This document shows, piece by piece, positions 1 to 64,000 of a DNA stretch of 64,000 nt (positions are counted from its first letter, which is position 1; every line of letters begins with the position of its first letter). Below the pieces are notes generated by a model. It searched no databases and had not been told where the DNA came from. It worked only from the letters and a program-made list of their open reading frames with translations. The stretch is taken from NCBI GenBank assembly GCA_012031225.1, contig JAAUTZ010000003.1:1-64000 (forward strand), given 5' to 3'. A program made the position numbers and the translations under genes. This DNA is from Chloroflexaceae bacterium. Lineage in GTDB: Bacteria > Chloroflexota > Chloroflexia > Chloroflexales > Chloroflexaceae.

Positions 1-165
1 GTGGTCTGCCTTCCCTGCCACCTCACACCTGCCCCCTGCGGGCTGCCCCTCACCTCCCTTCGCGTTCTTCGCGTCCTTCGTGTCCTTCGTGGTCTGCGTT
101 CCCTGACCCCTGCCACCTCACACCCGACACCTAACACCCGCCACCTGACCCCTGATGCACCCCCC
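1..165. repeat. Low-complexity intergenic repeat (CACACC/CCTTCG type)
   Basis: The stretch is built from degenerate short units such as CCACCTCACACC, TGACCCCTG and TTCGTGTCCTTCGTGG. The block GTGGTCTGC..TTCCCTG..CCACCTCACACC occurs twice about 90 bases apart. Similar degenerate GGTGTCAGG / CCTGACACC text recurs at 49648-49671, 51953-51985 and 54401-54491, so it looks like a dispersed intergenic repeat rather than coding sequence. Confidence 0.6.
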
Positions 166-191
166 TGCAAACGGAACGCCTGCCATTCCGT

Positions 192-467
192 TTGCAGCGC
201 ACGAGACGCATAGACACAAGGGCTGGGGGAGATGCACGCCCCACGGCGGGGCGGTGGTGGCGCGTCGTGGCCATTCTCGTCCCGCTCATCCCGGCGCAGC
301 CTGCGACTGCTACCGGTACCACTGAGTCATCTGCTATATCGTCTGATCTGGCTACCGACGCAGGCCCTGTGCTGGTCAAGGATATCAACCCGGGTGAAAG
401 CGGTACAACCATAAGACACCTGACCGCAGTTGGAGATCGGCTTTTCTTTAGCACCGGTGCTGGTCTA
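192..467 (+). pseudogene. Truncated secreted ELKFDP-repeat protein
   Basis: The reading frame encodes a signal-peptide-like start (hydrophobic stretch WWRVVAILVPLIPAQPATA) and then the first part of one ELKFDP-type repeat, with the motif LVKDINPGESG and then LTAVGDRLFFS. It stops abruptly at 468-470, after less than one repeat. The intact protein encoded at 59844-61361 carries about nine repeats of the same kind, so this is a 5' fragment of a related gene. The break coincides with the start of an unrelated coding fragment in another frame, which suggests a recombination junction near 460. The product cannot work as a normal member of the family. Confidence 0.6.
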
Positions 468-723
468 TGAGACGATCAATGCCCGCCCAGAGAACCCGGA
501 TGTTGACAAGAATGAGATCACGGAGACCGTCAAGGACATTGAGACTGAAGCACGGAAGGGCGACGCAGCGAATGAGAAGAAGCTCTCGCGCTGGCTGACC
601 AATCTGGCGGGGATGGCAGAGGATATCTTCGAGGTGACGATTGCGGCACTGACGGGACCACAAGCGGCAGCAGCGCCGGTGGCGCGTAAGGTTGCGGAGA
701 AGGCGAAGAAAGCGCAGGGGTAG
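463..723 (+). pseudogene. C-terminal fragment of an unidentified protein family
   Basis: An open frame without a convincing start encodes about 85 residues, beginning VYETINARPENPDVDK and ending in an alanine- and lysine-rich helix (VARKVAEKAKKAQG) before a stop. From memory it resembles the C-terminal helical region of proteins that begin with NQQGQNVGxDQYNIGG; a 37-codon fragment with such a beginning lies at 19455-19568, on the far side of the island. The frame starts where the ELKFDP fragment ends, so this is probably a gene remnant at a recombination junction. No function is known to me. Confidence 0.5.
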
Positions 724-748
724 GAACACACGGAGCAGTATGGAGACC

Positions 749-772
749 ATCACAAACCGGAGGCTAGCCCAT
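749..772 (+). repeat. 24-bp direct repeat, left copy
   Basis: This 24-base stretch, starting ATCACAAACC and ending GCTAGCCCAT, is identical to 18231-18254 and in the same orientation. The two copies bracket the two divergent operons at 994-18072. It may be an island boundary scar or a dispersed intergenic repeat; only two copies were seen in this window. Confidence 0.6.
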
Positions 773-993
773 CTTGGTGCCGCAAATGGTTCGTGAGATG
801 CGCCCGTCCGCCCAGCGTGCTGCTGCATGCTTCTTCGGTTTACGCTTGTGGCTAAGTGCTCATTTGTTTATCTGAATCGAGTACGAACGGGTACAATCGG
901 GTTCCTATGAAGGATTCTGTTCCATTGCTACTCGCAACCCGAACGCCATGCGTGCGCGTTGTTTTTCGTCCATTTGCTAAAAACCCCGATAAA

Positions 994-1722
994 CTATGAC
1001 ACTCGGCGAATACTGAACGGGTTAAAGTCGGTCTGTGCATCAAAAGCATCCACACCTTCCACTCGTTTCAAATAGCCCGTTAAGGCGTAGGTCACTGGTG
1101 TGAACAGCACCTCAACCCCGACCTTGAACACATAGCTAGAGACGATGATATTCCAGATCAGAGCAGCGGAAAAGCCCTCTGCAAAGGCGAAGGCAATCAT
1201 TACAAAGAGTATTGTGTCCACGCCTTGCCCTACCACAGTAGAGCCAATTGTGCGTGACCAGAGCCAGCGGCCTTGAGTGAGCACCTTCATCTGGGCAAGC
1301 AGGTAGGCATTTGAAAAGGAGCCTGCTAGGTACGCAATGAGGCTAGCAAGCACAATACGGGGCGTTGTACTGAGTACACTGTCATACGCTTTTTGTCCCA
1401 CCCGCGCCGACCAATCGGACTCTCCTGGCAGCACGCCAACTAGTGCAACGGTTACTGCCAGCAGGAAGGCTGACACAAATCCGATCCAGATGGTGCGTCG
1501 TGCCCGGTCATATCCATAGACTTCGGTCAATATATCACCAAAGATGTAACTCAAGGGAAATAGCAATGTCCCGCCATCATAGATAAAGGGGCCAAGCACA
1601 ACTATCTTGGCTGACGATGCAAGGTTGCTAATCAGCAGAATAGCTACAAACAACCCCACAATGACATCATAGTAGCGATAAAGCAGACCTACGGTTGTTT
1701 TTTCTTGGCAATTAGCACTCAT
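994..1722 (-). CDS. Queuosine precursor transporter (YhhQ/QPT family)
   Basis: The 242-residue protein has about six hydrophobic segments and the family signature FGDILTEVYGY at residues 61-71, typical of the YhhQ/VUT transporters that import 7-deazaguanine queuosine precursors such as preQ0 or preQ1. Length and topology fit the family. It is the last gene of a five-gene minus-strand operon and starts 11 bases after the stop of the large ATPase. Housekeeping copies are usually near queuosine genes; here it sits downstream of a DpdA-like transglycosylase. The likely role is therefore to supply precursor for DNA or tRNA modification, which is an inference from context. No queC, queD, queE or folE gene is in the window. 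Confidence 0.85.
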   Translation of the reverse strand: MSANCQEKTTVGLLYRYYDVIVGLFVAILLISNLASSAKIVVLGPFIYDGGTLLFPLSYIFGDILTEVYGYDRARRTIWIGFVSAFLLAVTVALVGVLPGESDWSARVGQKAYDSVLSTTPRIVLASLIAYLAGSFSNAYLLAQMKVLTQGRWLWSRTIGSTVVGQGVDTILFVMIAFAFAEGFSAALIWNIIVSSYVFKVGVEVLFTPVTYALTGYLKRVEGVDAFDAQTDFNPFSIRRVS

Positions 1723-1733
1723 TCGTCACCTTC

Positions 1734-4700
1734 TTAGAACTCTATCTTAAGACTCAGTGCCCCAACTTGCTGGAGTTGGATTAGTTCTTCAAGGATCTGC
1801 GCGGACTCATTCTGCCTAGCTGCCTGCTCTAGGATCATAGCCACATTCACTGATGCTGCGGAAGACAAGGACAGGCTCCTGACAAGATATTGTCGCGCAG
1901 ATGAAACCTTCTGTGAGGCGCGGGCAATCTGCTGCTGGAGGTCTTGAACCGATCGCTTTGCCTCGTGACGCAATCGGGGAGGTTTCTCTTCGAAGAGCCA
2001 TGACGGATCGGCAGCTTGCTGTGCAACGGACTGGATTTTGCCATACACTTTGTGAGTTGCATGTGCTTTATTGGCAGACTCCGTCTGCACAAAGAGCAGT
2101 CCCTTGAGCGCGATTGTCCGGCTTACAATATCTGCCAAGTGCTGAAACAATGCCTGAAAGCTACGCTCATCGTCCTCAATGTAGTACGGTGGCGGTTCAG
2201 GCGGATTGACGAAAGTCAGCAACTCTTGGATCTGCGTGCAGAGTTGGCTGGCAATCTGTTCATAGGCAGCCTGTCGTTCATCTGTCATCCCCTGAAAGAC
2301 TTGCTCACAGTGCTCCAGTACCGGCTCAAAGCGGCTAATCTCACCCAGCGCAACCATCCCCGTTTGCGACAGTACAGCACGTGCATCCCGCAACACTTGG
2401 TCAAGCTGACTGCTCAGTGCATCTAAATTATCAGTTCCTTTCACCATGCGTTGTACAGCCGTTTGAAGTCTGGCAAGTCTCGGCGCAAAGGCATTCCATC
2501 GCCCATACTGATGAGCACTGGTGTCCCACTGGTTGACGTGGCTGACCAAGACCTCGACGTGTTCGGGAGAGCACGCATTGCCGGATGCCATCAAAAAGGT
2601 TGCCTCAGCCAGCAGTTTCTGTCTCTTCTCTTCCAATTCTCGATAGACGGCTGTAATATGATGCTGCAATTTGCCAAGCGGCGCGTCAGGTGCATTGAGT
2701 GTCAGGCGCGGGATTGTGTCCAACACACGCTGCCGTGCGGCTTGATGTCTGGCCTCTGCTTCGGCGTGGCACAGAGTTTCATATGTCTCAAGTTGCTGCT
2801 CAATAAGCTGTACATCCCATACTAGCTGAGAATGATTAGTAGATTGATCGGGTGTCTCGATGAGTGCATTGAGTTTGATCGTCAGTTCGTCCGGTACCGA
2901 GACAAGTTGCGTGCACCGTTCAAGGAGATTTTGTACCTGTGTGCGTATTTCTAGATCAGTCGGTACATCTGTAGACACGAGTAGACTTCCCTCCTGCTTC
3001 ACTATCGCGCGTGCGAGCATCAACTGCAATACATATCTTGCCTCTGCCACCGCAAACCCCTGTGATCGCAGGCTCTGATACGCATCATTCCACGTCAAGG
3101 CACCATCGGTTCGTACCCGGTTTGCTAGCACAACCTCGGCTGGGTGGGGGGTAAAGTACACGGCTGCCTCTGTGCCCGTCCACTGCTCAATGCGGAGCAA
3201 ATCACCATACTGCCGCGCACGGCTCTTGAAACCAGCATGCCGTTTTTGTCGAAAGAGGGCGGCAATGTTTCCCTTGCTGCCCTTCTGCACCGTGCTCCCT
3301 ACACGCTGCGCTGGTGCCACATGGCGCAGGGCGGCTGCATAATCATCAAGCAGTGCCATCCAGTGCTGATAGGTCGCTATCGGCTGATAGTCCGGCCAGC
3401 GCGAGGCGAAAATCTGGTGCAGGAACTCTTTCAGACCACTCGTACCTGCCGCGAGAACGCCGAAAGGTGTCTGGCTGAAGAGCGACTGGGGAAACAGATC
3501 GGCCAGCAGCCATTCTTGCAGGCGTGCGATAGTATCGGTAATGCGTGCCCGATCACGGTCAGGGGCATCATCGATCTGCTCTTGGCGCAGATAGTTGAGC
3601 AAACTGAGGATTACTGCTGCCGAAATCGGTTGAGGGCTAAGGTAATGCTCGATCCACGCTAGTCCACCGCGTAACCCGTTGTCCGCGGCGCGATTGAGCG
3701 CGAGGTGAAATACAATGTAGGTGTCCGACACAATGTCAATGCGGGATACGGCTTCGGTACGCAAATCAATGCGGAACCCGAGAACCAGATCAGCATCATC
3801 CGCAGGGCGGAGTAGTGGGGCAGGAGTGCTGTCTGCCATCACCACCACGCGCAGCCGACGCAGAGGGTAACGTGATGATGCAGTCCCTTCCAGCATGCCT
3901 GCATAGCGATCGTCGGCATCTAGGAGCACGTCATCTAGCCCTTTCCACCCATGCAGATCATGCACTCGTGGGGGGAAGATAAGCGGTAGGACCAGCGAAC
4001 TAAAAATCTTTTGTGCTGTTTCGGCAAACAGCTGCTGGTCAGTGATCTGCATCCAGTAGCGTCGCAGTAGCACGTTTAGGCGGTGGGCTGGCCGTCCAAC
4101 GCGCTGAAGTTCGATGAGCGTCAATCCCTCTTCCAGTTCAGTCACAATCTCACCACGTAGCGTATTATTCAATTCGTGCCAAGCGTGGGCCAGATCATAC
4201 CTACTGGCAATCTCTACAGGGCACCCACGCGGAAATGCTGCGATGAGGCGCAGCACCTGTGCGAGTGGATACGAATGCTGAAAATAGGGGAGGCTCAGCA
4301 GTTCACCCACGAGGGCTGGAATAACTCCGCGATCACCATCAAATCGGATCGTTCCATTGAGAAAATCATTCACGAGATCAATGGGTGTATATGATCCCAT
4401 ACGGTCAGCAGCACGAATCGCTACGCACTGCAAGACGTTGATAACCGTGCGGGGCCCATTGCTCAAGTCTTCCCGCTCACACAGCTGCCCTAAGGACTCA
4501 AGGGCCGGACGATCAATCGCTGCCGCTTCGTCCTCGGAGAGCTGAAAAGCGGTCACATACTGCTGCCACAGACGGGCTGGAAAATCGCGGTCGTAGATAT
4601 GGCGCATGTCGAGGTACAGGCGATCATCCTTGATACGGTGGAGAATGTCGCCCGCTCGGTCGGCTAGGATGCGTTCAGTGTCTGGGTCCATCGTAAATAC

Positions 4701-5399
4701 GATGCCGAACGGAATCTGGCGTGTGCGCAGGCCCCAGATCAGCTGTCGCAGTGCCACCAGCACACCTTTATTGGCATTGCCGATCAACTGCTGGATTTCA
4801 TCAACGACAACGACAAGCCCCTGATGTCCGGCCCGCTGGGTCAATCTCGTGACCAGTTCGAGGAACGCCACGAGGTTGACGCTAATGTCATCGAAGTCCA
4901 GATAGCCACGCTCAATCTTATCCCGTATTGACGCTCGGGCCTGTTCAAATGGAATCTGAAAGGTCTGCTCATCTCGGCGGGCCATAGCATCGGCAGACAC
5001 AGTGAGAAAAGTATCGTAGGCATCGTCAAGCTCGGTACAGTAGGCAGGCAGCATAAAGACCGCCCAGTCATACAGGGCCTGCGCCAGTGCGGCAAACGAG
5101 CCACAGGAGATCGGCGGCACCGCTAGCAATCCCGCCTGTTGGCATGCATCCCAGATGCCAATAGCTGTTGCCGTTTTCCCATAGCCGAATGGAGCCACGA
5201 TGCAGGCTTTGGGGGTTTGTGCTTGCCGAACAGCCTGTACAAACCGTTGGCGTAAGTCGGCCACGATGGGCTGCTCGACATAGGTGAGCGCGTGAAAGGC
5301 ATACACATCGCGCACAGTGGTCACCGATGCGTGAAGCATCTGGGTATCGAACGTGGCAACGATAGGGGCTTTATTCGCAATGCTGATAAGACTGCTCAT
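1734..5399 (-). CDS. Large P-loop ATPase of a defence-type operon (DpdH/BrxC-like in layout)
   Basis: The 1221-residue protein has a Walker A motif APFGYGKT at 69-76 and a Walker B motif GLVVVVDE at 194-201, followed by a sensor-like region, so the N-terminal 300 residues form an AAA-type ATPase. The rest is long and mostly helical; the last 350 residues are rich in Q, E, A and L, like a coiled coil. Size and order are reminiscent of the big ATPases of phage-defence loci (DpdH of the Dpd island, BrxC/PglY of BREX), but I cannot assign a family from sequence alone. Its ATG shares one base with the stop of the upstream winged-helix gene (TGATG), implying translational coupling. No PglZ or methyltransferase gene lies nearby, which argues against BREX. 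Confidence 0.7.
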   Translation of the reverse strand: MSSLISIANKAPIVATFDTQMLHASVTTVRDVYAFHALTYVEQPIVADLRQRFVQAVRQAQTPKACIVAPFGYGKTATAIGIWDACQQAGLLAVPPISCGSFAALAQALYDWAVFMLPAYCTELDDAYDTFLTVSADAMARRDEQTFQIPFEQARASIRDKIERGYLDFDDISVNLVAFLELVTRLTQRAGHQGLVVVVDEIQQLIGNANKGVLVALRQLIWGLRTRQIPFGIVFTMDPDTERILADRAGDILHRIKDDRLYLDMRHIYDRDFPARLWQQYVTAFQLSEDEAAAIDRPALESLGQLCEREDLSNGPRTVINVLQCVAIRAADRMGSYTPIDLVNDFLNGTIRFDGDRGVIPALVGELLSLPYFQHSYPLAQVLRLIAAFPRGCPVEIASRYDLAHAWHELNNTLRGEIVTELEEGLTLIELQRVGRPAHRLNVLLRRYWMQITDQQLFAETAQKIFSSLVLPLIFPPRVHDLHGWKGLDDVLLDADDRYAGMLEGTASSRYPLRRLRVVVMADSTPAPLLRPADDADLVLGFRIDLRTEAVSRIDIVSDTYIVFHLALNRAADNGLRGGLAWIEHYLSPQPISAAVILSLLNYLRQEQIDDAPDRDRARITDTIARLQEWLLADLFPQSLFSQTPFGVLAAGTSGLKEFLHQIFASRWPDYQPIATYQHWMALLDDYAAALRHVAPAQRVGSTVQKGSKGNIAALFRQKRHAGFKSRARQYGDLLRIEQWTGTEAAVYFTPHPAEVVLANRVRTDGALTWNDAYQSLRSQGFAVAEARYVLQLMLARAIVKQEGSLLVSTDVPTDLEIRTQVQNLLERCTQLVSVPDELTIKLNALIETPDQSTNHSQLVWDVQLIEQQLETYETLCHAEAEARHQAARQRVLDTIPRLTLNAPDAPLGKLQHHITAVYRELEEKRQKLLAEATFLMASGNACSPEHVEVLVSHVNQWDTSAHQYGRWNAFAPRLARLQTAVQRMVKGTDNLDALSSQLDQVLRDARAVLSQTGMVALGEISRFEPVLEHCEQVFQGMTDERQAAYEQIASQLCTQIQELLTFVNPPEPPPYYIEDDERSFQALFQHLADIVSRTIALKGLLFVQTESANKAHATHKVYGKIQSVAQQAADPSWLFEEKPPRLRHEAKRSVQDLQQQIARASQKVSSARQYLVRSLSLSSAASVNVAMILEQAARQNESAQILEELIQLQQVGALSLKIEF

Positions 5400-6223
5400 C
5401 AGTACTCCATCTGAGGTATCAATGCAGGAAACAGTGGCTCACGGATGAGCACTGTTTCACCGCCATCGCCGGACCGCCGAATCACCCCAAGAGTCTTTTC
5501 AGCCTGTTGTAAGACTTCATCCATAGCCTCTTCCTCCAAGAGTGTCGAGTGGCAGACGTGCTCCCGTGTTGCCGCGTCGAGCCGCAGTGGTGTACCCACT
5601 GGATGCCCTCTTGCTGTAGCAATGCCCTCCAGCGCAACGACAAGGGCTTCTGGGGGACATGTGGGACGACGGCGAAAGGTGTTGCCGATGATGCATGGGG
5701 GACTGATCACACGTAGCCAGTGGAGAATACCCGATACACTTGACGTACTAAACGAGATACCACTGATACCAAACTGGTGCTCAGCCGCTACCAGCACCAT
5801 AGTTACTAGGCGGTTTCTATCAATCGTCACTGGAGCCTCATCCCAGAGGATCGTGGCAATGGTTCGATACGACCATGCGAAGTGTGCTCTGTCCTGCTCA
5901 GGCTGCCAGAGCCACCAGTAGCGCAGATGGATCAGTTCCGCAAACAGCAGTGCATCGTGTACCGCCACGTCTGCGAGTTGCCGCCCCAGATCGGTCAGGC
6001 GTACTTGTCCGCGCTGCTCTGCGAGTGCAGGTTCAATCAATCCAAGGGCACGCAGCGAAGCAAAGACTTTTGTGACTGATTGCCGCCGACCAATATCGAG
6101 GTCACGGGCACGCGCTTGTTCGAGCAACGCTTCCTCACTCGATACCTTTGCCATACGCAGCAGCAGCAGCGCATGACGTGCAATGATCGGGCTGAAATCA
6201 TGGCGAACGTGAAAGGATGTCAT
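5399..6223 (-). CDS. Winged-helix protein between DpdA and the ATPase (DpdG-like position)
   Basis: The 274-residue protein starts with a region that reads as a winged helix (about 12-85: helices ending in SVTKVFASLRALGLIEP, then a wing GQVRLTDLGRQL). The remainder is a helical domain I do not recognise. Its start overlaps the stop of the DpdA-like gene by four bases (ATGA) and its stop overlaps the ATPase start by one base. It could bind DNA as part of the complex, or regulate the operon. In Dpd islands a protein of comparable size (DpdG) accompanies the ATPase DpdH; equivalence here is inferred from position and not shown by sequence. Confidence 0.6.
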   Translation of the reverse strand: MTSFHVRHDFSPIIARHALLLLRMAKVSSEEALLEQARARDLDIGRRQSVTKVFASLRALGLIEPALAEQRGQVRLTDLGRQLADVAVHDALLFAELIHLRYWWLWQPEQDRAHFAWSYRTIATILWDEAPVTIDRNRLVTMVLVAAEHQFGISGISFSTSSVSGILHWLRVISPPCIIGNTFRRRPTCPPEALVVALEGIATARGHPVGTPLRLDAATREHVCHSTLLEEEAMDEVLQQAEKTLGVIRRSGDGGETVLIREPLFPALIPQMEY

Positions 6224-7239
6224 CGAATTCCTGTGCGCATTCGGGCATAGCGTGATCTTCTGATGATTTCCTGAATGGAAACACTGAGCAATTCCATGCC
6301 TCGATTTAATGCATCTACGGTATCACGAATAACAATTAAATTGTGCAACGCTTGATCGAGCCGATCACGTTGGAGATGTTCAAATGATTCGCAAAATGGG
6401 CAGGTGTGTCCGGTTAGTTCCTTGAGTTGGGCAAACTCTTCGGCACTGTAAGCAACACCGCCAATTTCGCGCAGCATGCCGTGGGAGACATTACGACGAC
6501 CGAGAAATGGCAGCAAAACATTGCCGTAGCCGGCCGTGCGAATCCAGCATGAGCTGTCGAAGCTCGCCACTTCCAGCTGGTGGAGGGTCGGTATCAGGGC
6601 TGGCGTGCCAATGCCAAAAGCGTGGGTCTGGAAGCCGAAGCGTGCTGCCAAGTCCTGCAAAAACTCCAGATTGCGCAGTGCCCGATAGGTCAGCATATTG
6701 ATGTCCTTGCCTGCTCCGGTTGTGTCGAAACTGCCAAATCCGACTGTTCGGTAGCCCATATCTAGGTATGCTTCAACACAGGTACGGATCTGTTCACGAG
6801 TATGACCCTGAACAACTGGAATGGCTTGCTGGCGAATGTCTGGTGCTATGTCGGCAGAGAACAGGCGCGTTACCGCAATGGTTGCATGCACACGGTCTTC
6901 GACTTCCTGTGCACTCAAATCAGATGAGGGGACATAATCGGGCAGGACATAAACGTCTGCCCAGCGATTCTGGTCATACCAGACCTTCAATCGGCGGTAT
7001 AAGTCCTCATAGGTAATCTCGCCTTGCTGCACAAAATAGCCGCCCGAATCAAACCAGATACGGCTGTGCCCAACGAAATGCTCCCGCACAAAGTTCACTG
7101 TAGGTCGTTCTGCAAGCCCGGGTAGCGGCGTGAGAATAATCTCGCTGAAAGGATGAATGCCTGCTTCAAGCCTTTCTATACGCTCGAACAAGCCAAATAA
7201 ATCAGAACGTTTGAGTGTTGCTGATGCTACAAATCTCAT
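6220..7239 (-). CDS. DpdA-like tRNA-guanine transglycosylase homologue
   Basis: The 339-residue protein has the layout of a tRNA-guanine transglycosylase. WFDSGGYFVQQG at 62-73 matches the DSGGFQ motif with catalytic Asp64. VLPDYVP (98-104), PVVQG (141-145) and VGFGSF (166-171) match the substrate-pocket segments. SFDSSCWIRTAGYGN at 226-240 places the nucleophile candidate Asp228. CPFC (280-283) followed by HNL at 299 resembles the zinc site, with one cysteine fewer than in bacterial TGT. DpdA enzymes use this fold to exchange guanine in DNA for preQ0. It shares four-base overlaps with both neighbours and is cotranscribed with a 7-deazaguanine transporter. A role on DNA is inferred; an archaeosine-type or tRNA role is possible but less consistent with the neighbours. 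Confidence 0.8.
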   Translation of the reverse strand: MRFVASATLKRSDLFGLFERIERLEAGIHPFSEIILTPLPGLAERPTVNFVREHFVGHSRIWFDSGGYFVQQGEITYEDLYRRLKVWYDQNRWADVYVLPDYVPSSDLSAQEVEDRVHATIAVTRLFSADIAPDIRQQAIPVVQGHTREQIRTCVEAYLDMGYRTVGFGSFDTTGAGKDINMLTYRALRNLEFLQDLAARFGFQTHAFGIGTPALIPTLHQLEVASFDSSCWIRTAGYGNVLLPFLGRRNVSHGMLREIGGVAYSAEEFAQLKELTGHTCPFCESFEHLQRDRLDQALHNLIVIRDTVDALNRGMELLSVSIQEIIRRSRYARMRTGIR

Positions 7240-7751
7240 AGTACCGTCTTAATGTGCAATCGCCACACAATTAATCTGCGATGCTTTCCTTTTTCGACGG
7301 CTTCTTGCTGAAATCCCATATGTGTATAAAAATTATTAGCGGGAGACCCTTCTGGACAGCGCAGGGCGATGGTTTCTCGGTGACACTGGCGACATTCCGC
7401 TGCCAGAGCCACCACAAGCGCACGACCAACCCCACGTCCCTGTATCTGTCTATTTGTGCAGATATCGTAAATAGCCGTTTCTGTGCCGCGTACACGGTGA
7501 TTGAAGCGCACAAACCCGACAATCTGCCCATCTATTGCGGCGACTAGCAGTCGTTGTCGTTCAGCCGCTTCTGTAAACACGGCTCGTGTCAGGAATCCTA
7601 GTACGTTCCGATGCTGATCTGCAATCGTTTTGCAGGCATCGATATCAGTTACAGTGGCATGGCTAATATGCACCTGTACCATTGTACTATCAATATGGCT
7701 TGCTATTTTTGTACTATATGGTATATTGTTGATCATGATATTACTCGACAT
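7236..7751 (-). CDS. GNAT-family N-acetyltransferase, first gene of the DpdA operon
   Basis: The protein is up to 171 residues long with a clear GNAT core: the acetyl-CoA loop QGRGVGR at 104-110 and the late motif PEGSPANNFYTHMGF at 133-147. The domain begins about residue 25, so a start at 7685 (Met23) is an alternative; neither start has a good ribosome-binding site. Its stop overlaps the start of the DpdA-like gene by four bases, so it belongs to the same operon. The substrate is unknown. Because preQ1 carries a primary amine and the phage Mom protein is a GNAT-fold enzyme that modifies DNA bases, acetylation of a 7-deazaguanine side chain is a plausible but unproven role; protein acetylation or toxin neutralisation are alternatives. 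Confidence 0.8.
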   Translation of the reverse strand: MSSNIMINNIPYSTKIASHIDSTMVQVHISHATVTDIDACKTIADQHRNVLGFLTRAVFTEAAERQRLLVAAIDGQIVGFVRFNHRVRGTETAIYDICTNRQIQGRGVGRALVVALAAECRQCHRETIALRCPEGSPANNFYTHMGFQQEAVEKGKHRRLIVWRLHIKTVL

Positions 7752-8084
7752 GTTGTATATATTGCCATATTATAACAGAAAATGAAGAGCTATGGTACAG
7801 GTATTCAGCTCACATGAAACTACACAATCACAATCGCGCAAGGCTCATCAAGCATATGTGAGTATCTTCTTCTTTTTCAACAGAAATTTTCAAGCATATC
7901 AACCACAATTCTCCAGATAGGTGGTCAACTGACCTATAAACAGTGTCATCTGTCACAGTATTATTGCACAGGCAAATTGTTTCGGAAATAGTCGGATAAA
8001 AACCATTCCTGTTCGAGCTTGTGGACGGGCGCATGCATATAATAACAGCAGACAATATTCACAACCTCTCGACGGAGAGATGTT
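7752..8084. promoter_or_regulatory. Divergent control region of the two island operons
   Basis: This AT-rich 333-base gap separates the two operons. A TATAAT -10 element for the minus-strand operon lies at 7769-7774 (reverse strand) and another for the plus-strand operon at 8038-8043; neither has a good -35 box at 17 bases. Between them are a short palindrome GGTCAACTGACC at 7923-7934 and a direct repeat TGTCA-TC-TGTCA at 7944-7955, which could be operators. A 75-codon minus-strand frame at 7828-8055 has no family features and no evident ribosome-binding site, so I do not call it a gene. Confidence 0.4.
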
Positions 8085-10910
8085 ATGTCACACGGTTCTG
8101 CCGACAACCCGATATACACGCTTGATGGATTGCCCGTAAGCTTATTGGAACTCAGCGAAACCACGACTCAGCGGCTTGCTGTGCTCGGCATCAAGACCGT
8201 TGAACACCTCGCTCGGATTACACTGCTGCAACAACCTCTGGTGCGTGTAGAACTTACGGAAGTGATCCAGCAGGAGCTTCGGACACGCCTCTGGCTCGAA
8301 AACATCCAGTGCTTTACAGCATACGCTAGCGGAACTGGTTCTCTCGCTCAGTTTATCATCGAGTCGTACCTGTTTCATTTCGTTGCATACATCACATTAG
8401 AGACACACCATTGTACTTGCACCTACCAGTGGGCAGATGCCAGACTGGTTGGCAATACGCCATTTCACGCGCCGAAATTGAAAAGAACCTCGCGCCGAAA
8501 GAAGCCTCTGGCTGTTCCCTCCAATCTCCAGCAAACATTATCGCTGTTTGATGAAGTGGAGCCGGAAACTCAATACCATGATGATCCCCCTGTTGAAAAC
8601 TTGAGTGTTGAGGATGATTCGCAGGTAATCCAATCCACAATGCGTGAATGGATAGATGCACCTAGCGATGTTGATGAAATGACTACGTCTGCCCTGTTGG
8701 CTTCTGAACCCGTTCAACCACAGGAAGATGTCGTCACACATTCTGCACCGGTAATATCAATACTGGAGTATAGAGAAGAAACAGCACCTTCTGAAGACCA
8801 GAGTGTAGATGACCATGACCCGCCAGTGGATGATACGATTATCGCCACCACCTATGCTGATGATGACTGGAGCACCGATGAACTCCCAGACACGGACGAA
8901 TGGCCCCGTACTGATGAGACCCCTAATGTAGCCGCTCAGTTTGCTGCTGAGACAGCGGAAATAACATCAGCATTAATACAGAGCGAAGAAGCAGGAGAGC
9001 AAACTACCGATATGCCAATAACCGATACTATGTCGTTAGTAACCACCGTTCCTGTCTTACGCGGTTCAGATGAAGATAGCTTACTGCCACTCAACAATGA
9101 GAATGAAGAGGTGGAACAGGTTGTATTCATCCCTGATGTTGAGTTAATTGAAGGCTCGTTATACCTAGATACAATGAACGAACCTCAGAAGTATGGTGAA
9201 ACAGACCGCAGAGCACGGGCTGTTGCCCAATGGGATGCATATAGCCATTGGAATCATACTTTAATAAAGTTTGTCACAGCAGGCAAGCGACACGGTGATC
9301 CTGTATTTTTGAGCATTGACGATGACAGCATTCGCTTACTAACAGAGCAGCCATCCTCTGGTGGTGGCTCACCACTTACTGATTTCTACCAAGCAGTACG
9401 CAAACGAATCGTGTCTGCAAAAAACGTCAGATTGACCTCGCTTAGTGGGCGCAATGAGTTTGGCGAACCTAAAAGTGTCGCTTTTCTCGCGGCAATGGTT
9501 ATTGCCGCATCTCGTATGGCCGCCGAAGAAGATGAAGAACAAGATGTCGCTGCTAACGACTATTTCTCGCGATTGCGTGATGTGTTGGGTATATATGGAC
9601 AGGGACGACCAAAAGGTATGGAGAACGGCGCAGAAGAGTTGCTCTGGAAAGACTGGTCACGCTGGTTAGAAAGACAGGGCTTTCAAGCTACTGCTCACAG
9701 CAGCAGCGATGGTCCGAAAAAATTCATCAGTTATCCGCTGTCCCAGGCACTGTTGCGTGGTGCTGACAAAGACCGACTACGCAGGTTATTCACTGAGAAG
9801 CATTGGCCCCATGATTGGGATGCCGATACACTCATCTTCTATGTGAAACGAGAAGCTCCATATCTCACAAAACACCTACAGAAACTTCTTACATCCGGAA
9901 CTGAACGCTTGCAGGCAGTGACAGAGGCTATCTATGATGTGTACGAAGATTGGGATGGTAACGAATACTCTGGGCGATCACGTTCGGGCCAAGTAGGCAA
10001 TCGGCACATACGGGCAGGTCTGATGCGTTCTGTCAATATATTTGCAGGCACAGTTACTTATCGCATCTATCCACGTATTCCAGCAAAATGGCAGACAGAT
10101 AAACTGACTGTCAGGAACTCAACAGAGCAGCATACGCTGTTTGTGGAACGTCCGGGCTGGTATATACCATTCCATCAAATGGATGAGCATGAACTTGGCC
10201 AAGGTATCAAGTTTCGGATAGAACAATCACCGGTACTGGAAAACCTTATCCTCCCCGCTCGATCATTCTGGGTATTGACACCTGATCCAGATGATCCCGA
10301 CTCTGGTTCTTATGCTTCGTGGGGGTACCCTCAACTTGGCTCCCCCTTCATCTTACTCTGTCGGCAAGAAATACGCCAGCAAATTGAGCATTTGCGTGAT
10401 GAAAACCTTATCTACTGGTCGGGTGAACCACGCGATATCTTCGGCACTGGTGAGTGGCTAGAAATTGATCAGTGTCAGGTCAGATCTCAGGCTTGGGGCG
10501 GCGTTGAGATCGAAAACCAAGAACTCTACGATATGCTGCGTCCCAGAGAGAACATTAGCATCAGTCTCTCTGGTGGGTTACGTGCGCCAGATGGCAATGG
10601 GTGGATGGAGGCGTACGGTCCAGAGATTACGATCTTCGGTTTTCAATCGGCAGTTGATGTGACCATCTCTCGCCAGAATGAAAGCGGTCGCCTATGGGAG
10701 CAGGTGCAGCAGACAAACCAGTCATTTTCATTTGACTGGCCCGGTATGGGCAATTATCTAATTGAGGCAACGGGAACCAGTGAACTGAAATCGCGCATTG
10801 TACGTATTGTGTCTTGGGATAGTATACACAGAGCTTCCGTCCCTCAGCCAGAACGTATTGCTATCAATGGCTGGCATATCTGTGGAGCATTGATTGAGGA
10901 AAAGGAGTAG
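8085..10910 (+). CDS. Unrecognised 941-residue protein with a long acidic linker, first gene of the helicase operon
   Basis: I do not recognise the family. Residues 1-95 look like a small helical domain, with ERLAVLGIKTVEHL-like helix-hairpin-helix character (QRLAVLGIKTVEHLARI). Residues about 130-360 are an acidic, low-complexity linker rich in D, E, T and S. Residues 370-941 form a folded region containing GRPKGMENGAEELLWKDW and later beta-rich segments with many tryptophans. No nuclease, methylase or ATPase motif was found. A purine-rich ribosome-binding site (ACGGAGAG) precedes the ATG. The gene is visibly more AT-rich than the chromosomal genes after 22 kb, consistent with transfer. It is followed after five bases by the 457-residue gene, so the two are cotranscribed. 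Confidence 0.75.
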   Translation: MSHGSADNPIYTLDGLPVSLLELSETTTQRLAVLGIKTVEHLARITLLQQPLVRVELTEVIQQELRTRLWLENIQCFTAYASGTGSLAQFIIESYLFHFVAYITLETHHCTCTYQWADARLVGNTPFHAPKLKRTSRRKKPLAVPSNLQQTLSLFDEVEPETQYHDDPPVENLSVEDDSQVIQSTMREWIDAPSDVDEMTTSALLASEPVQPQEDVVTHSAPVISILEYREETAPSEDQSVDDHDPPVDDTIIATTYADDDWSTDELPDTDEWPRTDETPNVAAQFAAETAEITSALIQSEEAGEQTTDMPITDTMSLVTTVPVLRGSDEDSLLPLNNENEEVEQVVFIPDVELIEGSLYLDTMNEPQKYGETDRRARAVAQWDAYSHWNHTLIKFVTAGKRHGDPVFLSIDDDSIRLLTEQPSSGGGSPLTDFYQAVRKRIVSAKNVRLTSLSGRNEFGEPKSVAFLAAMVIAASRMAAEEDEEQDVAANDYFSRLRDVLGIYGQGRPKGMENGAEELLWKDWSRWLERQGFQATAHSSSDGPKKFISYPLSQALLRGADKDRLRRLFTEKHWPHDWDADTLIFYVKREAPYLTKHLQKLLTSGTERLQAVTEAIYDVYEDWDGNEYSGRSRSGQVGNRHIRAGLMRSVNIFAGTVTYRIYPRIPAKWQTDKLTVRNSTEQHTLFVERPGWYIPFHQMDEHELGQGIKFRIEQSPVLENLILPARSFWVLTPDPDDPDSGSYASWGYPQLGSPFILLCRQEIRQQIEHLRDENLIYWSGEPRDIFGTGEWLEIDQCQVRSQAWGGVEIENQELYDMLRPRENISISLSGGLRAPDGNGWMEAYGPEITIFGFQSAVDVTISRQNESGRLWEQVQQTNQSFSFDWPGMGNYLIEATGTSELKSRIVRIVSWDSIHRASVPQPERIAINGWHICGALIEEKE

Positions 10911-10915
10911 CAATT

Positions 10916-12289
10916 ATGCCTCGTTGGTATCTCGGATTTCGCTGCCAAGCAAAAAATCGTCAGTCGAAGGCGAATCGATTTGCTGAACAGGTTCAACAGC
11001 ATGACTTGGGAACCCACATACCTGTTATGCGTGTTGAGAAGGGACAAAAACAAGGTGAATTCTATCTCTTCCTAGCAATCGAGAGCCAGAGCACAGGCGA
11101 TGTCCCAGTTGCAGTACAGCATGTTTTACCTCTTTTTAGCTCTCTGGGAAAACCAATCCAAAAACCGGGTAGCTCTCTCTTCGAGCCTTTTACGCTTGAC
11201 CAAATTCGCGCTATGGTAGGCACTGAGCACACCGTGCATGACTACACGCGACTGATACCCTACATACCCCACAAAATTCCGGTACAGAGCGATCCATTTG
11301 CTCATCAGGATCAAGCTGTGCATCCTACAGAGGCCGATATGGAAGATCTGCTGCGACGCTCTCAGCACTACGATCGCCTGCTGTTCTGGCTTTCGGCAGC
11401 GGGAAGTGGAAGCTGGCAGACCTTTCAAAATGTTTGCTGTGCATTGGGGTTAGAGGGGCGACAAGATGTACCTGCTCATATTTTGCGCCGCCTGCGTCTC
11501 CTCGGACATATGGAAACCTCTTCCGATCGGTCGCGTTGGTCAGCCACACCGCCCGTGTTGGTGCAGTCTGAAGATGAACGCTCATACTTCCTATGCGGTC
11601 AACGCGACCATGCGATCCTACAAGCATTCAGGAACAGAGGCCATATTGAGGAGGAACCACAACCAAGCGGCGCGGCTCCGGCACGTATTCTGATTCACGC
11701 ATTCGATAATATAGATAGTATCACGAAGTTTGCGCAACAGCATACTATCAAGTTTGCAGGAAATGCCGCACTACGCTTGGCACAGATACTTCCGCCACTT
11801 GATGAATGGAAACACACACTGGATGTGCTGCCTCATTTCTCTCCATATCAATATCAACCAAAACGGTTTTCTGGCACAGGCTTTGTCGAAGCTAACTTTG
11901 ACCAACATGCTAGTGGGTTCTACCAGTTCTGGACACTTAAACAGCATGCATCGGCATCCGATAATGCCGAATATACCCTCTTTTACGATGCAGAGCATGA
12001 ATTTTTTTTACGTGGTGATTGGTATGGACTACGATTCCTAGACCATCGGGCGAGGGGTCTGTCGTGTCCTATAACATATGAGGCGGCATCAGGGAAGCTG
12101 GCAATACCGATAGACTGGCGTTGGCCAGAACTGTACGAGCGTGTCCTAGTGTTGGCATCCGGCAAGTTACCGATACACCACAAGCAATGGCTGATTTACG
12201 AGTCAATCACACCAGCACTGCTCGCTGAGCTGATACCCAGATTGAGTCTAGAACGCGAGGAGACAACAGAGTCATGCATGATGTTGTAG
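10916..12289 (+). CDS. Unrecognised 457-residue protein between the 941-residue protein and the helicase
   Basis: No family was recognised. The N-terminal 90 residues form a compact alpha/beta segment beginning [15 protein letters not shown]. The middle (about 120-215) is helical and includes [20 protein letters not shown] and then a winged-helix-like stretch ending [15 protein letters not shown]. The C-terminal half is rich in aromatic residues, including [10 protein letters not shown] and [17 protein letters not shown]. Its 3' end overlaps the helicase start by 16 bases, so the helicase is probably translated by coupling. Accessory proteins of this kind often serve as specificity or loading factors for defence helicases, but nothing in the sequence proves a role. 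Confidence 0.7.
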
Positions 12290-15200
12290 GAACTTATCAA
12301 CGTTTAGAGCAGATGTATCGCCTGTATATCAAGAGTGCCTTTCCCCTGCGTTCCGAGGTGCTAACAGGCGAAAGGGATAAACTCCTCGAGCAACGTGGTG
12401 TTCTCAGTCAACCACCTCTGCTCGAAACGGTGCCTGTCTACGCCCAATCAGGATATAGGCTCACCGACGCAGCCAAGAAGCTACCACGGGAGTATGCCGG
12501 CTTGGAGATGTTAGGACAGAGGCTATTCCCTCCTCATCTTACCCTGTACAAACATCAGTGGGATAGCCTATACCAAGTACTGGTCAATCGTAAAGACCTC
12601 GTGGTTACCACAGGAACTGGGTCTGGTAAAACCGAGTGCTTTCTCCTCCCGCTGCTGGCCCAACTGGCACGTGAGATACCCGCTTGGCAGCCTGCACATC
12701 CAGCACCGAAAAACCGTGACTGGTGGAATGATCCTGATAGCAACCGCACGTCCCAATGGCAGCACACCCAGCGTCCCCACGCACTCAGAGCTATCATTCT
12801 TTACCCACTGAATGCCTTGGTAGAAGACCAACTCCGGCGTTTGCGGATGGCGCTGGACGATGATCCTGTGCATCACTGGCTTGACCGCAATCATGGCGGC
12901 AACCGGATTACGTTTGGGCGCTATACAGGACTGACACCTGTGTCGGGCAGACCAGACAAACCACAGAATATTGATCGTCTGCGTGATGCGCTGCATGAAC
13001 TAGATAAGCAGCGTCAGGAGGTGATGTCTGCGATCAGTTCCAATCCCAATCTGGATAAAGATGTGCAGTTTCATTTCCCGCGCATGGATGGCGGCGAGAT
13101 GTGGTCGCGCTGGGATATGCAGGAAACCCCACCCGACATCCTCATCACCAACTACTCGATGCTCAACATTATGATGATGCGGAGTATTGAGGATGCGATC
13201 TTTGAACAAACGAGGGCGTGGCTGGCAGAACCCGACCACCCTGAGCGGGAATTCTTCTTGATCATTGACGAACTGCATGCCTATCGTGGCACGCCCGGCA
13301 CCGAAGTTGCCTACATCATTCGGTTGTTGCTTTCGCGGCTTGGCTTAGAACCTAACTCACCCCAACTGCGTATCCTGACAACCACTGCTAGCTTGGAAGA
13401 TGATACTGCCGGTACTGGCAGAAAGTTCTTGCGGGAGTTTTTTGGGCGCGATAACTTCGCATTCATCAGTGGCACGCAGCTTGACCCACATCCCGGCTCA
13501 CGATTGAATCTGGTACCATACCAAGCAGATTTCGCTGCCTTTGCCCAGCAGGTGCAGCCTGATCCACTCCAGCACGCACCAGACAGCACGGCATTATCGG
13601 TACGGACAGCGATAGGGGAACTGGCAGCAAAACTAGGACAGCCGATCATACCGGGCAAAACGGAAATAGAGCGCTTGGGTGAAGCACTGGTGCGTCTTAA
13701 TGCCGCCGATGCTCTACGAGATGCCTGTAAGGCTCAGAACGGCTCTGTGCGTCCCACCCAGATTCCGCACTTGGATAAACATCTGTTTCCAACCGCATCC
13801 ACAAGAAATGCTCCAGCGTCCGACGCGCTGCGTGGTCTTTTGTTAGCACTCGGTATGTCCCGACATTCTGCTACAGGGCGCTCACCACAACCAGTGCGTG
13901 GACACCTGTTCTTTCATCATCTGCTGAACCTGTGGGCCTGTTGCAATCCGCATTGTACTGACCCAGCCGTAGACCAGACGGTGCGAGCAACCATATCTAC
14001 AGCCGCCACAGCGGATCGCCCGACGATTGGAGCGATTCACCATACCCATCGCATCGCGTGCTCGTGCGGGTCGCGTGTTCTCGACCTGATTGTCTGTGAG
14101 GTCTGTGGCGATGTTTTTCTGGGTGGTTACAAGGCAGAGCGGACAATAGGCAACCAGAAGCGCATCATCCTAACTCCTGACCAGCCAGACTTAGAGAATA
14201 TGCCCGATCGCGTGAAACTCGATCAGCGTTATGGGCAATATGCTGTCTTCTGGCCACTCCCGCACGATGTTCACCCATGGGAAACCACACCCCAAGATGT
14301 TGAATGGACAGTAGAGGGAGTTACTCGCAAATGGGTGAAAGCAAAACTTGATCGCGCTACCGGCATGATGACCCTGTTAACCCATGATGCGGCAGATCCT
14401 ACTTCAGAAGAGATCCCCGGTTGGCTCTACCATATCGTCGATCCCGCCAAGAAAAGTCGCGGCAAAAGCAAAGGTGTGAACGACACGCATATCGAAAGAG
14501 AGCCATCCATGCCAACGAAGTGCCCACGTTGCGATGCAGATTACCGCCATCGTGAGGTCTTCAAATCACCGCTACGGAACCATCGGACGGGGTTCCAGAA
14601 AGCCTGCCAAGTGATTGCCAGTGCGCTGTTCCGCGAGATGAATGCAGATGTTACGGCTGGTACTGCTACAACATCAGGCAAACTGGTGATCTTCTCCGAT
14701 AGTCGGCAGGATGCTGCCAAGCTCGCAGCCGGAATGGAACGCGATCATTATCGGGATATGGTGCGGCTGTCCCTTATTCAGGCATTCCGCGATTACTGGG
14801 ACGATCTAGTAGGCTACATGCGAGCGATGTTTAATAGCAGCAGTGTTCAATTGCCGACGCTGAAAACTCTCAATCCTGACTTGTACGCGGAAGCAAGCAA
14901 GCCCTTCCATCCAGATGATACGCTGCGCCAGCGACGTTTCGCTATGAGACACACATCGCTAATAGGAGAAGCACCGATGTGGTTTATGGGTGCTCCTCCA
15001 GTAAATCCACAGGCTCGTATTGCTTGGACTGATCTGCTACAGGTATATCCTAGGCATATTCCACTACCATACCTTGTCAAAACAGTCCACGATGTGCTGC
15101 TCCAGTTCGGCATTTGTCCCGGTGGTTCCGAATTTACTGCTAAGCGATATAAGTCTCTGAGTCAATGGGAGCCTTGGTTTACCTGCTACGATTGGAGGAG

Positions 15201-18072
15201 TACAACCCCAACACCACAAGTGAGTGCGAATGCTGCCCAATCACAGCACATAGTGCGTAATGCTGCCCAATCACAGCACATAGTGCGTATGGAAGAGCAA
15301 CTGACTTCGGAAGTGATGTATGCTCTTTTCCCGCATACAGCTCGCACGCTGGAAGGACTTGGGCTAGTCCGGGTGAGCTATCGTCCGTATGGCAGTCCAT
15401 CCTCTGATGTTATGATTGCTGTCGATGTAGCCATTCGCCTACTCAGCACCCGTCGCGCTCATCGCTATGCCCGTTCCACATTCCGAGATGGTATCAAGGA
15501 TAATCTGCGAGGATTTATTATAAAGTATCTGAATGCGCGCAGCATTCCAGAGCACGCCGTACAGCAGCAGCTGTTGCAATCAGGAGCAGGCATACCTTCC
15601 GCCTCAGGATTGGCACTGTCACCGGATAAACTCACCCTTGTGCCGCCCCCACCAGCGGATGAAGGTGGGAAACGACTCGGCTACCGATGCCCAGCCTGCC
15701 ACGCCTTCTATCTCCAAAACGTTGGCAACTGTCCAGAGTGTGTCACACCCACGCTCGTACCTGATACCACCAGAACCGACTTCGACTACTACACCTTGCT
15801 AACAGAGCGTGCTGATGCGTCAAGCTTCCGTATGAACTGCGAAGAGTTGACTGGTCAGACCGACAAGGCAGAGCGCCCAAAACGTCAACGCTGGTTCCAG
15901 AATATCTTTATCGCTGGAGAAATCCCGCAAGTGTATGGGGTCGATCTGCTGAGCGTCACCACAACGATGGAGGCTGGCGTAGATATTGGCGCACTGAATG
16001 CGGTTATGATGGCAAATATGCCGCCGCGTCGCTTTAATTACCAACAGCGTGTCGGGCGTGCTGGTCGTCGCGCCAGTGGTGTCTCCTTTGCCGTGACGTT
16101 CTGTCGGGGCCGCAGCCACGACGACTTCTACTACCAGCGTCCTGAAAGCATTACCGGCGATCCGCCGCCGCCCCCCTATGTTGATATGCGTAGTGAGGAC
16201 ATCTTCCGGCGGGTGCTTTTCAAAGAGGTGCTGCGTCTGGCGTTTGCCAATGCTGTCACGCTGGATGACACGGGGCGGCAGGATAATGTCCATGGTGAGT
16301 TCGGGCAGGCGGAACATTGGGATGGCTATGCTCCGCATGTTGCAACGTGGCTGAACAGTCCGGCGAATGCCCCCCTTATTGAGCGGGTAATCAACACCCT
16401 TACCGTTGAAACGCAGTGGGCAGGAGATGCAGCATTCCACAAACAAACGCTAACCTATCTCCGCACACAGTTAATTGCAGATATTACCCGCATTGCCAAT
16501 GATGCCGCCTATACCCAAGATGCCCTGAGTGAACGGCTCGCCAATGCAGGATTACTACCGATGTTTGGCTTTCCCACACGAGTGCGCAATCTCTATACAC
16601 GCTGGCCGTCAGCCCAGCCTTGGCCACCTGAGAGCGGCACCGTTGACCGTGATCTTGACCTCGCTATCAGTCAGTTTGCGCCCGGCTCGCAGACTGTAAA
16701 AGATAAAGCCGTGCATACGGCAGTCGGGGTCGTCGCACTGCACCCCAGAGGCGGCAAACTGGAATCAGCGAATGGTTTCTATCCACCACTGCCGCAGAGC
16801 AACGATCACCCTATTGGACTCTGCGAGCATTGTCTGGCGGTTGTTCGGTTAGATCCACTCCCCATGCCTGCTGCTGGTGGCAAAGAACTAACCAGACAAA
16901 CCTGCCCAGTGTGCCATCGTTCTGAGTCTCTGCGTCCGCTTGATGCACGTGAGCCGCGGGGATTCTTCACCGACCTAGAACCACAAGATTTCGATGGACA
17001 GTTTGAGTGGAATCCCCGCTCCACACAACCCTCGCTCAGCATCAGTGCAACAAGTGAGCCTCCATCTCTCATCGCCAACTGTGGTGTCATGGCTTTGAAA
17101 GACCATATCCTGTCCGTCAACGATAATGGTGGCAGGGGTGGATTTGACTTCCAGAAAGCCAAAGTGTATAGCGCGGCAAAAGAGGGAGCTTATGCAGTTG
17201 CTGTCCACGAAACCGACAAGACAGCAGTCGCAGCAAAAGAGGGCAATGTTGGCGTTTCGGGCGAATTCTATCGGGTTGCGCTCCTATCGCGGCGGATGAC
17301 AGACGTGCTACTGGTAAGCATCAACGACTGGCCGCAGGGAGTCTTTGCTGATCCGACCACGGTGGAGGGTCGAGCAGCTTGGTATTCCTTCGCTTTCTGG
17401 CTGCGACTGGCCGCTGGAGCGCATCTGGATGTAGATGCGCTGGAATTGCAGGCTGGGTTCCGCTCCCTGCCTGATGCAACGCATTCCGTAGTTGGGCAAG
17501 CATTTCTCTGCGACCAGCTTGAGAACGGGGCAGGATACTGTCGTTTCCTCAGTGGCAGCACAGAGTTTCGAAAAATGCTGGCACAGGGTGATCAACAAAT
17601 ACAAAGCTCCATTGCGGCAAAATGGATCGCGTCGGAACACAGCGCAGCATGTGACACTTCGTGTAATCTCTGTTTACGCGATTTCCACAACCTGCCATAC
17701 CACGGCTTGCTTGACTGGCGGTTGGGACTAGATATGGTGCGGATTGCACGTTCTCCAGCTGCAAAGATTGACCTCGCATCGCCGTGGGATACTGCACCGA
17801 GTCCTTGGGCAGCGATTGTGTCGGCGGCAACTGCACCGGTGACAGCAACCATGAAACGCCTCGGCTACAACGATCCAGTACCGTTTGCTACGCTCGCTGG
17901 GTATATCAATGATAAACACAGGAGGCTTGTCATTGCCTGTCACCCGCTCTGGCAAGCCGATCATCCTGACTGGTTGGCGGCGCAGGCTGCGGCAACGGCG
18001 CAATACCCTAGCTATGACGTGAAACAGATGAACCCGTTCAGGCTGCTGCGACGACCAGCCGAGTATGTGTGA
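12274..18072 (+). CDS. Giant DEAD/DEAH-box helicase with zinc-binding and DUF1998-like C-terminus
   Basis: The 1932-residue protein carries superfamily 2 helicase motifs: motif [11 protein letters not shown] at 112-121, motif II DELH at 332-335, motif III TTTAS, and motif [12 protein letters not shown] at 1257-1266. Between and after the two helicase lobes are several CxxC pairs (C596/C598 with C608/C611, CPRC, CPAC..CPEC, CEHC..CPVC). Near the end CDTSCNLCL (from residue 1793) matches the four-cysteine end of DUF1998-type helicases, a class that includes MrfA and the large helicases of Druantia and DISARM defence systems. It should translocate on or unwind nucleic acid using ATP. A 30-base tandem duplication lies inside the gene at 15229-15288. 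Exact system membership is not resolved. Confidence 0.85.
15229..15288 (+). repeat. Perfect 30-bp tandem duplication inside the helicase gene
   Basis: The 30-base unit at 15229-15258 is repeated exactly at 15259-15288, so the peptide [10 protein letters not shown] occurs twice in a row. The duplication keeps the reading frame and falls between the helicase lobes. Its identity suggests a recent slippage event. Confidence 0.95.
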
Positions 18073-18230
18073 GCGCGTGTTTCATAGGCAACACGACATC
18101 AAGGTCATTGTGGCACTGTTTGATTTTCACACTGACTATGATCCGCGGCTCTGCACTCAGACCGACCGCCTAACCTTGCCCCAAAACCGAACCATCTGAA
18201 AAGAGAGTCTTCCAGTACAAGATGTCGATC

Positions 18231-18254
18231 ATCACAAACCGGAGGCTAGCCCAT
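18231..18254 (+). repeat. 24-bp direct repeat, right copy
   Basis: This is an exact copy, in the same orientation, of 749-772. It begins about 160 bases after the stop of the giant helicase, so the pair brackets the whole putative defence island. Confidence 0.6.
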
Positions 18255-18379
18255 TGGGGTGACGGAACGCTCCCGTGTAGAGCGCGAGCTACCGCCTGCG
18301 GTTGCCCATTCTGCTGCGGAAAGCTGGCATGCCGGTCAGTGCCGGAGGAGCTACTGCACTGCGCCGATGTGGTAGGAGC

Positions 18380-18610
18380 GAGGGCGGAACCACAAAGCGA
18401 CCATACCCGATGCTGCGTCCGTCGCCGATGTGGACCAGTTGACCAGCATCGTTCGCCCCCGCCTGCATCTCGTCTACCCTCACCACCGAGCGATCCCACG
18501 CAATGGTGAAGCTCGCCTGCTAGCCCGCCGACAGCGCCACGCGGTAGCGCACGTTGCGTGCCTGCGTGACGATTACGCACACGCTGTACATCCAGATACA
18601 CCGGCTTGAT
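18380..18610 (-). pseudogene. Degenerate coding relic of unknown family
   Basis: Read on the minus strand, the stretch gives a protein-like text broken by an in-frame stop: NVRYRVALSAG, stop, QASFTIAWDRSVVRVDEMQ, then QLVHIGDGRSIGYGRFVV. The flanking 18073-18380 and 18610-18760 show no open frame of interest apart from a short GGTGCGCTGCC tandem repeat near 18738-18770. The relic has the feel of a decayed accessory or phage gene, but I cannot name it. Confidence 0.4.
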
Positions 18611-18760
18611 CGGGTCGGTGGGCAGTGGCTCCGGCGGCAGCGAGCGATTGAGCAAGATGTCTTGGGCCTTTTTGAGTAGCGGCTCTTTGTTGATAGGAGA
18701 TGGGCCTAATCACTCCGCTCCAGTGGGCGGCGCCGCCGGTGCGCTGCCGGTGCGCTGCCG

Positions 18761-19185
18761 GTGCGCTCGCGGGTGCGGCATCTGAACGCACAACAGCGGG
18801 TGGGGCTGGTCATCATTGATTACCTGCAACTGCTGGTGCGCGACACCCGCGAGCGCGGGATGGTGGAGGATGTGAGCCACATTAGCTGCCAGTTGAAGCT
18901 GCTCGCCCGCGAGTTGCACCTGCCGGTGGTGGCGTTGTCGCAGTTGTCGCGGGCGGTGGAGACCCGCGCGGGTAAAATCCTGCAAATAAGTAACTTGAGC
19001 AAAATTTGAAGCTTAGAGCAGAACGAATACGTGGTACTGTTTATATAACGTGAAGATCTATATCACCGCGACAGTGACCGCAAGGGTATCGCGGAGCTGT
19101 ACGTGGCAAAGCATCGCAATGAGCCAACGGGGGGGCGGTGCAGTTCGATGCGCCTACGACGCGCTTTGCGAATCTGGCGCGGTAG
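18761..19185 (+). pseudogene. dnaB: C-terminal remnant of replicative helicase DnaB
   Basis: The frame begins inside the RecA-like core with VGLVIIDYLQLL (Walker B region), continues with LARELHLPVVALSQLSRAVE, and after a frame change reads SLEQNEYVVLFI, stop, REDLYHRDSDRKGIAELYVAKHRNEPTGG, then after a second frame shift at a run of seven G reads AVQFDAPTTRFANLAR before a natural stop at 19183-19185. These are the successive conserved segments of the DnaB C-terminus. The N-terminal two thirds are missing, and there is an internal stop plus at least two frameshifts, so it is not functional. It may come from a phage or plasmid replicon. Confidence 0.85.
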
Positions 19186-19335
19186 GGGTGGGGGCGAGCA
19201 TACCACGAAGGGCACGAAGGGGGCGCGCCAACGCCGCGAGCTAAAGCTACCCTGCTACGAGCGAAACCTCGCTGAGGCGGGCTGTGCGGTAGGCGATGAG
19301 CCGGCTTTAGGCGGCTTGGGTGCTCAAACGGGGTA

Positions 19336-19375
19336 TTGATCCCTCGTCGGGGCGCGGGGATTGACCCCACGTCGG
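19336..19375. repeat. Pair of 15-bp imperfect direct repeats
   Basis: TTGATCCCTCGTCGG (19336-19350) and TTGACCCCACGTCGG (19361-19375) match at 13 of 15 positions and are spaced 25 bases apart, just upstream of an extended -10 element. They could be a regulator site. The rest of 19186-19454 holds only low-complexity text related to CACGAAGGGCACGAAGG and no supportable gene. Confidence 0.35.
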
Positions 19376-19391
19376 CAGCCTGCCCACCTTC

Positions 19392-19400
19392 TGCTATAAT
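19392..19400 (+). promoter_or_regulatory. Extended -10 promoter element
   Basis: The sequence TGCTATAAT has the TGn extension and a perfect TATAAT hexamer. It lies 55 bases before the ATG of the NQQGQNVG-type fragment and probably was, or is, its promoter. No -35 box is present at the usual distance. Confidence 0.45.
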
Positions 19401-19454
19401 TGCGCATGGAGCGTACGTATCCACACCACGCAGGACGCGAAGGGAGCGCGGGCA

Positions 19455-19568
19455 ATGAGTACCTACAATCAGCAGGGGCAGAACGTCGGTCGCGACCAAT
19501 ACAATATCGGTGGGTATGCCCATTTTCACGGCTCCCCCACCGCCCCCCCTCGCCATCCCCGCGCCTAA
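19455..19568 (+). pseudogene. 5' fragment of an NQQGQNVGRDQYNIGG-type gene
   Basis: A 37-codon frame starts at ATG 19455 and encodes MSTYNQQGQNVGRDQYNIGG followed by a few residues and a stop. In Chloroflexota this beginning heads longer proteins of poorly known function, often with TIR, CHAT or other effector-like domains; that statement is from memory. Only the leader survives here, preceded by its own -10 element. The C-terminal fragment at 463-723 may come from the same family. Confidence 0.5.
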
Positions 19569-19571
19569 TGG

Positions 19572-19628
19572 GGATGCTGCACTGGGTGTTTGGGGCCCAA
19601 GAAATCTGCGGCATTTAATGCAGCATCC
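19572..19628. repeat. 10-bp inverted repeat
   Basis: GGATGCTGCA at 19572-19581 is the exact reverse complement of TGCAGCATCC at 19619-19628, with a 37-base loop. It sits at the decayed 3' side of the tnpA remnant and could be part of the IS right-end structure. Confidence 0.4.
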
Positions 19629-19966
19629 TCGTGAAGACACCTATGCAATGATGAGTAATGGTGACATTTCCGCCGTCCTGATGACCAGAAAACCCCATCA
19701 GGCGATGGTAGATATGACTCTTCCGGGTTATAAGGCAGGGGATCAACATCAAGCAGGAGGTGGGCATGATCGGGTATGACTTCCATTTCAATGACGAAAT
19801 ACCGATACTCTTGCTGCTTGTTCAGTATCAGTTCTTTCAGGCGGATCGCAATTGCTTCAGACAGCACCTTTCGCCGATATTTTGGACAGAAGATGACATG
19901 GTACTGACAGCTATACACAATGCTGTGATCAGTATGATACGGTTTGATTGGTTGATGTAGCTCCAT
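19618..19966 (-). pseudogene. IS200/IS605-family TnpA transposase remnant
   Basis: From an ATG at 19966 the frame gives the typical Y1 transposase start HTDHSIVYSCQYHVIFCPKY, then RRKVLSEAIAIRLKE, and the HUH-type motif VIPDHAHLLLDVDP. After this point the text no longer matches and frames change. A scrambled trace resembling the end of the family (GNVTI and following) appears near 19670-19690, but the segment with the catalytic tyrosine is not intact. The element is therefore dead unless supplied in trans. The hairpin end lies just upstream at 20060-20080. Confidence 0.8.
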
Positions 19967-20059
19967 AGAACACCTCTGGTAGATGGCTGCATTCAGCATA
20001 TCACAGCACGCAAGTTCTGGCAACATCTAAAGCGGCTGAAGCGACTGAAGCCCTTATAT

Positions 20060-20080
20060 CCCACCGCTAAAGCTGGTGGG
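20060..20080. mobile_element. IS200/IS605 left-end hairpin
   Basis: CCCACC at 20060-20065 pairs with GGTGGG at 20075-20080, extended by GCT/AGC with one bulged base. This is the subterminal hairpin expected upstream of tnpA in IS200/IS605 elements. The host side reads TTAC on the minus strand at 20098-20101, a plausible cleavage tetranucleotide. Confidence 0.65.
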
Positions 20081-20082
20081 CT

Positions 20083-20385
20083 TTACGGACTATTGGTGTA
20101 AGCAAGGCGGTTGTAGCCGTTCGTGATCCACTGCCCTACGGTAACAATGCCTGCAACGACAAGCCCGATCAGTACGCCTGCATCAATCCCGAAGAGGTTC
20201 ACACCCGCCAGCAGCGGAGCGGTAAAGCTATCGAACACCGCCACGGTTGCGATAGTCGAGTATGCCAGCAACAGCAGCCCGAACGCTGCCCGTGCAGGGG
20301 TACGGGCACGGTCTAAAGCGGGGCGGTCTAGTGGGGCTGCAATCGTAGCAGGTGGGTTCAGATCGCGTCGAATGACTGCCATCAC
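20083..20385 (-). CDS. Small two-helix membrane protein, 3' end altered by the IS
   Basis: The 100-residue protein has two hydrophobic segments (about 33-52 and 66-86) and a proline- and arginine-rich N-terminus. Its ATG overlaps the stop of the HTH gene by four bases, so the two are coupled. The last few codons run into the left end of the IS200/IS605 remnant, which seems to supply the stop codon, so the original C-terminus may have been longer. Position between regulator and recombinase suggests an accessory protein of an integrative element. No family recognised. Confidence 0.55.
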   Translation of the reverse strand: MMAVIRRDLNPPATIAAPLDRPALDRARTPARAAFGLLLLAYSTIATVAVFDSFTAPLLAGVNLFGIDAGVLIGLVVAGIVTVGQWITNGYNRLAYTNSP

Positions 20386-20660
20386 TTCCCCCCTTCTACT
20401 GGTAGATCAGGCACATCGGCAAGCGTAAGCAGATCACCCACCCCACACTGAAAGTAGGTGCAGAGTTCCGCTAGCACATCCTTCGGGTACTCTCGAATGC
20501 GTTCAGTTGCAATGGCGTTCACGGTGTAGTAGCTGATGTTGGTTTCATCAGCTACGGTACGCAAGGTGATGCGGCGGTTTTCGCGTTGCGCCTTGCGCCC
20601 CATCAGGAGATACATGTTGCTACGCACGGTTTTCATCCTTTCTATTCTACCATCAAGCAA
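20382..20660 (-). CDS. XRE/Cro-type transcriptional regulator
   Basis: Up to 92 residues, starting either at TTG 20660 or ATG 20636 (MKTVRSNMYLLMGRK). The helix-turn-helix reads ITLRTVADETNISYYTVNAI, followed by CTYFQCGVGDLLTL, the pattern of small Cro/C1-like regulators (HTH_26 type). It is transcribed divergently from the serine recombinase across 216 bases, the usual layout of a regulator controlling an integrative element, and the next gene overlaps its stop. Confidence 0.8.
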   Translation of the reverse strand: MLDGRIERMKTVRSNMYLLMGRKAQRENRRITLRTVADETNISYYTVNAIATERIREYPKDVLAELCTYFQCGVGDLLTLADVPDLPVEGGK

Positions 20661-20876
20661 GACACTCTCATTTTAGCACGTTTTACGGTTTTTATGCAAT
20701 GACACTTGCAAAAAACAGTAAGACTTAATACAATATAAGCAAGGCATATGCAGGCAGTGCAGTTCACCTGCAAAACGGAGAAAGCGTAGAACGAACGTAG
20801 AAAAAGTTTCAGGGGTGATTTGCCCCATTGCAATCGGCTAAATTGAGCAATCGTAGAAAGTGGAGAAACCGTAGCT

Positions 20877-22406
20877 ATGAAACCAACAGCAGCGATCTAT
20901 GCACGAGTATCAAGTGATAGTCAAGAAAACAACTTTAGCACGGCTTCACAGATCGAGGCGTGTGAACGATATGCCCAACAGCACGGGTTAGAAGTCATCG
21001 GGGTATTCTCTGATGTAGCGAGCGGATCCACGATTGAGCGACCCCAGCTAGAGAGGCTACGGGATTTGGTGCGCCAGCGCGAGATTACAGCACTGGTAGT
21101 TTACTCATCAGATCGGCTTACCCGTAACGTTGCTCAAGGCTATTTGCTACGGGATGATCTGAAGCGGTATGGGGTAGCACTGCACTATGTAACCCGTGGC
21201 CAATCCCAAGACAGTGCTGAAGGCAACCTGTTTGAAGTCATTGATAGCGCGTTTGCTGAATACGAGCGACTGAAGATTGCTGAACGGCTAGAACGCGGGC
21301 GCAAGCGAAAGGTGCAAGAAGGCAAGCTCATCGGGTGTGGTCCTTCCCCATACGGGTATCGCTGGACAGGCGATGCACGAACCCCACGCCTTATACTTCA
21401 TTCTGAAGAAGCTGACATTGTGAAGCTCATTTTTAAATGGTACACAAACGATGGCTTGTCATTGAAGGGGATAGCTCAACGGCTGAATACATTAGGCGTT
21501 TCAGCACCGATGGGCTTACTTTGGTATCAATCAACGGTTGCCATTATCGTTCGCAACCCTGTCTACACTGGCGTGTACCATCATTGGCGCAAATCCGGAA
21601 ACAGTGTTATCGTTGAAGATAGTGTTGAGGCGTTGATTTCATCGGCTGCCTTCAGCGAGGCGCAACGCAAGTTGTCCACCAACAAGGGTGTGCGTGCGAA
21701 ACGATTTTATCTTCTCTCAGGACGTGCCCGTACTGAACGTTCAAAACTCTGGGGGTGGCTACAGAAGACGGGCAAGTATGAGTACCGATGCTACAAAGAG
21801 TCTGAATCACGCGGCTTCCGCCCGCTTCGTGTGAAGGCTCCCATCTTAGATGATGCCACGTGGCAAGGGTTGGTGCGGATGTTGACCCCTGAAGCCGTTC
21901 GCGTTGGGCTTGAACGGCTGAAGCAAGAACAGGCAGGCGCAGTGCAAGAACGGGTCCATCAGGTTGAGACGTTGCTACGGGAACGCGCGAATGTTGAAGC
22001 ACGGCATAAGAAGATGGTAGCCGCGTATCAAGCAGATGCCATCAGCATCGAAGACTTGCGAGAGAGCAAGGAACGTACCCAGTTTGCCCTAGCGAGCATT
22101 GACAACGAACTAGACCAGTTGAAGCACGCTGATGGCACGATGTTCACCGATGAGGATGAGCAAGCGATGCTTGCCCTTGTGGAGAATGTCCACACTCAAC
22201 TTGACCACGTCTCGGATGAAGACAAAGCACATATCGTTGCAGCTCTTGACGTACAAGTTATGATAATCTCATCAAAGAAGAACGCACTAGCCTTCAGGTG
22301 TGATACCTTGATTGGCTCATTCGGATGTGATGCAGCGTTCGATAAGCATAACTTGACGGTTTCATACAACATTCTGTACTATAGTGAAAGGGATCAAAAG
22401 TATTGA
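20877..22406 (+). CDS. Large serine recombinase (integrase) without zinc ribbon
   Basis: The 509-residue protein has an N-terminal resolvase domain with YARVSSDSQ (catalytic Ser12) and SSDRLTRN, then a recombinase domain (about 165-300) with GPSPYGYRW and RNPVYTGVYHHWRK, and a C-terminal coiled coil (about 345-430). The zinc-beta-ribbon cysteine pairs usually found after YLLSGR are replaced (RTERSKLWGW), with only one cysteine nearby, so DNA binding may differ. It ends 11 bases before the argB ATG at 22418, so argB is the probable target locus of the element. Such enzymes perform att-site integration by a phosphoserine intermediate. Confidence 0.9.
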   Translation: MKPTAAIYARVSSDSQENNFSTASQIEACERYAQQHGLEVIGVFSDVASGSTIERPQLERLRDLVRQREITALVVYSSDRLTRNVAQGYLLRDDLKRYGVALHYVTRGQSQDSAEGNLFEVIDSAFAEYERLKIAERLERGRKRKVQEGKLIGCGPSPYGYRWTGDARTPRLILHSEEADIVKLIFKWYTNDGLSLKGIAQRLNTLGVSAPMGLLWYQSTVAIIVRNPVYTGVYHHWRKSGNSVIVEDSVEALISSAAFSEAQRKLSTNKGVRAKRFYLLSGRARTERSKLWGWLQKTGKYEYRCYKESESRGFRPLRVKAPILDDATWQGLVRMLTPEAVRVGLERLKQEQAGAVQERVHQVETLLRERANVEARHKKMVAAYQADAISIEDLRESKERTQFALASIDNELDQLKHADGTMFTDEDEQAMLALVENVHTQLDHVSDEDKAHIVAALDVQVMIISSKKNALAFRCDTLIGSFGCDAAFDKHNLTVSYNILYYSERDQKY

Positions 22407-22417
22407 CAGGATCGTCC

Positions 22418-23209
22418 ATGTCACCCACACCGACTCAATCTGCGCCCCTGCTGATCCTCAAGGTCAGTGGGCACGAACTGGATAATCCAGACTTTCTGGA
22501 GCGGCTGATTGCCCAGATTGCGGCCCTAACGCAGCCGATCATTCTGGTGCATGGCGGGGGCAAAGAGATCAATGCCGCGCTTGAACAGTACAATCTGCCA
22601 ATCGAGTTTGCCAACGGCTTGCGGATTACGCCGCCCGCGAGCATGCATGTGATGGAGATGGTTGTGTCGGGCAGCATCGGCAAACGGCTCGTGCGCCAGT
22701 GCATCGGGGCGGGCATCGCCGCGCTGAGCCTGAGCGGGGTAGATTTGGGTATCTTGGGCTGTGTGCCCCACCGCCCGACTGGGCTAGACTTGCAGCAGGT
22801 GGGCGAGATCGTCAGCGTCAACACAGTGGCATTGCAGCGAATGCTGGCGCAGGGGTGGCTCCCGATCATTGCACCGGTTGCGCTCGGCGTGGCGGATCGG
22901 TTGCCGTACAACGTCAATGCTGATTTTGTCGCGCAGGCAATTGCCGCAGCATTTGCCCCCACCACCCCCACCGAATTGGTCTACATCAGCAATCTAGCGG
23001 GGGTCCTCGTTGCCGATCAGGTTGTGCCCATGATGACGGCCCACGATATTGAGCAACAGATTGCACACGGGCATATCTATGGGGGCATGATCCCGAAAGT
23101 CCAAGCTGCGCTTCAGGCTTTAGCGGCAGGCTGTACGGCTGTCCGCATCACAAATTTGGCGGGACTCGGCGCAGGCGGTACACGCATTACTGCGGCAAGC
23201 CTGCCGTGA
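22418..23209 (+). CDS. argB: Acetylglutamate kinase
   Basis: This amino-acid-kinase protein (about 263 residues from ATG 22418; a TTG at 22403 is an alternative) shows LKVSGHELDN at the start, the phosphate loop VHGGGKEIN, ANGLRITP, NVNADFVAQAI and IYGGMIPKVQAAL near the end, all in the order of acetylglutamate kinases. It phosphorylates N-acetylglutamate in arginine synthesis. A LysW-type aminoadipate kinase is a less likely alternative. The recombinase gene ends directly upstream, so the original promoter may have been displaced. It is followed by a Crp/Fnr regulator 20 bases later. Confidence 0.8.
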   Translation: MSPTPTQSAPLLILKVSGHELDNPDFLERLIAQIAALTQPIILVHGGGKEINAALEQYNLPIEFANGLRITPPASMHVMEMVVSGSIGKRLVRQCIGAGIAALSLSGVDLGILGCVPHRPTGLDLQQVGEIVSVNTVALQRMLAQGWLPIIAPVALGVADRLPYNVNADFVAQAIAAAFAPTTPTELVYISNLAGVLVADQVVPMMTAHDIEQQIAHGHIYGGMIPKVQAALQALAAGCTAVRITNLAGLGAGGTRITAASLP

Positions 23210-23229
23210 AACCAATAAAGGGTTAGGCT

Positions 23230-23931
23230 ATGACCAGCGAATCACAACCACTTGAGACGATTGATAGCAATGTTTTGTTTGAGCATTTGGATCGGGAGCA
23301 GCGCGAACGCCTGTACCGCCAACTCACGTTTCACACCTACCCGGCGGGGCAGCAGTTCCACTCACCCTACCAAGCCGGCGATCACCTGTATCTGTTGCAG
23401 CGCGGGCGGGTGCGCCTGTACAAGCTCTCGCCGGAAGGCCGCACGCTGACGCTAGCTGTGCTGGAGCCGGGCACGCTGTTTGGTGAGATGATGCTAATTG
23501 GACAGCATATCCACGATAGCTACGCCGAAGCCATGACCGACTGCACAATTGCCCTGCTGCGCCGCGATGTGCTGTATGCGCTCTTGCAGAGCAACCCCCA
23601 CGTCGCGCAGAGCTTTCTCGATCTGATGGGGCAACGCCTGCGGGAGCTAGAAACCAAGCTGGCCGACATTGCCTTCAAGAGTGTCCCGCAACGCCTTGCG
23701 AGCGTGCTTGTTGGCTTGGCGGGGCTAGCCGATGGAGCCGCTATCGCCGCGAGCAGTGCGCCATCGGTGGTGCGCTATACGCATCAGCAGCTTGCGGAGA
23801 TGATCGGAGCCTACCGCGAGACGGTCACGAAAACGATTGGCGAGTTCCGCGAGGCGGGCTTGATCCGCGTGGATGATGATACAATCCACCTGACCAATCT
23901 GGAGGAGCTGCGCGAGATGGCGCATAAATAA
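23230..23931 (+). CDS. Crp/Fnr-family transcriptional regulator
   Basis: 233 residues with an N-terminal cyclic-nucleotide-binding-type beta barrel (about 15-135, including GDHLYLLQRGRVRLYK and GTLFGEMMLIGQ) and a C-terminal Crp-type winged helix (about 160-225, TQ-like helix YTHQQLAEMIGAYRETVTKT). No cysteine cluster for an Fe-S centre is visible, so it is not an Fnr-type oxygen sensor. It lies between argB and alaS with short gaps; whether it controls them is unknown. Confidence 0.9.
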   Translation: MTSESQPLETIDSNVLFEHLDREQRERLYRQLTFHTYPAGQQFHSPYQAGDHLYLLQRGRVRLYKLSPEGRTLTLAVLEPGTLFGEMMLIGQHIHDSYAEAMTDCTIALLRRDVLYALLQSNPHVAQSFLDLMGQRLRELETKLADIAFKSVPQRLASVLVGLAGLADGAAIAASSAPSVVRYTHQQLAEMIGAYRETVTKTIGEFREAGLIRVDDDTIHLTNLEELREMAHK

Positions 23932-23943
23932 GGGAATGACATA

Positions 23944-26646
23944 ATGACAGGGATGAAAACCACCGATATTCGCCGTACCTTCTTGGAGTTCTTCCGCCAG
24001 CACGGGCACGAGATTGTACCAAGCTCGTCGCTGGTTGTCTCCGGCGATCCGACGTTGCTGTTTACCAATTCGGGCATGGTGCAGTTTAAGGATGTTTTTC
24101 TGGGGCTAGAGCAACGCCCTTACCGGCGCGCCACCACCGCCCAAAAGAGCCTGCGGGTCTCTGGCAAGCACAACGATCTCGAAGAGGTAGGGCCTTCGCC
24201 GCGCCACCACACCTTCTTTGAGATGCTGGGCAACTTCTCGTTTGGCGATTACTTCAAGCGCGAGGCGATCAGGATGGCGTGGGATCTCCTGCTCAACAAA
24301 TTCAATCTGCCCGTTGAGCGGCTGTGGTTCACTGTCTTTGAGGGTGATGAGCGGGTGCCCGCCGATGAAGAAGCGATTCAGTATTGGCGCGAAGCCGGCG
24401 CAAGCCCGGAGCGGATCCTGCGCTTCAGTGGCAAAGATAACTTCTGGGTGATGGCCGATACCGGCCCCTGTGGGCCTTGCTCCGAGATTACCGTATACAT
24501 TGGTGACGACCTCGCCAAGATGCACCCGCGTGGGGTCAATAGCGATGATCCCGATTATGTCGAAATCTGGAACCTCGTGTTTATGCAGTTTGAGCGCAGC
24601 ACCATGCAGCCCCTACCCCGCCCTTCAGTGGATACGGGGATGGGCTTGGAGCGCATGGCGATGGTGTTGCAAGGGGTCAATTCAACGTATGAGACCGATG
24701 CTTTCACGCCGATCATCGAGCGCACGATGGAGTTGCTCGGCACCGATCAGCCCCACTACGCGGCCCACTTCGCGCAGTATCGGGCTGTCGCCGACCATGC
24801 CCGGGCCACCGCCTTCCTGATTGCCGACGGCGTGCTGCCCGGCAACAATGGGCGTTCCTACGTATTGCGGCGGATCCTGCGGCGGGCGGTGTATCAGGGG
24901 CGCAGCATCGGCTTTACGCAGCCCTTCTTTGCCGAAGTGGTGGCCCGGGTGCTAGACGAAATGAGCGATGCCTACCCACAACTCAGCGAGCGGCGCAGCT
25001 TCATTCTAGAGACGACCGATACCGAAGAGCAGCAGTTTCTTCGCACACTCTCCAGCGGACTGACCCGCCTAAACGCATTGGTGGAGCGGCTCAAAGCCGA
25101 AGCCCAAACGACGATCCCCGGCGCAGAAGCCTTCCGCCTGAAAGATACCGACGGCTTCCCGCTAGACCTGACCCAGAAGATTGCAACTGACTACGGGTTG
25201 CACGTAGATGTGGCCGGCTTTGATGCCGCGCTTGCCGAGCAGCGGGCCCGTTCGCGGGCAGCAGCCCAATTCAAGCGCACTGCCGATGCGGAACTGTGGG
25301 GCGATCAGGCATTGCCCGATACCAGCTTTACCGGCTACACCAGCTTCAGCGAAACAGCTACCGTGCTAGCAATGATTGCCAATGGCGACGACGTGAGCCG
25401 CGCTGAGGCGGGGCAGGCCGTGCAAGTTGCTCTTGACCGCACCCCATTTTACGCCGAGTCGGGCGGGCAGGTCGGCGATACGGGCTACTTGATTGGCGCG
25501 AACGGGCGCATGCGGGTGGAGGATACCCTGCGCCCCGTGCCGGGCATCATCGTGCATTACGGTGTGGTGGAGGAAGGCACACTGGCACGCGGCGAACCCG
25601 TGACCGCCCAGATTGACCCGGCTCGCCGCCGCGACATTCAGCGCAACCACACCGCCACCCACCTGCTGCACCGGGCCCTGCGCGACGTGATCGGCGAACA
25701 CGCCGCCCAAGCCGGATCGCTGGTTGCCCCTGATCGGCTACGCTTCGATTTCACCCACAACCGCGCCATTGCGCCGGAACAACTGCGCGAGATCGAGCAG
25801 CGCATCAATACGTGGATCCGCAGCGACGCGCCAGTGGCATGGGATGTGACCGACTATCAAACCGCGCTCGATAATGGTGCGATTGCGCTCTTTGGTGAGA
25901 AGTACGGGGATCGCGTGCGAGTGGTGCATGCGGCCCGGATCCCCGCCGATGGGGGCTATGCCGATGCCGAAATTGCCGCCATTGCCACCCGCGACTCACG
26001 CGAGCTGTGTGGGGGGACGCACGTTGCCCGCACGGGTGAGATCGGCTTGGCGCAGATCATCAGCGAAGGCAGTGTGGGCAGTGGCATTCGCCGCATCGAG
26101 ATGCTGACCGGACGCGAGGCGATGGCATGGTTCACGAGTCAACTCGACACACTTCAGGCGGTGGCGGGCAAGCTCGGCATTCCGGCCGCCCAAGCCCCAG
26201 AGCGGGTGGATGCGCTGCTCGCCGATCTGAAACAACGCCAACACGAACTCGACGCGCTGCAAGGCAAGCTGATGCGGGGCGAATTGGAAGCGGTACTAGC
26301 CCACACCCAAACCCATGACGGGATCACGTTGCTCGTGACACAGGTGGCTGCGCCCGATGTTACCCGTATGCGCGAGATGGGTGATTGGCTGCGCGCCAAG
26401 CTCGGCAGTACCGTGATTGTGTTAGGGAGTGTCATTGATGACAAGCCGCAGTTGCTGACCATGATTACGCCTGATCTCGTCAAGCAGGGCTATCACGCGG
26501 GCAACCTCGTGCGCGAACTAGCGCAGATCGTCGGTGGTGGTGGTGGTGGTCGCCCCGATATGGCACAGGCAGGCGGGCGCGATGCGAGCCAATTGGAAGC
26601 GGCACTGGCTCAAGTTCCGACCCTGCTTGCGGCACAGCGTCGGTAA
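23944..26646 (+). CDS. alaS: Alanine-tRNA ligase
   Basis: At 900 residues this is full length for AlaRS. It starts TTDIRRTFLEFFRQHGHE, has the class II motifs including NSGMVQFKDVF and DTGMGLERMAMVLQG, the editing-domain zinc site HxxxH in NHTATHLLHRAL, the CGGTHV segment and a glycine-rich C-terminal DHHA1-like region (GGGGGGRPDMAQAGG). ATG 23944 has AAGGGA eight bases upstream and is preferred to the ATG at 23953. It charges tRNA-Ala and hydrolyses mischarged products. Confidence 0.97.
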   Translation: MTGMKTTDIRRTFLEFFRQHGHEIVPSSSLVVSGDPTLLFTNSGMVQFKDVFLGLEQRPYRRATTAQKSLRVSGKHNDLEEVGPSPRHHTFFEMLGNFSFGDYFKREAIRMAWDLLLNKFNLPVERLWFTVFEGDERVPADEEAIQYWREAGASPERILRFSGKDNFWVMADTGPCGPCSEITVYIGDDLAKMHPRGVNSDDPDYVEIWNLVFMQFERSTMQPLPRPSVDTGMGLERMAMVLQGVNSTYETDAFTPIIERTMELLGTDQPHYAAHFAQYRAVADHARATAFLIADGVLPGNNGRSYVLRRILRRAVYQGRSIGFTQPFFAEVVARVLDEMSDAYPQLSERRSFILETTDTEEQQFLRTLSSGLTRLNALVERLKAEAQTTIPGAEAFRLKDTDGFPLDLTQKIATDYGLHVDVAGFDAALAEQRARSRAAAQFKRTADAELWGDQALPDTSFTGYTSFSETATVLAMIANGDDVSRAEAGQAVQVALDRTPFYAESGGQVGDTGYLIGANGRMRVEDTLRPVPGIIVHYGVVEEGTLARGEPVTAQIDPARRRDIQRNHTATHLLHRALRDVIGEHAAQAGSLVAPDRLRFDFTHNRAIAPEQLREIEQRINTWIRSDAPVAWDVTDYQTALDNGAIALFGEKYGDRVRVVHAARIPADGGYADAEIAAIATRDSRELCGGTHVARTGEIGLAQIISEGSVGSGIRRIEMLTGREAMAWFTSQLDTLQAVAGKLGIPAAQAPERVDALLADLKQRQHELDALQGKLMRGELEAVLAHTQTHDGITLLVTQVAAPDVTRMREMGDWLRAKLGSTVIVLGSVIDDKPQLLTMITPDLVKQGYHAGNLVRELAQIVGGGGGGRPDMAQAGGRDASQLEAALAQVPTLLAAQRR

Positions 26647-26695
26647 CGCAATGGATGCGGAGCCAAGAGATAAGCAAGGGAGCAGAGAAACAGCT

Positions 26696-28848
26696 ATGAC
26701 AACAGGTGAAACCGCCCTTCTGATAGTGATGCCCGGCGAGGAGCTAGATGCACTTTCGAGCCGGATTGCGATGACAACCGCCGCTACGATAGACCTGATG
26801 ATTCCGGATGGGATGACCCTGCTGCACAGCGCGAGCGCGTGGCAGAGCTTGCGCTCGGCGGCGACAAACGCAGGGAGCGAGCTAGTGGCGATCTCATCGG
26901 ATGCCGCTACGATTGCGGCTGCACAGCAGGCGGATGTCAGCGTGATGGGTGTGCAGGGCAGCCGCATCACCGCGCCGACCAGTCCGAGTGCGCCACCGGT
27001 GCATCCGCTAAGCAGCAGCGCGGCGGAGTTGCCCGCGTGGTTGCTCACGGCAATCAAGCAACCCGTCGCGCCCGCCGCCGCCCCACCTGATCCTAGCCGC
27101 GCTGCCCACGATGCCCCGACGTTGCCGCCCTACCCCGCCGCCCGTGCTAATGTTGCGCCTGTGCCGTCGCCGGATACAGCCGACATGTCCTCCGATGATA
27201 TGGACTTCTTCTCAGCATTGGATGACTTGGACAGTATGAATGACAACATCGCGGGGGGGGGGCAGGAGCCACAGCCGATGGTGGCGATGATGCGCTTGCC
27301 GCGCAGCTTGATGATCTCAATGATGCCTTTGCCGCTGCCCCCACTAGCCGCGCTGCCGCCCCGCCGCCGCCGCGCCGCATCCGCCCCGAAGACATTGAGC
27401 TAACGACTGACGAGGTGCAACGCGCCCGCGATACGGGCAAACGCACTGCCGAACCAGCCCCGCGCAAGCCACGCCGCCGCGAGGAGTTGCCCTCGCTGGA
27501 TCAGCTGTATGCCGAGCAGGAGCGTGGCGGCAAGCCCGGCAAGCGGCGCACGGGTACGCTCGCTGAGCCAGAACCGCAACGCGAACGCAACCCGATCTTG
27601 ATGGGCTTGCTGATTGCGCTGTTGCTGGCGGCGGGCTTATTCCTGCTCTTCTCGCTGTTTGGGGGGCGGATGCTTGGCGGGCGCGTGAGTGTCCAAGTGA
27701 CATTGCCTACGCCGCCTACTGAGGCGGTTGATCTGGAAGAAGTGCCGATCTTCATCACCCAACCCGGCGCAGAGGATACCGGCGCGGCAGTCTTTGCCGT
27801 ACCGATCCAAGCGAATATCAGCTTCACTACCTCTGGGCAAGTCACCGATCAGACATCTGTGCCGGGATCGGCGGCACAAGGCAATGTGACCATCTTTAGC
27901 CAGAACTCGCAGGCGATAGGCTTTGCGGCGGGCACGGAGTTTAATGCCCGCAACCCGCAAGGCAACGAGGTCCGCTTCGTCAATGAGAGTGGCTTCACTG
28001 TGCCCGCCGCAGCCACCGAGCGCCGCGGGGCGCAGATTATCACGACACTCGGCGAGGTGAACATCGCAGTGATTGCCCGCAATCCGGGCAGTGCGGGCAA
28101 CGTGGAGGGCAATACCGTATTCCAGATTATCCCGCCCGGTCAGGCTCCGATTGCCGTGAATAGCGGCGGTGTGCTTGATGCTACGCATGGCCCGCTCGGC
28201 GGCGGCAACGAGCAACCAGTCCGTATTGTCAAAGAGCAGGATGTGCAGGGCACGCTCTCGGCGGGCTTGACGGGGTTGTACAACACCGCCCGCCAAAGCC
28301 TGAATGTGCAAGCGCAAGCGGCAGGCCTCGACCTTGCCGCCACTACCGTCGTGCCCACCGCCGAACAGCTTTCGCAGGGCATCGGCTTCCAGCTCCAATC
28401 CCAGCCGGAGATTGGCCAGCCGACGGATTTTGAGAGCGGGCTGTTTCAGGTCACGGTCGCTGGCGATTTCAGTGCATTGGCTACCCCCATCGGGCAGCCC
28501 TTGCAAGATCAACTCCAGCGGGTGCTGACCAATCAGCTTGACAGCGAGAAGCGCATCCCGTGGGGCATGGCTCCCGCAATCACCGATTGGCGTTGGGATG
28601 GCTCGCGGCTGATGGTTTCGGCGGTCCTCCAGCCAGTGCCGCTCACGCCGGAACTGACAGAGGAGCAACGCCGCGAGATCCGCAGCGCGTTGCGCGGGCG
28701 TTCGCGGGCTGAAGCCGAAACGATTTTGCAGGACTACATCCGCCGCAACTGGATCGGTGCATACATTTTGCCGCCCAACGTAGATGTGATGCCGACCCGC
28801 GATACTCAGATTGATCTGGTCGTGGTGGGGCAGAACCCGCTCCAGTAG
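26696..28848 (+). CDS. gp47/baseplate J-like membrane-anchored protein, split by a frameshift at a G10 run
   Basis: Two frames form one protein. The first (ATG 26696) encodes an alpha/beta domain (MPGEELDALSSRI and on) and an acidic linker. The second continues GATADGGDDALAAQLDDLN, a basic region, a transmembrane helix (NPILMGLLIALLLAAGLFLLF) and a baseplate J/gp47-like beta domain (VPGSAAQGNVTIFSQN to IIPPGQAPIAVN). The switch is at the ten G residues 27252-27261: eleven or eight G would join the frames into about 717 residues. As written, the first frame ends at 27401-27403. It may be a sequencing error, a slippage site or a true mutation. It lies between alaS and ruvX. The molecular role is unknown; family members are membrane-anchored and face outward. 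Confidence 0.7.
27252..27261 (+). repeat. Homopolymer of ten G at a frame break
   Basis: The run follows GACAACATCGC and precedes CAGGAGCC. It is the only place where the coding text passes from one frame to the next in this gene, and such tracts are prone to slipped-strand change or to sequencing errors. Confidence 0.85.
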
Positions 28849-28895
28849 CCACACCGCTTGCCAGATCTCGCCATATACAGAGGAGAGGGCGCACG

Positions 28896-29429
28896 ATGGA
28901 GCCACAGCCAAGCACACCGCCGCATAGCGCACCGGATCGCCTGTATCGGCGGGTGCTTGCACTGGATGTCGGCGAGAAGCGCATCGGGGTTGCGCTGAGT
29001 GATGAAGCGGGGCAATTTGCGATGCCGCTCACCACTGTGCAAGCCCAGCCGCCCGCCCGCGCCCTCGCCCAGATCGGCGCACTTGTGCAGGAGTACCGCG
29101 TGGAGTTAATCGTGATTGGCTGGCCCTTGACGCTCAGCGGCGAGGTTGGCGTACAAGCCCACACGACGCAAGCGTTTGCGGCACAGCTTCAGAGCCACGT
29201 CAGTGTGCCTCTGACGATGTTCGATGAACGCTTGACCAGCACCGTTGCCGAGCAGATTCTCCGCGAGATGGGGGTGAAGCCAGAGAAGCGTAAGCAGCGC
29301 ATTGATGAGATCGCCGCGATGGTGATCCTGCAAGATTATCTTGACCACACGCGCAGCCGAGCGAGCTACCCGCCGGATCATCCGAGCGATGCGCCGGAGC
29401 CGCCGCCCGCCCCAAGCCCGTATGAGTGA
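28896..29429 (+). CDS. ruvX: Putative Holliday junction resolvase / pre-16S rRNA nuclease
   Basis: 177 residues with the YqgF signature LALDVGEKRIGVALSDE near the start, VIGWPLTLSGEVG and MFDERLTSTVAEQIL, as in RuvX/YqgF RNase H-fold proteins. The C-terminus has a short proline-rich tail. Its stop overlaps the next gene's ATG by eight bases (29422-29429), so both are cotranscribed. The family processes 16S rRNA ends and resembles Holliday-junction resolvases. Confidence 0.92.
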   Translation: MEPQPSTPPHSAPDRLYRRVLALDVGEKRIGVALSDEAGQFAMPLTTVQAQPPARALAQIGALVQEYRVELIVIGWPLTLSGEVGVQAHTTQAFAAQLQSHVSVPLTMFDERLTSTVAEQILREMGVKPEKRKQRIDEIAAMVILQDYLDHTRSRASYPPDHPSDAPEPPPAPSPYE

Positions 29430-30888
29430 GCCAATCTTCCCCCCCACCCCCAGCCTCAGCAGTGCCGAAGTTGGCGCACTACTGGCTCAGCCGGAGAGCG
29501 AGCAGCTGGCGTGGCTGCGCGAACGGAGCAAGCCGGATGAGATTGCCGAGACGTTGGTAGCCTTTGCCAACGCGCACGGCGGCACTCTCCTGATCGGGGT
29601 GGCAGGGGGGCGCAGCCGACCACGGATCGAGGGTGTGCAGGATGTGGCCACCCTGCGCGAGGTGGTGCTAGAGGCGATGCAGGCGTGTACACCGCCGCTC
29701 GTGTTGCCCCTGCCCGCACCGGTCACGGTTCCAGTGGGATCGGACGTTACGGCAACCGTGCTGGTGGTGCAAGTGCCCCCCGGCTTGCCCCAAGTCTACA
29801 GCTTGCACGGCAAGTATCTACGCCGTGCTGCTCACGCCAATCAGCCGCTTGCGCCGGATGCCCTGCACCACCTGCTGAATGAACGCGGCGAGGTCAGTTG
29901 GGAACGCCTCAGCCCGGACGATGCCACCCTTGCTGAGCTTGATCCGCACCGTATCACCGCCTATCTGACGCGGCTCGGCTTGGAGACTGACCCTGACCCA
30001 ATGGCGATGCTGTATCGGCGGGGCTGTGTCAGCCGGATCCCGGACGTGCCCGACACCGCCCCACCTACCCAACGGCTACGCCCAACGAATGCGGGCTTGC
30101 TCCTGTTTGGGCGCGAGGTGAGCCGCCGCTACCCCCACGCCGAGCTTACGCTGGTGCAGTATCGCGGCACCGAGTTAGCCGATGAGTTTGAGCGCGACGA
30201 TATACAGGATCCCCTACCGGATGCAATCCGTCGCGCCGAGCGTTGGTTGCTTGAGCATATGCGGCGCGGCAGCCGCATGGTCGGGCTGGAACGCGAGGAC
30301 TGGGCGCAATTCCCGCCGCCGGTTGTGCGGGAGGCGTTGGTCAATGCGGTTGCCCACCGCGACTACAGCATGCGTGGCGAAGGGATCCGCATTGCCCTAT
30401 TCGCGGATCGGCTGGAGTGCTACTCACCGGGCCGCTTGCCGGGCCACGTTACGCTCGATAATCTGGTACAGGAACGCTTTAGCCGCAACGAGACGCTGGT
30501 GCAGGTGCTTGCCGATCTCGGCTTGATCGAGCGGCTCGGCTACGGGATTGACCGCATGTTCGCGCAGATGGCTGCCGCCGGATTACCGGAGCCAGTCTTC
30601 CGCGAAACTGCCGCCGGCTTCCTTGTCACCCTCTATGGGCAGCCCGCCACCACCGATCCACAGACAGGCATAGATACGGGGGCGTGGGTGCAGCAGGGCT
30701 TGAACGAACGCCAAATCGCCGCGTTGTTGTTTTTGCAGCAGCAGCACCGCATCACCAACCGCGATCTGCAAGAGCTTGCGCCCGATGTGAGTGCTGAGAC
30801 CATCCGCCGCGACTTTGCTGATCTGGTTGAGCGGGGCTTGCTGCTCAAGGTGGGCGAACGCCGTGCCACCTACTACATCCTGAAATAG
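29422..30888 (+). CDS. AlbA_2 (Schlafen-type) domain ATP-binding transcriptional regulator
   Basis: 488 residues from ATG 29422. An N-terminal AlbA_2 domain shows LAWLRERSKPDEIAETLVAFANAHGG and LLIGV. A C-terminal HATPase-like module has VVREALVNAVAHRDYS, YSPGRLPGHVTLDN and GLIERLGYGIDRMF. The last 60 residues form a DeoR-like winged helix (NRDLQELAPDVSAETIRRDF). Proteins of this build are commonly labelled RecG-like or ATP-dependent DNA helicases but are probably regulators. The next gene starts five bases after its stop. Confidence 0.85.
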   Translation: MSEPIFPPTPSLSSAEVGALLAQPESEQLAWLRERSKPDEIAETLVAFANAHGGTLLIGVAGGRSRPRIEGVQDVATLREVVLEAMQACTPPLVLPLPAPVTVPVGSDVTATVLVVQVPPGLPQVYSLHGKYLRRAAHANQPLAPDALHHLLNERGEVSWERLSPDDATLAELDPHRITAYLTRLGLETDPDPMAMLYRRGCVSRIPDVPDTAPPTQRLRPTNAGLLLFGREVSRRYPHAELTLVQYRGTELADEFERDDIQDPLPDAIRRAERWLLEHMRRGSRMVGLEREDWAQFPPPVVREALVNAVAHRDYSMRGEGIRIALFADRLECYSPGRLPGHVTLDNLVQERFSRNETLVQVLADLGLIERLGYGIDRMFAQMAAAGLPEPVFRETAAGFLVTLYGQPATTDPQTGIDTGAWVQQGLNERQIAALLFLQQQHRITNRDLQELAPDVSAETIRRDFADLVERGLLLKVGERRATYYILK

Positions 30889-30893
30889 CCTAT

Positions 30894-32810
30894 ATGCCAC
30901 GACCCACACCTGCACCACGTATCTGGCGCAATCTGGATGCGCTGCTCTACAAACAGTTCTGCCAACTCCGCAATGCCTTGCGCCGCCTGATCCGCCGCCC
31001 AGAGCAGCTGCTGACGCTGATCTTTATGCTCTTCTATGGTGGCTTCATGCTCATCTCCATCAGCTTCATCCTCTTTGCGCCGTTTCCCACCGATCTGGCA
31101 ACCCTGCTGCGCCCCACCAATGAGCGGGCTGTACAAGGCGACGCGGCTGACCCTTCCGACCTGACTGAGCCTGACGAACAAACTGAACGCCCCGACCTGA
31201 CTGAACTGACTGACATGCTCGGTACAAATACCCCTGACCTTGCCGAGTTGCAAACCCTGCTCAATGAAGAACTGGCAAGCCTGCGGGGGGCAGTCACGCT
31301 GCTGTTCCTCTTTTTCGCCACCACTGCCGCCTTCCGTAGCACGCTGCTCAAATTCACGCCCGCCGATGTGGATATTCTCTTTACCACCCCGATCAGCCTA
31401 CAACGGGTACTCGTGAATCGGCTGGGCTTCAACTACCTCCGCAACGCTGGCACGAGCTTCCTGTTTTGGGGTGGGGGGGTGGCATTGCTCCTGCGGCTAG
31501 CGGGCTATAGCCCCTTTCCGAGTGGGTTGTGGGGCTTGGTGGCAATCTGGGTGCTGTTCAGCAGTATAGACCAAACGGTGGCTATGTTGCACCTGATCGC
31601 CCTGCGCCGCGACCTTGATCAGCGCGAAGCCCCGCGCCAGAGCCAGTGGATGCTGTGGTTGGTGCGGGGCACACTGCTCCTGCTCGTCGTACTGGTGCTG
31701 CTCGTATTGCTGGGGGGGCTGGCCCGCTTCATCCTCAATGATTGGCGCATCCTGACGGGGCTGTTTGGCGTGCTAGGTAGCCCCGTGCTGCGGTTGGGGC
31801 TGCTGCCGCTGAGCCTCACCGCCGATCTGCTCCTCGTGCCCGTCCAGATCACGACCCCGCCCGTGCTGGCCATGGGCGTGCTGCTGCTGCTGCACCTGCT
31901 CATTCTGCACCAGCTGCTGCGCCAGATTCGGCTCGGCGGCACAGGCGTATTGCTTGAGCCGGCTCTTGCCCCAGCGGGCCGCCCCTCCCAACTCGACGAG
32001 CTAATCCGCGCCGCCCGCTTCAATCCCGTGCGCCTATTCCAGATCATCTGGCGCGGTGAGTGGGATCGCGCAGTGGCCGATCAGCAACGCATCCCGGCCC
32101 GCATCACGCCGTATGGCACAGGCGCAAGTGTCCACGAATGGCGGCGGCTGCAAGAGTTTGCGCGGGTTCCGCTCCGCAATCTGTTTGCGTTTGGGTTGCT
32201 GATCGCTGTGCCCCTGATTATCTACGATCCGACTCAGCCGTACAATCTGGGGCGACTAATTGCGGCGATCTTCTTCGCCACCTCGATAGCCACCCAGCTC
32301 TTCAATGATACGGGCGACCACCTACGCTACACCGATCTCGAACTCTCCTCGCCAGTCTCGCGCTGGCAGTTACTCTGGTATGTACAATCGCCGCGCCTGC
32401 TGCTCTATTGGGGCGCGGGGGTGCTGTTCCTGCTGGCAGTTGCCACCTTGAGCAATGCCTCGCGCTGGCTGCATGTGCCCCTGTTGGGATTGTGGTATCC
32501 GCTCATTCTCATGACGATGCTGTCCGTGCGGGGGGCGGTGGTTTTTTTCTACCCTGCCGCTGCCACCTTGAGCAATGTGGAGAGCGACCCGTTGCAAGCC
32601 CTGTTTGTCACGCTGATCAATACGGCTTCATTCGGGGTGGTGGCGATGATCATCCTGATCCCCTTCACTGTTGCCAGCTTTCTCGTGCAATACTTTGAGC
32701 TGTCAATCGTGCTAATCTGGTTGATTCTGCTTGGTATCAGTGGTACAATTTGCATAGCAAGTTGCCTTCTGTTGCACGTTGCCTACCGGAGGTATGAGCC
32801 GACTGATTGA
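30894..32810 (+). CDS. Multi-spanning ABC-exporter-like permease
   Basis: The 638-residue protein has roughly ten to twelve hydrophobic segments, two halves of similar architecture, and a cytosolic central part with GTGASVHEWRRLQEF. It resembles large putative ABC export permeases. No ATP-binding subunit gene is adjacent in this window, so the partner must lie elsewhere. A segment about residues 75-120 is acidic with repeated DLTE/DLAEL text. It overlaps neither neighbour and sits five bases after the regulator gene. Confidence 0.65.
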   Translation: MPRPTPAPRIWRNLDALLYKQFCQLRNALRRLIRRPEQLLTLIFMLFYGGFMLISISFILFAPFPTDLATLLRPTNERAVQGDAADPSDLTEPDEQTERPDLTELTDMLGTNTPDLAELQTLLNEELASLRGAVTLLFLFFATTAAFRSTLLKFTPADVDILFTTPISLQRVLVNRLGFNYLRNAGTSFLFWGGGVALLLRLAGYSPFPSGLWGLVAIWVLFSSIDQTVAMLHLIALRRDLDQREAPRQSQWMLWLVRGTLLLLVVLVLLVLLGGLARFILNDWRILTGLFGVLGSPVLRLGLLPLSLTADLLLVPVQITTPPVLAMGVLLLLHLLILHQLLRQIRLGGTGVLLEPALAPAGRPSQLDELIRAARFNPVRLFQIIWRGEWDRAVADQQRIPARITPYGTGASVHEWRRLQEFARVPLRNLFAFGLLIAVPLIIYDPTQPYNLGRLIAAIFFATSIATQLFNDTGDHLRYTDLELSSPVSRWQLLWYVQSPRLLLYWGAGVLFLLAVATLSNASRWLHVPLLGLWYPLILMTMLSVRGAVVFFYPAAATLSNVESDPLQALFVTLINTASFGVVAMIILIPFTVASFLVQYFELSIVLIWLILLGISGTICIASCLLLHVAYRRYEPTD

Positions 32811-32821
32811 GGTTGATCCCA

Positions 32822-33760
32822 ATGACCCCGACGCAGCTCTTGTTTGCCCAACACGGCTGGGCCGATACCCCCGCAAAGCTCGCCCAGCTTGCCCATACCC
32901 TTGCCGATCAGCATACGTTGGTGTTTGCCCCCGATCTCGGCTACATCCGCACATGGTTGCGGATTGCCCCCTTGATTGATCAAGTTGAACAGCTTGTCGC
33001 CGAACAGCTTGCACGCTTCCCAGATGTGCCCCTGAAGATCATCGGGCACTCGATGGGGGGGCTGATCTGGACGGAAGTGCTGCACCGCCACCCGCAGTGG
33101 CATGCGCGGGTGGCATGGTTTGCGCTGCTTGCATCGCCCATCGGTGGTGCCCATATGGGGCGCGTGGTTGATCCGCTTAATCTTGGGCTAGGCATTGCTG
33201 CCGATCTAGGCAAAAGCCGCCGCCCAGTTGCCGCCGCCCTCGCCAAACAGATCCCGATCTTGGTGCTAGCTGGAGCAACTGATGTGCAGAGCGATGGGGT
33301 GGTTATGGTTGCAGCGACGCGCATTCCGGGTGCGCCGCAGGTGGTGCTGCCGGGTATGAGCCACACCGACATGCGCTACCATGCGTGGCTGGTGGAGCTA
33401 TTGCAGCATTACGATGCGACAGGCTCACCGTGCCACGCGCCCGACCCTGATCTCGATGAAGCGATTATGGAGGTGCTGTATGCGGTGCGGGGCATGACTG
33501 ACGCACACCGCCCACCAGTCCGGCTGTTGCCCGTGTTACGGTTTAATACAGGCACGACGGTCTCGGTTGGGCGCAACCTTGCTGGTTTGGAACACGTCTA
33601 CATGAGTGCCAGCGATGGCACGCTGCTCTATGGGGGATACGTCGGCTGGACGCACGAGAGCCATCTCTACACCGCTTTGAATGACCTGAAGCAGGATTTT
33701 GCCGAGCGGCTGTGGCGGGTAGATCAGACACAGGAGCCAGTGACATGGCGCGGATTCTAA
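32822..33760 (+). CDS. Alpha/beta hydrolase
   Basis: 312 residues from ATG 32822; the TTG at 32807 would overlap the previous gene. The nucleophile elbow is GHSMGG with Ser77, and GMSHTDM near residue 180 supplies the probable catalytic histidine. The C-terminal part (about 205-310) is an extra domain I do not recognise. The substrate is not predictable. The following glycosyltransferase starts inside its last 16 bases. Confidence 0.8.
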   Translation: MTPTQLLFAQHGWADTPAKLAQLAHTLADQHTLVFAPDLGYIRTWLRIAPLIDQVEQLVAEQLARFPDVPLKIIGHSMGGLIWTEVLHRHPQWHARVAWFALLASPIGGAHMGRVVDPLNLGLGIAADLGKSRRPVAAALAKQIPILVLAGATDVQSDGVVMVAATRIPGAPQVVLPGMSHTDMRYHAWLVELLQHYDATGSPCHAPDPDLDEAIMEVLYAVRGMTDAHRPPVRLLPVLRFNTGTTVSVGRNLAGLEHVYMSASDGTLLYGGYVGWTHESHLYTALNDLKQDFAERLWRVDQTQEPVTWRGF

Positions 33761-34989
33761 TGCTTTGCCCCTACCCACCCTACCCCCCACGTAGTGGCGG
33801 TGCGCTTCGGATGTACCATTTGTTGGTGGGGCTAGCCCGTCGTCACCGCATCACCTGCCTGACATTTGGCACAGAACTGCCCACCGCCGCCAGCGATCAT
33901 CTGCAACCCCTGCACGATTTCTGCACCGTCCACGTTGTCACCGATACACCGCAGCGCACGCTCTGGCAGCGCACATGGACGACGCTGGCTTCGCCCCTGC
34001 CGGATATGGCTCTGCGGAATGCAAGCCCCGCCTATACCGCCGCACTGCACGAACTGGTTGCCCAACACCCATTCGATGTGATCTTGGCAGAAAGCATCGA
34101 GATGGCCCACTACGGACTGCACCCGATTGAGCATACCCCACCGCCGCTCCGCATCCTCGATCAGTTCAATGCCGAGTATGTGTTGCAACGCCGCGCCGCT
34201 TCAATTGATTTTGAGAACTTGCTCCATACCGATTCGCGTACCTCACGCACATTGGCGGCAGTGCCGTATTCGCTGGTGCAGTGGGGCAAGCTGGCGCACT
34301 TCGAGCAACAGATGATGCGCCAGTATGATCGGGTGCTGACGGTTTCAGAGGAAGACCGCCACGCGCTGCATCAGCTCTGCCCCGACACGCCGATGACGAT
34401 TGTACCCAATGGTGTGGATACGATCTACTTCCAGCCGCGCCGTCGCCCCATCCCCACCGCCGATGCACCGCTCGATCTGGTGTTTACGGGGACACTGAAC
34501 TTCCGCCCCAACGTAGACGGCGTACTGTGGTTTGCGCGGGAGGTGCTACCCCAGATCTGGCTGCGCCAGCCGCGTGCCCGCTTCGTGGTGGTGGGGCGTA
34601 GCCCCGTGCCGGAGCTTGTCGCCCTCCATAACGAACAGCAGCAGATCATCGTTGCTGCCGATGTGCCCGATGTACGCCCCTATATGGAGCGTGCCGCTGT
34701 GTATGTTGTGCCATTGCGGGTGGGCGGCGGGATCCGCCTGAAGCTCCTTGAAGCCCTTGCGATGAGCCTACCGATTGTCTCAACGAGCTTGGGTGCAGAG
34801 GGTGTGCCCGAACTGCACCACAGCGAACAGTTGCTGCTCGGTGATACCCCGCAGACGTTTGCGGCGGCGGTGCTGTGGCTGCTGGACATGCCCCAGCTTG
34901 CCGAGCATATGGGCAAACGCGGACGGCAACTCGTGCGGAGCCACTACGACTGGTCGGTAATTGTGCCACGCCTTGAAGCCGTGCTGTAA
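33745..34989 (+). CDS. Family 4-type glycosyltransferase
   Basis: 414 residues from ATG 33745 (ARILMLCPYPPYPPRSGGA). The two Rossmann-like halves show the GT-B pattern: the N-terminal glycine-rich start, TIVPNGVDTIYFQP in the linker, FTGTLNFRPNVDGVLWF, and the donor-binding region VVPLRVGGGIRLKLLEALA with SLGAEGV. It transfers an activated sugar, probably to a cell-envelope glycan or lipid. The gene overlaps the hydrolase upstream. Confidence 0.88.
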   Translation: MARILMLCPYPPYPPRSGGALRMYHLLVGLARRHRITCLTFGTELPTAASDHLQPLHDFCTVHVVTDTPQRTLWQRTWTTLASPLPDMALRNASPAYTAALHELVAQHPFDVILAESIEMAHYGLHPIEHTPPPLRILDQFNAEYVLQRRAASIDFENLLHTDSRTSRTLAAVPYSLVQWGKLAHFEQQMMRQYDRVLTVSEEDRHALHQLCPDTPMTIVPNGVDTIYFQPRRRPIPTADAPLDLVFTGTLNFRPNVDGVLWFAREVLPQIWLRQPRARFVVVGRSPVPELVALHNEQQQIIVAADVPDVRPYMERAAVYVVPLRVGGGIRLKLLEALAMSLPIVSTSLGAEGVPELHHSEQLLLGDTPQTFAAAVLWLLDMPQLAEHMGKRGRQLVRSHYDWSVIVPRLEAVL

Positions 34990-35009
34990 TGTCAATGAAG
35001 GGATGCTCG

Positions 35010-35789
35010 ATGTATTTTGAACACAACGGGGTTAGGCTTGCCTACACGTTGCGCGGCAGTGGATTACCGATCCTGCTCGTGCATGCGTTTCCGCTTGCGG
35101 GAGCGATGTGGGCCGCCCAGATGAATATGTTGGAGAGCCACTATCAGGTGCTCATCCCCGATCTGCGTGGTTTCGGGCAGAGCAGCGTTCCTCCTACGCC
35201 GAGCACGATGCCGCTGATGGCGGATGATCTGCATCGCTTGCTGGTTCATCTTAATCTGAAGAAGGTGGTTGTGGTGGGGCTTTCGATGGGCGGCTACATT
35301 GCCTTCGAGCTACTGCGCCGCTACCCGCGTGGGGTGCATGCGCTCGTGCTTGCTGCTACCCGCGCCACCCCCGATCCACCGGAAGCCCAAGCCGCCCGCG
35401 AGACGAATGCCCAGATCGCCGAGACGCAGGGCGCAGCCGCCATCGCTGAGCTGATGTTACCGCGCCTGCTTGCCCCTGATGCCGATCCAGAGGTGGTGGC
35501 GCAGGTGCGCGAGATGATCCTCGCCACTGCGCCAGCGGGCATTGCGGCGGCCCTGCGCGGCATGGCGGTGCGGGCGGATGCCACCGATTTGCTGCCCCAC
35601 ATCCGCGTGCCCACCTTGCTGATCGGGGGCGAGCAGGATCTGCTGACCTCGCCGGCGGTGATGCAAGATCTCCAGAAAGCGATTGATGGCAGTAGCCTTA
35701 CGCTTGTGCCGCGTGCCGGACATCTCCCCAATCTGGAACAGGCGGAAGTGTTTAATACTGCGCTGCTGAAGTTTCTGCACCGCCTCTAG
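35010..35789 (+). CDS. Alpha/beta hydrolase (esterase/lipase-like)
   Basis: 259 residues from ATG 35010, which has GAAGGGA seven bases upstream. It shows HAFPLAGAMW, PDLRGFGQSS, the elbow GLSMGG with Ser92, GEQDLLTSP with the acid, and RAGHLPNLEQ with the histidine. This is the classic single-domain hydrolase layout. The substrate is unknown. It is the last plus-strand gene before a hairpin terminator. Confidence 0.9.
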   Translation: MYFEHNGVRLAYTLRGSGLPILLVHAFPLAGAMWAAQMNMLESHYQVLIPDLRGFGQSSVPPTPSTMPLMADDLHRLLVHLNLKKVVVVGLSMGGYIAFELLRRYPRGVHALVLAATRATPDPPEAQAARETNAQIAETQGAAAIAELMLPRLLAPDADPEVVAQVREMILATAPAGIAAALRGMAVRADATDLLPHIRVPTLLIGGEQDLLTSPAVMQDLQKAIDGSSLTLVPRAGHLPNLEQAEVFNTALLKFLHRL

Positions 35790-35802
35790 CAGATCGAGCC
35801 AA

Positions 35803-35826
35803 CGCCGTGTCAGCCGCGACACGGCG
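35803..35826. terminator. Hairpin between convergent genes
   Basis: CGCCGTGTC at 35803-35811 pairs with GACACGGCG at 35818-35826 across a six-base loop. It lies between a plus-strand hydrolase gene and a minus-strand LCP gene and can serve both. No clear T run follows. Confidence 0.6.
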
Positions 35827-35846
35827 CGAAGTTCGTGCGGGGCGAG

Positions 35847-37391
35847 CTAGAAATCGGGGCTACAGCCTTCGGGCAGGTTCGGCAGATCGCTCTCCGAATC
35901 GCCCGCGACAGGCAATGCCGCTGGCGGGGGTGGTTCGGGCGTGGGGGCATTGGGGCGCACGACGGTCCACGCATCATCATAATCCTCACCCACCACCAGC
36001 ACCAGATCAACCCCATTCTGGGCGGGCGGGTCGGTCTCATCCGGTGCCGAGCGGATCTGGCTCTGGGGCAAGCCGAGCAGTTCGGCAAGCTGTTCGCGGG
36101 CGGCAACATTGCCCGTGTAATCAATGATTGTAGTGCGTGTATAGCGGCGTGGGGCATCGGCGGGGGTAAGCATCGCTTGTCCTTCACTCGCAAGCACGCG
36201 GGTCACCTGTCCCGCTAGCCCGCCCACGCCCGCGCCATTTTTCACCTGTATGGTAACAACCCCATCATCGTCTGTGGCGGGGCCCGCCATCATGCGGCTG
36301 ACGAGGCGTTGCACATCGTACTCATCCCAGTAGATGTCGGAGCCTTGCACATTCATCCGCACGTTATCTGGATTGATACTCATCTGGATGATACTGTCGG
36401 TATTGAGCGAACGGGCAAAATCGGCGAGGCTGTAGAGTACGCCCAACTCGCTGATCGGCAGGGTGGTCGAGACGCTCCGTTCGAGGTTCTTGACCAGATC
36501 GGGCAGGCGTGTAGCCTGATCCAACACATCCTGCGAACGGGCTTGGCGCAGCATCGCGCGGAGTACCCGTTGCTGGCGGCAGCTCCGGTCAAAGTCCGAG
36601 TCACTGTGGCGCGAACGGGCATAGCGCAGGGCGGTCTCGCCATTGAAGACTTGCAAGCCGGCGGGGATGTAGAGCCGCTCAAAGCCGAAATTCTCGGTGG
36701 GATACTCTGCATCCAGCAGGGGCTTGGGCACATCAATCACCAGCCCGCCCATAATGTCTATGAGCCGCTCAAAGCCGAGAAAGTCCACTTGGGCGGTATA
36801 GTCAACGGGAATGCCTAGAAACCGCTCAACGGTCTCGGCGACAAGTGCGGCCCCGCCCGCCGCTGGCGCAGTGCCCTGCCCATAGATCGCCTCTGCATCG
36901 AGATAGCCGATAGGGTAGGCGGCGTTGATTTTCTGGTAGCCGACATAAGGAATCTCGACCACCGAGTCACGTGGGATCGAGAGCATGCTGGCCCACTTCT
37001 CTTGCGGATCAACATGCACCACGATCAGCGTATCGCTGCGTGGGGCGGCGGATTCGTCGTCGCGGGTATCTACCCCGAGCAGCAGGATAGTGAATGGCTC
37101 AAGGTCCTCGCGGGGCAGGTCTTCTTGCTCCGCGGTGCTACCACTTTCGGCTTGCAGGCGCGGATCAGCTTGCTGGATCGTATCGAGCGTGCGGGTTGCA
37201 AAGCTAGTCAGGACGAAGATCACCAAGCTGGTTAGGAGCAGGGCGGCGATACTTCCCGCAATGATCGAGCTACAGCCGGAGCGGGTGCGGCGCGAGGTGC
37301 TGATTGCTGCGGCCCGTTGGTTGCGGGCACGACGTTGGGCAACCCGATCACGCGCTGAACGATACGAGCGCGGGGGGGGCGCGGATGCCAT
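35847..37391 (-). CDS. LytR-CpsA-Psr (LCP) family protein
   Basis: 514 residues: a basic cytosolic start, one transmembrane helix (about 42-66), an LCP catalytic domain (about 98-265) with LLLGVDTRDDE, RSDTLIVVHVDP, SMLSIPRDSVVEIP and ALRYARSRHSDSDFDR, and a LytR C-terminal domain (about 375-475, VTIQVKNGAGVGGLAGQV). LCP proteins attach glycopolymers to peptidoglycan outside the membrane. The protein fits a monoderm-like envelope. It is downstream of and codirectional with the phosphatase gene, 37 bases away. Confidence 0.92.
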   Translation of the reverse strand: MASAPPPRSYRSARDRVAQRRARNQRAAAISTSRRTRSGCSSIIAGSIAALLLTSLVIFVLTSFATRTLDTIQQADPRLQAESGSTAEQEDLPREDLEPFTILLLGVDTRDDESAAPRSDTLIVVHVDPQEKWASMLSIPRDSVVEIPYVGYQKINAAYPIGYLDAEAIYGQGTAPAAGGAALVAETVERFLGIPVDYTAQVDFLGFERLIDIMGGLVIDVPKPLLDAEYPTENFGFERLYIPAGLQVFNGETALRYARSRHSDSDFDRSCRQQRVLRAMLRQARSQDVLDQATRLPDLVKNLERSVSTTLPISELGVLYSLADFARSLNTDSIIQMSINPDNVRMNVQGSDIYWDEYDVQRLVSRMMAGPATDDDGVVTIQVKNGAGVGGLAGQVTRVLASEGQAMLTPADAPRRYTRTTIIDYTGNVAAREQLAELLGLPQSQIRSAPDETDPPAQNGVDLVLVVGEDYDDAWTVVRPNAPTPEPPPPAALPVAGDSESDLPNLPEGCSPDF

Positions 37392-37428
37392 AGGCGCGGA
37401 ACTCCCTTCTGTTTATGGCTTATATGAT

Positions 37429-38184
37429 TTACCGTATTGGTGATGGATGCGCTTCATCATCGAAGAGTACCGTCATTGTCAGCCGCCGGACAGGGTAAGC
37501 CGGTGGCATGGTGGTGGCAGGCTTGACCGGCAGCACTGCCAGCGTCACGATGCTGCTATCATCGCTGGGGGCATACGCATCGAGCACCAGTGCCCGTTCG
37601 AGGAGCACTTCCGTCAGCACCTCCGGTGGGTGCGCGGTATGCACTGGCCACCCTGCCAGATAGTTGGGCAGATCAAGATTCTGCTGGCTGCGCTCGCCCG
37701 CTCGGAGCAGTCCATCCGTGAACATCATAACATAGGTATATGGTTGCAGTGGCAGGCGCGTCACTTCCGGGCGTGTTTGGGCATATAGCCCGATAGGATG
37801 GACTTCATCCGCATAATGCTGCGTGCCATCTGGGGTGAGTACGAAAAACGGAGCCGGATTGTTGCGGACCATCGAGATTGTGCGGGTGGCGAAATCCACC
37901 GAGAGGATATTCAAGGTGGCGGCATCCTGCCCCATGCGGTAGGTGTAGAGATAATCATGCACCGCCATTGCCACTGAGTCATCGCGTGCGCCATCCTTGA
38001 GCATCGTGATCGCCCGTGCCGTGAGTAAGTTACTCAACGACTTCGCACCGCGCCCAGAGCCTTGCCCATCTACCAGCACAAACGAGAAACCCCCGTTCGG
38101 ACGCTCGATGATCTCGACGGTATCGCCGCTCTCATCGGAGCTAGCGGCATTGATTTTGGCAATTGCTACCCGTATATCCAGCAT
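37429..38184 (-). CDS. SpoIIE/PP2C-like serine phosphatase
   Basis: The 251-residue protein shows DESGDTVEIIERPNGGFSF, LVDGQGSGRGAKSLSNLL, VDFATRTISMVRNNPAP and MMFTDGLLRAGE, the ordered acidic motifs of SpoIIE-type PPM phosphatases. There is no sensor domain, so it probably acts as a stand-alone phosphatase in a partner-switching pathway. No anti-sigma kinase or antagonist gene is adjacent. Confidence 0.75.
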   Translation of the reverse strand: MLDIRVAIAKINAASSDESGDTVEIIERPNGGFSFVLVDGQGSGRGAKSLSNLLTARAITMLKDGARDDSVAMAVHDYLYTYRMGQDAATLNILSVDFATRTISMVRNNPAPFFVLTPDGTQHYADEVHPIGLYAQTRPEVTRLPLQPYTYVMMFTDGLLRAGERSQQNLDLPNYLAGWPVHTAHPPEVLTEVLLERALVLDAYAPSDDSSIVTLAVLPVKPATTMPPAYPVRRLTMTVLFDDEAHPSPIR

Positions 38185-38293
38185 CGCATCTACTCCTGCC
38201 GGCCCTGTGCGGCGGGGCAGGCGTTCGTGTTATGCCTATTGTAGGGTGTTTCCGGTGATTGGGCAAGCACCCCGCCAGTAGTGCTGGGTTGCC

Positions 38294-38311
38294 GCATAGC
38301 CAATCCTATGC
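38294..38311. repeat. Small hairpin upstream of a membrane-protein gene
   Basis: GCATAG and CTATGC form a six-base stem with a six-base loop, followed by GAAAATAGG and then a near-duplicate GTAGGATGCTT text at about 38328 and 38369. It may be a leader or operator for the gene starting at 38373. Confidence 0.3.
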
Positions 38312-38372
38312 GAAAATAGGTAGAGGCGTAGGATGCTTTCGCACAGTACGGTGCATAAACAGGGAGGGTAGG

Positions 38373-38939
38373 ATGCTTAAAATGAAGCGGGTAGAGACGA
38401 AGAATCTTGACTGGAACTTCTTTCGGGTGTGGTTGTTAGTCAGTTCAGGTCCGCTGCTCGTCTACGCAGCTGTCGGGATGCTGCTGGGTGTAGGCTCGTT
38501 TGCCGCCGATGTGATTCTGCCGATCTTGCTGCTGGGGTCAATCATTGCCATGCTGTTTGGGCAGTGGCTGCTGCTCAATCAACGCTTGCTGAACCCGCTG
38601 CGGTGGTGGTTTCCGACGACCATTGTCGGGGTGTGTATGGCGATCATCTTGCTGAACCTGATGCCGTTTCTGCCATTGATGATGCGCTACCTGATTATGG
38701 CGGCATTGATGGGTACGGCGTTCTGGTATGCGCTACGGGGCGTGCTGCCCGACATGGCGTGGATGCTTCCTGCGTGGGTGGTGGGCTTCTTGCCGATGGC
38801 TCTTGCGCCGCAGATCTCGTTCTACGGAGCCTTTCTGGTAGCGGTGTTGCTGAGTATGGCTCTGATCGGCTTGGTGCTGCTCAACGGCATCGCCCAAGTG
38901 CCGGGGCTAGAGCTTGCTACGGGTGATATGGTGACGTAG
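38373..38939 (+). CDS. Membrane protein of unknown function
   Basis: 188 residues from ATG 38373, which has GGGAGGG a few bases upstream. It begins with a short charged segment (MLKMKRVETKNLDW) and then has about six hydrophobic helices and no recognisable motif. It stands alone, with a strong terminator behind it. Confidence 0.7.
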   Translation: MLKMKRVETKNLDWNFFRVWLLVSSGPLLVYAAVGMLLGVGSFAADVILPILLLGSIIAMLFGQWLLLNQRLLNPLRWWFPTTIVGVCMAIILLNLMPFLPLMMRYLIMAALMGTAFWYALRGVLPDMAWMLPAWVVGFLPMALAPQISFYGAFLVAVLLSMALIGLVLLNGIAQVPGLELATGDMVT

Positions 38940-38962
38940 GCGGCTCCTGCTCGGCAATGGAG

Positions 38963-38988
38963 AAAGACGTGCCAGTAGGCACGTCTTT
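38963..38988. terminator. Strong hairpin terminator between convergent genes
   Basis: AAAGACGTGCC at 38963-38973 pairs perfectly with GGCACGTCTTT at 38978-38988 over a four-base loop and is followed by T on the plus strand; the A run on the other side gives a T run for the minus strand. It separates the plus-strand membrane gene from the minus-strand ligase fusion. Confidence 0.9.
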
Positions 38989-39012
38989 TGCATCGCTCCC
39001 GCGCTACAGTTG

Positions 39013-41784
39013 CTACACCGGCTTAGCGGTATCCGGTGCGGGCATCAGCGCAGCCACCTTGTCGTGGAGGGCATTCATCATGCGTTCCGGCACGGTGCTG
39101 CCTTTGCCTTCATTCGCCAATTGACGCGGATCGCACGGCACGCCAAACGTGACCTCGACGGGCTTGAAGCGCGGCAGCACTTCGCCGCGTGGCAAGGCCT
39201 GATTCGAGCCGTGAATGTAGACGGGCACAACGAGCACGGGATACTCTTCGAGGACATAGCCCAGCCCGTGCCGGAAGGGGAGCAGTTCGCCGGTGGGCGA
39301 GAGCCGCCCCTCTGGAAACCAGACCAGCGACTTGCCCTGCTTGAGCGTGAGTGCGGCAAAAGCAAGGCTCGAATTGACGGACACGGTACGGGCCCCCGCC
39401 ACTGGCAGCATCTGCGCGATGCGCGAGAATAGCCGCGACGGGCGCGAGGTGAAGAACAGGTCAATTGAGGCCGCCCAGTAGATTGAGCGCAGCAGGCTAT
39501 AGGGGAGAGCCGCCGCCAACACCATTGGGTCGAGGTTGCTCAGGTGATTGGGGGCAAGCACAAACGGCGGTAGATCGGGCACACGCTCGACGTGGTGCGA
39601 TTTCAGGCGGAATGCAACCCGCATTGCCTGATGATTGGCAACCGATAGCACCACGCTTGCCCGATCCAGTGGCGTACTCTTTTGCGTCAGCCAATACTGC
39701 TGCTCCTCAGTCAGCACCGATTCGGGGTCCGTCAGGGCAACGTGGGCTGCTTGCACCTCTTCGGCATTCGCGGCAGCTTCTTGCACTTCGGCGATTAGGT
39801 CGCGTAGCGTATCAATGCGGGCGGTTGCCGCTTCGGGCAGCTCCACGCCCGTCACCTCACGGATTTCGGTGGAGAGTTCGAGCCACGCGAGCGAGTCAAT
39901 GCCGAGATCGAGTTGCGGGCTGGTATCGAGCGTGAGGGGCTGGTCGGGGAAGCGTTCACAGACCCATTCCCAGATCTGGAGGGCGAGTTCATTCTGCAAG
40001 AGCTGCTGATCGGCTTCGCTCATATCCGCAATCGCTAGCGGCTTGGCGGGCCCACCTTCGCGGATTTCGCCGCGCTTGGTGCGGATGTATTGCTCGCGTA
40101 GCAAGTGGCGGCGCAGCTTGCCGAGATTAGTTTTGGGTAGCTCCTCCGCTGTGATCTCGTAGTGATCAAGGCGTTGGTAGGTCGGCAACAGTGCGGCTTG
40201 TTCACTCACTGCCTCGCGGATCGCAAAGGCTGTATCGCCATTGCGCCAGCGGTTGACCTCTTCGACTTCGGGCACAATCAAGGCAGCAAGCCGCCCGTCG
40301 TCAGGGTCTTGCAATACACCGATCTCGCGGATGAACTTATTGGCGACATATACATCCTCAACCGGCTCTGGCTGCACATTCTTACCGCCCGCCGTGACAA
40401 TCAAAGTCGAAGCTCGCCCACTGATGTAGATGTAGCCATCTTTGTCTTGATAGCCAAGATCGCCGGTGCGGAACCACTGCCCATCCGCCGTAAAGGCTTC
40501 ACGGGTCTGCTCCGGCAGATTGTAGTAGCCACTGAAAACACTGGCTCCCCGCGCAAGAATTTCGCCTTGCGGGTAGGGCGTATCGCTAATGGCTTGGGCA
40601 TCTTCCCCTTCACTGGGGCTAACGCTCGTATCAATGCGGATCTCGATACCGTTCAGGGGTTTACCGGCACTTGCGGCACGTAGCTCGTCCTTCTCACGCG
40701 GCAGGTTCATCGTCAGCAGCGGTGCAGTCTCGGTTAGCCCATAGCCAATCGCAATCTGCCAGCCCAGCCCTTCGAGCTTCCACACGAGGTCAGGCTCCAT
40801 CGCTGAGCCGCCGGATGCCAATACGCGCAGGTTTTTACCGAAGCGTTCGTGCAGGCTCTTGAAGAGCACCTTGCCCATCTTGACGCGCATCTTCTGGCGC
40901 ATGAAGATACTGGTACGCATCATATTCTTGAAAATCTGCATCGTCATTGCGCCCTGCCCAACAATCTGGCGATCTATGCCGTTGTAGATCACTTGGTACA
41001 GGCGCGGCACACCGACCATGATGGTCACGTCGCCTTCGTTCAACGCCCGCAGCAGCTGTGGGCCTGTGAGCGAGAAGGGCAGGATCATGGGCACGCCGAG
41101 CGTAATCGGCGCAAGTGTACCCACTGTGAAGGGGTAAACGTGGTACATTGGCAACGGCAGCAGCACCCGATCAGTCGGCTCGACCAAGCCAGTATCGGCG
41201 ATAGCCTGAAGTTGGAAGGCAAGGTTGCGGTGCGTCAGGGGTACGCCTTTGGGTGTGCCGGTGGTGCCGGAGGTGTAGAACATTGCGGCGGGGTCATCCG
41301 GCTGCACCTGTGGCAGGACAACCCCATTGCGGGCTGGATCGTGGCGCAGGGCGTGCCAGCCGCGGGCATCATCGGCGGGCACATCGAGCAGCACGATGCG
41401 GGGCGGGTTGGGCAACTCGAGCTGCTGCAAGCGGTTCAGGTATTCCGTCGTGGTGAAAATCAGGCGTGCGCCGCTATTGGTCAATGCGGTGCGGAGGGCA
41501 TCACTGGCGATCTGTGTATCGAGGGGGATCACGGCTGCGCCGGAATGGATCGTCGCAAGGCAGGCAGTGATCCATTCGGGGCGGTTCTTGGCGAGCAAAG
41601 CGACAAACTCGCCCGGCTTGATCCCGGCTTGGAGCACACCGAGCGCAAGGCTCTCTGCGCTGGTGGCAATTTCACGGTAGCTGTACGCGGTGCTGCCCTC
41701 GCGTTGCAACATAATCAGGCATGGTTGATCGCCACGCTGCTGCAACATGGGCAGGAGTTCCTGCAAGGTGGTCATACTCGGCAT
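39013..41784 (-). CDS. Acyl-CoA/acyl-ACP ligase-ACP-acyltransferase fusion
   Basis: 923 residues in three parts. An AMP-binding ligase (1 to about 560) has FYTSGTTGTPKG at 169-180 and IAIGYGLTETAPL. An acyl-carrier domain (about 610-690) has DLGIDSLAWLEL with the phosphopantetheine serine. A PlsC-type acyltransferase (about 735-905) has LAPNHLSNLDPM, the NHxxxxD motif, and FPEGRLSPTG. The protein could activate a fatty acid, hold it on its own carrier and transfer it to a glycerolipid or other acceptor. ATG 41784 has GGAG seven bases upstream. No neighbouring lipid genes are visible. Confidence 0.9.
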   Translation of the reverse strand: MPSMTTLQELLPMLQQRGDQPCLIMLQREGSTAYSYREIATSAESLALGVLQAGIKPGEFVALLAKNRPEWITACLATIHSGAAVIPLDTQIASDALRTALTNSGARLIFTTTEYLNRLQQLELPNPPRIVLLDVPADDARGWHALRHDPARNGVVLPQVQPDDPAAMFYTSGTTGTPKGVPLTHRNLAFQLQAIADTGLVEPTDRVLLPLPMYHVYPFTVGTLAPITLGVPMILPFSLTGPQLLRALNEGDVTIMVGVPRLYQVIYNGIDRQIVGQGAMTMQIFKNMMRTSIFMRQKMRVKMGKVLFKSLHERFGKNLRVLASGGSAMEPDLVWKLEGLGWQIAIGYGLTETAPLLTMNLPREKDELRAASAGKPLNGIEIRIDTSVSPSEGEDAQAISDTPYPQGEILARGASVFSGYYNLPEQTREAFTADGQWFRTGDLGYQDKDGYIYISGRASTLIVTAGGKNVQPEPVEDVYVANKFIREIGVLQDPDDGRLAALIVPEVEEVNRWRNGDTAFAIREAVSEQAALLPTYQRLDHYEITAEELPKTNLGKLRRHLLREQYIRTKRGEIREGGPAKPLAIADMSEADQQLLQNELALQIWEWVCERFPDQPLTLDTSPQLDLGIDSLAWLELSTEIREVTGVELPEAATARIDTLRDLIAEVQEAAANAEEVQAAHVALTDPESVLTEEQQYWLTQKSTPLDRASVVLSVANHQAMRVAFRLKSHHVERVPDLPPFVLAPNHLSNLDPMVLAAALPYSLLRSIYWAASIDLFFTSRPSRLFSRIAQMLPVAGARTVSVNSSLAFAALTLKQGKSLVWFPEGRLSPTGELLPFRHGLGYVLEEYPVLVVPVYIHGSNQALPRGEVLPRFKPVEVTFGVPCDPRQLANEGKGSTVPERMMNALHDKVAALMPAPDTAKPV

Positions 41785-41815
41785 GGGCTGCTCCGCCTTT
41801 CTGGTTTAGCTACTG

Positions 41816-42553
41816 CTACGAACGCCGCGCAAGGCTGATGTAATACAGCAGTTGCAACACGGATGTCGTTGCTGCCGCCACATAGGTCGAGGCGGCGGCG
41901 GTGAGCATCTGCTTGGAGCCTTTGCGGTCATTCTCGGTTTTGAGCATGCCCGCCTCTTCGAGCAGCTTCATCCCGCGTCGGCTGGCATCAAATTCGACGG
42001 GCAGGGTCAATACGCTGAACAGCACCGTGACCCCGAAGAACAGGATGCCGAGCCAAACCATGTTGGTGGCTTGAAAGACAAAGCCGGCCATAATCAAGCC
42101 GTAGGCGAGGGTCGGGCTGAAGCGCAGCGCGGGGATCAGGAAGTTCCGCATGACGATTAAGCCAGAGCCTTCTTCATACTGCTGCACATGGCCCAATTCG
42201 TGGGCCACAACCGCCATCGCCACAATCGAGGGTGTATCGGCAACGGGCTGCGACATGCGGACCGTATGGGCGCGCGGGTCGTAGTGATCGGTGAGCGTGC
42301 CGCCCACGCGCTCAAGGCGCACCTCGCCGGGCATCTTGCCATCTGCGCCGCCAAACTGCGGCTTGCCGCCCACCTTCGCCAATGACGAGTTGGCGAGCAG
42401 ATACTTGCCGACTTGTGCGCCCGTCATATTGTGGCTGTTGGGCACTTGGCTCCACTTCTTGAAGCTCGACATCAGCCACGCTTGGGTGGCAGCCGACAAT
42501 ACAAAGCCAATTGCGGCGATCACAAGGTACAACGGATCAATGAAAAATGGCAT
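41816..42553 (-). CDS. Zinc metallopeptidase, YugP-like
   Basis: 245 residues with an N-terminal membrane helix, SQVPNSHNMTGAQVGKYLL, the zinc motif AHELGHVQQ (HExxH), and two or three further hydrophobic segments. This is the layout of the YugP family of membrane zinc peptidases. Its role is unknown. It is divergent from the P-type ATPase. Confidence 0.88.
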   Translation of the reverse strand: MPFFIDPLYLVIAAIGFVLSAATQAWLMSSFKKWSQVPNSHNMTGAQVGKYLLANSSLAKVGGKPQFGGADGKMPGEVRLERVGGTLTDHYDPRAHTVRMSQPVADTPSIVAMAVVAHELGHVQQYEEGSGLIVMRNFLIPALRFSPTLAYGLIMAGFVFQATNMVWLGILFFGVTVLFSVLTLPVEFDASRRGMKLLEEAGMLKTENDRKGSKQMLTAAASTYVAAATTSVLQLLYYISLARRS

Positions 42554-42722
42554 ACACGCTTCTCCTTTATGGTGACACTATCAGCCTTGCCAGTCCGATC
42601 TTTTCCCGCTTACATCTGAGCATGGCTATTATACCTGAGAAACTGGTTACGTGGTACAATCGCAACGCAATCAGAACGCGCAGAGGCGAATCCAGAACAA
42701 GCAACAGAAAGGGTCATGCGCT

Positions 42723-45275
42723 ATGGTGCAGACGGTTGATCCGGCACCGGCAACATTGCAGGGGCTATCAGCAGCTGAGGTTGCCCAACGGCGGGCGCAA
42801 GGGCAAGGCTACGTTACGCCGCCCGATGCGGGGCGGAGCTATCGGCAGATCATCCGCGATAACCTGTTGACCTTCATCAACAACCTGCTCTTTGGGCTAG
42901 GCTTGGTGCTGGTGCTGTTGGGGCGGCCAGTGGATGCGCTGCTCTCGGTGGGGGTGATTCTGGTGAATGTGGCGGTGGGCATCTTCCAAGAGATTCGCGC
43001 CAAACGCCTGCTTGATCAGATTGCGCTGCTCAACCGCCCAAAGGTGGTGGTGGTGCGTGAGGGGCAGGAGCAGCAGATCGAACCAGAGGAGCTGGTGATT
43101 GGTGACGTGATCCGCATTGGCGCAGGTGATCAGGTGATCGTAGATGGGAGCGTGCTATCCAGCAGTGCGATGGAGATGGATGAGTCGCTACTGACAGGCG
43201 AGTCGGATCTGATCAAGAAGCAGGCGGGCGATCCCTTGTATTCGGGCAGCTTCTGTGTTAATGGCAGTGGCTTCTTCGTGGCTGAGTCAGTCGGGGCGAA
43301 TAGCCTCGCGGGGCAGATTATGGCGGGTGCCAAGGCCGAACGCAAGCGGCTTACTCCGCTTCAGCAGGAAGTGAATATTGCCCTGCGCGTGATCCTTGTT
43401 GTCGCGCTGGTGATTGCCATCATCATTACCGTCGAGACGGTTGTCACTGGCGGTACGTTCTCGCGCATCATCGAGAATCTGGTGGTGGTGGTGGGGCTGG
43501 TGCCGAACACACTCTTTCTGGCGATTGTCGTCGCGTATTCGCTGGGAGCGGTGCGGCTGGCGGGCAAAGGCGCACTCGTCCAGCAATCGAATGCGATTGA
43601 GTCACTCAGCAACGTAGACACCTTCTGCGTAGATAAAACGGGCACACTCACGACCAACCGCATGCAGGTGCATGCCATTCACCCCTTTGGTATAGATGAT
43701 GCTACACTGGGTACGCTCCTCGGTGATTTTGTGGTCAGCTTTGGCTCCATGAACAAAACGAGTGAGGCTATCCAGCGGGCGTATGGGGGCACACCACGTC
43801 CGGTCATTACGGAGATTCCGTTTTCGTCGGCACGCAAGTGGAGTGCCGTGATTGTAGATGAAGCACCGATGCGCGGAATGTATGTACTCGGTGCGCCGGA
43901 GATGCTGCGCGGCGCATTGGGCAGCGTACCCGCAGCGATGCAGCCGCAGATTGATGCGGCGGCGGCTGAGGGTTTGCGGGTGTTGCTGTTTGCCCACCAC
44001 CCCGATGTTGCCCCAGCCAGTGAAACAGGCGATGCCGCCCACCTCCCGACCCCGCTTACGCCGCTCGGTATCGTCAGCATCAGCGACGAACTGCGCCCCG
44101 AAGCCCGCACGATTTTGACCACCTTCCGCGAGTCGGGCGTAGAAGTGAAGATCATCTCTGGCGACAATCCGGTGACAGTCAAGGCGTTGGCGATGCAGGC
44201 GGGCTTTGATCCAGAGGCACAGATCATTTCTGGACCTGAGCTAGAGCAGATCGCTGACGAGGACAAGTTCACGCGCACGATTATGCAAACGAGCGTCTTT
44301 GGGCGGATCACGCCGCAGCAGAAGGAGCAGATCGTGCGGACGCTCCGCAGTCAGGGGCGGTATGTTGCCATGACAGGCGATGGCGTGAATGATGTGCTCT
44401 CGCTGAAGCAAGCCGATCTCGCTATTGCCATGCAGAGCGGTAGCCAAGCCACGCGCAGTGTCGCCGACATTGTGCTGCTCAACGACTCTTTCGCGGTGAT
44501 CCCCGAAGCGGTGCAAGAGGGGCAACGCATCATCAATGGCATGCTCGATATTCTCAGCCTGTTTCTCGCCCGTGTCTTTTACACGGCCCTCTTGCTGCTC
44601 TCGATTGGCGTGTTTATGAGCGTGCGCCAGAGTGCCTTGATTGCGCTGCTGGCGGGGGGCTTACCGTCGTTTGCGCTGGCGTACTGGGCCCGTCCGGGGC
44701 GCATCCCGCGCGGCAAATTGCTGCCGCGCCTGTTTCACTTTGTCGTGCCCGCCGCCCTGCTCGTCGCGCTGTTCGGGATCCTTGTGTTGGGAGTGTATGT
44801 GTTTCCGGTGTACCAAGCCCTTGAACAGGTAACGGATGAGGCGGTCCGCGAGCAGCTCATTACCCAGCAGCTGCCCTACGCGGCAATGGTGATGTTCTGC
44901 TTCCTCATTTTTGCCACCTCGTTCCTGATCGTGTTTGTTGAGCCGCCGACCCCGTTCTGGGTGGGTGGCACGGTGCTAGCGGGCGATTGGCGACCAACCC
45001 TGCTGGCAGTCGCAACGGTGGTGATTTTCGGGCTGATCTTGTATGTACCGCCGTTCCGCGCCATCTACGATCTGCCCTTTGTGCAGCCGCAAGACCTTGC
45101 CATTGCATTCATGGCAAGTGTGGTGTGGATGTTTACGGTGCGCTGGGTGTGGCGCATGCGCGTGCTGGATCGGATGCTCGGCTTCAATCTATCGCCCCAA
45201 TCGCAGGGCGATCCGCTCGTGCCTGCACCGGACTATGCCGCCCCTGAGCAACCTGCCGCAGCGGGGCAGGGCTAA
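42723..45275 (+). CDS. P-type cation-transporting ATPase
   Basis: 850 residues from ATG 42723. It has SLLTGESDLI, the phosphorylation motif DKTGTLT with Asp304, and the hinge MTGDGVNDVLSLKQADLAIAM, with about ten membrane helices. The soluble nucleotide-binding domain is short. There is no N-terminal metal-binding domain with CxxC and no CPC motif, so heavy-metal transport is unlikely; calcium, magnesium or another cation is more probable, similar to actinobacterial CtpE-type pumps. The upstream region is shared with the divergent peptidase gene. Confidence 0.9.
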   Translation: MVQTVDPAPATLQGLSAAEVAQRRAQGQGYVTPPDAGRSYRQIIRDNLLTFINNLLFGLGLVLVLLGRPVDALLSVGVILVNVAVGIFQEIRAKRLLDQIALLNRPKVVVVREGQEQQIEPEELVIGDVIRIGAGDQVIVDGSVLSSSAMEMDESLLTGESDLIKKQAGDPLYSGSFCVNGSGFFVAESVGANSLAGQIMAGAKAERKRLTPLQQEVNIALRVILVVALVIAIIITVETVVTGGTFSRIIENLVVVVGLVPNTLFLAIVVAYSLGAVRLAGKGALVQQSNAIESLSNVDTFCVDKTGTLTTNRMQVHAIHPFGIDDATLGTLLGDFVVSFGSMNKTSEAIQRAYGGTPRPVITEIPFSSARKWSAVIVDEAPMRGMYVLGAPEMLRGALGSVPAAMQPQIDAAAAEGLRVLLFAHHPDVAPASETGDAAHLPTPLTPLGIVSISDELRPEARTILTTFRESGVEVKIISGDNPVTVKALAMQAGFDPEAQIISGPELEQIADEDKFTRTIMQTSVFGRITPQQKEQIVRTLRSQGRYVAMTGDGVNDVLSLKQADLAIAMQSGSQATRSVADIVLLNDSFAVIPEAVQEGQRIINGMLDILSLFLARVFYTALLLLSIGVFMSVRQSALIALLAGGLPSFALAYWARPGRIPRGKLLPRLFHFVVPAALLVALFGILVLGVYVFPVYQALEQVTDEAVREQLITQQLPYAAMVMFCFLIFATSFLIVFVEPPTPFWVGGTVLAGDWRPTLLAVATVVIFGLILYVPPFRAIYDLPFVQPQDLAIAFMASVVWMFTVRWVWRMRVLDRMLGFNLSPQSQGDPLVPAPDYAAPEQPAAAGQG

Positions 45276-45350
45276 CACAGTATGCCTATATGTGGTGTAT
45301 ACTCTAAAGGGTAGGATGAATAGGAGCAGCGAGAACGACGCAAACAATTG

Positions 45351-45376
45351 GCTGACATTGGCTGACATTGGCTGAC
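45351..45376 (+). repeat. Short tandem repeat upstream of a secreted-protein gene
   Basis: The 12-base unit TTGGCTGACATT is repeated twice and followed by TTGGCTGACC, in the 135-base gap before the ATG at 45410. It may be slippage or a binding site; a TTGAC-like text in each unit could act as alternative -35 elements. Confidence 0.6.
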
Positions 45377-45409
45377 CGTGATAACACATTGAACCAAGGA
45401 GAAGAACAG

Positions 45410-46441
45410 ATGAAACAACGAATCGGGCGCACGCTACTTGCCGTGCTTTTGCTAGCAGGCGGACTGATTGGGCTAGGGACAACTGTACTACCTGCCGCCG
45501 CGCAGGAAGTGGTAACGGTGCAAGCTGTGCAAAATGACAGTTTTGGGCTAATCCTTGTAGATGGTGCGGGCAATACGCTGTATCGTTTCACCAACGATGC
45601 GCCGGGTGTGAGCAACTGTGTGGATGCGTGTGCGGGCAATTGGCCCCCCCTGCTTGCTCCCGATGGGGCAGTGGTGGCGGCGGGCGAAGGCGTGAATGGC
45701 ACGCTCGGTTTGATTACGCGCCCTGACGGAAGCGCACAGGTGACGTACAACGATATGCCCCTGTATTTCTTCATCAATGATGCTGCACCGGGCGATACCA
45801 ATGGCGATTTTGTCCGCAATGTGTGGTTCGTGGTGCATCCCGATGCACCCACAGTAGCGGTTGCCGATCAGCCGATCACTGACAGCACGGTGACGGTGGC
45901 GCGGGCAGTGGTAGCCGAGCCGGGCTGGATCGTGATCCACGCCGATGCCGAAGGCCGCCCGGGACCCATTCTAGGGCAGACATTGCTCACGCCCGGAGAG
46001 AACCGCGACGTGGTGGTGACGATTGACGTGGCAGGCGCAACCCCTACCCTCTATGCGATGCTGCACAGTGATCGTGGAGAGCTAGGCCTGTTTGAGTTTC
46101 CCGGTGGTGCAGACGTGCCCGTGACGCTGGGTGGGGCTGTGGTTACGCCGCCTTTCCAAGTGACGGATGGGCTGCCCGCTCCTGAAGCTGACCCGACAGC
46201 CGAGCCTGCGCCGGAACAGCCGACTGAGCCGGAGCCAACGGCGATGCCGACTGAGGATCCCACTGCGCCAACCCCAATCCCAACCGTAGTTGCACCGGAG
46301 CCGACCCCCGTGCCGCCGGTGCGCCTGCCGGATACGGGCACAGGCACGGCTACCCCCATCAATGGGCTGCTTGGGATCGGGGCAGTGCTGCTATTCATCG
46401 GGGCGGCGATGGTCTGGCGGCTACGCCGTAAGCAAGCCTAA
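45410..46441 (+). CDS. Secreted lipoprotein-repeat protein with LPDTG-like C-terminal anchor
   Basis: 343 residues from ATG 45410: a signal peptide (RTLLAVLLLAGGLIGLG, cleavage near AAA-QE), a domain with the secreted-repeat pattern LILVDGAGNTLYRFTNDAPG, CVDACAGNWPPL and MPLYFFINDAAPGDTNGD (PF03640-like), a beta-type middle domain, a proline-threonine-glutamate-rich linker and the end LPDTG, a hydrophobic helix and RRKQA. This ending matches sortase substrates. No sortase gene is in the window. Confidence 0.82.
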   Translation: MKQRIGRTLLAVLLLAGGLIGLGTTVLPAAAQEVVTVQAVQNDSFGLILVDGAGNTLYRFTNDAPGVSNCVDACAGNWPPLLAPDGAVVAAGEGVNGTLGLITRPDGSAQVTYNDMPLYFFINDAAPGDTNGDFVRNVWFVVHPDAPTVAVADQPITDSTVTVARAVVAEPGWIVIHADAEGRPGPILGQTLLTPGENRDVVVTIDVAGATPTLYAMLHSDRGELGLFEFPGGADVPVTLGGAVVTPPFQVTDGLPAPEADPTAEPAPEQPTEPEPTAMPTEDPTAPTPIPTVVAPEPTPVPPVRLPDTGTGTATPINGLLGIGAVLLFIGAAMVWRLRRKQA

Positions 46442-46477
46442 GCAACTGTTCGATTGATCCTATAGCTCGGCTGAGCT

Positions 46478-46507
46478 GTGGGTGCGTGGTTATTCTACGC
46501 ACCCACA
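46478..46507 (+). terminator. Hairpin terminator
   Basis: GTGGGTGCGT pairs with ACGCACCCAC across a loop of about nine bases, some 37 bases after the stop of the LPDTG protein gene, followed by ATTTGCG. It is a likely terminator for that gene. Confidence 0.75.
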
Positions 46508-46590
46508 TTTGCGTGTACTTGACTTTTGTCCTATGCACACAATGATGAGTGGCAGATAAGAACTTAGTACCGATGGACTATCGAAGCCGC

Positions 46591-46619
46591 TTTACTAATC
46601 CAAAGTGGGTAGCTATAAT
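46591..46619 (+). promoter_or_regulatory. Promoter of the secreted repeat-protein gene at 46678
   Basis: TTTACT at 46591-46596 and TATAAT at 46614-46619 are 17 bases apart, a good sigma-70-type promoter placed about 60 bases before the TTG start at 46678. Confidence 0.6.
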
Positions 46620-46677
46620 ACGGATTAAGCAGGACCTGAGAGGGAACAGGACGCTGCTTGTCTGAGGGGGAACGCGA

Positions 46678-48114
46678 TTGCTTACGCTGCGCCAACACTA
46701 TCTCGCCCTTATCCTCTTGCTGAGTGCAGCGGTGCTAGCGGCAGCAACAGGGGTAGCAAGAACTCCTGTTGTTGCCCAAGCATCGCGTTATACTATTTCG
46801 TTGCCATACATCGTGCGGGCAGAGAACCCGCCCCCCCAACCCACCACTAGTAATAACCTACAGGTTGGCTCAGCGAGCTTCTTTGGGGCGGCTGGCGCAG
46901 ATACCGCCGAAGCGGTAGATGTTGCCCCAGATGGCACGCTTGTTCTTGCGGGTAGCTTTCCCAACTATGTCCCCACTGCAATCACACCAACTGACCTCAC
47001 GCCGGACACCGGCGGGAGTGTTTTCCGGATTAGCAACGACGGCACGCAAATTCTGGCGCAGACGCGCTTTGGCACAACGCTTACCGATCTGGAGATTGCC
47101 CCGAATGGCAACATCCTGATCTGCGGCGATGCCGGCATTGCCCTGCTCAGTGCCGATGCCAGCACGGCCTTGTGGCAGGCCACGCCCGGCAGCGTGAACC
47201 GCTGTGCGCTCGGCAACGATAGCAGTGCCGCAGCCCTCGTCGGCAACCAGATCACCGTCTATGCTATCACAGGCGCAGTTGTCGGGAGTTGGTCGTTGGG
47301 CACGGGAACTCACAACGATGTGGCGGTGGCAAGTGCCGAAGGGATCATTGTAGCGACAGGCTTTCGCCAAGTCAGCTCGAACCTGCAACTGCCTTACTTG
47401 CGCGGCTACAGCTACGCGGGCGAGTTGGTGTGGACCAGCTACGATTGGGATGCCGCCCCAAATTTGGGTGCAGATACACGCGGCGAACGGGTTGCTATCG
47501 GGCGCGATGGCAAGCTCTACATGGCTGGATCAATCAATGGCGGCACGGGTGGTTCGGTGTTCTCCCGCGATCCGAAAGACCTGAGTGTGCGGCTTGATCG
47601 TGAACGGCTGATTACCACTGATACCTACAACAATCCAACCAATGTCGGCTCAGTCAAAATAGCGTGGTTCGGGCGGTTTGATGCTGCCGACGGCACGCTG
47701 CTGCAAAGCCAATCGCTGCTCACGCGCCTATCGAGTGGGCGCGGCAACTCGATCAGCATCCTTGCGATCACCGCCGATGAGTACGGCAATGTGTTCATTG
47801 CTGGCTCCACTGCGGCCAGCATCCAGAACCGCGACACGCGCCAAGTGGCGGGCATCACGGTGGGCAACTATGCAGGCGGTGAGCCGTACTTCCTCGTGAT
47901 TAGCAGCAACCTGCGCCAACGCCACATCTGGTCGCCTTTTGCTGCGCCGGGTGGCTCCGCCGGAAACTCACCCGCCAACGGCGTAGCCGTGCGGCGGGGC
48001 ACGGCAGCCATCGCTATCACGCTCACGCAGGGCGGCTTGATCACGCCCGCCCCGCTTGCCCCCACCCCCACCGAACTCTCCGCTGCCTACCTTGCGATCT
48101 GGCCCGTGCAATAA
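46678..48114 (+). CDS. Secreted beta-propeller-like protein
   Basis: The 478-residue protein starts with a signal peptide (LALILLLSAAVLAAATG) and goes on with repeated beta-type units such as DVAPDGTLVLAGSF, EIAPNGNILICGDA, AIGRDGKLYMAGS and ADEYGNVFIAGST, typical of SBBP/WD-like propellers. The start is TTG, with GAGGGGGAACG about ten bases upstream. It is likely exported; the ligand is unknown. Confidence 0.75.
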   Translation: MLTLRQHYLALILLLSAAVLAAATGVARTPVVAQASRYTISLPYIVRAENPPPQPTTSNNLQVGSASFFGAAGADTAEAVDVAPDGTLVLAGSFPNYVPTAITPTDLTPDTGGSVFRISNDGTQILAQTRFGTTLTDLEIAPNGNILICGDAGIALLSADASTALWQATPGSVNRCALGNDSSAAALVGNQITVYAITGAVVGSWSLGTGTHNDVAVASAEGIIVATGFRQVSSNLQLPYLRGYSYAGELVWTSYDWDAAPNLGADTRGERVAIGRDGKLYMAGSINGGTGGSVFSRDPKDLSVRLDRERLITTDTYNNPTNVGSVKIAWFGRFDAADGTLLQSQSLLTRLSSGRGNSISILAITADEYGNVFIAGSTAASIQNRDTRQVAGITVGNYAGGEPYFLVISSNLRQRHIWSPFAAPGGSAGNSPANGVAVRRGTAAIAITLTQGGLITPAPLAPTPTELSAAYLAIWPVQ

Positions 48115-48379
48115 TCTCCTACCCCCGCCCATCCTGATCCAGCCTGAACCGCGCCGCCTGTGCAAACAGGTGCGTGTGGTATAGTGGCGGCTCAACCAAG
48201 CGGCAGATATTTGCGTATGCGAGCGCGACCCCTATGTATCGTTTGCCAACTGTGGGCGGCCCTACGATCTCAGCGGCGATATTCAAATTTGGTGATCCTT
48301 GCGATTGGGGTGCGCCCTGCGTCTGGCTTGGGACAGGCGGCTGGGCTAGAGCTAGGGGTGCGTAGCCCCCACTGCGGCT
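48115..48379. other. Gap between convergent genes, no gene supported
   Basis: The 265 bases hold a few short open frames that overlap each other and show no family text, plus a TATAGTGGC segment near 48179. I find no terminator hairpin of good quality. It may contain a small decayed gene. Confidence 0.3.
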
Positions 48380-49132
48380 CTACTCAGCTAGCCCCATGCG
48401 GCGTAGTCCAGCCTGCATCTCAGCTTCATAGAGCGTTCGCGGTTCGGGCAGTACATAATGCAGATAGCCGAATAGCTCTAGCATCACCAAGCCCTGCATC
48501 TTGCCCCAACCGCCGAGCAAGGCTTGCACAGTTGCGGCAGGCAGCGTGATCTGCCCGTACTCGCGCCAGCCCGCTAGTTGGCAATGCAACTCGTTGGCGG
48601 CGTTCTGCACGCCCAGTTCAGGGGGATCTAACGCATCATCCGATACGCGCAACTGCCCAGCCTCCCACGCCTCCTGCAAGATGCCCCAGAAGGGCGAAAA
48701 GGTACGGTGCGAAGCGGGCCCAATGATCTCTGGTGGTGGCTCGTAGCCCGGCATCGGGTTGGCAAAGATCAGCAGATAGTCGGTTTTGTGGAACAATGCC
48801 CACGCCCGATAGGCATAGGCAATGGCAAGGAACTGATCGGCATAGCTCGCATTGCGGTGGGCGGTGCGGGCGGCAAGAATCTGATCGCCGAGATCGTTGT
48901 AGCTATCCACAATCAGGGCTGTCAGCAGATCGTTGATGCTCGGATAGTAGCGATACAAGCCGGGTGCCGTCATGCCCATGCGCCGCGCAATCGCCCGCAG
49001 CGACAGGGCGGCGGTGCCTTCGGCGGCAAGCAACTCCCGCGCAATCTGTTTAATCTCGGTGCGGGTCGCTTCGTGGAGCCGTTCACGGCGGCTCGGCGCA
49101 GGTGCTTGGGGTAAATGTGCCATGCTATTCAT
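48380..49132 (-). CDS. TetR-family transcriptional regulator
   Basis: The 250-residue protein has an N-terminal helix-turn-helix (about 25-75: ELLAAEGTAALSLRAIARRM, then GMTAPGLYRYYPSINDLL) and a ligand-binding helical C-terminus with AYRAWALFHKTDYLLIFANP. Its ATG shares one base with the stop of the DUF4188 gene (TAATG), so the two are cotranscribed and it may regulate this operon. Confidence 0.92.
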   Translation of the reverse strand: MNSMAHLPQAPAPSRRERLHEATRTEIKQIARELLAAEGTAALSLRAIARRMGMTAPGLYRYYPSINDLLTALIVDSYNDLGDQILAARTAHRNASYADQFLAIAYAYRAWALFHKTDYLLIFANPMPGYEPPPEIIGPASHRTFSPFWGILQEAWEAGQLRVSDDALDPPELGVQNAANELHCQLAGWREYGQITLPAATVQALLGGWGKMQGLVMLELFGYLHYVLPEPRTLYEAEMQAGLRRMGLAE

Positions 49133-49635
49133 TATACATCAGATGGGACTGCAACGGGCTGCGGGGGGGCTGCTTGCCGCCGCTTGCGGGCGTGCGCGCC
49201 GTGCGCCGTGACGTGCTCGGTTGCGTTTGCCAAGCCAAACGCGGGCATATTGCCGTAGATACAGGTATACTCGCCCGCGTGTACCTGATAGGTTTCGTGC
49301 CAGATGCCGACGACTCCATTGTTGCCTGTGGCTTGATTAAAGGCTTTCCACGCAGGCAGGTGGGGATCGGCGGGGTTGGTGGCAAAGTGGTGCAAGTCAT
49401 CGAGCGAACGCCAATACTGGATCAAGCCGATGCCGCGCCAGTAGAGGATTGGTTCACCACCGAGAAAGCCTTTTTCGGGGTGGCGATAGAGTGTCTCCAG
49501 CATGGGCAGCATGGCGCGTACCACTGGTAGCCATTGGCGCACTGCCGTGAATTGGTTAATCCGCATGCCCACCAGAAACACAACAAACGGCTCATCCGTA
49601 TGGGCAGTATAGCGTCCTGCAAAAATCTGGTTCAT
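49132..49635 (-). CDS. DUF4188-family protein (putative monooxygenase-like)
   Basis: The 167-residue protein begins MNQIFAGRYTAHTDEPFVV and contains MRINQFTAVRQWLPV, GEPILYWRGIGLIQYWRS and GIWHETYQVHAGEYTCIYGNMP, matching the DUF4188 family, thought to have a dimeric alpha/beta-barrel fold. Its exact reaction is unknown. It is translationally coupled to the downstream TetR gene. Confidence 0.85.
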   Translation of the reverse strand: MNQIFAGRYTAHTDEPFVVFLVGMRINQFTAVRQWLPVVRAMLPMLETLYRHPEKGFLGGEPILYWRGIGLIQYWRSLDDLHHFATNPADPHLPAWKAFNQATGNNGVVGIWHETYQVHAGEYTCIYGNMPAFGLANATEHVTAHGAHARKRRQAAPPQPVAVPSDV

Positions 49636-49661
49636 CGGGGTGTCCTTTCAGGTGGCGGGTG

Positions 49662-50111
49662 TCAGGTGTCACGTTCGCGGTTGTGCCACACCAGCCATGC
49701 GCCAGTGCCAATCAGCACCACCGCTAGCAGCAGGCTCACGTCGCTGGCGAGCGGTTGGGCGACACTCTGCCAAAGCCATGTTGTCCATGCGATGGTGGTA
49801 GCAACAAGCAGCTTGCCGAGCCAGAAGAGCGGGAACAGCAGCCACAGCAGATGCCAGCGCGGATCGCCAGACGCTGAGGATGAACACGCCGTTGGACGGT
49901 TTCCTGCGGGAGCGGACGGGGTGGGCGATACCATCTGCGCGATATGCTGGGCATAGTTGCTGAGCAGGATTGTCTCGCCGTCGTGGGGGTAGATTGTCAC
50001 AGGTGCGGTGAGGGTTGGGCTGTCGGGCGGTGAGGGTGGGCTAGGGCGCACACTGGGCGCGGTGGGGGTAGCGGGTGGGGTTGGGGCACAGGGGCGAGCT
50101 TTGCAAGCCAT
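49662..50111 (-). CDS. Small membrane protein with proline-rich N-terminus
   Basis: 149 residues: a proline-, threonine- and serine-rich start, HDGETILLSNYAQHIAQMV in the middle and two hydrophobic helices at the end (LLWLLFPLFWLGKLLVATT and DVSLLLAVVLIGTGAWLVW). Its end merges into a GGTGTCAGG-type intergenic repeat, so the last codons may be recent. It lies 26 bases before the DUF4188 gene. No family recognised. Confidence 0.55.
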   Translation of the reverse strand: MACKARPCAPTPPATPTAPSVRPSPPSPPDSPTLTAPVTIYPHDGETILLSNYAQHIAQMVSPTPSAPAGNRPTACSSSASGDPRWHLLWLLFPLFWLGKLLVATTIAWTTWLWQSVAQPLASDVSLLLAVVLIGTGAWLVWHNRERDT

Positions 50112-50330
50112 AGCACTTCTCCGATCTGAGCATTCATTACGACGGTAAACAGTGTTAACTTACTTAGCAGTATACACGAAAGATAACATCTGTCAAGAGG
50201 GAGATTTGGATAATATTCGGTGCAAATTCGCCAAAACCGATCACGAGTGACCCATAATCTGCTAAGATACACTTGATGAGGTACAACCCTGATAAGCGAA
50301 GAGGCTTGCCGGATTATCATAGTGGATCAC

Positions 50331-50337
50331 AGGAGGT
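50331..50337 (+). promoter_or_regulatory. Strong ribosome-binding site
   Basis: AGGAGGT sits six bases before ATG 50343 and fixes the start of the carboxyltransferase gene. The 50112-50330 gap upstream is AT-rich and probably holds divergent promoters, but no confident -35/-10 pair was found. Confidence 0.7.
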
Positions 50338-50342
50338 AACGC

Positions 50343-51830
50343 ATGGAGCAACAGCAGGTGCGTTTTATTGATGTGACCTTGCGCGATGGACACCAGAGTG
50401 TCGCAGCAACGCGCATGACAACGCCCCAGATTATGCGCGTGTTGGAGCGCGTCAATGCCGCAGGATTTCCGATCCTAGAATTGTGGGGCGGGGCGGTGCT
50501 GGATAGCTGTATTCGTTTCTTGAATGAGGATCCGTGGGAACGGCTCGAAGTGATGCGTGACACGCTCGGTGGTGGCAGCAAGATCCGCGCCCTCCTGCGT
50601 GGGCAGAATCTGTTTGGCTACCAGCCCGTCGCCGATGATCTCGTGATTGCTTTCGTGCGCCAGTCGGTTGAATCGGGCGTAGGCATGATGCGGATCTTCG
50701 ATGCGCTCAACGATTGGCGCAACTTGCAGACATCCATTCTCGCCACCAAAGCCTTCGGTGGCGTGGCGGAGGGTGCGCTCTCATACACCACCAGTCCGGT
50801 GCATACAACCGATTATTTTCTGGAGTATGCCCTCCAGCTTGAACGGGCGGGCGTAGATGCGCTAGCGATCAAGGATATGGCTGGCTTGTTATATCCCACC
50901 GATGCGCTTGATCTGATGCGCCGCATGCGCCAGCAGACGCGCCTACCGATCACGCTGCATACCCACACCACTACGGGCGTAGGTACGCTGAATGCGGTCA
51001 TTGCGATGCATCTTGGCCTTGATTATGTTGATACGGCAATTACGCCATTTGCGGGCGGAACCTCGCACCCGCCGATTGAGATTATGATCCCCTTTGCGGA
51101 GGCGATGGGCATTGACCACGGGCTAGATAAACGGCTGATCCTCGAAGTTCAACAGGATCTCTTTGAGATTGCGGAAGAACTCAAAGCGAGCATCCCCGGC
51201 TACGGCAAATACTACCGCCCCGTGCGCTTTGAAGAGGTAGACCAGCACAAGGTGGAAGCGATCCTCGAACTGGTTGCCAAGCTCGATCCAGTTGCCATTG
51301 AGCAGGCGATCCCGCTGATGCGTGAATTGGAACTGGAGCTAGGCTACCCACCCTACGATGACAAGATCTTCGAGGCGCAGGTGCCGGGCGGTATGCTCTC
51401 GAACCTGCACAATCAGCTCAAGGCGATGGGCCAGATTGAGAAGATGGAGCGCATTCTCGAAGAGATCCCGATTGTCCGCAAGGATGCTGGCTACGTGCCG
51501 CTTGTCACCCCTACCAGCCAGATCGTCGGGGCGCAGGCGGCATTCAATGTGATGTCTGACGAACGCTACCAGTTGGTGTCGGATGAATACAAGATGATCC
51601 TGCGCGGTGAGTTTGGCCGCACACCTGCTCCCGTCAATGAGGCGGTGCTGGCGAAAGTTCTTGACCACGACTCCGCACCGCTCAAATATCGGGTTGCATC
51701 TTACCTGATGCCCATAATGGAAGACGAGTACGACCTGCCCTTTATCCGCAGCCACAAAGACCTGCTGCTGTACCTTGCCTTCCGCCAAGCCGCGCCCACG
51801 TTCCTGAAACACCGCTACGGGCTGGAGTAA
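50343..51830 (+). CDS. Carboxyltransferase subunit (pyruvate carboxylase B / oxaloacetate decarboxylase alpha-like)
   Basis: The 495-residue protein has the signature FIDVTLRDGHQSVAATRM, MRIFDALNDWRN, ALAIKDMAGLLYPTDA, the metal-binding LHTHTTTG and VTPTSQIVGAQAAFNV, which define the carboxyltransferase domain of pyruvate carboxylase subunit B and oxaloacetate decarboxylase alpha. There is no biotinyl domain with a CM/AMKM-type motif at the C-terminus, so a separate biotin carrier must act with it. A role in pyruvate, methylmalonyl-CoA or other acyl-CoA carboxylation is possible. Confidence 0.88.
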   Translation: MEQQQVRFIDVTLRDGHQSVAATRMTTPQIMRVLERVNAAGFPILELWGGAVLDSCIRFLNEDPWERLEVMRDTLGGGSKIRALLRGQNLFGYQPVADDLVIAFVRQSVESGVGMMRIFDALNDWRNLQTSILATKAFGGVAEGALSYTTSPVHTTDYFLEYALQLERAGVDALAIKDMAGLLYPTDALDLMRRMRQQTRLPITLHTHTTTGVGTLNAVIAMHLGLDYVDTAITPFAGGTSHPPIEIMIPFAEAMGIDHGLDKRLILEVQQDLFEIAEELKASIPGYGKYYRPVRFEEVDQHKVEAILELVAKLDPVAIEQAIPLMRELELELGYPPYDDKIFEAQVPGGMLSNLHNQLKAMGQIEKMERILEEIPIVRKDAGYVPLVTPTSQIVGAQAAFNVMSDERYQLVSDEYKMILRGEFGRTPAPVNEAVLAKVLDHDSAPLKYRVASYLMPIMEDEYDLPFIRSHKDLLLYLAFRQAAPTFLKHRYGLE

Positions 51831-51882
51831 GGCGGGGTGGGCAAGTGAAGGTTATCTACGTCACTCAGAATAGAAGTACTCG

Positions 51883-51911
51883 TGAGAGCCGTGATCCTAG
51901 CACGGCTCTCA
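51883..51911. terminator. Perfect 11-bp hairpin after the carboxyltransferase gene
   Basis: TGAGAGCCGTG at 51883-51893 pairs with CACGGCTCTCA at 51901-51911 with a seven-base loop, about 50 bases after the stop. There is no T run, but the position fits a terminator. Confidence 0.6.
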
Positions 51912-52081
51912 GACGTGGGTAGCGAGAAGTCTCTGAACCCGTGCTGCCTTCCTCTGACACCTGATACCGTGAACCTTGCACCTGTTCGTACCCCAGAAAC
52001 CAAAAACGGTGTACTATTACACAGAGACGTACCAAGCCGCCTTCCTCGCTGAGCTTGCGGCGGGCATGGATACCGTTCTCA

Positions 52082-52090
52082 TGGTATAAT
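52082..52090 (+). promoter_or_regulatory. Extended -10 promoter of prfA
   Basis: TGGTATAAT, with the TGn extension and a perfect -10 hexamer, lies 33 bases before the prfA ATG. No good -35 element is present, as expected for an extended -10 promoter. Confidence 0.6.
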
Positions 52091-52122
52091 ATCAGTCCAT
52101 CTTTTGACAGGGATCGAGAGCA

Positions 52123-53211
52123 ATGGCAATTTTCGATAAACTCGCAAGTGTAGCTGCCCGCTACGATGAACTTACGAACTTGATGGCGCAGCCCGATATA
52201 ATCAACAATCTGGAGCTGCTGCAAAACTATGCCCGCGAACAGCGTGAGATCGAGGATGTCGCGGCGGCATTCCGTGAATACCGCCACATTCTGGAGCAGG
52301 TTGAGGAGACGCAGGCAATGCTCAGTGATGGGCTGGATGCCGATATGCGCGGCCTCGCGCAAGAGGAGTTGGAAGAACTCCGCACGCAACGCACCGCCCT
52401 TGAGGAGTCGCTGAAGCTGCTGCTGCTGCCGCGTGATCGCAACGATGCCCGTGACGTGGTGATCGAAGTGCGGCAGGGCGAAGGCGGCGATGAGGCCGCC
52501 CTCTTTGCTGCTGATCTGTTCCGTATGTATTATCGCTATGCCGAGACGCAGGGCTGGAAAGTCGAAGTTATCAGTAGCTCCGAGAATGAGATTGGGGGCT
52601 ACAAAGAGGTGATCTTTGAGGTGCGTGGCGAGGGAGCCTACAGCCAGTTGAAATACGAGGGCGGCGTGCATCGGGTGCAGCGTGTGCCCGAAACGGAAGC
52701 TCGCGGGCGCATCCATACCAGCACTGCCACTGTCGCCGTGTTGCCCAAGATCGAGGCGACGGAAGTCGAGTTGCGCGATGATGATTACCGCCTTGATGTG
52801 TTCCGCGCCCAAGGGCACGGTGGGCAGGGCGTGAATACCACCGACTCGGCGGTGCGGATTGTGTACCGGCCGGGCACCCCCGAAGAGATTGTTGTTACGT
52901 GTCAGGATGGGCGTTCCCAGCTCAAGAACAAAGAGCAAGCCCTCTCGGTGCTGCGGTCTCGCCTGTATGCGCGTGAGCAGCAACGCCGCCAGCGTGAGCT
53001 AGGCGAAACGCGCCTTGCCCAAGTTGGGACGGGCGAACGCGCCGAGAAGATTCGCACCTACAACTTCGCTCAAGATCGCGTCACCGATCACCGGATCGGG
53101 CAGAACTTCTCGAACCTGCCCGGCTTGCTAGCGGGCGATATGCGCCGCATGGTGGATGCCTTGACCATGTATGATAATGCTGAACGAATGAAAGCGGCGG
53201 GGATTAACTAG
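52123..53211 (+). CDS. prfA: Peptide chain release factor 1
   Basis: 362 residues, the family's normal length. It has the peptidyl-hydrolysis motif GHGGQGVNTTDSAVRI, GGVHRVQRVPETEARGRIHT and EVRQGEGGDEAALFAADL. The long N-terminal helical domain and the ending FNLP-type text FSNLPGLLAGDMRRM are as in RF1. It recognises UAG and UAA stop codons. Presence of the motif AEKIRTYNFAQDRVTDHR supports RF1 rather than RF2. Confidence 0.95.
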   Translation: MAIFDKLASVAARYDELTNLMAQPDIINNLELLQNYAREQREIEDVAAAFREYRHILEQVEETQAMLSDGLDADMRGLAQEELEELRTQRTALEESLKLLLLPRDRNDARDVVIEVRQGEGGDEAALFAADLFRMYYRYAETQGWKVEVISSSENEIGGYKEVIFEVRGEGAYSQLKYEGGVHRVQRVPETEARGRIHTSTATVAVLPKIEATEVELRDDDYRLDVFRAQGHGGQGVNTTDSAVRIVYRPGTPEEIVVTCQDGRSQLKNKEQALSVLRSRLYAREQQRRQRELGETRLAQVGTGERAEKIRTYNFAQDRVTDHRIGQNFSNLPGLLAGDMRRMVDALTMYDNAERMKAAGIN

Positions 53212-53335
53212 GGCGCACGGAATAGGCACTGTGGGTACAGCCCATGCACCTTACGGGAAATGGCGTGATTGCTATTTCCCGTTTTTACCCGATGGGAGGG
53301 CTGCCCCGCATGCAAGCAAGGGAGAAAGAGGGGAG

Positions 53336-54394
53336 ATGAGCAAACCTACCGTGATGCTGACACCAGCACTGGATGCGTTCATTGAGCGCATGCCTAAAGT
53401 TGAACTGCACCTACACCTTGAAGGGTCCATCGAGTCACAGACGCTGCTTGATCTCGCCGCGCGCAACAAGATCGAGATTCCTGCCCAAAATGTGGCGGGG
53501 GTGGAACAGCTCTTGCGCTACCGCGATTTCGGCGAGTTCCTCACGGTGTACATGGCACTGGTGCGGGCCGTTGTCACTGGCGAGGATTTCGAGCGGCTTG
53601 CCTACGAATTGGGGCGACACCTTGCTACCCAACGGGTGCGCTATGCAGAGGTGATGGTTTCGCCGATGCAACACATCCTGCGCGATGTAGATATGCTCGA
53701 AGCGATTGCAGGCACGGCGGCCGGCTTTGCGCGGGCCCAGCGCGAGACGGGCGTGCGGGTCAATCTTGCTTTTGATTTCGGGCGGCAGTATGGCCCTGAG
53801 CGGGCGTGGCATGTTCTTGAGGTTGCCCAGCAAGCCATGCCGTATGGCGTAGTTGCGTGGTCTATTGGCGGCAATGAAATCGGCAACCCACCGGAACCGT
53901 TTGCTGAGGTGTTCGCCGCTGCTCGGCAGGCGGGCTTGCAGGTGATGGCGCACGCCGGTGAGGTGGTGGGTCCGGCGAGCGTGTGGGGCGCAGTAGATGT
54001 GCTGCAATCGGCACGCATTGGGCACGGCATTCGGGCGATAGATGACCCGCGCCTCATTGCCCATCTACGGACACGCGGCACAGTGCTTGATGTCTCACCG
54101 AGCAGCAACCTTTACACGGGTGCGGCTTCGTCGTGGACGATGCACCCCCTGCGCCGCCTGTATGATGCGGGGGTGATCGTGACGATCAATACCGATGACC
54201 CGACGTTTTTTCACACTACACTGAGCAGTGAGTTTCGGCTAGCAGTCAAGCACTTTGGCTTCACCGCCGATGATCTTGTGCAGGTCACGCGCAATGCGGT
54301 GTTCGGCTCCTTCCTGCCTGCGGCGGAGCAGGTAGCCCTGTGGCAGGAGATCGAAGCCGAGATTGCCACGCTGCGTGCTGAGCTAGGGGTGTAG
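53336..54394 (+). CDS. add: Adenosine deaminase
   Basis: 352 residues from ATG 53336, which has AGGGGAG close upstream. It shows KVELHLHLEGSI (metal-binding histidines), MAHAGEVVGP, ARIGHGIRAI and VTINTDDPTFFHT, all motifs of adenosine/adenine deaminases, with SPSSNLYTG. It converts adenosine, or adenine, to the inosine or hypoxanthine product; substrate choice between these cannot be settled here. Confidence 0.9.
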   Translation: MSKPTVMLTPALDAFIERMPKVELHLHLEGSIESQTLLDLAARNKIEIPAQNVAGVEQLLRYRDFGEFLTVYMALVRAVVTGEDFERLAYELGRHLATQRVRYAEVMVSPMQHILRDVDMLEAIAGTAAGFARAQRETGVRVNLAFDFGRQYGPERAWHVLEVAQQAMPYGVVAWSIGGNEIGNPPEPFAEVFAAARQAGLQVMAHAGEVVGPASVWGAVDVLQSARIGHGIRAIDDPRLIAHLRTRGTVLDVSPSSNLYTGAASSWTMHPLRRLYDAGVIVTINTDDPTFFHTTLSSEFRLAVKHFGFTADDLVQVTRNAVFGSFLPAAEQVALWQEIEAEIATLRAELGV

Positions 54395-54400
54395 TAGGAT

Positions 54401-54491
54401 AGGTGTCAGGTGTCAGGGGACAGGTGTTAGGTGTTAGGGGGCAGGTGTTAGGGGACAGGTGTTAGGTGTCAGGGGGTAGGTGTTAGGGGAC
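54401..54491. repeat. GGTGTCAGG/GGTGTTAGG low-complexity repeat
   Basis: Nine or so degenerate units of the type AGGTGTCAGGGGAC, AGGTGTTAGG fill the gap between convergent genes. The reverse complement of such units is seen at 1-165 and 51953-51985, and a short forward copy at 49648-49671. Confidence 0.8.
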
Positions 54492-54521
54492 AAGCCCCGC
54501 ACGGCGGTTTCCGTGGGGCTT
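54492..54521. terminator. Hairpin terminator between convergent genes
   Basis: AAGCCCCGCACGG and CCGTGGGGCTT form a strong stem with a two-base bulge and a short loop. It overlaps the stop codon of the minus-strand NFACT gene and can end transcription from both sides. Confidence 0.7.
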
Positions 54522-56358
54522 ACCACGGCGGCTGTGGGCTGACCCGTACTAGCCGTTCGGCGCGGTAGGTGACTAAGCCGGGCGGCGCACCGGCAATCTT
54601 GCGTACCAGTTTGCGCCGCGCTATTTCCACATCTACGTGTTGCTCATTGCGGGCTTGGCTGAAGTAGGCAGCGAGGCTCGCTGCCTCAAGCAGGGTGCGT
54701 TCAGGTACATCACGTCCGCCGGGTTGGACAATCACATGCGCCCCTGCAATGGTACGGACGTGCAACCACAGGTCATCGGGTCGCCCAATCTTAAATGTTA
54801 CTTCGGCGTTCTGGGTGGCACTGCGCCCCACGAAGATGTCGAAGCCATCGCTCGACACGACGCGCAACGGGCGGCGCCGGCTAACCCGCTTGCGGATCGC
54901 CTGCTGCTGCTTGCCAGACGAGGGCGGCAGGTAGCCTTGCTCTTCGGCTTCGAGCAAGAGCTGGTCAATCTGATCGCGCTCAGTGGCAACACCGAGCAAC
55001 GCCTGCACCTGCTCCAATCCAGCGAGGCGTAATGCCGTTTCGCTGCGCCGCTCGTGAAGTCGCTCGGTGCCACTGCGGATCTTCTGGTAGCTGCGAAAGC
55101 GGTGCTGGGCAGCCGCTACCGGTGGGTGCGTGGGGTCAAGCTGGATCGTGCGCCCTTCAATCTCCAGTGCCGTCTGTCCGGCTGCGATCTCGTGCAGGAA
55201 GGCGTAGATCATCTCGCCCTCCCAGCGCAGCTGCTCAGGATCGGGGAACTGCGCCAGCTCGCGCTCGATCTGCTGCAACTGGTGGCGCAGCCGTGTTTCT
55301 ACCTCTGCCAGCCGCCGCTCTAGGGCAATCCGGCGTTGGCTATGGTCGGCTAGCTCCTCACGCGGCTGGTAGAAGGCTTCGAGCGCAGCACTGATTGCCG
55401 CCTGCGGGTGGGTACCAGCCAGATGGGTGATCGCGTAGGGGGCATAGGCCCGCGGCAGATCGGGCGCATCGGGGGGGCCGCGCACCAGCGATGGTTCCCA
55501 CCCGCCGGTATCCAGTGGCTGGTAGAGCGCACGCAGGCACGCGGCAAGGGTTGCGGCGGCTGGCTCGCCCGCTGCCAGTGCATCGCCGAGCGTGATCTGG
55601 GGATTGCCGCAGGCCCGTTGGGCAACTTCCCGCGCTGCCTGTGGCGACACGCCGCGATAGGTCTGCACGATGGCTTTTGCCAGTGCGGTCTGCGGTGTGC
55701 CCGCCGCGAGCAGGTCCGTTATACCGGCGGCCGTCGCGCTACGCGGATCACGTTTGTCCTGCGCGGGCGGCAATACATAGGGCTGCTGGGGCAGCACCAC
55801 GCGCTGGCTCATTGCGGGGGTCACGCGCTTCACGCTGTCCATAATCACATTGGCATCATTCACCAGCAGAATATTACTGCGCCGCTCCATCGGCTCAATG
55901 ATTAGCTCACAGCGGAGCAGATCAGCCTCTGTTGGTGGATCTAGGCGAGGATTGAGATCTTCTGCGAGATCGGCATTCGCATCTTCTGTATCGGATTCTG
56001 CCCGCTCGGCAACATCATGGTTGCGTGGGCGCATATCTTTGACTATACTTAACAGCAAGAGGCGTTCGAGGGCAGGATATTCTAGCCCAACGAGTCGTCC
56101 ACCCTGCACATACTTCCGCAGCAACAACAGCAGCGGCGTGGGCAGTTCTACCCCACGCGAGGGCTTGCGGGCAACCAGATGCACCCGTGCGTGTTGTGGA
56201 TGGGCTGAGGCGAGCAGGTAGTGGCGGCGGTGGTGCGCGTAAATCTCAAGCGCAATGCCCTGTGCGGCGGGCAACCAAACGCGCTGAATCCGCCCGCCAA
56301 GCACGCTCTGGCGAAGTTCGTCTGCAACTGCGGCAAGTGTCAATGCGTCGAAATACAT
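54520..56358 (-). CDS. NFACT-family protein (Rqc2/RqcH homologue)
   Basis: 612 residues from ATG 56358 (MYFDALTLAAVADELRQSVLGG), the canonical NFACT-N start. Long middle helices follow (about 300-440), then the NFACT-R domain with GFDIFVGRSATQNAEVTFKIG, DLWLHVRTIAGAHVIV and QARNEQHVDVEIARRK. Bacterial RqcH adds alanine tails to stalled nascent chains on large ribosomal subunits. It is divergent from gmk with a very short gap, so their promoters overlap each other's 5' ends. Confidence 0.9.
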   Translation of the reverse strand: MYFDALTLAAVADELRQSVLGGRIQRVWLPAAQGIALEIYAHHRRHYLLASAHPQHARVHLVARKPSRGVELPTPLLLLLRKYVQGGRLVGLEYPALERLLLLSIVKDMRPRNHDVAERAESDTEDANADLAEDLNPRLDPPTEADLLRCELIIEPMERRSNILLVNDANVIMDSVKRVTPAMSQRVVLPQQPYVLPPAQDKRDPRSATAAGITDLLAAGTPQTALAKAIVQTYRGVSPQAAREVAQRACGNPQITLGDALAAGEPAAATLAACLRALYQPLDTGGWEPSLVRGPPDAPDLPRAYAPYAITHLAGTHPQAAISAALEAFYQPREELADHSQRRIALERRLAEVETRLRHQLQQIERELAQFPDPEQLRWEGEMIYAFLHEIAAGQTALEIEGRTIQLDPTHPPVAAAQHRFRSYQKIRSGTERLHERRSETALRLAGLEQVQALLGVATERDQIDQLLLEAEEQGYLPPSSGKQQQAIRKRVSRRRPLRVVSSDGFDIFVGRSATQNAEVTFKIGRPDDLWLHVRTIAGAHVIVQPGGRDVPERTLLEAASLAAYFSQARNEQHVDVEIARRKLVRKIAGAPPGLVTYRAERLVRVSPQPPW

Positions 56359-56383
56359 AGCAGTAGCATACCATGAGTTAGAA

Positions 56384-57016
56384 ATGGATGTGCCCATGCC
56401 AAACCCGATGTTGGAAGGCAAGCCCCCCTATCCTTTGCTGATCATCATCTCCGGCCCCTCTGGAGTTGGTAAAGATACGGTTCTGATGCGGATGCGTGAA
56501 TTGGGCTTCCCGTTCCATTTCGTGGTGAATATGAACAGCCGCCCGCCGCGTCCGGGCGAGATTGATGGGATTGACTATCACTTTGTAAGTGCAGCCCGCT
56601 TTGAGCAACTGATTGCCGAGGATGAGATGCTTGAATGGGCCCAAGTTTATGGGCAATACAAAGGTGTGCCCAAGTCCGAAATACGCTCGGCACTCGAAAG
56701 TGGCCGCGATGTCATCATCCGCATGAATGTTGAGGGCGCACTGACGATCAAGCGGATTGCCCCTGCCGCCGTGCTGATCTACATTGCGCCTGCCTCGCTT
56801 GATGAGCTGCGCCACCGCCTGAGCCTGCGCCACACCGAATCGGCGGAGGAGCGTGAGGTGCGCCTTGCTGAGTATGTCCATGAGCAGGAGCAGATCCAGC
56901 ATTTCGATTATGTGGTGATCAATCACGAGAACCAACTCGATGTCGCTGCTTCGGCTATCCGTGCTATCATAACAGCAGAGAAACATCGTGTTTTCCCGCA
57001 CCACCTGAGCCTGTAA
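56384..57016 (+). CDS. gmk: Guanylate kinase
   Basis: 210 residues with the phosphate loop SGPSGVGKDTVL, SRPPRPGEIDGIDYHFV, LEWAQVYGQYKGVPKSE and NVEGALTIKRIAP. The lid and GMP-binding segments are all present. ATG 56384 is the first start; a shorter start at 56396 is possible. It makes GDP from GMP. Confidence 0.93.
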   Translation: MDVPMPNPMLEGKPPYPLLIIISGPSGVGKDTVLMRMRELGFPFHFVVNMNSRPPRPGEIDGIDYHFVSAARFEQLIAEDEMLEWAQVYGQYKGVPKSEIRSALESGRDVIIRMNVEGALTIKRIAPAAVLIYIAPASLDELRHRLSLRHTESAEEREVRLAEYVHEQEQIQHFDYVVINHENQLDVAASAIRAIITAEKHRVFPHHLSL

Positions 57017-57116
57017 CAGTACCAGTAGGGTGGGCAGACATGCTCGGTAGCCCATCGTTGGTCGAATGTGGCGGCAATGTGGAGCGGTGGTGGGAGTTGG
57101 TGAAGGAACCCCAATT

Positions 57117-57674
57117 ATGACGCTGGACATACAAGAACAGTTGAAAGAAGATTTGAAAACGGCCATGAAAGCCCGCGATAAGCTGCGCGTGGATGTGATC
57201 CGGATGGCGCGGGCGGCGTTGCAGCAAGCCCAACTAGATGCTACCAAGCAACGCTTTGATGCTACCGCCCGCGAGATCGAACAGCGGCTTGCAGGCGATC
57301 AGGCGGCGATTGACGCGGCAATGGCAAGCCTTGACCTGCCCCCGCAACCGCTTGATCTTGTGGCGCAGCAGCAGGTGCTGGCCAAAGAAGCCAAACGCCG
57401 CCGTGACAGTGCGGCAATCTATCGCCAGCACGGGCAAGAGGAACGGGCGGCGGCGGAAGAAGCCGAAGCTGCGATCCTTGATAGCTACCTGCCACGCCAA
57501 CTTACCGCCGATGAGTTGCGCCCCACGATTGCCGCGCTGATCAGCGAACACGGCTTGCGTGGCGCAGGCGATCTGGGCAAGCTCATGCCGCTCCTGATCG
57601 AACGCTTCAAGGGGCAAGCCGAAGGGCGGCTGTTAAGCCAACTCGCCCGCGAACTGCTCACGAGCGGCGCGTGA
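57117..57674 (+). CDS. GatB/YqeY domain protein
   Basis: 185 residues from ATG 57117 (MTLDIQEQLKEDLKTAMKARD). It has the YqeY start LKEDLKTAMKARDKLRVDVIRM and the GatB-tail-like C-terminus (EEAEAAILDSYLPRQLTADEL, GDLGKLMPLLIERFKGQAEG). Between them is an insertion of about 40 residues rich in Q and R not typical of the shorter family members. It probably relates to tRNA amidation or tRNA binding, though its role is not established. Confidence 0.88.
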   Translation: MTLDIQEQLKEDLKTAMKARDKLRVDVIRMARAALQQAQLDATKQRFDATAREIEQRLAGDQAAIDAAMASLDLPPQPLDLVAQQQVLAKEAKRRRDSAAIYRQHGQEERAAAEEAEAAILDSYLPRQLTADELRPTIAALISEHGLRGAGDLGKLMPLLIERFKGQAEGRLLSQLARELLTSGA

Positions 57675-57702
57675 ACTAGACATGCTGACAGGATAAGGGA
57701 AG

Positions 57703-59835
57703 ATGAACGAGATCACACGCTGGTGGGCTACTCGTCGCCCGCTACCGCCGCATAGCCACTGGTACGCCGTGATTGTCGCCACTATCCTGCTCGCGTTGGG
57801 CTTGTGGGGCGCGTTGGTGGTGCGTCCCGCCCTTGTTGTCACCCAGCTTGCCGAAGGGCGGCCTAGCTCAGCCACGATACAGGCGGCAGACGACGTGAGC
57901 TATGTTAGCCGCATTCTGACTGAGCAACGCCGTGCCGATGCCGAAGCGAGGCCTGAGAATATTATCTACCAGACTGACCGCAACCTGCCCTTGCAGCAAC
58001 AGGGGCAGCTTGAAACGCTGCTGCGAACGGTGGGCAATATCCGTAACGATCCCTCGCTGAACCGGATGGACAAACGCGAACGGCTCGTGACGTTGCCGGC
58101 ATCATCGCTGGTGATTTCGGATACGCTGGCGGAAGCCATCCTCAGCCTTGATTCAAATGCGTGGGCAAGCGTTGAACGCCAATCCATCAGCCTGTATGGG
58201 CGGGCACTGGCGGAGTATCGCAGCCAGATTGATGCGAATGCGCTGCAAGAGTTGCTGGATGTGCGCCTGCCAGAGTGGAGTAGCGGCTTGCCACAGGTGC
58301 AGCGTGATCTGGTGCTGACGTTCGTGGGCGCGTTCTTGCGGATCAATCATGTGCTGAATGAAGAAGCGACTGCGCTGGCAAAAGAGGATGCTCGCGCCAA
58401 CGTTGAGCCGGTAGTCGTGACGGTGCAGGCTGGGCAGAATATCGTGCGGGTAGGTGAGATCATCACGCCCCAGATTATGGAGATGCTCGAACAGACGGGC
58501 AGCCTCCCCGAACCCAACACGCTGCAACGCACGCTGGGCTTGGGGCTACTGGCGGCAATGCTCAGCACTGCGACGGTGAGCTACCTCAGCTACAGCCAAA
58601 TCCGGCTCTATCGCCAACCGCGCCAACTCTTCGTCGTGGTGGGGGTGATTCTGGCTACGGTGATTGCCTTCCGCCTGATGATCTCTGGCTGGAATATGTT
58701 GCCCTATGCCATCCCCTTTGCTGCACCGGTGTTGGCTTTCTTGATCGTCTTTGATAGCCGAATTGCGCTGCTGGCAACGGTGATCCTCAGTGTGATGGCG
58801 GGCTTGCTCTATGGCGAACACCAACTTGCGATCACGATCATGGTGATGCTTGGGAGCTTGGCGGGGATCCTGCTCGCCCGCAACCGGGAGCGGCTGGTTC
58901 CGCTCTTGTTGGCGGGCTGTGGCATTGCGCTGGCAATCTTCCTCAGTCAGATTGCCCACATCCTGATTATGAACATGCCCGTGCAGCCGCTTGAGCTGGC
59001 GTACATTGCGGGCATCTGTTTCCTGAATGGGGTGCTTGCGGCAGTGATTGCGTGGGGGATCGCCTATCTGGTCGCATCGCTGGCGGGCATTGTCACCGCG
59101 CCGCAATTGATGGAACTTGCCCACCCTTCACGCCCATTGCTCCGCAAGCTCATGCGCGAAGCTCCCGGCACCTACTATCACAGCGTCTCGGTGGGTAATC
59201 TTGCCGAAGCCGCCGCCGAAGCCGTCGGCGCGGATGCGTTGCTGTTGCGGGTGGCCGCCTACTACCACGATATAGGCAAAACGATCCGCCCCTACTTCTT
59301 CACTGATAACCAGACCGGACGTGAGAATGTCCATAACGACCTTGACCCGCAGACCAGCGCAGGGATCATCATTGATCATGTGCGCGAAGGTGTGAAAATG
59401 GCCCGTGCAGCTGGGTTGCCGCAAATGATAATTGATTTCATTGCCACTCATCACGGCACTCACGTTGTTGCCCACTTTTACCAGATGGCACTACGCCAAG
59501 AGGATCTGGTCAACATTGAGGATTTCCGCTATCCGGGGCCGATCCCGTTTACCCGTGAACAAGGCATCTTGATGCTAGCCGATTCGGTGGAAGCAACGAT
59601 CCGCTCCAAAGCCCAGCATGGTATGCTTGGGGCGCATAGCGGCGAAGCCAACGGGCGACAGACACTGGACGAGATGGTGGCGAGCATCATTGAGGATCGG
59701 CTCCGCACCGGACAATTGAATGACACGCCGCTCACGCTGCACGAACTGATCCTGATCCGCGAGGCATTTGTCGTCACGTTGCGGGGCATCTACCATCCGC
59801 GCACCCAATATGCGCCGCAGCTAGTGAAGGTGTAA
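57703..59835 (+). CDS. 7TM-HD family phosphodiesterase (PgpH/YqfF-like)
   Basis: 710 residues: an N-terminal membrane helix, an extracytoplasmic domain (about 45-270), seven hydrophobic helices (about 280-470) and a cytosolic HD domain with YYHDIGKT near 522-529 and FIATHHGTHVV. This is the layout of PgpH, a cyclic di-AMP phosphodiesterase. It probably lowers c-di-AMP. It starts 28 bases after the YqeY gene. Its stop lies eight bases from the stop of the convergent ELKFDP gene. Confidence 0.92.
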   Translation: MNEITRWWATRRPLPPHSHWYAVIVATILLALGLWGALVVRPALVVTQLAEGRPSSATIQAADDVSYVSRILTEQRRADAEARPENIIYQTDRNLPLQQQGQLETLLRTVGNIRNDPSLNRMDKRERLVTLPASSLVISDTLAEAILSLDSNAWASVERQSISLYGRALAEYRSQIDANALQELLDVRLPEWSSGLPQVQRDLVLTFVGAFLRINHVLNEEATALAKEDARANVEPVVVTVQAGQNIVRVGEIITPQIMEMLEQTGSLPEPNTLQRTLGLGLLAAMLSTATVSYLSYSQIRLYRQPRQLFVVVGVILATVIAFRLMISGWNMLPYAIPFAAPVLAFLIVFDSRIALLATVILSVMAGLLYGEHQLAITIMVMLGSLAGILLARNRERLVPLLLAGCGIALAIFLSQIAHILIMNMPVQPLELAYIAGICFLNGVLAAVIAWGIAYLVASLAGIVTAPQLMELAHPSRPLLRKLMREAPGTYYHSVSVGNLAEAAAEAVGADALLLRVAAYYHDIGKTIRPYFFTDNQTGRENVHNDLDPQTSAGIIIDHVREGVKMARAAGLPQMIIDFIATHHGTHVVAHFYQMALRQEDLVNIEDFRYPGPIPFTREQGILMLADSVEATIRSKAQHGMLGAHSGEANGRQTLDEMVASIIEDRLRTGQLNDTPLTLHELILIREAFVVTLRGIYHPRTQYAPQLVKV

Positions 59836-59843
59836 GCTGAGGG

Positions 59844-61361
59844 CTAGCGGGTCGTTGCGGTAATCGGGGTGGTTGGCCCGGCTGACGTATTCGTTTGCAG
59901 CGGTTGCGCGTTAATATCGCGCACCATGCGGGTTGCGGCCGGCGTACCATCGGTGCGCCACAGTTCGCGTCCGTTGCGCCCATCATCCGCCGCAAAGTAG
60001 AGGATCCCATTCAGTTCAAAGAGCGCCTCAGGAGCAGAGCCTTCACGCCCCGCACGGATGGCGTGTACGAGTGATGTACCTGCCGCGATGCCATCGGTAC
60101 GCCACAGTTCGCGCCCGTTGCGCCCATCATCGGCAACAAAATACAGCACCGCTTGCCCTAGCGTGAACTGTGGCGTGAAGAACGACGGGAACGCATCTGC
60201 CGCGCCGGGGTGAATATCGAGGATCATCTGCGTGCCAGCCGCTGTGCCATCACTGCGCCACAACTCGTAACCATGTACCCCATCCGATGCCGTGAACACA
60301 AGGGCATCACCCACCGCCGTGAGATACCACACCCCTGAACTCACTGCACCCGGATAGATGTCGCGTACCAGATATGTACCCAACTCTGTACCATCACTGC
60401 GCCACAACTCTGCCCCGCCGAGGCCATCATTCGCCACAAAAAACAGGGTGCCCCCGACGGGCGTAAGCTGTGCAGGCGAGGAGCCAAACATACCGCTAGC
60501 AATATCACGTACCAGATACGTGCCTGCTTCCGTGCCGTCGTTGCGCCACAGCTCATAGCCGGTCACGCCGTCGTTGGCTACGAAGGATAGTTCATCGCCC
60601 ATAACGGTTAGCTCGGCGGGCACGGAACTGGCCATGCCGGGCGCAAGGTCGCGCACCATGCGCGTGCCGCGTTCGGAGCCATCGCTGCGCCACAGTTCCA
60701 CCCCGCGTGTGCCATCATCGGCAACAAAATAGAGCATATCGCCTGCTGCTACCAATTCTTGCGGATCGCTGCTGCGGCTGCCGGGCACAAGATCACGCAC
60801 CATGCGGGTGCCGCGTTCCGTCCCATCTGTCACCCATAGCTCCCGCCCATGCTGCCCATCATCGGCACTGAAGTAGAGCCTGCCCCCCATTTCAGCCAGA
60901 CCCAACGGATGTGAACTGCCTGCACCGGCGTGTATATCGGCAAGCAGCCGAGTTCCGCGCTCGGTTCCATCACTGATCCATAATTCGCGCCCACTGCGCC
61001 CATCATCGGCAACAAAAACCAGTTGACTGTTGTAGGGCGTAAGCTGCCAAATGCCCGACCCACGCACTCCTGCTTGAATGTCACGCACGATGCGTGTGCC
61101 GACTTCCGTGCCATCGGTGCGCCACAGCTCTAGGCCGTGCTGCGGGTCGGAGGCTGAGAAGTAGATTAGCCTGCCGAGTGCGACGAAGTTATGCGGATTC
61201 GAGTCGGAGATGCGCGGGAATGTCGCTTGGAGTAGGGGTGGTGGTACGGTTTGGGCAGTGGCAAGGGTGGGGGGAATACCCCAGAGGGGGATGCTGAGGA
61301 TCAGGATGATCCAGCACAATTGGGTGGAACTACGGAGCAACAAGTAAATGAGTCGTGCCAT
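59844..61361 (-). CDS. Secreted ELKFDP-repeat protein
   Basis: 505 residues from ATG 61361 (MARLIYLLLRSSTQLCW), which gives a clean signal peptide; the longer frame starting at 61481 does not. It contains about nine repeats of 48 residues of the form LYFVADDGxxGRELWRTDG, GTRMVRDL and an LTxxG turn, an ELKFDP/hyalin-like beta repeat. The protein is probably exported and beta-solenoid or propeller in fold. A broken relative lies at 192-467. Function unknown. Confidence 0.85.
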   Translation of the reverse strand: MARLIYLLLRSSTQLCWIILILSIPLWGIPPTLATAQTVPPPLLQATFPRISDSNPHNFVALGRLIYFSASDPQHGLELWRTDGTEVGTRIVRDIQAGVRGSGIWQLTPYNSQLVFVADDGRSGRELWISDGTERGTRLLADIHAGAGSSHPLGLAEMGGRLYFSADDGQHGRELWVTDGTERGTRMVRDLVPGSRSSDPQELVAAGDMLYFVADDGTRGVELWRSDGSERGTRMVRDLAPGMASSVPAELTVMGDELSFVANDGVTGYELWRNDGTEAGTYLVRDIASGMFGSSPAQLTPVGGTLFFVANDGLGGAELWRSDGTELGTYLVRDIYPGAVSSGVWYLTAVGDALVFTASDGVHGYELWRSDGTAAGTQMILDIHPGAADAFPSFFTPQFTLGQAVLYFVADDGRNGRELWRTDGIAAGTSLVHAIRAGREGSAPEALFELNGILYFAADDGRNGRELWRTDGTPAATRMVRDINAQPLQTNTSAGPTTPITATTR

Positions 61362-61545
61362 GGGCGTAGGTCGTCCTTGTTGTTTTGTAATATAAAAAGC
61401 CTTCAAGTATAAAGCAAGGGTCATTGCGGTTGGGCACTGATCACCAATTTTCCTGCTGTTACGCTCGTAATCATACCGCACGATTAGGATTTTGTCATCT
61501 GTTTATACGGGAACGTGGTGGCCGTGCATGCTATTGGTCGCCCCA

Positions 61546-62367
61546 CTACCGCCGCATATAGCGTTGCCAGTGATAATCGGTGAGCAGCAACGTCCCAGAT
61601 GCAATGCCCAAAGGGATTGAGAAGAGATTGAGCAGCGGGATAAAGACCATTATCGCACTGATCAGGGCGAAGCCACCACTGGCCGGCATAAGTGCCCCAA
61701 CAAGGCGCACCTTCTCGCGGAAGCGCAGGCGATAGCGCGACAGCACGGGATCGAAGAAGTCGAGGCAGGCGATTAGGGCCATCAAGCATAGCCCGCCAGC
61801 AGTAGCGATGAGGGTGCCGATGCCGGGCACAAAGTTGAACAGAAACAGGGGCACGCCTAGCCCGATCAGCAGGATCAGTTTGCGGAGTTCGTAGCCAAGT
61901 GCGTGGACAATATCTTGCAGGGCGACGGACAGATCAAAGGGTGGCTCTGGCACGGCATCACCGCGCAGGGCTTCGAGCTTGCGCGACAGGCGCAGATACC
62001 ACGGCAAGCCGAGCAGCGAGCCAAACCAGAGCAGGATGATGCCCACAATTAAGAAGAAGAGCAGCGCAAACAGAAATGTGATCACTGGAATGAATATGGC
62101 GGCGGCAGCCGGTAGCCCTGCCAGTGCAGCCTCGACTCGGCGTATGCCAATTGGGAGCAGCCACACGTATAGCCCTACGCCTAGCGCAATGTTGATCAGC
62201 AGGGGCACGAGGATATATTGCCACAGATGCGGTGTGCGGAGCAGCAAACCAAAGGTGCGGAACGGGTAGCTCATGCCGTGTAGGAAGTGGTTGAGCGGGG
62301 CAGCGCGGTTGCTTGTTGGCGTGCGCAGAGGAGGATCTGGTTGCGGTGGTTGCGAAGGTTGGTTCAT
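61546..62367 (-). CDS. EI24/CysZ-like membrane protein
   Basis: 273 residues with a proline-rich start, four to six hydrophobic segments, HGMSYPFRTFGLLLRTPHLW near the N-terminus and SVALQDIVHALGYELRKLIL in the middle, as in the EI24-domain family that includes the sulfate transporter CysZ. Sulfate transport is not shown here; the family label is what the sequence supports. It is divergent from the protease gene. Confidence 0.8.
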   Translation of the reverse strand: MNQPSQPPQPDPPLRTPTSNRAAPLNHFLHGMSYPFRTFGLLLRTPHLWQYILVPLLINIALGVGLYVWLLPIGIRRVEAALAGLPAAAAIFIPVITFLFALLFFLIVGIILLWFGSLLGLPWYLRLSRKLEALRGDAVPEPPFDLSVALQDIVHALGYELRKLILLIGLGVPLFLFNFVPGIGTLIATAGGLCLMALIACLDFFDPVLSRYRLRFREKVRLVGALMPASGGFALISAIMVFIPLLNLFSIPLGIASGTLLLTDYHWQRYMRR

Positions 62368-62548
62368 ACGTCCTTTACCAATAGATGTTTGTTTTTCCTC
62401 ACCAAGCTCTTAGCTCAGTTTCAAGTTAGCTTTAGCTTTGTCACGCATACTTAAGACGTAGGACAGGGCGGAAAGGGTGCAACATCTGGATGGTGCTACA
62501 CGTCAGAACCGCACGAGAGTACGATACCATACAGGGGAGAACAATACA

Positions 62549-63709
62549 ATGCGAAGAGTTTTAATGATGTTACTCGTGGTGGGTGGGATTGGCTTCACGC
62601 TATTGGCAGGGATCGTGGTTGGTGGGGTTTTTGCATACGGATGGCTGGCAACGCCGGCTGCCACACCTGTTGCGGCTCCCGTGACCACGCTTGAAGCAGC
62701 AACCCCGCTCATCGCCACCGGTGAGCAGCAAGATGGACTGGATGTGGTGCCGCCCACTCAGCCGCAGCAGCCGGCTGCACCGCAAGCGCAGGCCCAACCC
62801 AATGGGCTGGCAGATGTGGTTGAGCAAGTTGCGCCAGCGGTAGTCACCGTCATCAATCGGGGAAGTAGTGGCGGCGGGAGCGGTAGTGGCGTGGTGGTGA
62901 GTGTCGAAGGCTTCATCATTACGAATCATCATGTTGTTGAAGGAGCCAATCAGCTTGCTGTGATTTATGCCGATGGAAGCCGCGCCGAAGCCCAACTGAT
63001 CGGGAGTGACCCGCTGGCCGACATTGCCGTGATCCGTGCGAGTGGAGCCGTGCCTGCGGTTGCACGGATTGGCAACATCCAGAGCATGCGGCCCGGTGAC
63101 ACTGTGATTGCGATTGGCAGCCCATTGGGGAACTTCCGCAACACGGTGACGGCAGGGATCATCAGTGCGCTGAACCGTTCAGTGGGGCAAATGGAAGGCT
63201 TGATCCAGACGGATGCTGCGATCAACAGTGGCAACAGCGGGGGGCCATTGCTGAATATGCAGGGCGAGGTGATCGGCATCAACACGCTGGTAGTGCGCGG
63301 CGATAACATCAACTCGGCGGCTCCGGCGGAGGGGCTAGGCTTTGCCGTCCCAACCAACGTCTTTCAACCGGTGGTTAACCAATTGATTGCCACAGGCAGC
63401 GTGAGCTACCCATATATGGGTATCAGCTACCTTATGATCGATGGACAGATTGCTGCGGAGCAGAATTTGCCCGTACAGCAGGGCGCACTCATCACTGACG
63501 TGTTGGCTCAAACGCCTGCTGCCGCCGCCGGCATCCAGCCGAACGACATCATCGTAGCAGCGAATGGGGTCAACTTTTCGCAGTACAACTCGCTGCGGCT
63601 GGAGCTAATCCAGTATGCCCCCGGCGATCAGATCACGCTCACGGTGCTGCGTGATGGGCGCACCTTCGAGTTGCCGATCACACTCGGCGCACGCCCGGTC
63701 AGCTCATAA
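62549..63709 (+). CDS. HtrA/DegP-like serine protease with PDZ domain
   Basis: 386 residues from ATG 62549: a membrane anchor (about 4-28), a linker rich in P, Q and A, a trypsin-like domain with IITNHHVVEGA (His), DPLADIAVIRASG (Asp) and INSGNSGGPLLN (catalytic Ser), and one PDZ domain (about 295-383) with AGIQPNDIIVAANGVNF. It acts at the outer face of the membrane in protein quality control. Confidence 0.93.
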   Translation: MRRVLMMLLVVGGIGFTLLAGIVVGGVFAYGWLATPAATPVAAPVTTLEAATPLIATGEQQDGLDVVPPTQPQQPAAPQAQAQPNGLADVVEQVAPAVVTVINRGSSGGGSGSGVVVSVEGFIITNHHVVEGANQLAVIYADGSRAEAQLIGSDPLADIAVIRASGAVPAVARIGNIQSMRPGDTVIAIGSPLGNFRNTVTAGIISALNRSVGQMEGLIQTDAAINSGNSGGPLLNMQGEVIGINTLVVRGDNINSAAPAEGLGFAVPTNVFQPVVNQLIATGSVSYPYMGISYLMIDGQIAAEQNLPVQQGALITDVLAQTPAAAAGIQPNDIIVAANGVNFSQYNSLRLELIQYAPGDQITLTVLRDGRTFELPITLGARPVSS

Positions 63710-63753
63710 GTCTAGGGAATCGCTGGCCCGTTGGGTTACCGGCGAAGCAACTC

Positions 63754-63775
63754 ACGCGGGGCTGTTGCCCCGCGT
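63754..63775. terminator. Hairpin terminator between convergent genes
   Basis: ACGCGGGGC at 63754-63762 pairs with GCCCCGCGT at 63767-63775 over a four-base loop. It ends the protease gene and, on the other strand, the partial gene at the window edge. Confidence 0.75.
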
Positions 63776-63837
63776 AATCCTATTGATCCAAGCGTCGCCC
63801 GCACAAGGTATCTTACCAAGAACGTCGCCCAAATCCG

Positions 63838-64000
63838 CTACCACGACAGATCCGCCGCCGCTGTCGCTACCGCGCGCAACTGCTGTTCCACCGTAGCCAG
63901 ATCGGACACCTCCAGCACGCCGAGCCGAATCGCCCGCAACGCTTCTGGGTCGGTGATCGCTTGAATCAATCCCGTGACCGTTGGCGACACGTCGGTAAAG
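63838..64000 (-). CDS. Partial gene at window edge, C-terminal end only
   Basis: Read on the minus strand, the last 53 residues are FTDVSPTVTGLIQAITDP, then EALRAIRLGVLEVSDLATVE and QQLRAVATAAADLSW before a stop at 63838-63840. The text is helical and leucine-rich. It resembles the tails of Rpn-type or related accessory nuclease proteins, but too little is present for a family call. The gene continues beyond the window. Confidence 0.5.
   Translation of the reverse strand, partial: FTDVSPTVTGLIQAITDPEALRAIRLGVLEVSDLATVEQQLRAVATAAADLSW

Follow-up and report, generated by a model that had tools for sequence, protein, structure and literature searches.

In the window, by which we mean the whole analysed stretch of 64,000 nucleotides, two operons diverge from a shared intergenic region. 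On the forward strand, the genes assigned to DruF, DruL and DruE overlap or nearly touch, the 3' end of the druL-like gene overlapping the start of druE. On the opposite strand, a set of five genes starts 333 bp away, neighbours either overlapping or being at most 11 bp apart. The features are, in order of position:

994..1722, minus strand: YhhQ-type queuosine-precursor (preQ0) transporter, last gene of its operon (TIGR00697 130 bits, over the cut-off; PF02592 E 1.5e-53)
1734..5399, minus strand: SspC/BrxC-like AAA+ ATPase, 1,221 aa (profile match to the SspC set)
5399..6223, minus strand: SspB/DUF4007-like protein, 274 aa (fold and profile match)
6220..7239, minus strand: TGT/DpdA-like guanine transglycosylase, 339 aa (Pfam TGT E 1.4e-5, NCBIfam DpdA E 2.2e-7)
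7236..7751, minus strand: GNAT acetyltransferase, 171 aa (Pfam Acetyltransf_1 E 1.3e-13)
7752..8084, no strand: shared intergenic region between the two divergent operons, 333 bp, 39% GC (ORF map, GC)
8085..10910, plus strand: DruF-like protein, 941 aa, with an N-terminal extension of about 370 aa (PADLOC DruF2/DruF4)
10916..12289, plus strand: DruL-like protein, 457 aa (PADLOC DruL4 E 1.6e-20)
12274..18072, plus strand: DruE-type SF2 helicase, 1,932 aa, Druantia type II/IV clade (PADLOC DruE4 and tree placement)
12610..12633, plus strand: DruE Walker A motif TGTGSGKT (residues 113-120)
13267..13278, plus strand: DruE DEAD-box/Walker B motif DELH (residues 332-335)
16045..16068, plus strand: DruE SF2 motif QRVGRAGR (residues 1258-1265)
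17650..17676, plus strand: DruE C-terminal zinc motif CDTSCNLCL (residues 1793-1801)

The preliminary description of this DNA had reported a giant helicase with a helicase core, multiple zinc sites and a CDTSCNLCL end, and such a protein, its core being of the SF2 type, is indeed encoded intact at exactly 12274-18072 (+), where the ORF map gives one uninterrupted frame of 1,932 codons. Pfam finds DEAD and Helicase_C in it, seven CxxC pairs occur besides CDTSCNLCL, and 18 cysteines, those of CDTSCNLCL included, are identical in all six aligned relatives (two more in five of the six). The Pfam DUF1998 model did not reach E 0.1 against the helicase, and the assignment of a putative C-terminal zinc domain rests on the CDTSCNLCL motif and the full-length DruE profile. 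Two PADLOC profiles match the helicase end to end, DruE4 with 1,591.9 bits (residues 2-1930) and DruE2 with 1,524 bits; other profiles reach 667 bits (DruE1), 49 (DpdJ) and 33 (DrmA), and it is by such profile scores that DrmA was compared, the helicase tree holding no DrmA sequences and no row verified as MrfA. In a tree of 33 Chloroflexota helicases, the window protein groups with those of Chloroflexus islandicus and of the genomes G395 and G252 at 100%, and this group is joined at the next level by G319, G133 and G354; for clade labels, the G319 helicase is a full-length DruE2/4 match and the G267 helicase a DruE1. With plasmid-borne DruE proteins added (Oscillatoria, Calothrix, Deinococcus, Nostoc and another cyanobacterium), the window DruE was nested in the same clade, its nesting among DruE2/4 being strongly supported, and two DpdJ proteins were placed away from it. 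The closest solved structure by sequence is 9wae, deposited under the title 'Helicase'. Profile scores and trees thus place the window helicase among the DruE proteins of the type II/IV clade.

Its two preceding genes fit this assignment. The DruF-like protein matches DruF2 (E 5.6e-23) and DruF4 (E 4.2e-18) over residues 370-658, the profile match covering the N-terminal part only, while about 560 aa of it are homologous to DruF of relatives. The DruL-like protein also matches the C-terminal third of DruF2 (PADLOC); its structure model was too poor for use (pLDDT 49). In PADLOC, type IV consists of DruE, DruF and DruL without DruM and DruG, DruM being a type II protein that is missing from type IV (PMC8565338), and profile searches of the eight island proteins gave no match to DruM, DruG or a methylase. 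Since DruF-like and DruL-like genes precede DruE, the helicase and its two preceding genes are therefore assigned to a divergent Druantia type IV. The same trio is present in G252, and DruF and DruL homologues accompany DruE in Calothrix and Deinococcus aquaticus. Thus the earlier view that the helicase lies outside a Druantia or DISARM context has to be given up: it matches DruE4 and DruE2 end to end, its neighbours match DruL4 and DruF2/DruF4, and the phylogeny proposed as a check places it inside the DruE2/DruE4 clade, with DruF-DruL partners in close relatives.

Several further observations concern Druantia-type genes. DruF residues 1-370 (window 8085-9194) have a helix-hairpin-helix-like start; this extension is present in DruF of the TGT-bearing Chloroflexales and missing in G252, Oscillatoria, Calothrix and Deinococcus. 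In G319 and G133 a DruF-DruL fusion of about 1,100 aa lies beside DruE (L054 6976-10461, L055 13408-16677) and connects the DruF of type II to the split genes of type IV. C5-cytosine methylase genes adjoin more distant helicases of the DruE2/4 clade in Nostoc (C052) and G354. In G080 (L089), a DruE-related helicase from a separate branch shares a gene run with a DUF6079 ATPase, possibly as an ARMADA- or BREX-related system.

In the 333-bp intergenic region, promoter-like sites are more frequent than in shuffles, an excess that does not by itself indicate function; an alignment for a conserved operator gave no clear shared motif and an Rfam search no RNA family. The dpdA neighbour named in the preliminary description is found 5 kb upstream of the helicase as a dpdA-like gene (6220-7239, -). 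Its matches to Pfam TGT and NCBIfam DpdA are both below the curated cut-offs, the latter with 30.1 bits against a cut-off of 200, and therefore its product is, by profile score, a TGT-superfamily relative of DpdA and not canonical DpdA. It keeps D64 of a DSGG motif, D101, Q144 and D228 as well as zinc-type C280/C283/H299, which we take from knowledge of the TGT family to be the catalytic set; Q144 is a histidine in Oscillatoria. A search of phages did not find the TGT subfamily. Of two viral-contig scans, one gave nothing and the other three weak partial matches. These are IMG/VR contigs (L194, L195, L196) with relatives of residues 192-252 at 34-36% identity.

The 274-aa protein has no significant family match and no Pfam DUF4007 match. 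In a PDB fold search, its AlphaFold model (pLDDT 78) matched SspB 6juf (probability 1.00, E 2.3e-4), the only PDB match below E 0.001, and a fold search against viral structures gave nothing with E < 0.001. A profile that included the Oscillatoria and Haloplanus homologues matched the DUF4007 set near full length (probability 66%, E 5.7e-5); one built from close sequences only did not match DUF4007. The 1,221-aa ATPase has only weak matches to BrxC/BrxD families, while its profile matches the SspC set with 96.7% probability (E 3.9e-10) over the ATPase domain only, and DUF6079, BrxC-4 and DpdH far less. Members of the SspB and SspC comparison sets from a separate BREX-4/Ssp cluster of the same genome were used to check these sets by PADLOC. 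As predictions, the SspB-like and SspC-like identities are thus given by fold and profile only. In the DNA-modification system from which the names come, the recognition protein SspB has a triple winged helix and SspC belongs to the AAA+ ATPases of the ORC/Cdc6 type, the two together forming the target-site finder (PMC10853773). Other identities were tried and rejected: DpdG/DpdH for the 274-aa and 1,221-aa proteins (profile-profile probability 0.1-0.5%) and DUF6079 for the ATPase (profile probability 5%, with no DUF6079 match in its own genome). The BREX type 4/Ssp-like cluster elsewhere in the window's own genome (L176, contig C198 of G000) holds two SspB/DUF4007 genes, SspC, SspD and BrxL, together with a second SspC/BrxC-like ATPase.

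For precursor supply, the window cluster contains YhhQ and no preQ0 biosynthesis genes. YhhQ is the only PF02592 gene found in the window genome; a partial QueC match on another contig (about 60 of 210 positions) is not convincing. Since a canonical tRNA Tgt is also encoded in this genome, the substrate of YhhQ may also serve tRNA.

The same divergent seven-gene island, GNAT-TGT-SspB-like-SspC-like against DruF-L-E, is found in Chloroflexus islandicus, and in Chloroflexales MAG.66 it is present up to the contig end inside DruL. Only these seven window genes, plus one distant enzyme match, have counterparts in the C. islandicus neighbourhood, so the shared island is not leftover synteny. With 47-56% its GC content is below the 60% of the remaining window sequence, the corresponding values in C. 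islandicus being 51% and 62%, and an IS200-type transposase and a serine recombinase lie to its right. A short ORF at 18761-19009, with a match to a portion of the C-terminal domain of DnaB helicase, is probably a gene remnant at the island's right edge. In C. islandicus a second, divergent SspB-like/SspC-like pair in convergent arrangement adjoins the island (L071 15876-20756); the corresponding stretch of MAG.66 (L070, about 11341-14078) looks broken.

Outside the Chloroflexota, the Oscillatoria plasmid NC_019763 carries DruF-L-E 1.8 kb from the ATPase, the SspB-like gene and a GNAT-TGT fusion, in a different relative orientation. In the plasmid collection the TGT subfamily occurs in two records only, one of which is the best DruE record of 123. 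A Haloplanus plasmid holds the TGT together with an SspB-like gene, a small AAA gene, a BrxC/SspC-like ATPase, HerA, GNAT and a QueF-like gene, without Druantia; its module adjoins QueC, QueE and a QueD-family gene and, by gene neighbourhood, ties the TGT to a presumed 7-deazaguanine supply. In all four bacterial loci found for the TGT subfamily, the module lies within 2 kb of Druantia IV genes, across two phyla and in two orientations. No bacterial copy without Druantia was found, the whole-genome scan having used a two-sequence profile that could overlook distant cases, and no effector-like gene other than Druantia is common to all bacterial module loci. Conversely, DruF-L-E occurs without a nearby TGT module in Calothrix, Deinococcus aquaticus, G252 and G395, the last of these on a short contig, with no cassette-type TGT seen in its genome. 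As such loci exist, the TGT module appears to be either optional or gained several times. A TGT near DUF6079 in G230 (L084), considered as a further link, reads as a housekeeping Tgt. In G328 (L110 and L100), a Dpd cluster comprises DpdH, DpdD and a 705-aa DpdA bearing a DpdC-like N-terminal part, and a second, short DpdA-like TGT is paired with an unknown protein of about 257 aa.

From these data, we consider it somewhat probable that in this locus a 7-deazaguanine DNA-marking module is coupled to Druantia IV and serves self/non-self discrimination. The proposal draws on what the analysis shows: the gene identities (those of the SspB-like and SspC-like proteins from fold and profile), catalytic motifs that are intact in both DruE and the TGT, the layout of the operons and a linkage that recurs across two phyla. 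YhhQ would import a 7-deazaguanine precursor (preQ0 or preQ1), and the SspC-like AAA+ ATPase with the SspB-like DNA-binding protein would locate target sites on DNA, a step modelled on the published Ssp scheme. There the TGT would swap guanine for 7-deazaguanine, DNA rather than tRNA being its presumed substrate and this base the presumed chemistry of the mark, while acylation, either of the base or of a partner, may be the task of the GNAT. DruE, as the DNA-translocating SF2 helicase of DruF-L-E, would restrict invading DNA; Druantia would read the mark as a signal of self, and unmarked phage DNA would be attacked. Given the C5-cytosine methylase genes beside other helicases of the clade, we infer that the TGT module could take a methylase's place. 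Against this marking model speak the DruF-L-E loci that have no TGT module nearby, the lack of a DpdB or DpdC homologue among the island proteins, the TGT score below the DpdA cut-off, the restriction of the SspC match to the ATPase domain and the presence of a canonical tRNA Tgt in the genome. In C. islandicus, moreover, no YhhQ or QueC match was found, and the model leaves the precursor source there unexplained.

Defence islands are common, and the two operons might thus be independent systems that share one mobile island: an autonomous Druantia IV and a BRC-like system of TGT, GNAT, SspB-like and SspC-like proteins, co-located because defence genes cluster. That DruF-L-E occurs without the module, and the module with HerA and without Druantia in Haloplanus, is what such a reading expects. 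However, the proximity to Druantia IV in four of four bacterial loci, in two phyla and two orientations, and the failure to find either a bacterial module without Druantia or another effector-like gene shared by all of them make it rather unlikely, if still worth serious attention. GNAT and AAA+ proteins are also known from systems with toxic or sensing roles, and the TGT module might accordingly be directed at the invader or at the infected cell, for instance with deazaguanine inserted as a block into phage DNA or tRNA, while Druantia would work separately. The presence of a precursor transporter in only one of the loci is in line with this idea, whereas the linkage of the Haloplanus module to preQ0-synthesis genes suggests a constant supply, and the SspB/SspC-type pair is part of self-marking systems (PMC10853773, PMC12839542); we regard it as improbable.

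The preliminary description had further proposed a hybrid of Druantia-like and Dpd-like immunity. At the level of the locus this idea survives, as the GNAT/TGT/SspB-like/SspC-like operon recurs beside Druantia IV. As a statement about the helicase, namely that it unites the lineages of Druantia and Dpd and is the founder of a new class, it has the dpdA-like neighbour in its favour; but the full-length DruE4/DruE2 match next to 49 bits for DpdJ, the position within the DruE2/4 clade, strongly supported and apart from the two DpdJ proteins, and the DruF/DruL partners render it highly implausible. The hybrid is consequently a pairing of two gene modules and not a hybrid helicase. The second module is not Dpd proper, because DpdB, DpdC, DpdG, DpdH and DpdJ are missing and the ATPase/DNA-binding pair resembles SspC/SspB.

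How type IV Druantia avoids its own genome is not addressed in the papers we found, and our literature search found no paper naming both Druantia and DpdA. A partner operon apparently able to write an unusual base would be a direct and testable answer. If the marking model holds, DNA from Chloroflexus islandicus isl-2 should contain 7-deazaguanine. More generally, we tentatively suggest, at somewhat less than an even chance, that restriction by Druantia IV can depend on modification, with a TGT on an Ssp-type recognition/AAA+ chassis writing a 7-deazaguanine, possibly acylated, as the mark of self. If true, this would be a restriction-modification design joining three defence lineages, and the TGT/GNAT marking module would be portable between restriction engines, with HerA in haloarchaea and Druantia in bacteria.

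Compared with known systems, the window resembles Druantia type IV (PMC8565338) in its type II/IV-clade DruE, its DruF- and DruL-like genes and the absence of DruM and DruG from the island, while it differs in the N-terminal extension of DruF and in the attached divergent GNAT/TGT/SspB-like/SspC-like/YhhQ operon. With BREX-Related Capture (BRC, PMC12839542), it shares GNAT and TGT and the lack of DpdB and DpdC; the 274-aa protein may correspond to the DUF4007-type protein of BRC, given its SspB fold and the 66% profile probability but no Pfam DUF4007 match, and the 1,221-aa ATPase, by its weak BrxC matches, to the BrxC-type ATPase. The Haloplanus locus is reminiscent of BRC and has HerA as well. 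A HerA/FtsK translocase is universal in BRC (PMC12839542), whereas profile searches of the window island proteins found neither HerA/FtsK nor PglZ nor a DUF6079 match, and Druantia IV stands in the effector position. Ssp/BREX type 4 (SspB-SspC-SspD) has SspB and SspC in the same gene order as their counterparts here; in contrast to its phosphorothioation, the window island has no SspD sulfur-transfer gene and the chemistry gene is a TGT. Dpd is similar in having a TGT homologue, a 7-deazaguanine precursor gene in the operon and a YprA-family helicase, but the window lacks DpdB, C, G, H and J, its helicase is a DruE and it seems to import the precursor instead of synthesising it. With BRIGADE (PMC12458937) the likeness is one of concept, a YprA-family helicase from the Druantia/ARMADA branch being combined with a 7-deazaguanine cluster. 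BRIGADE loci were found only in halophilic archaea and typically encode a PLD nuclease and a pair of YprA helicases beside a biosynthetic cluster (PMC12458937), none of which holds for the window. By ORF map and profile searches, the window island has neither a second YprA helicase as in BRIGADE nor the BrxHII helicase and PglX methylase of ARMADA.
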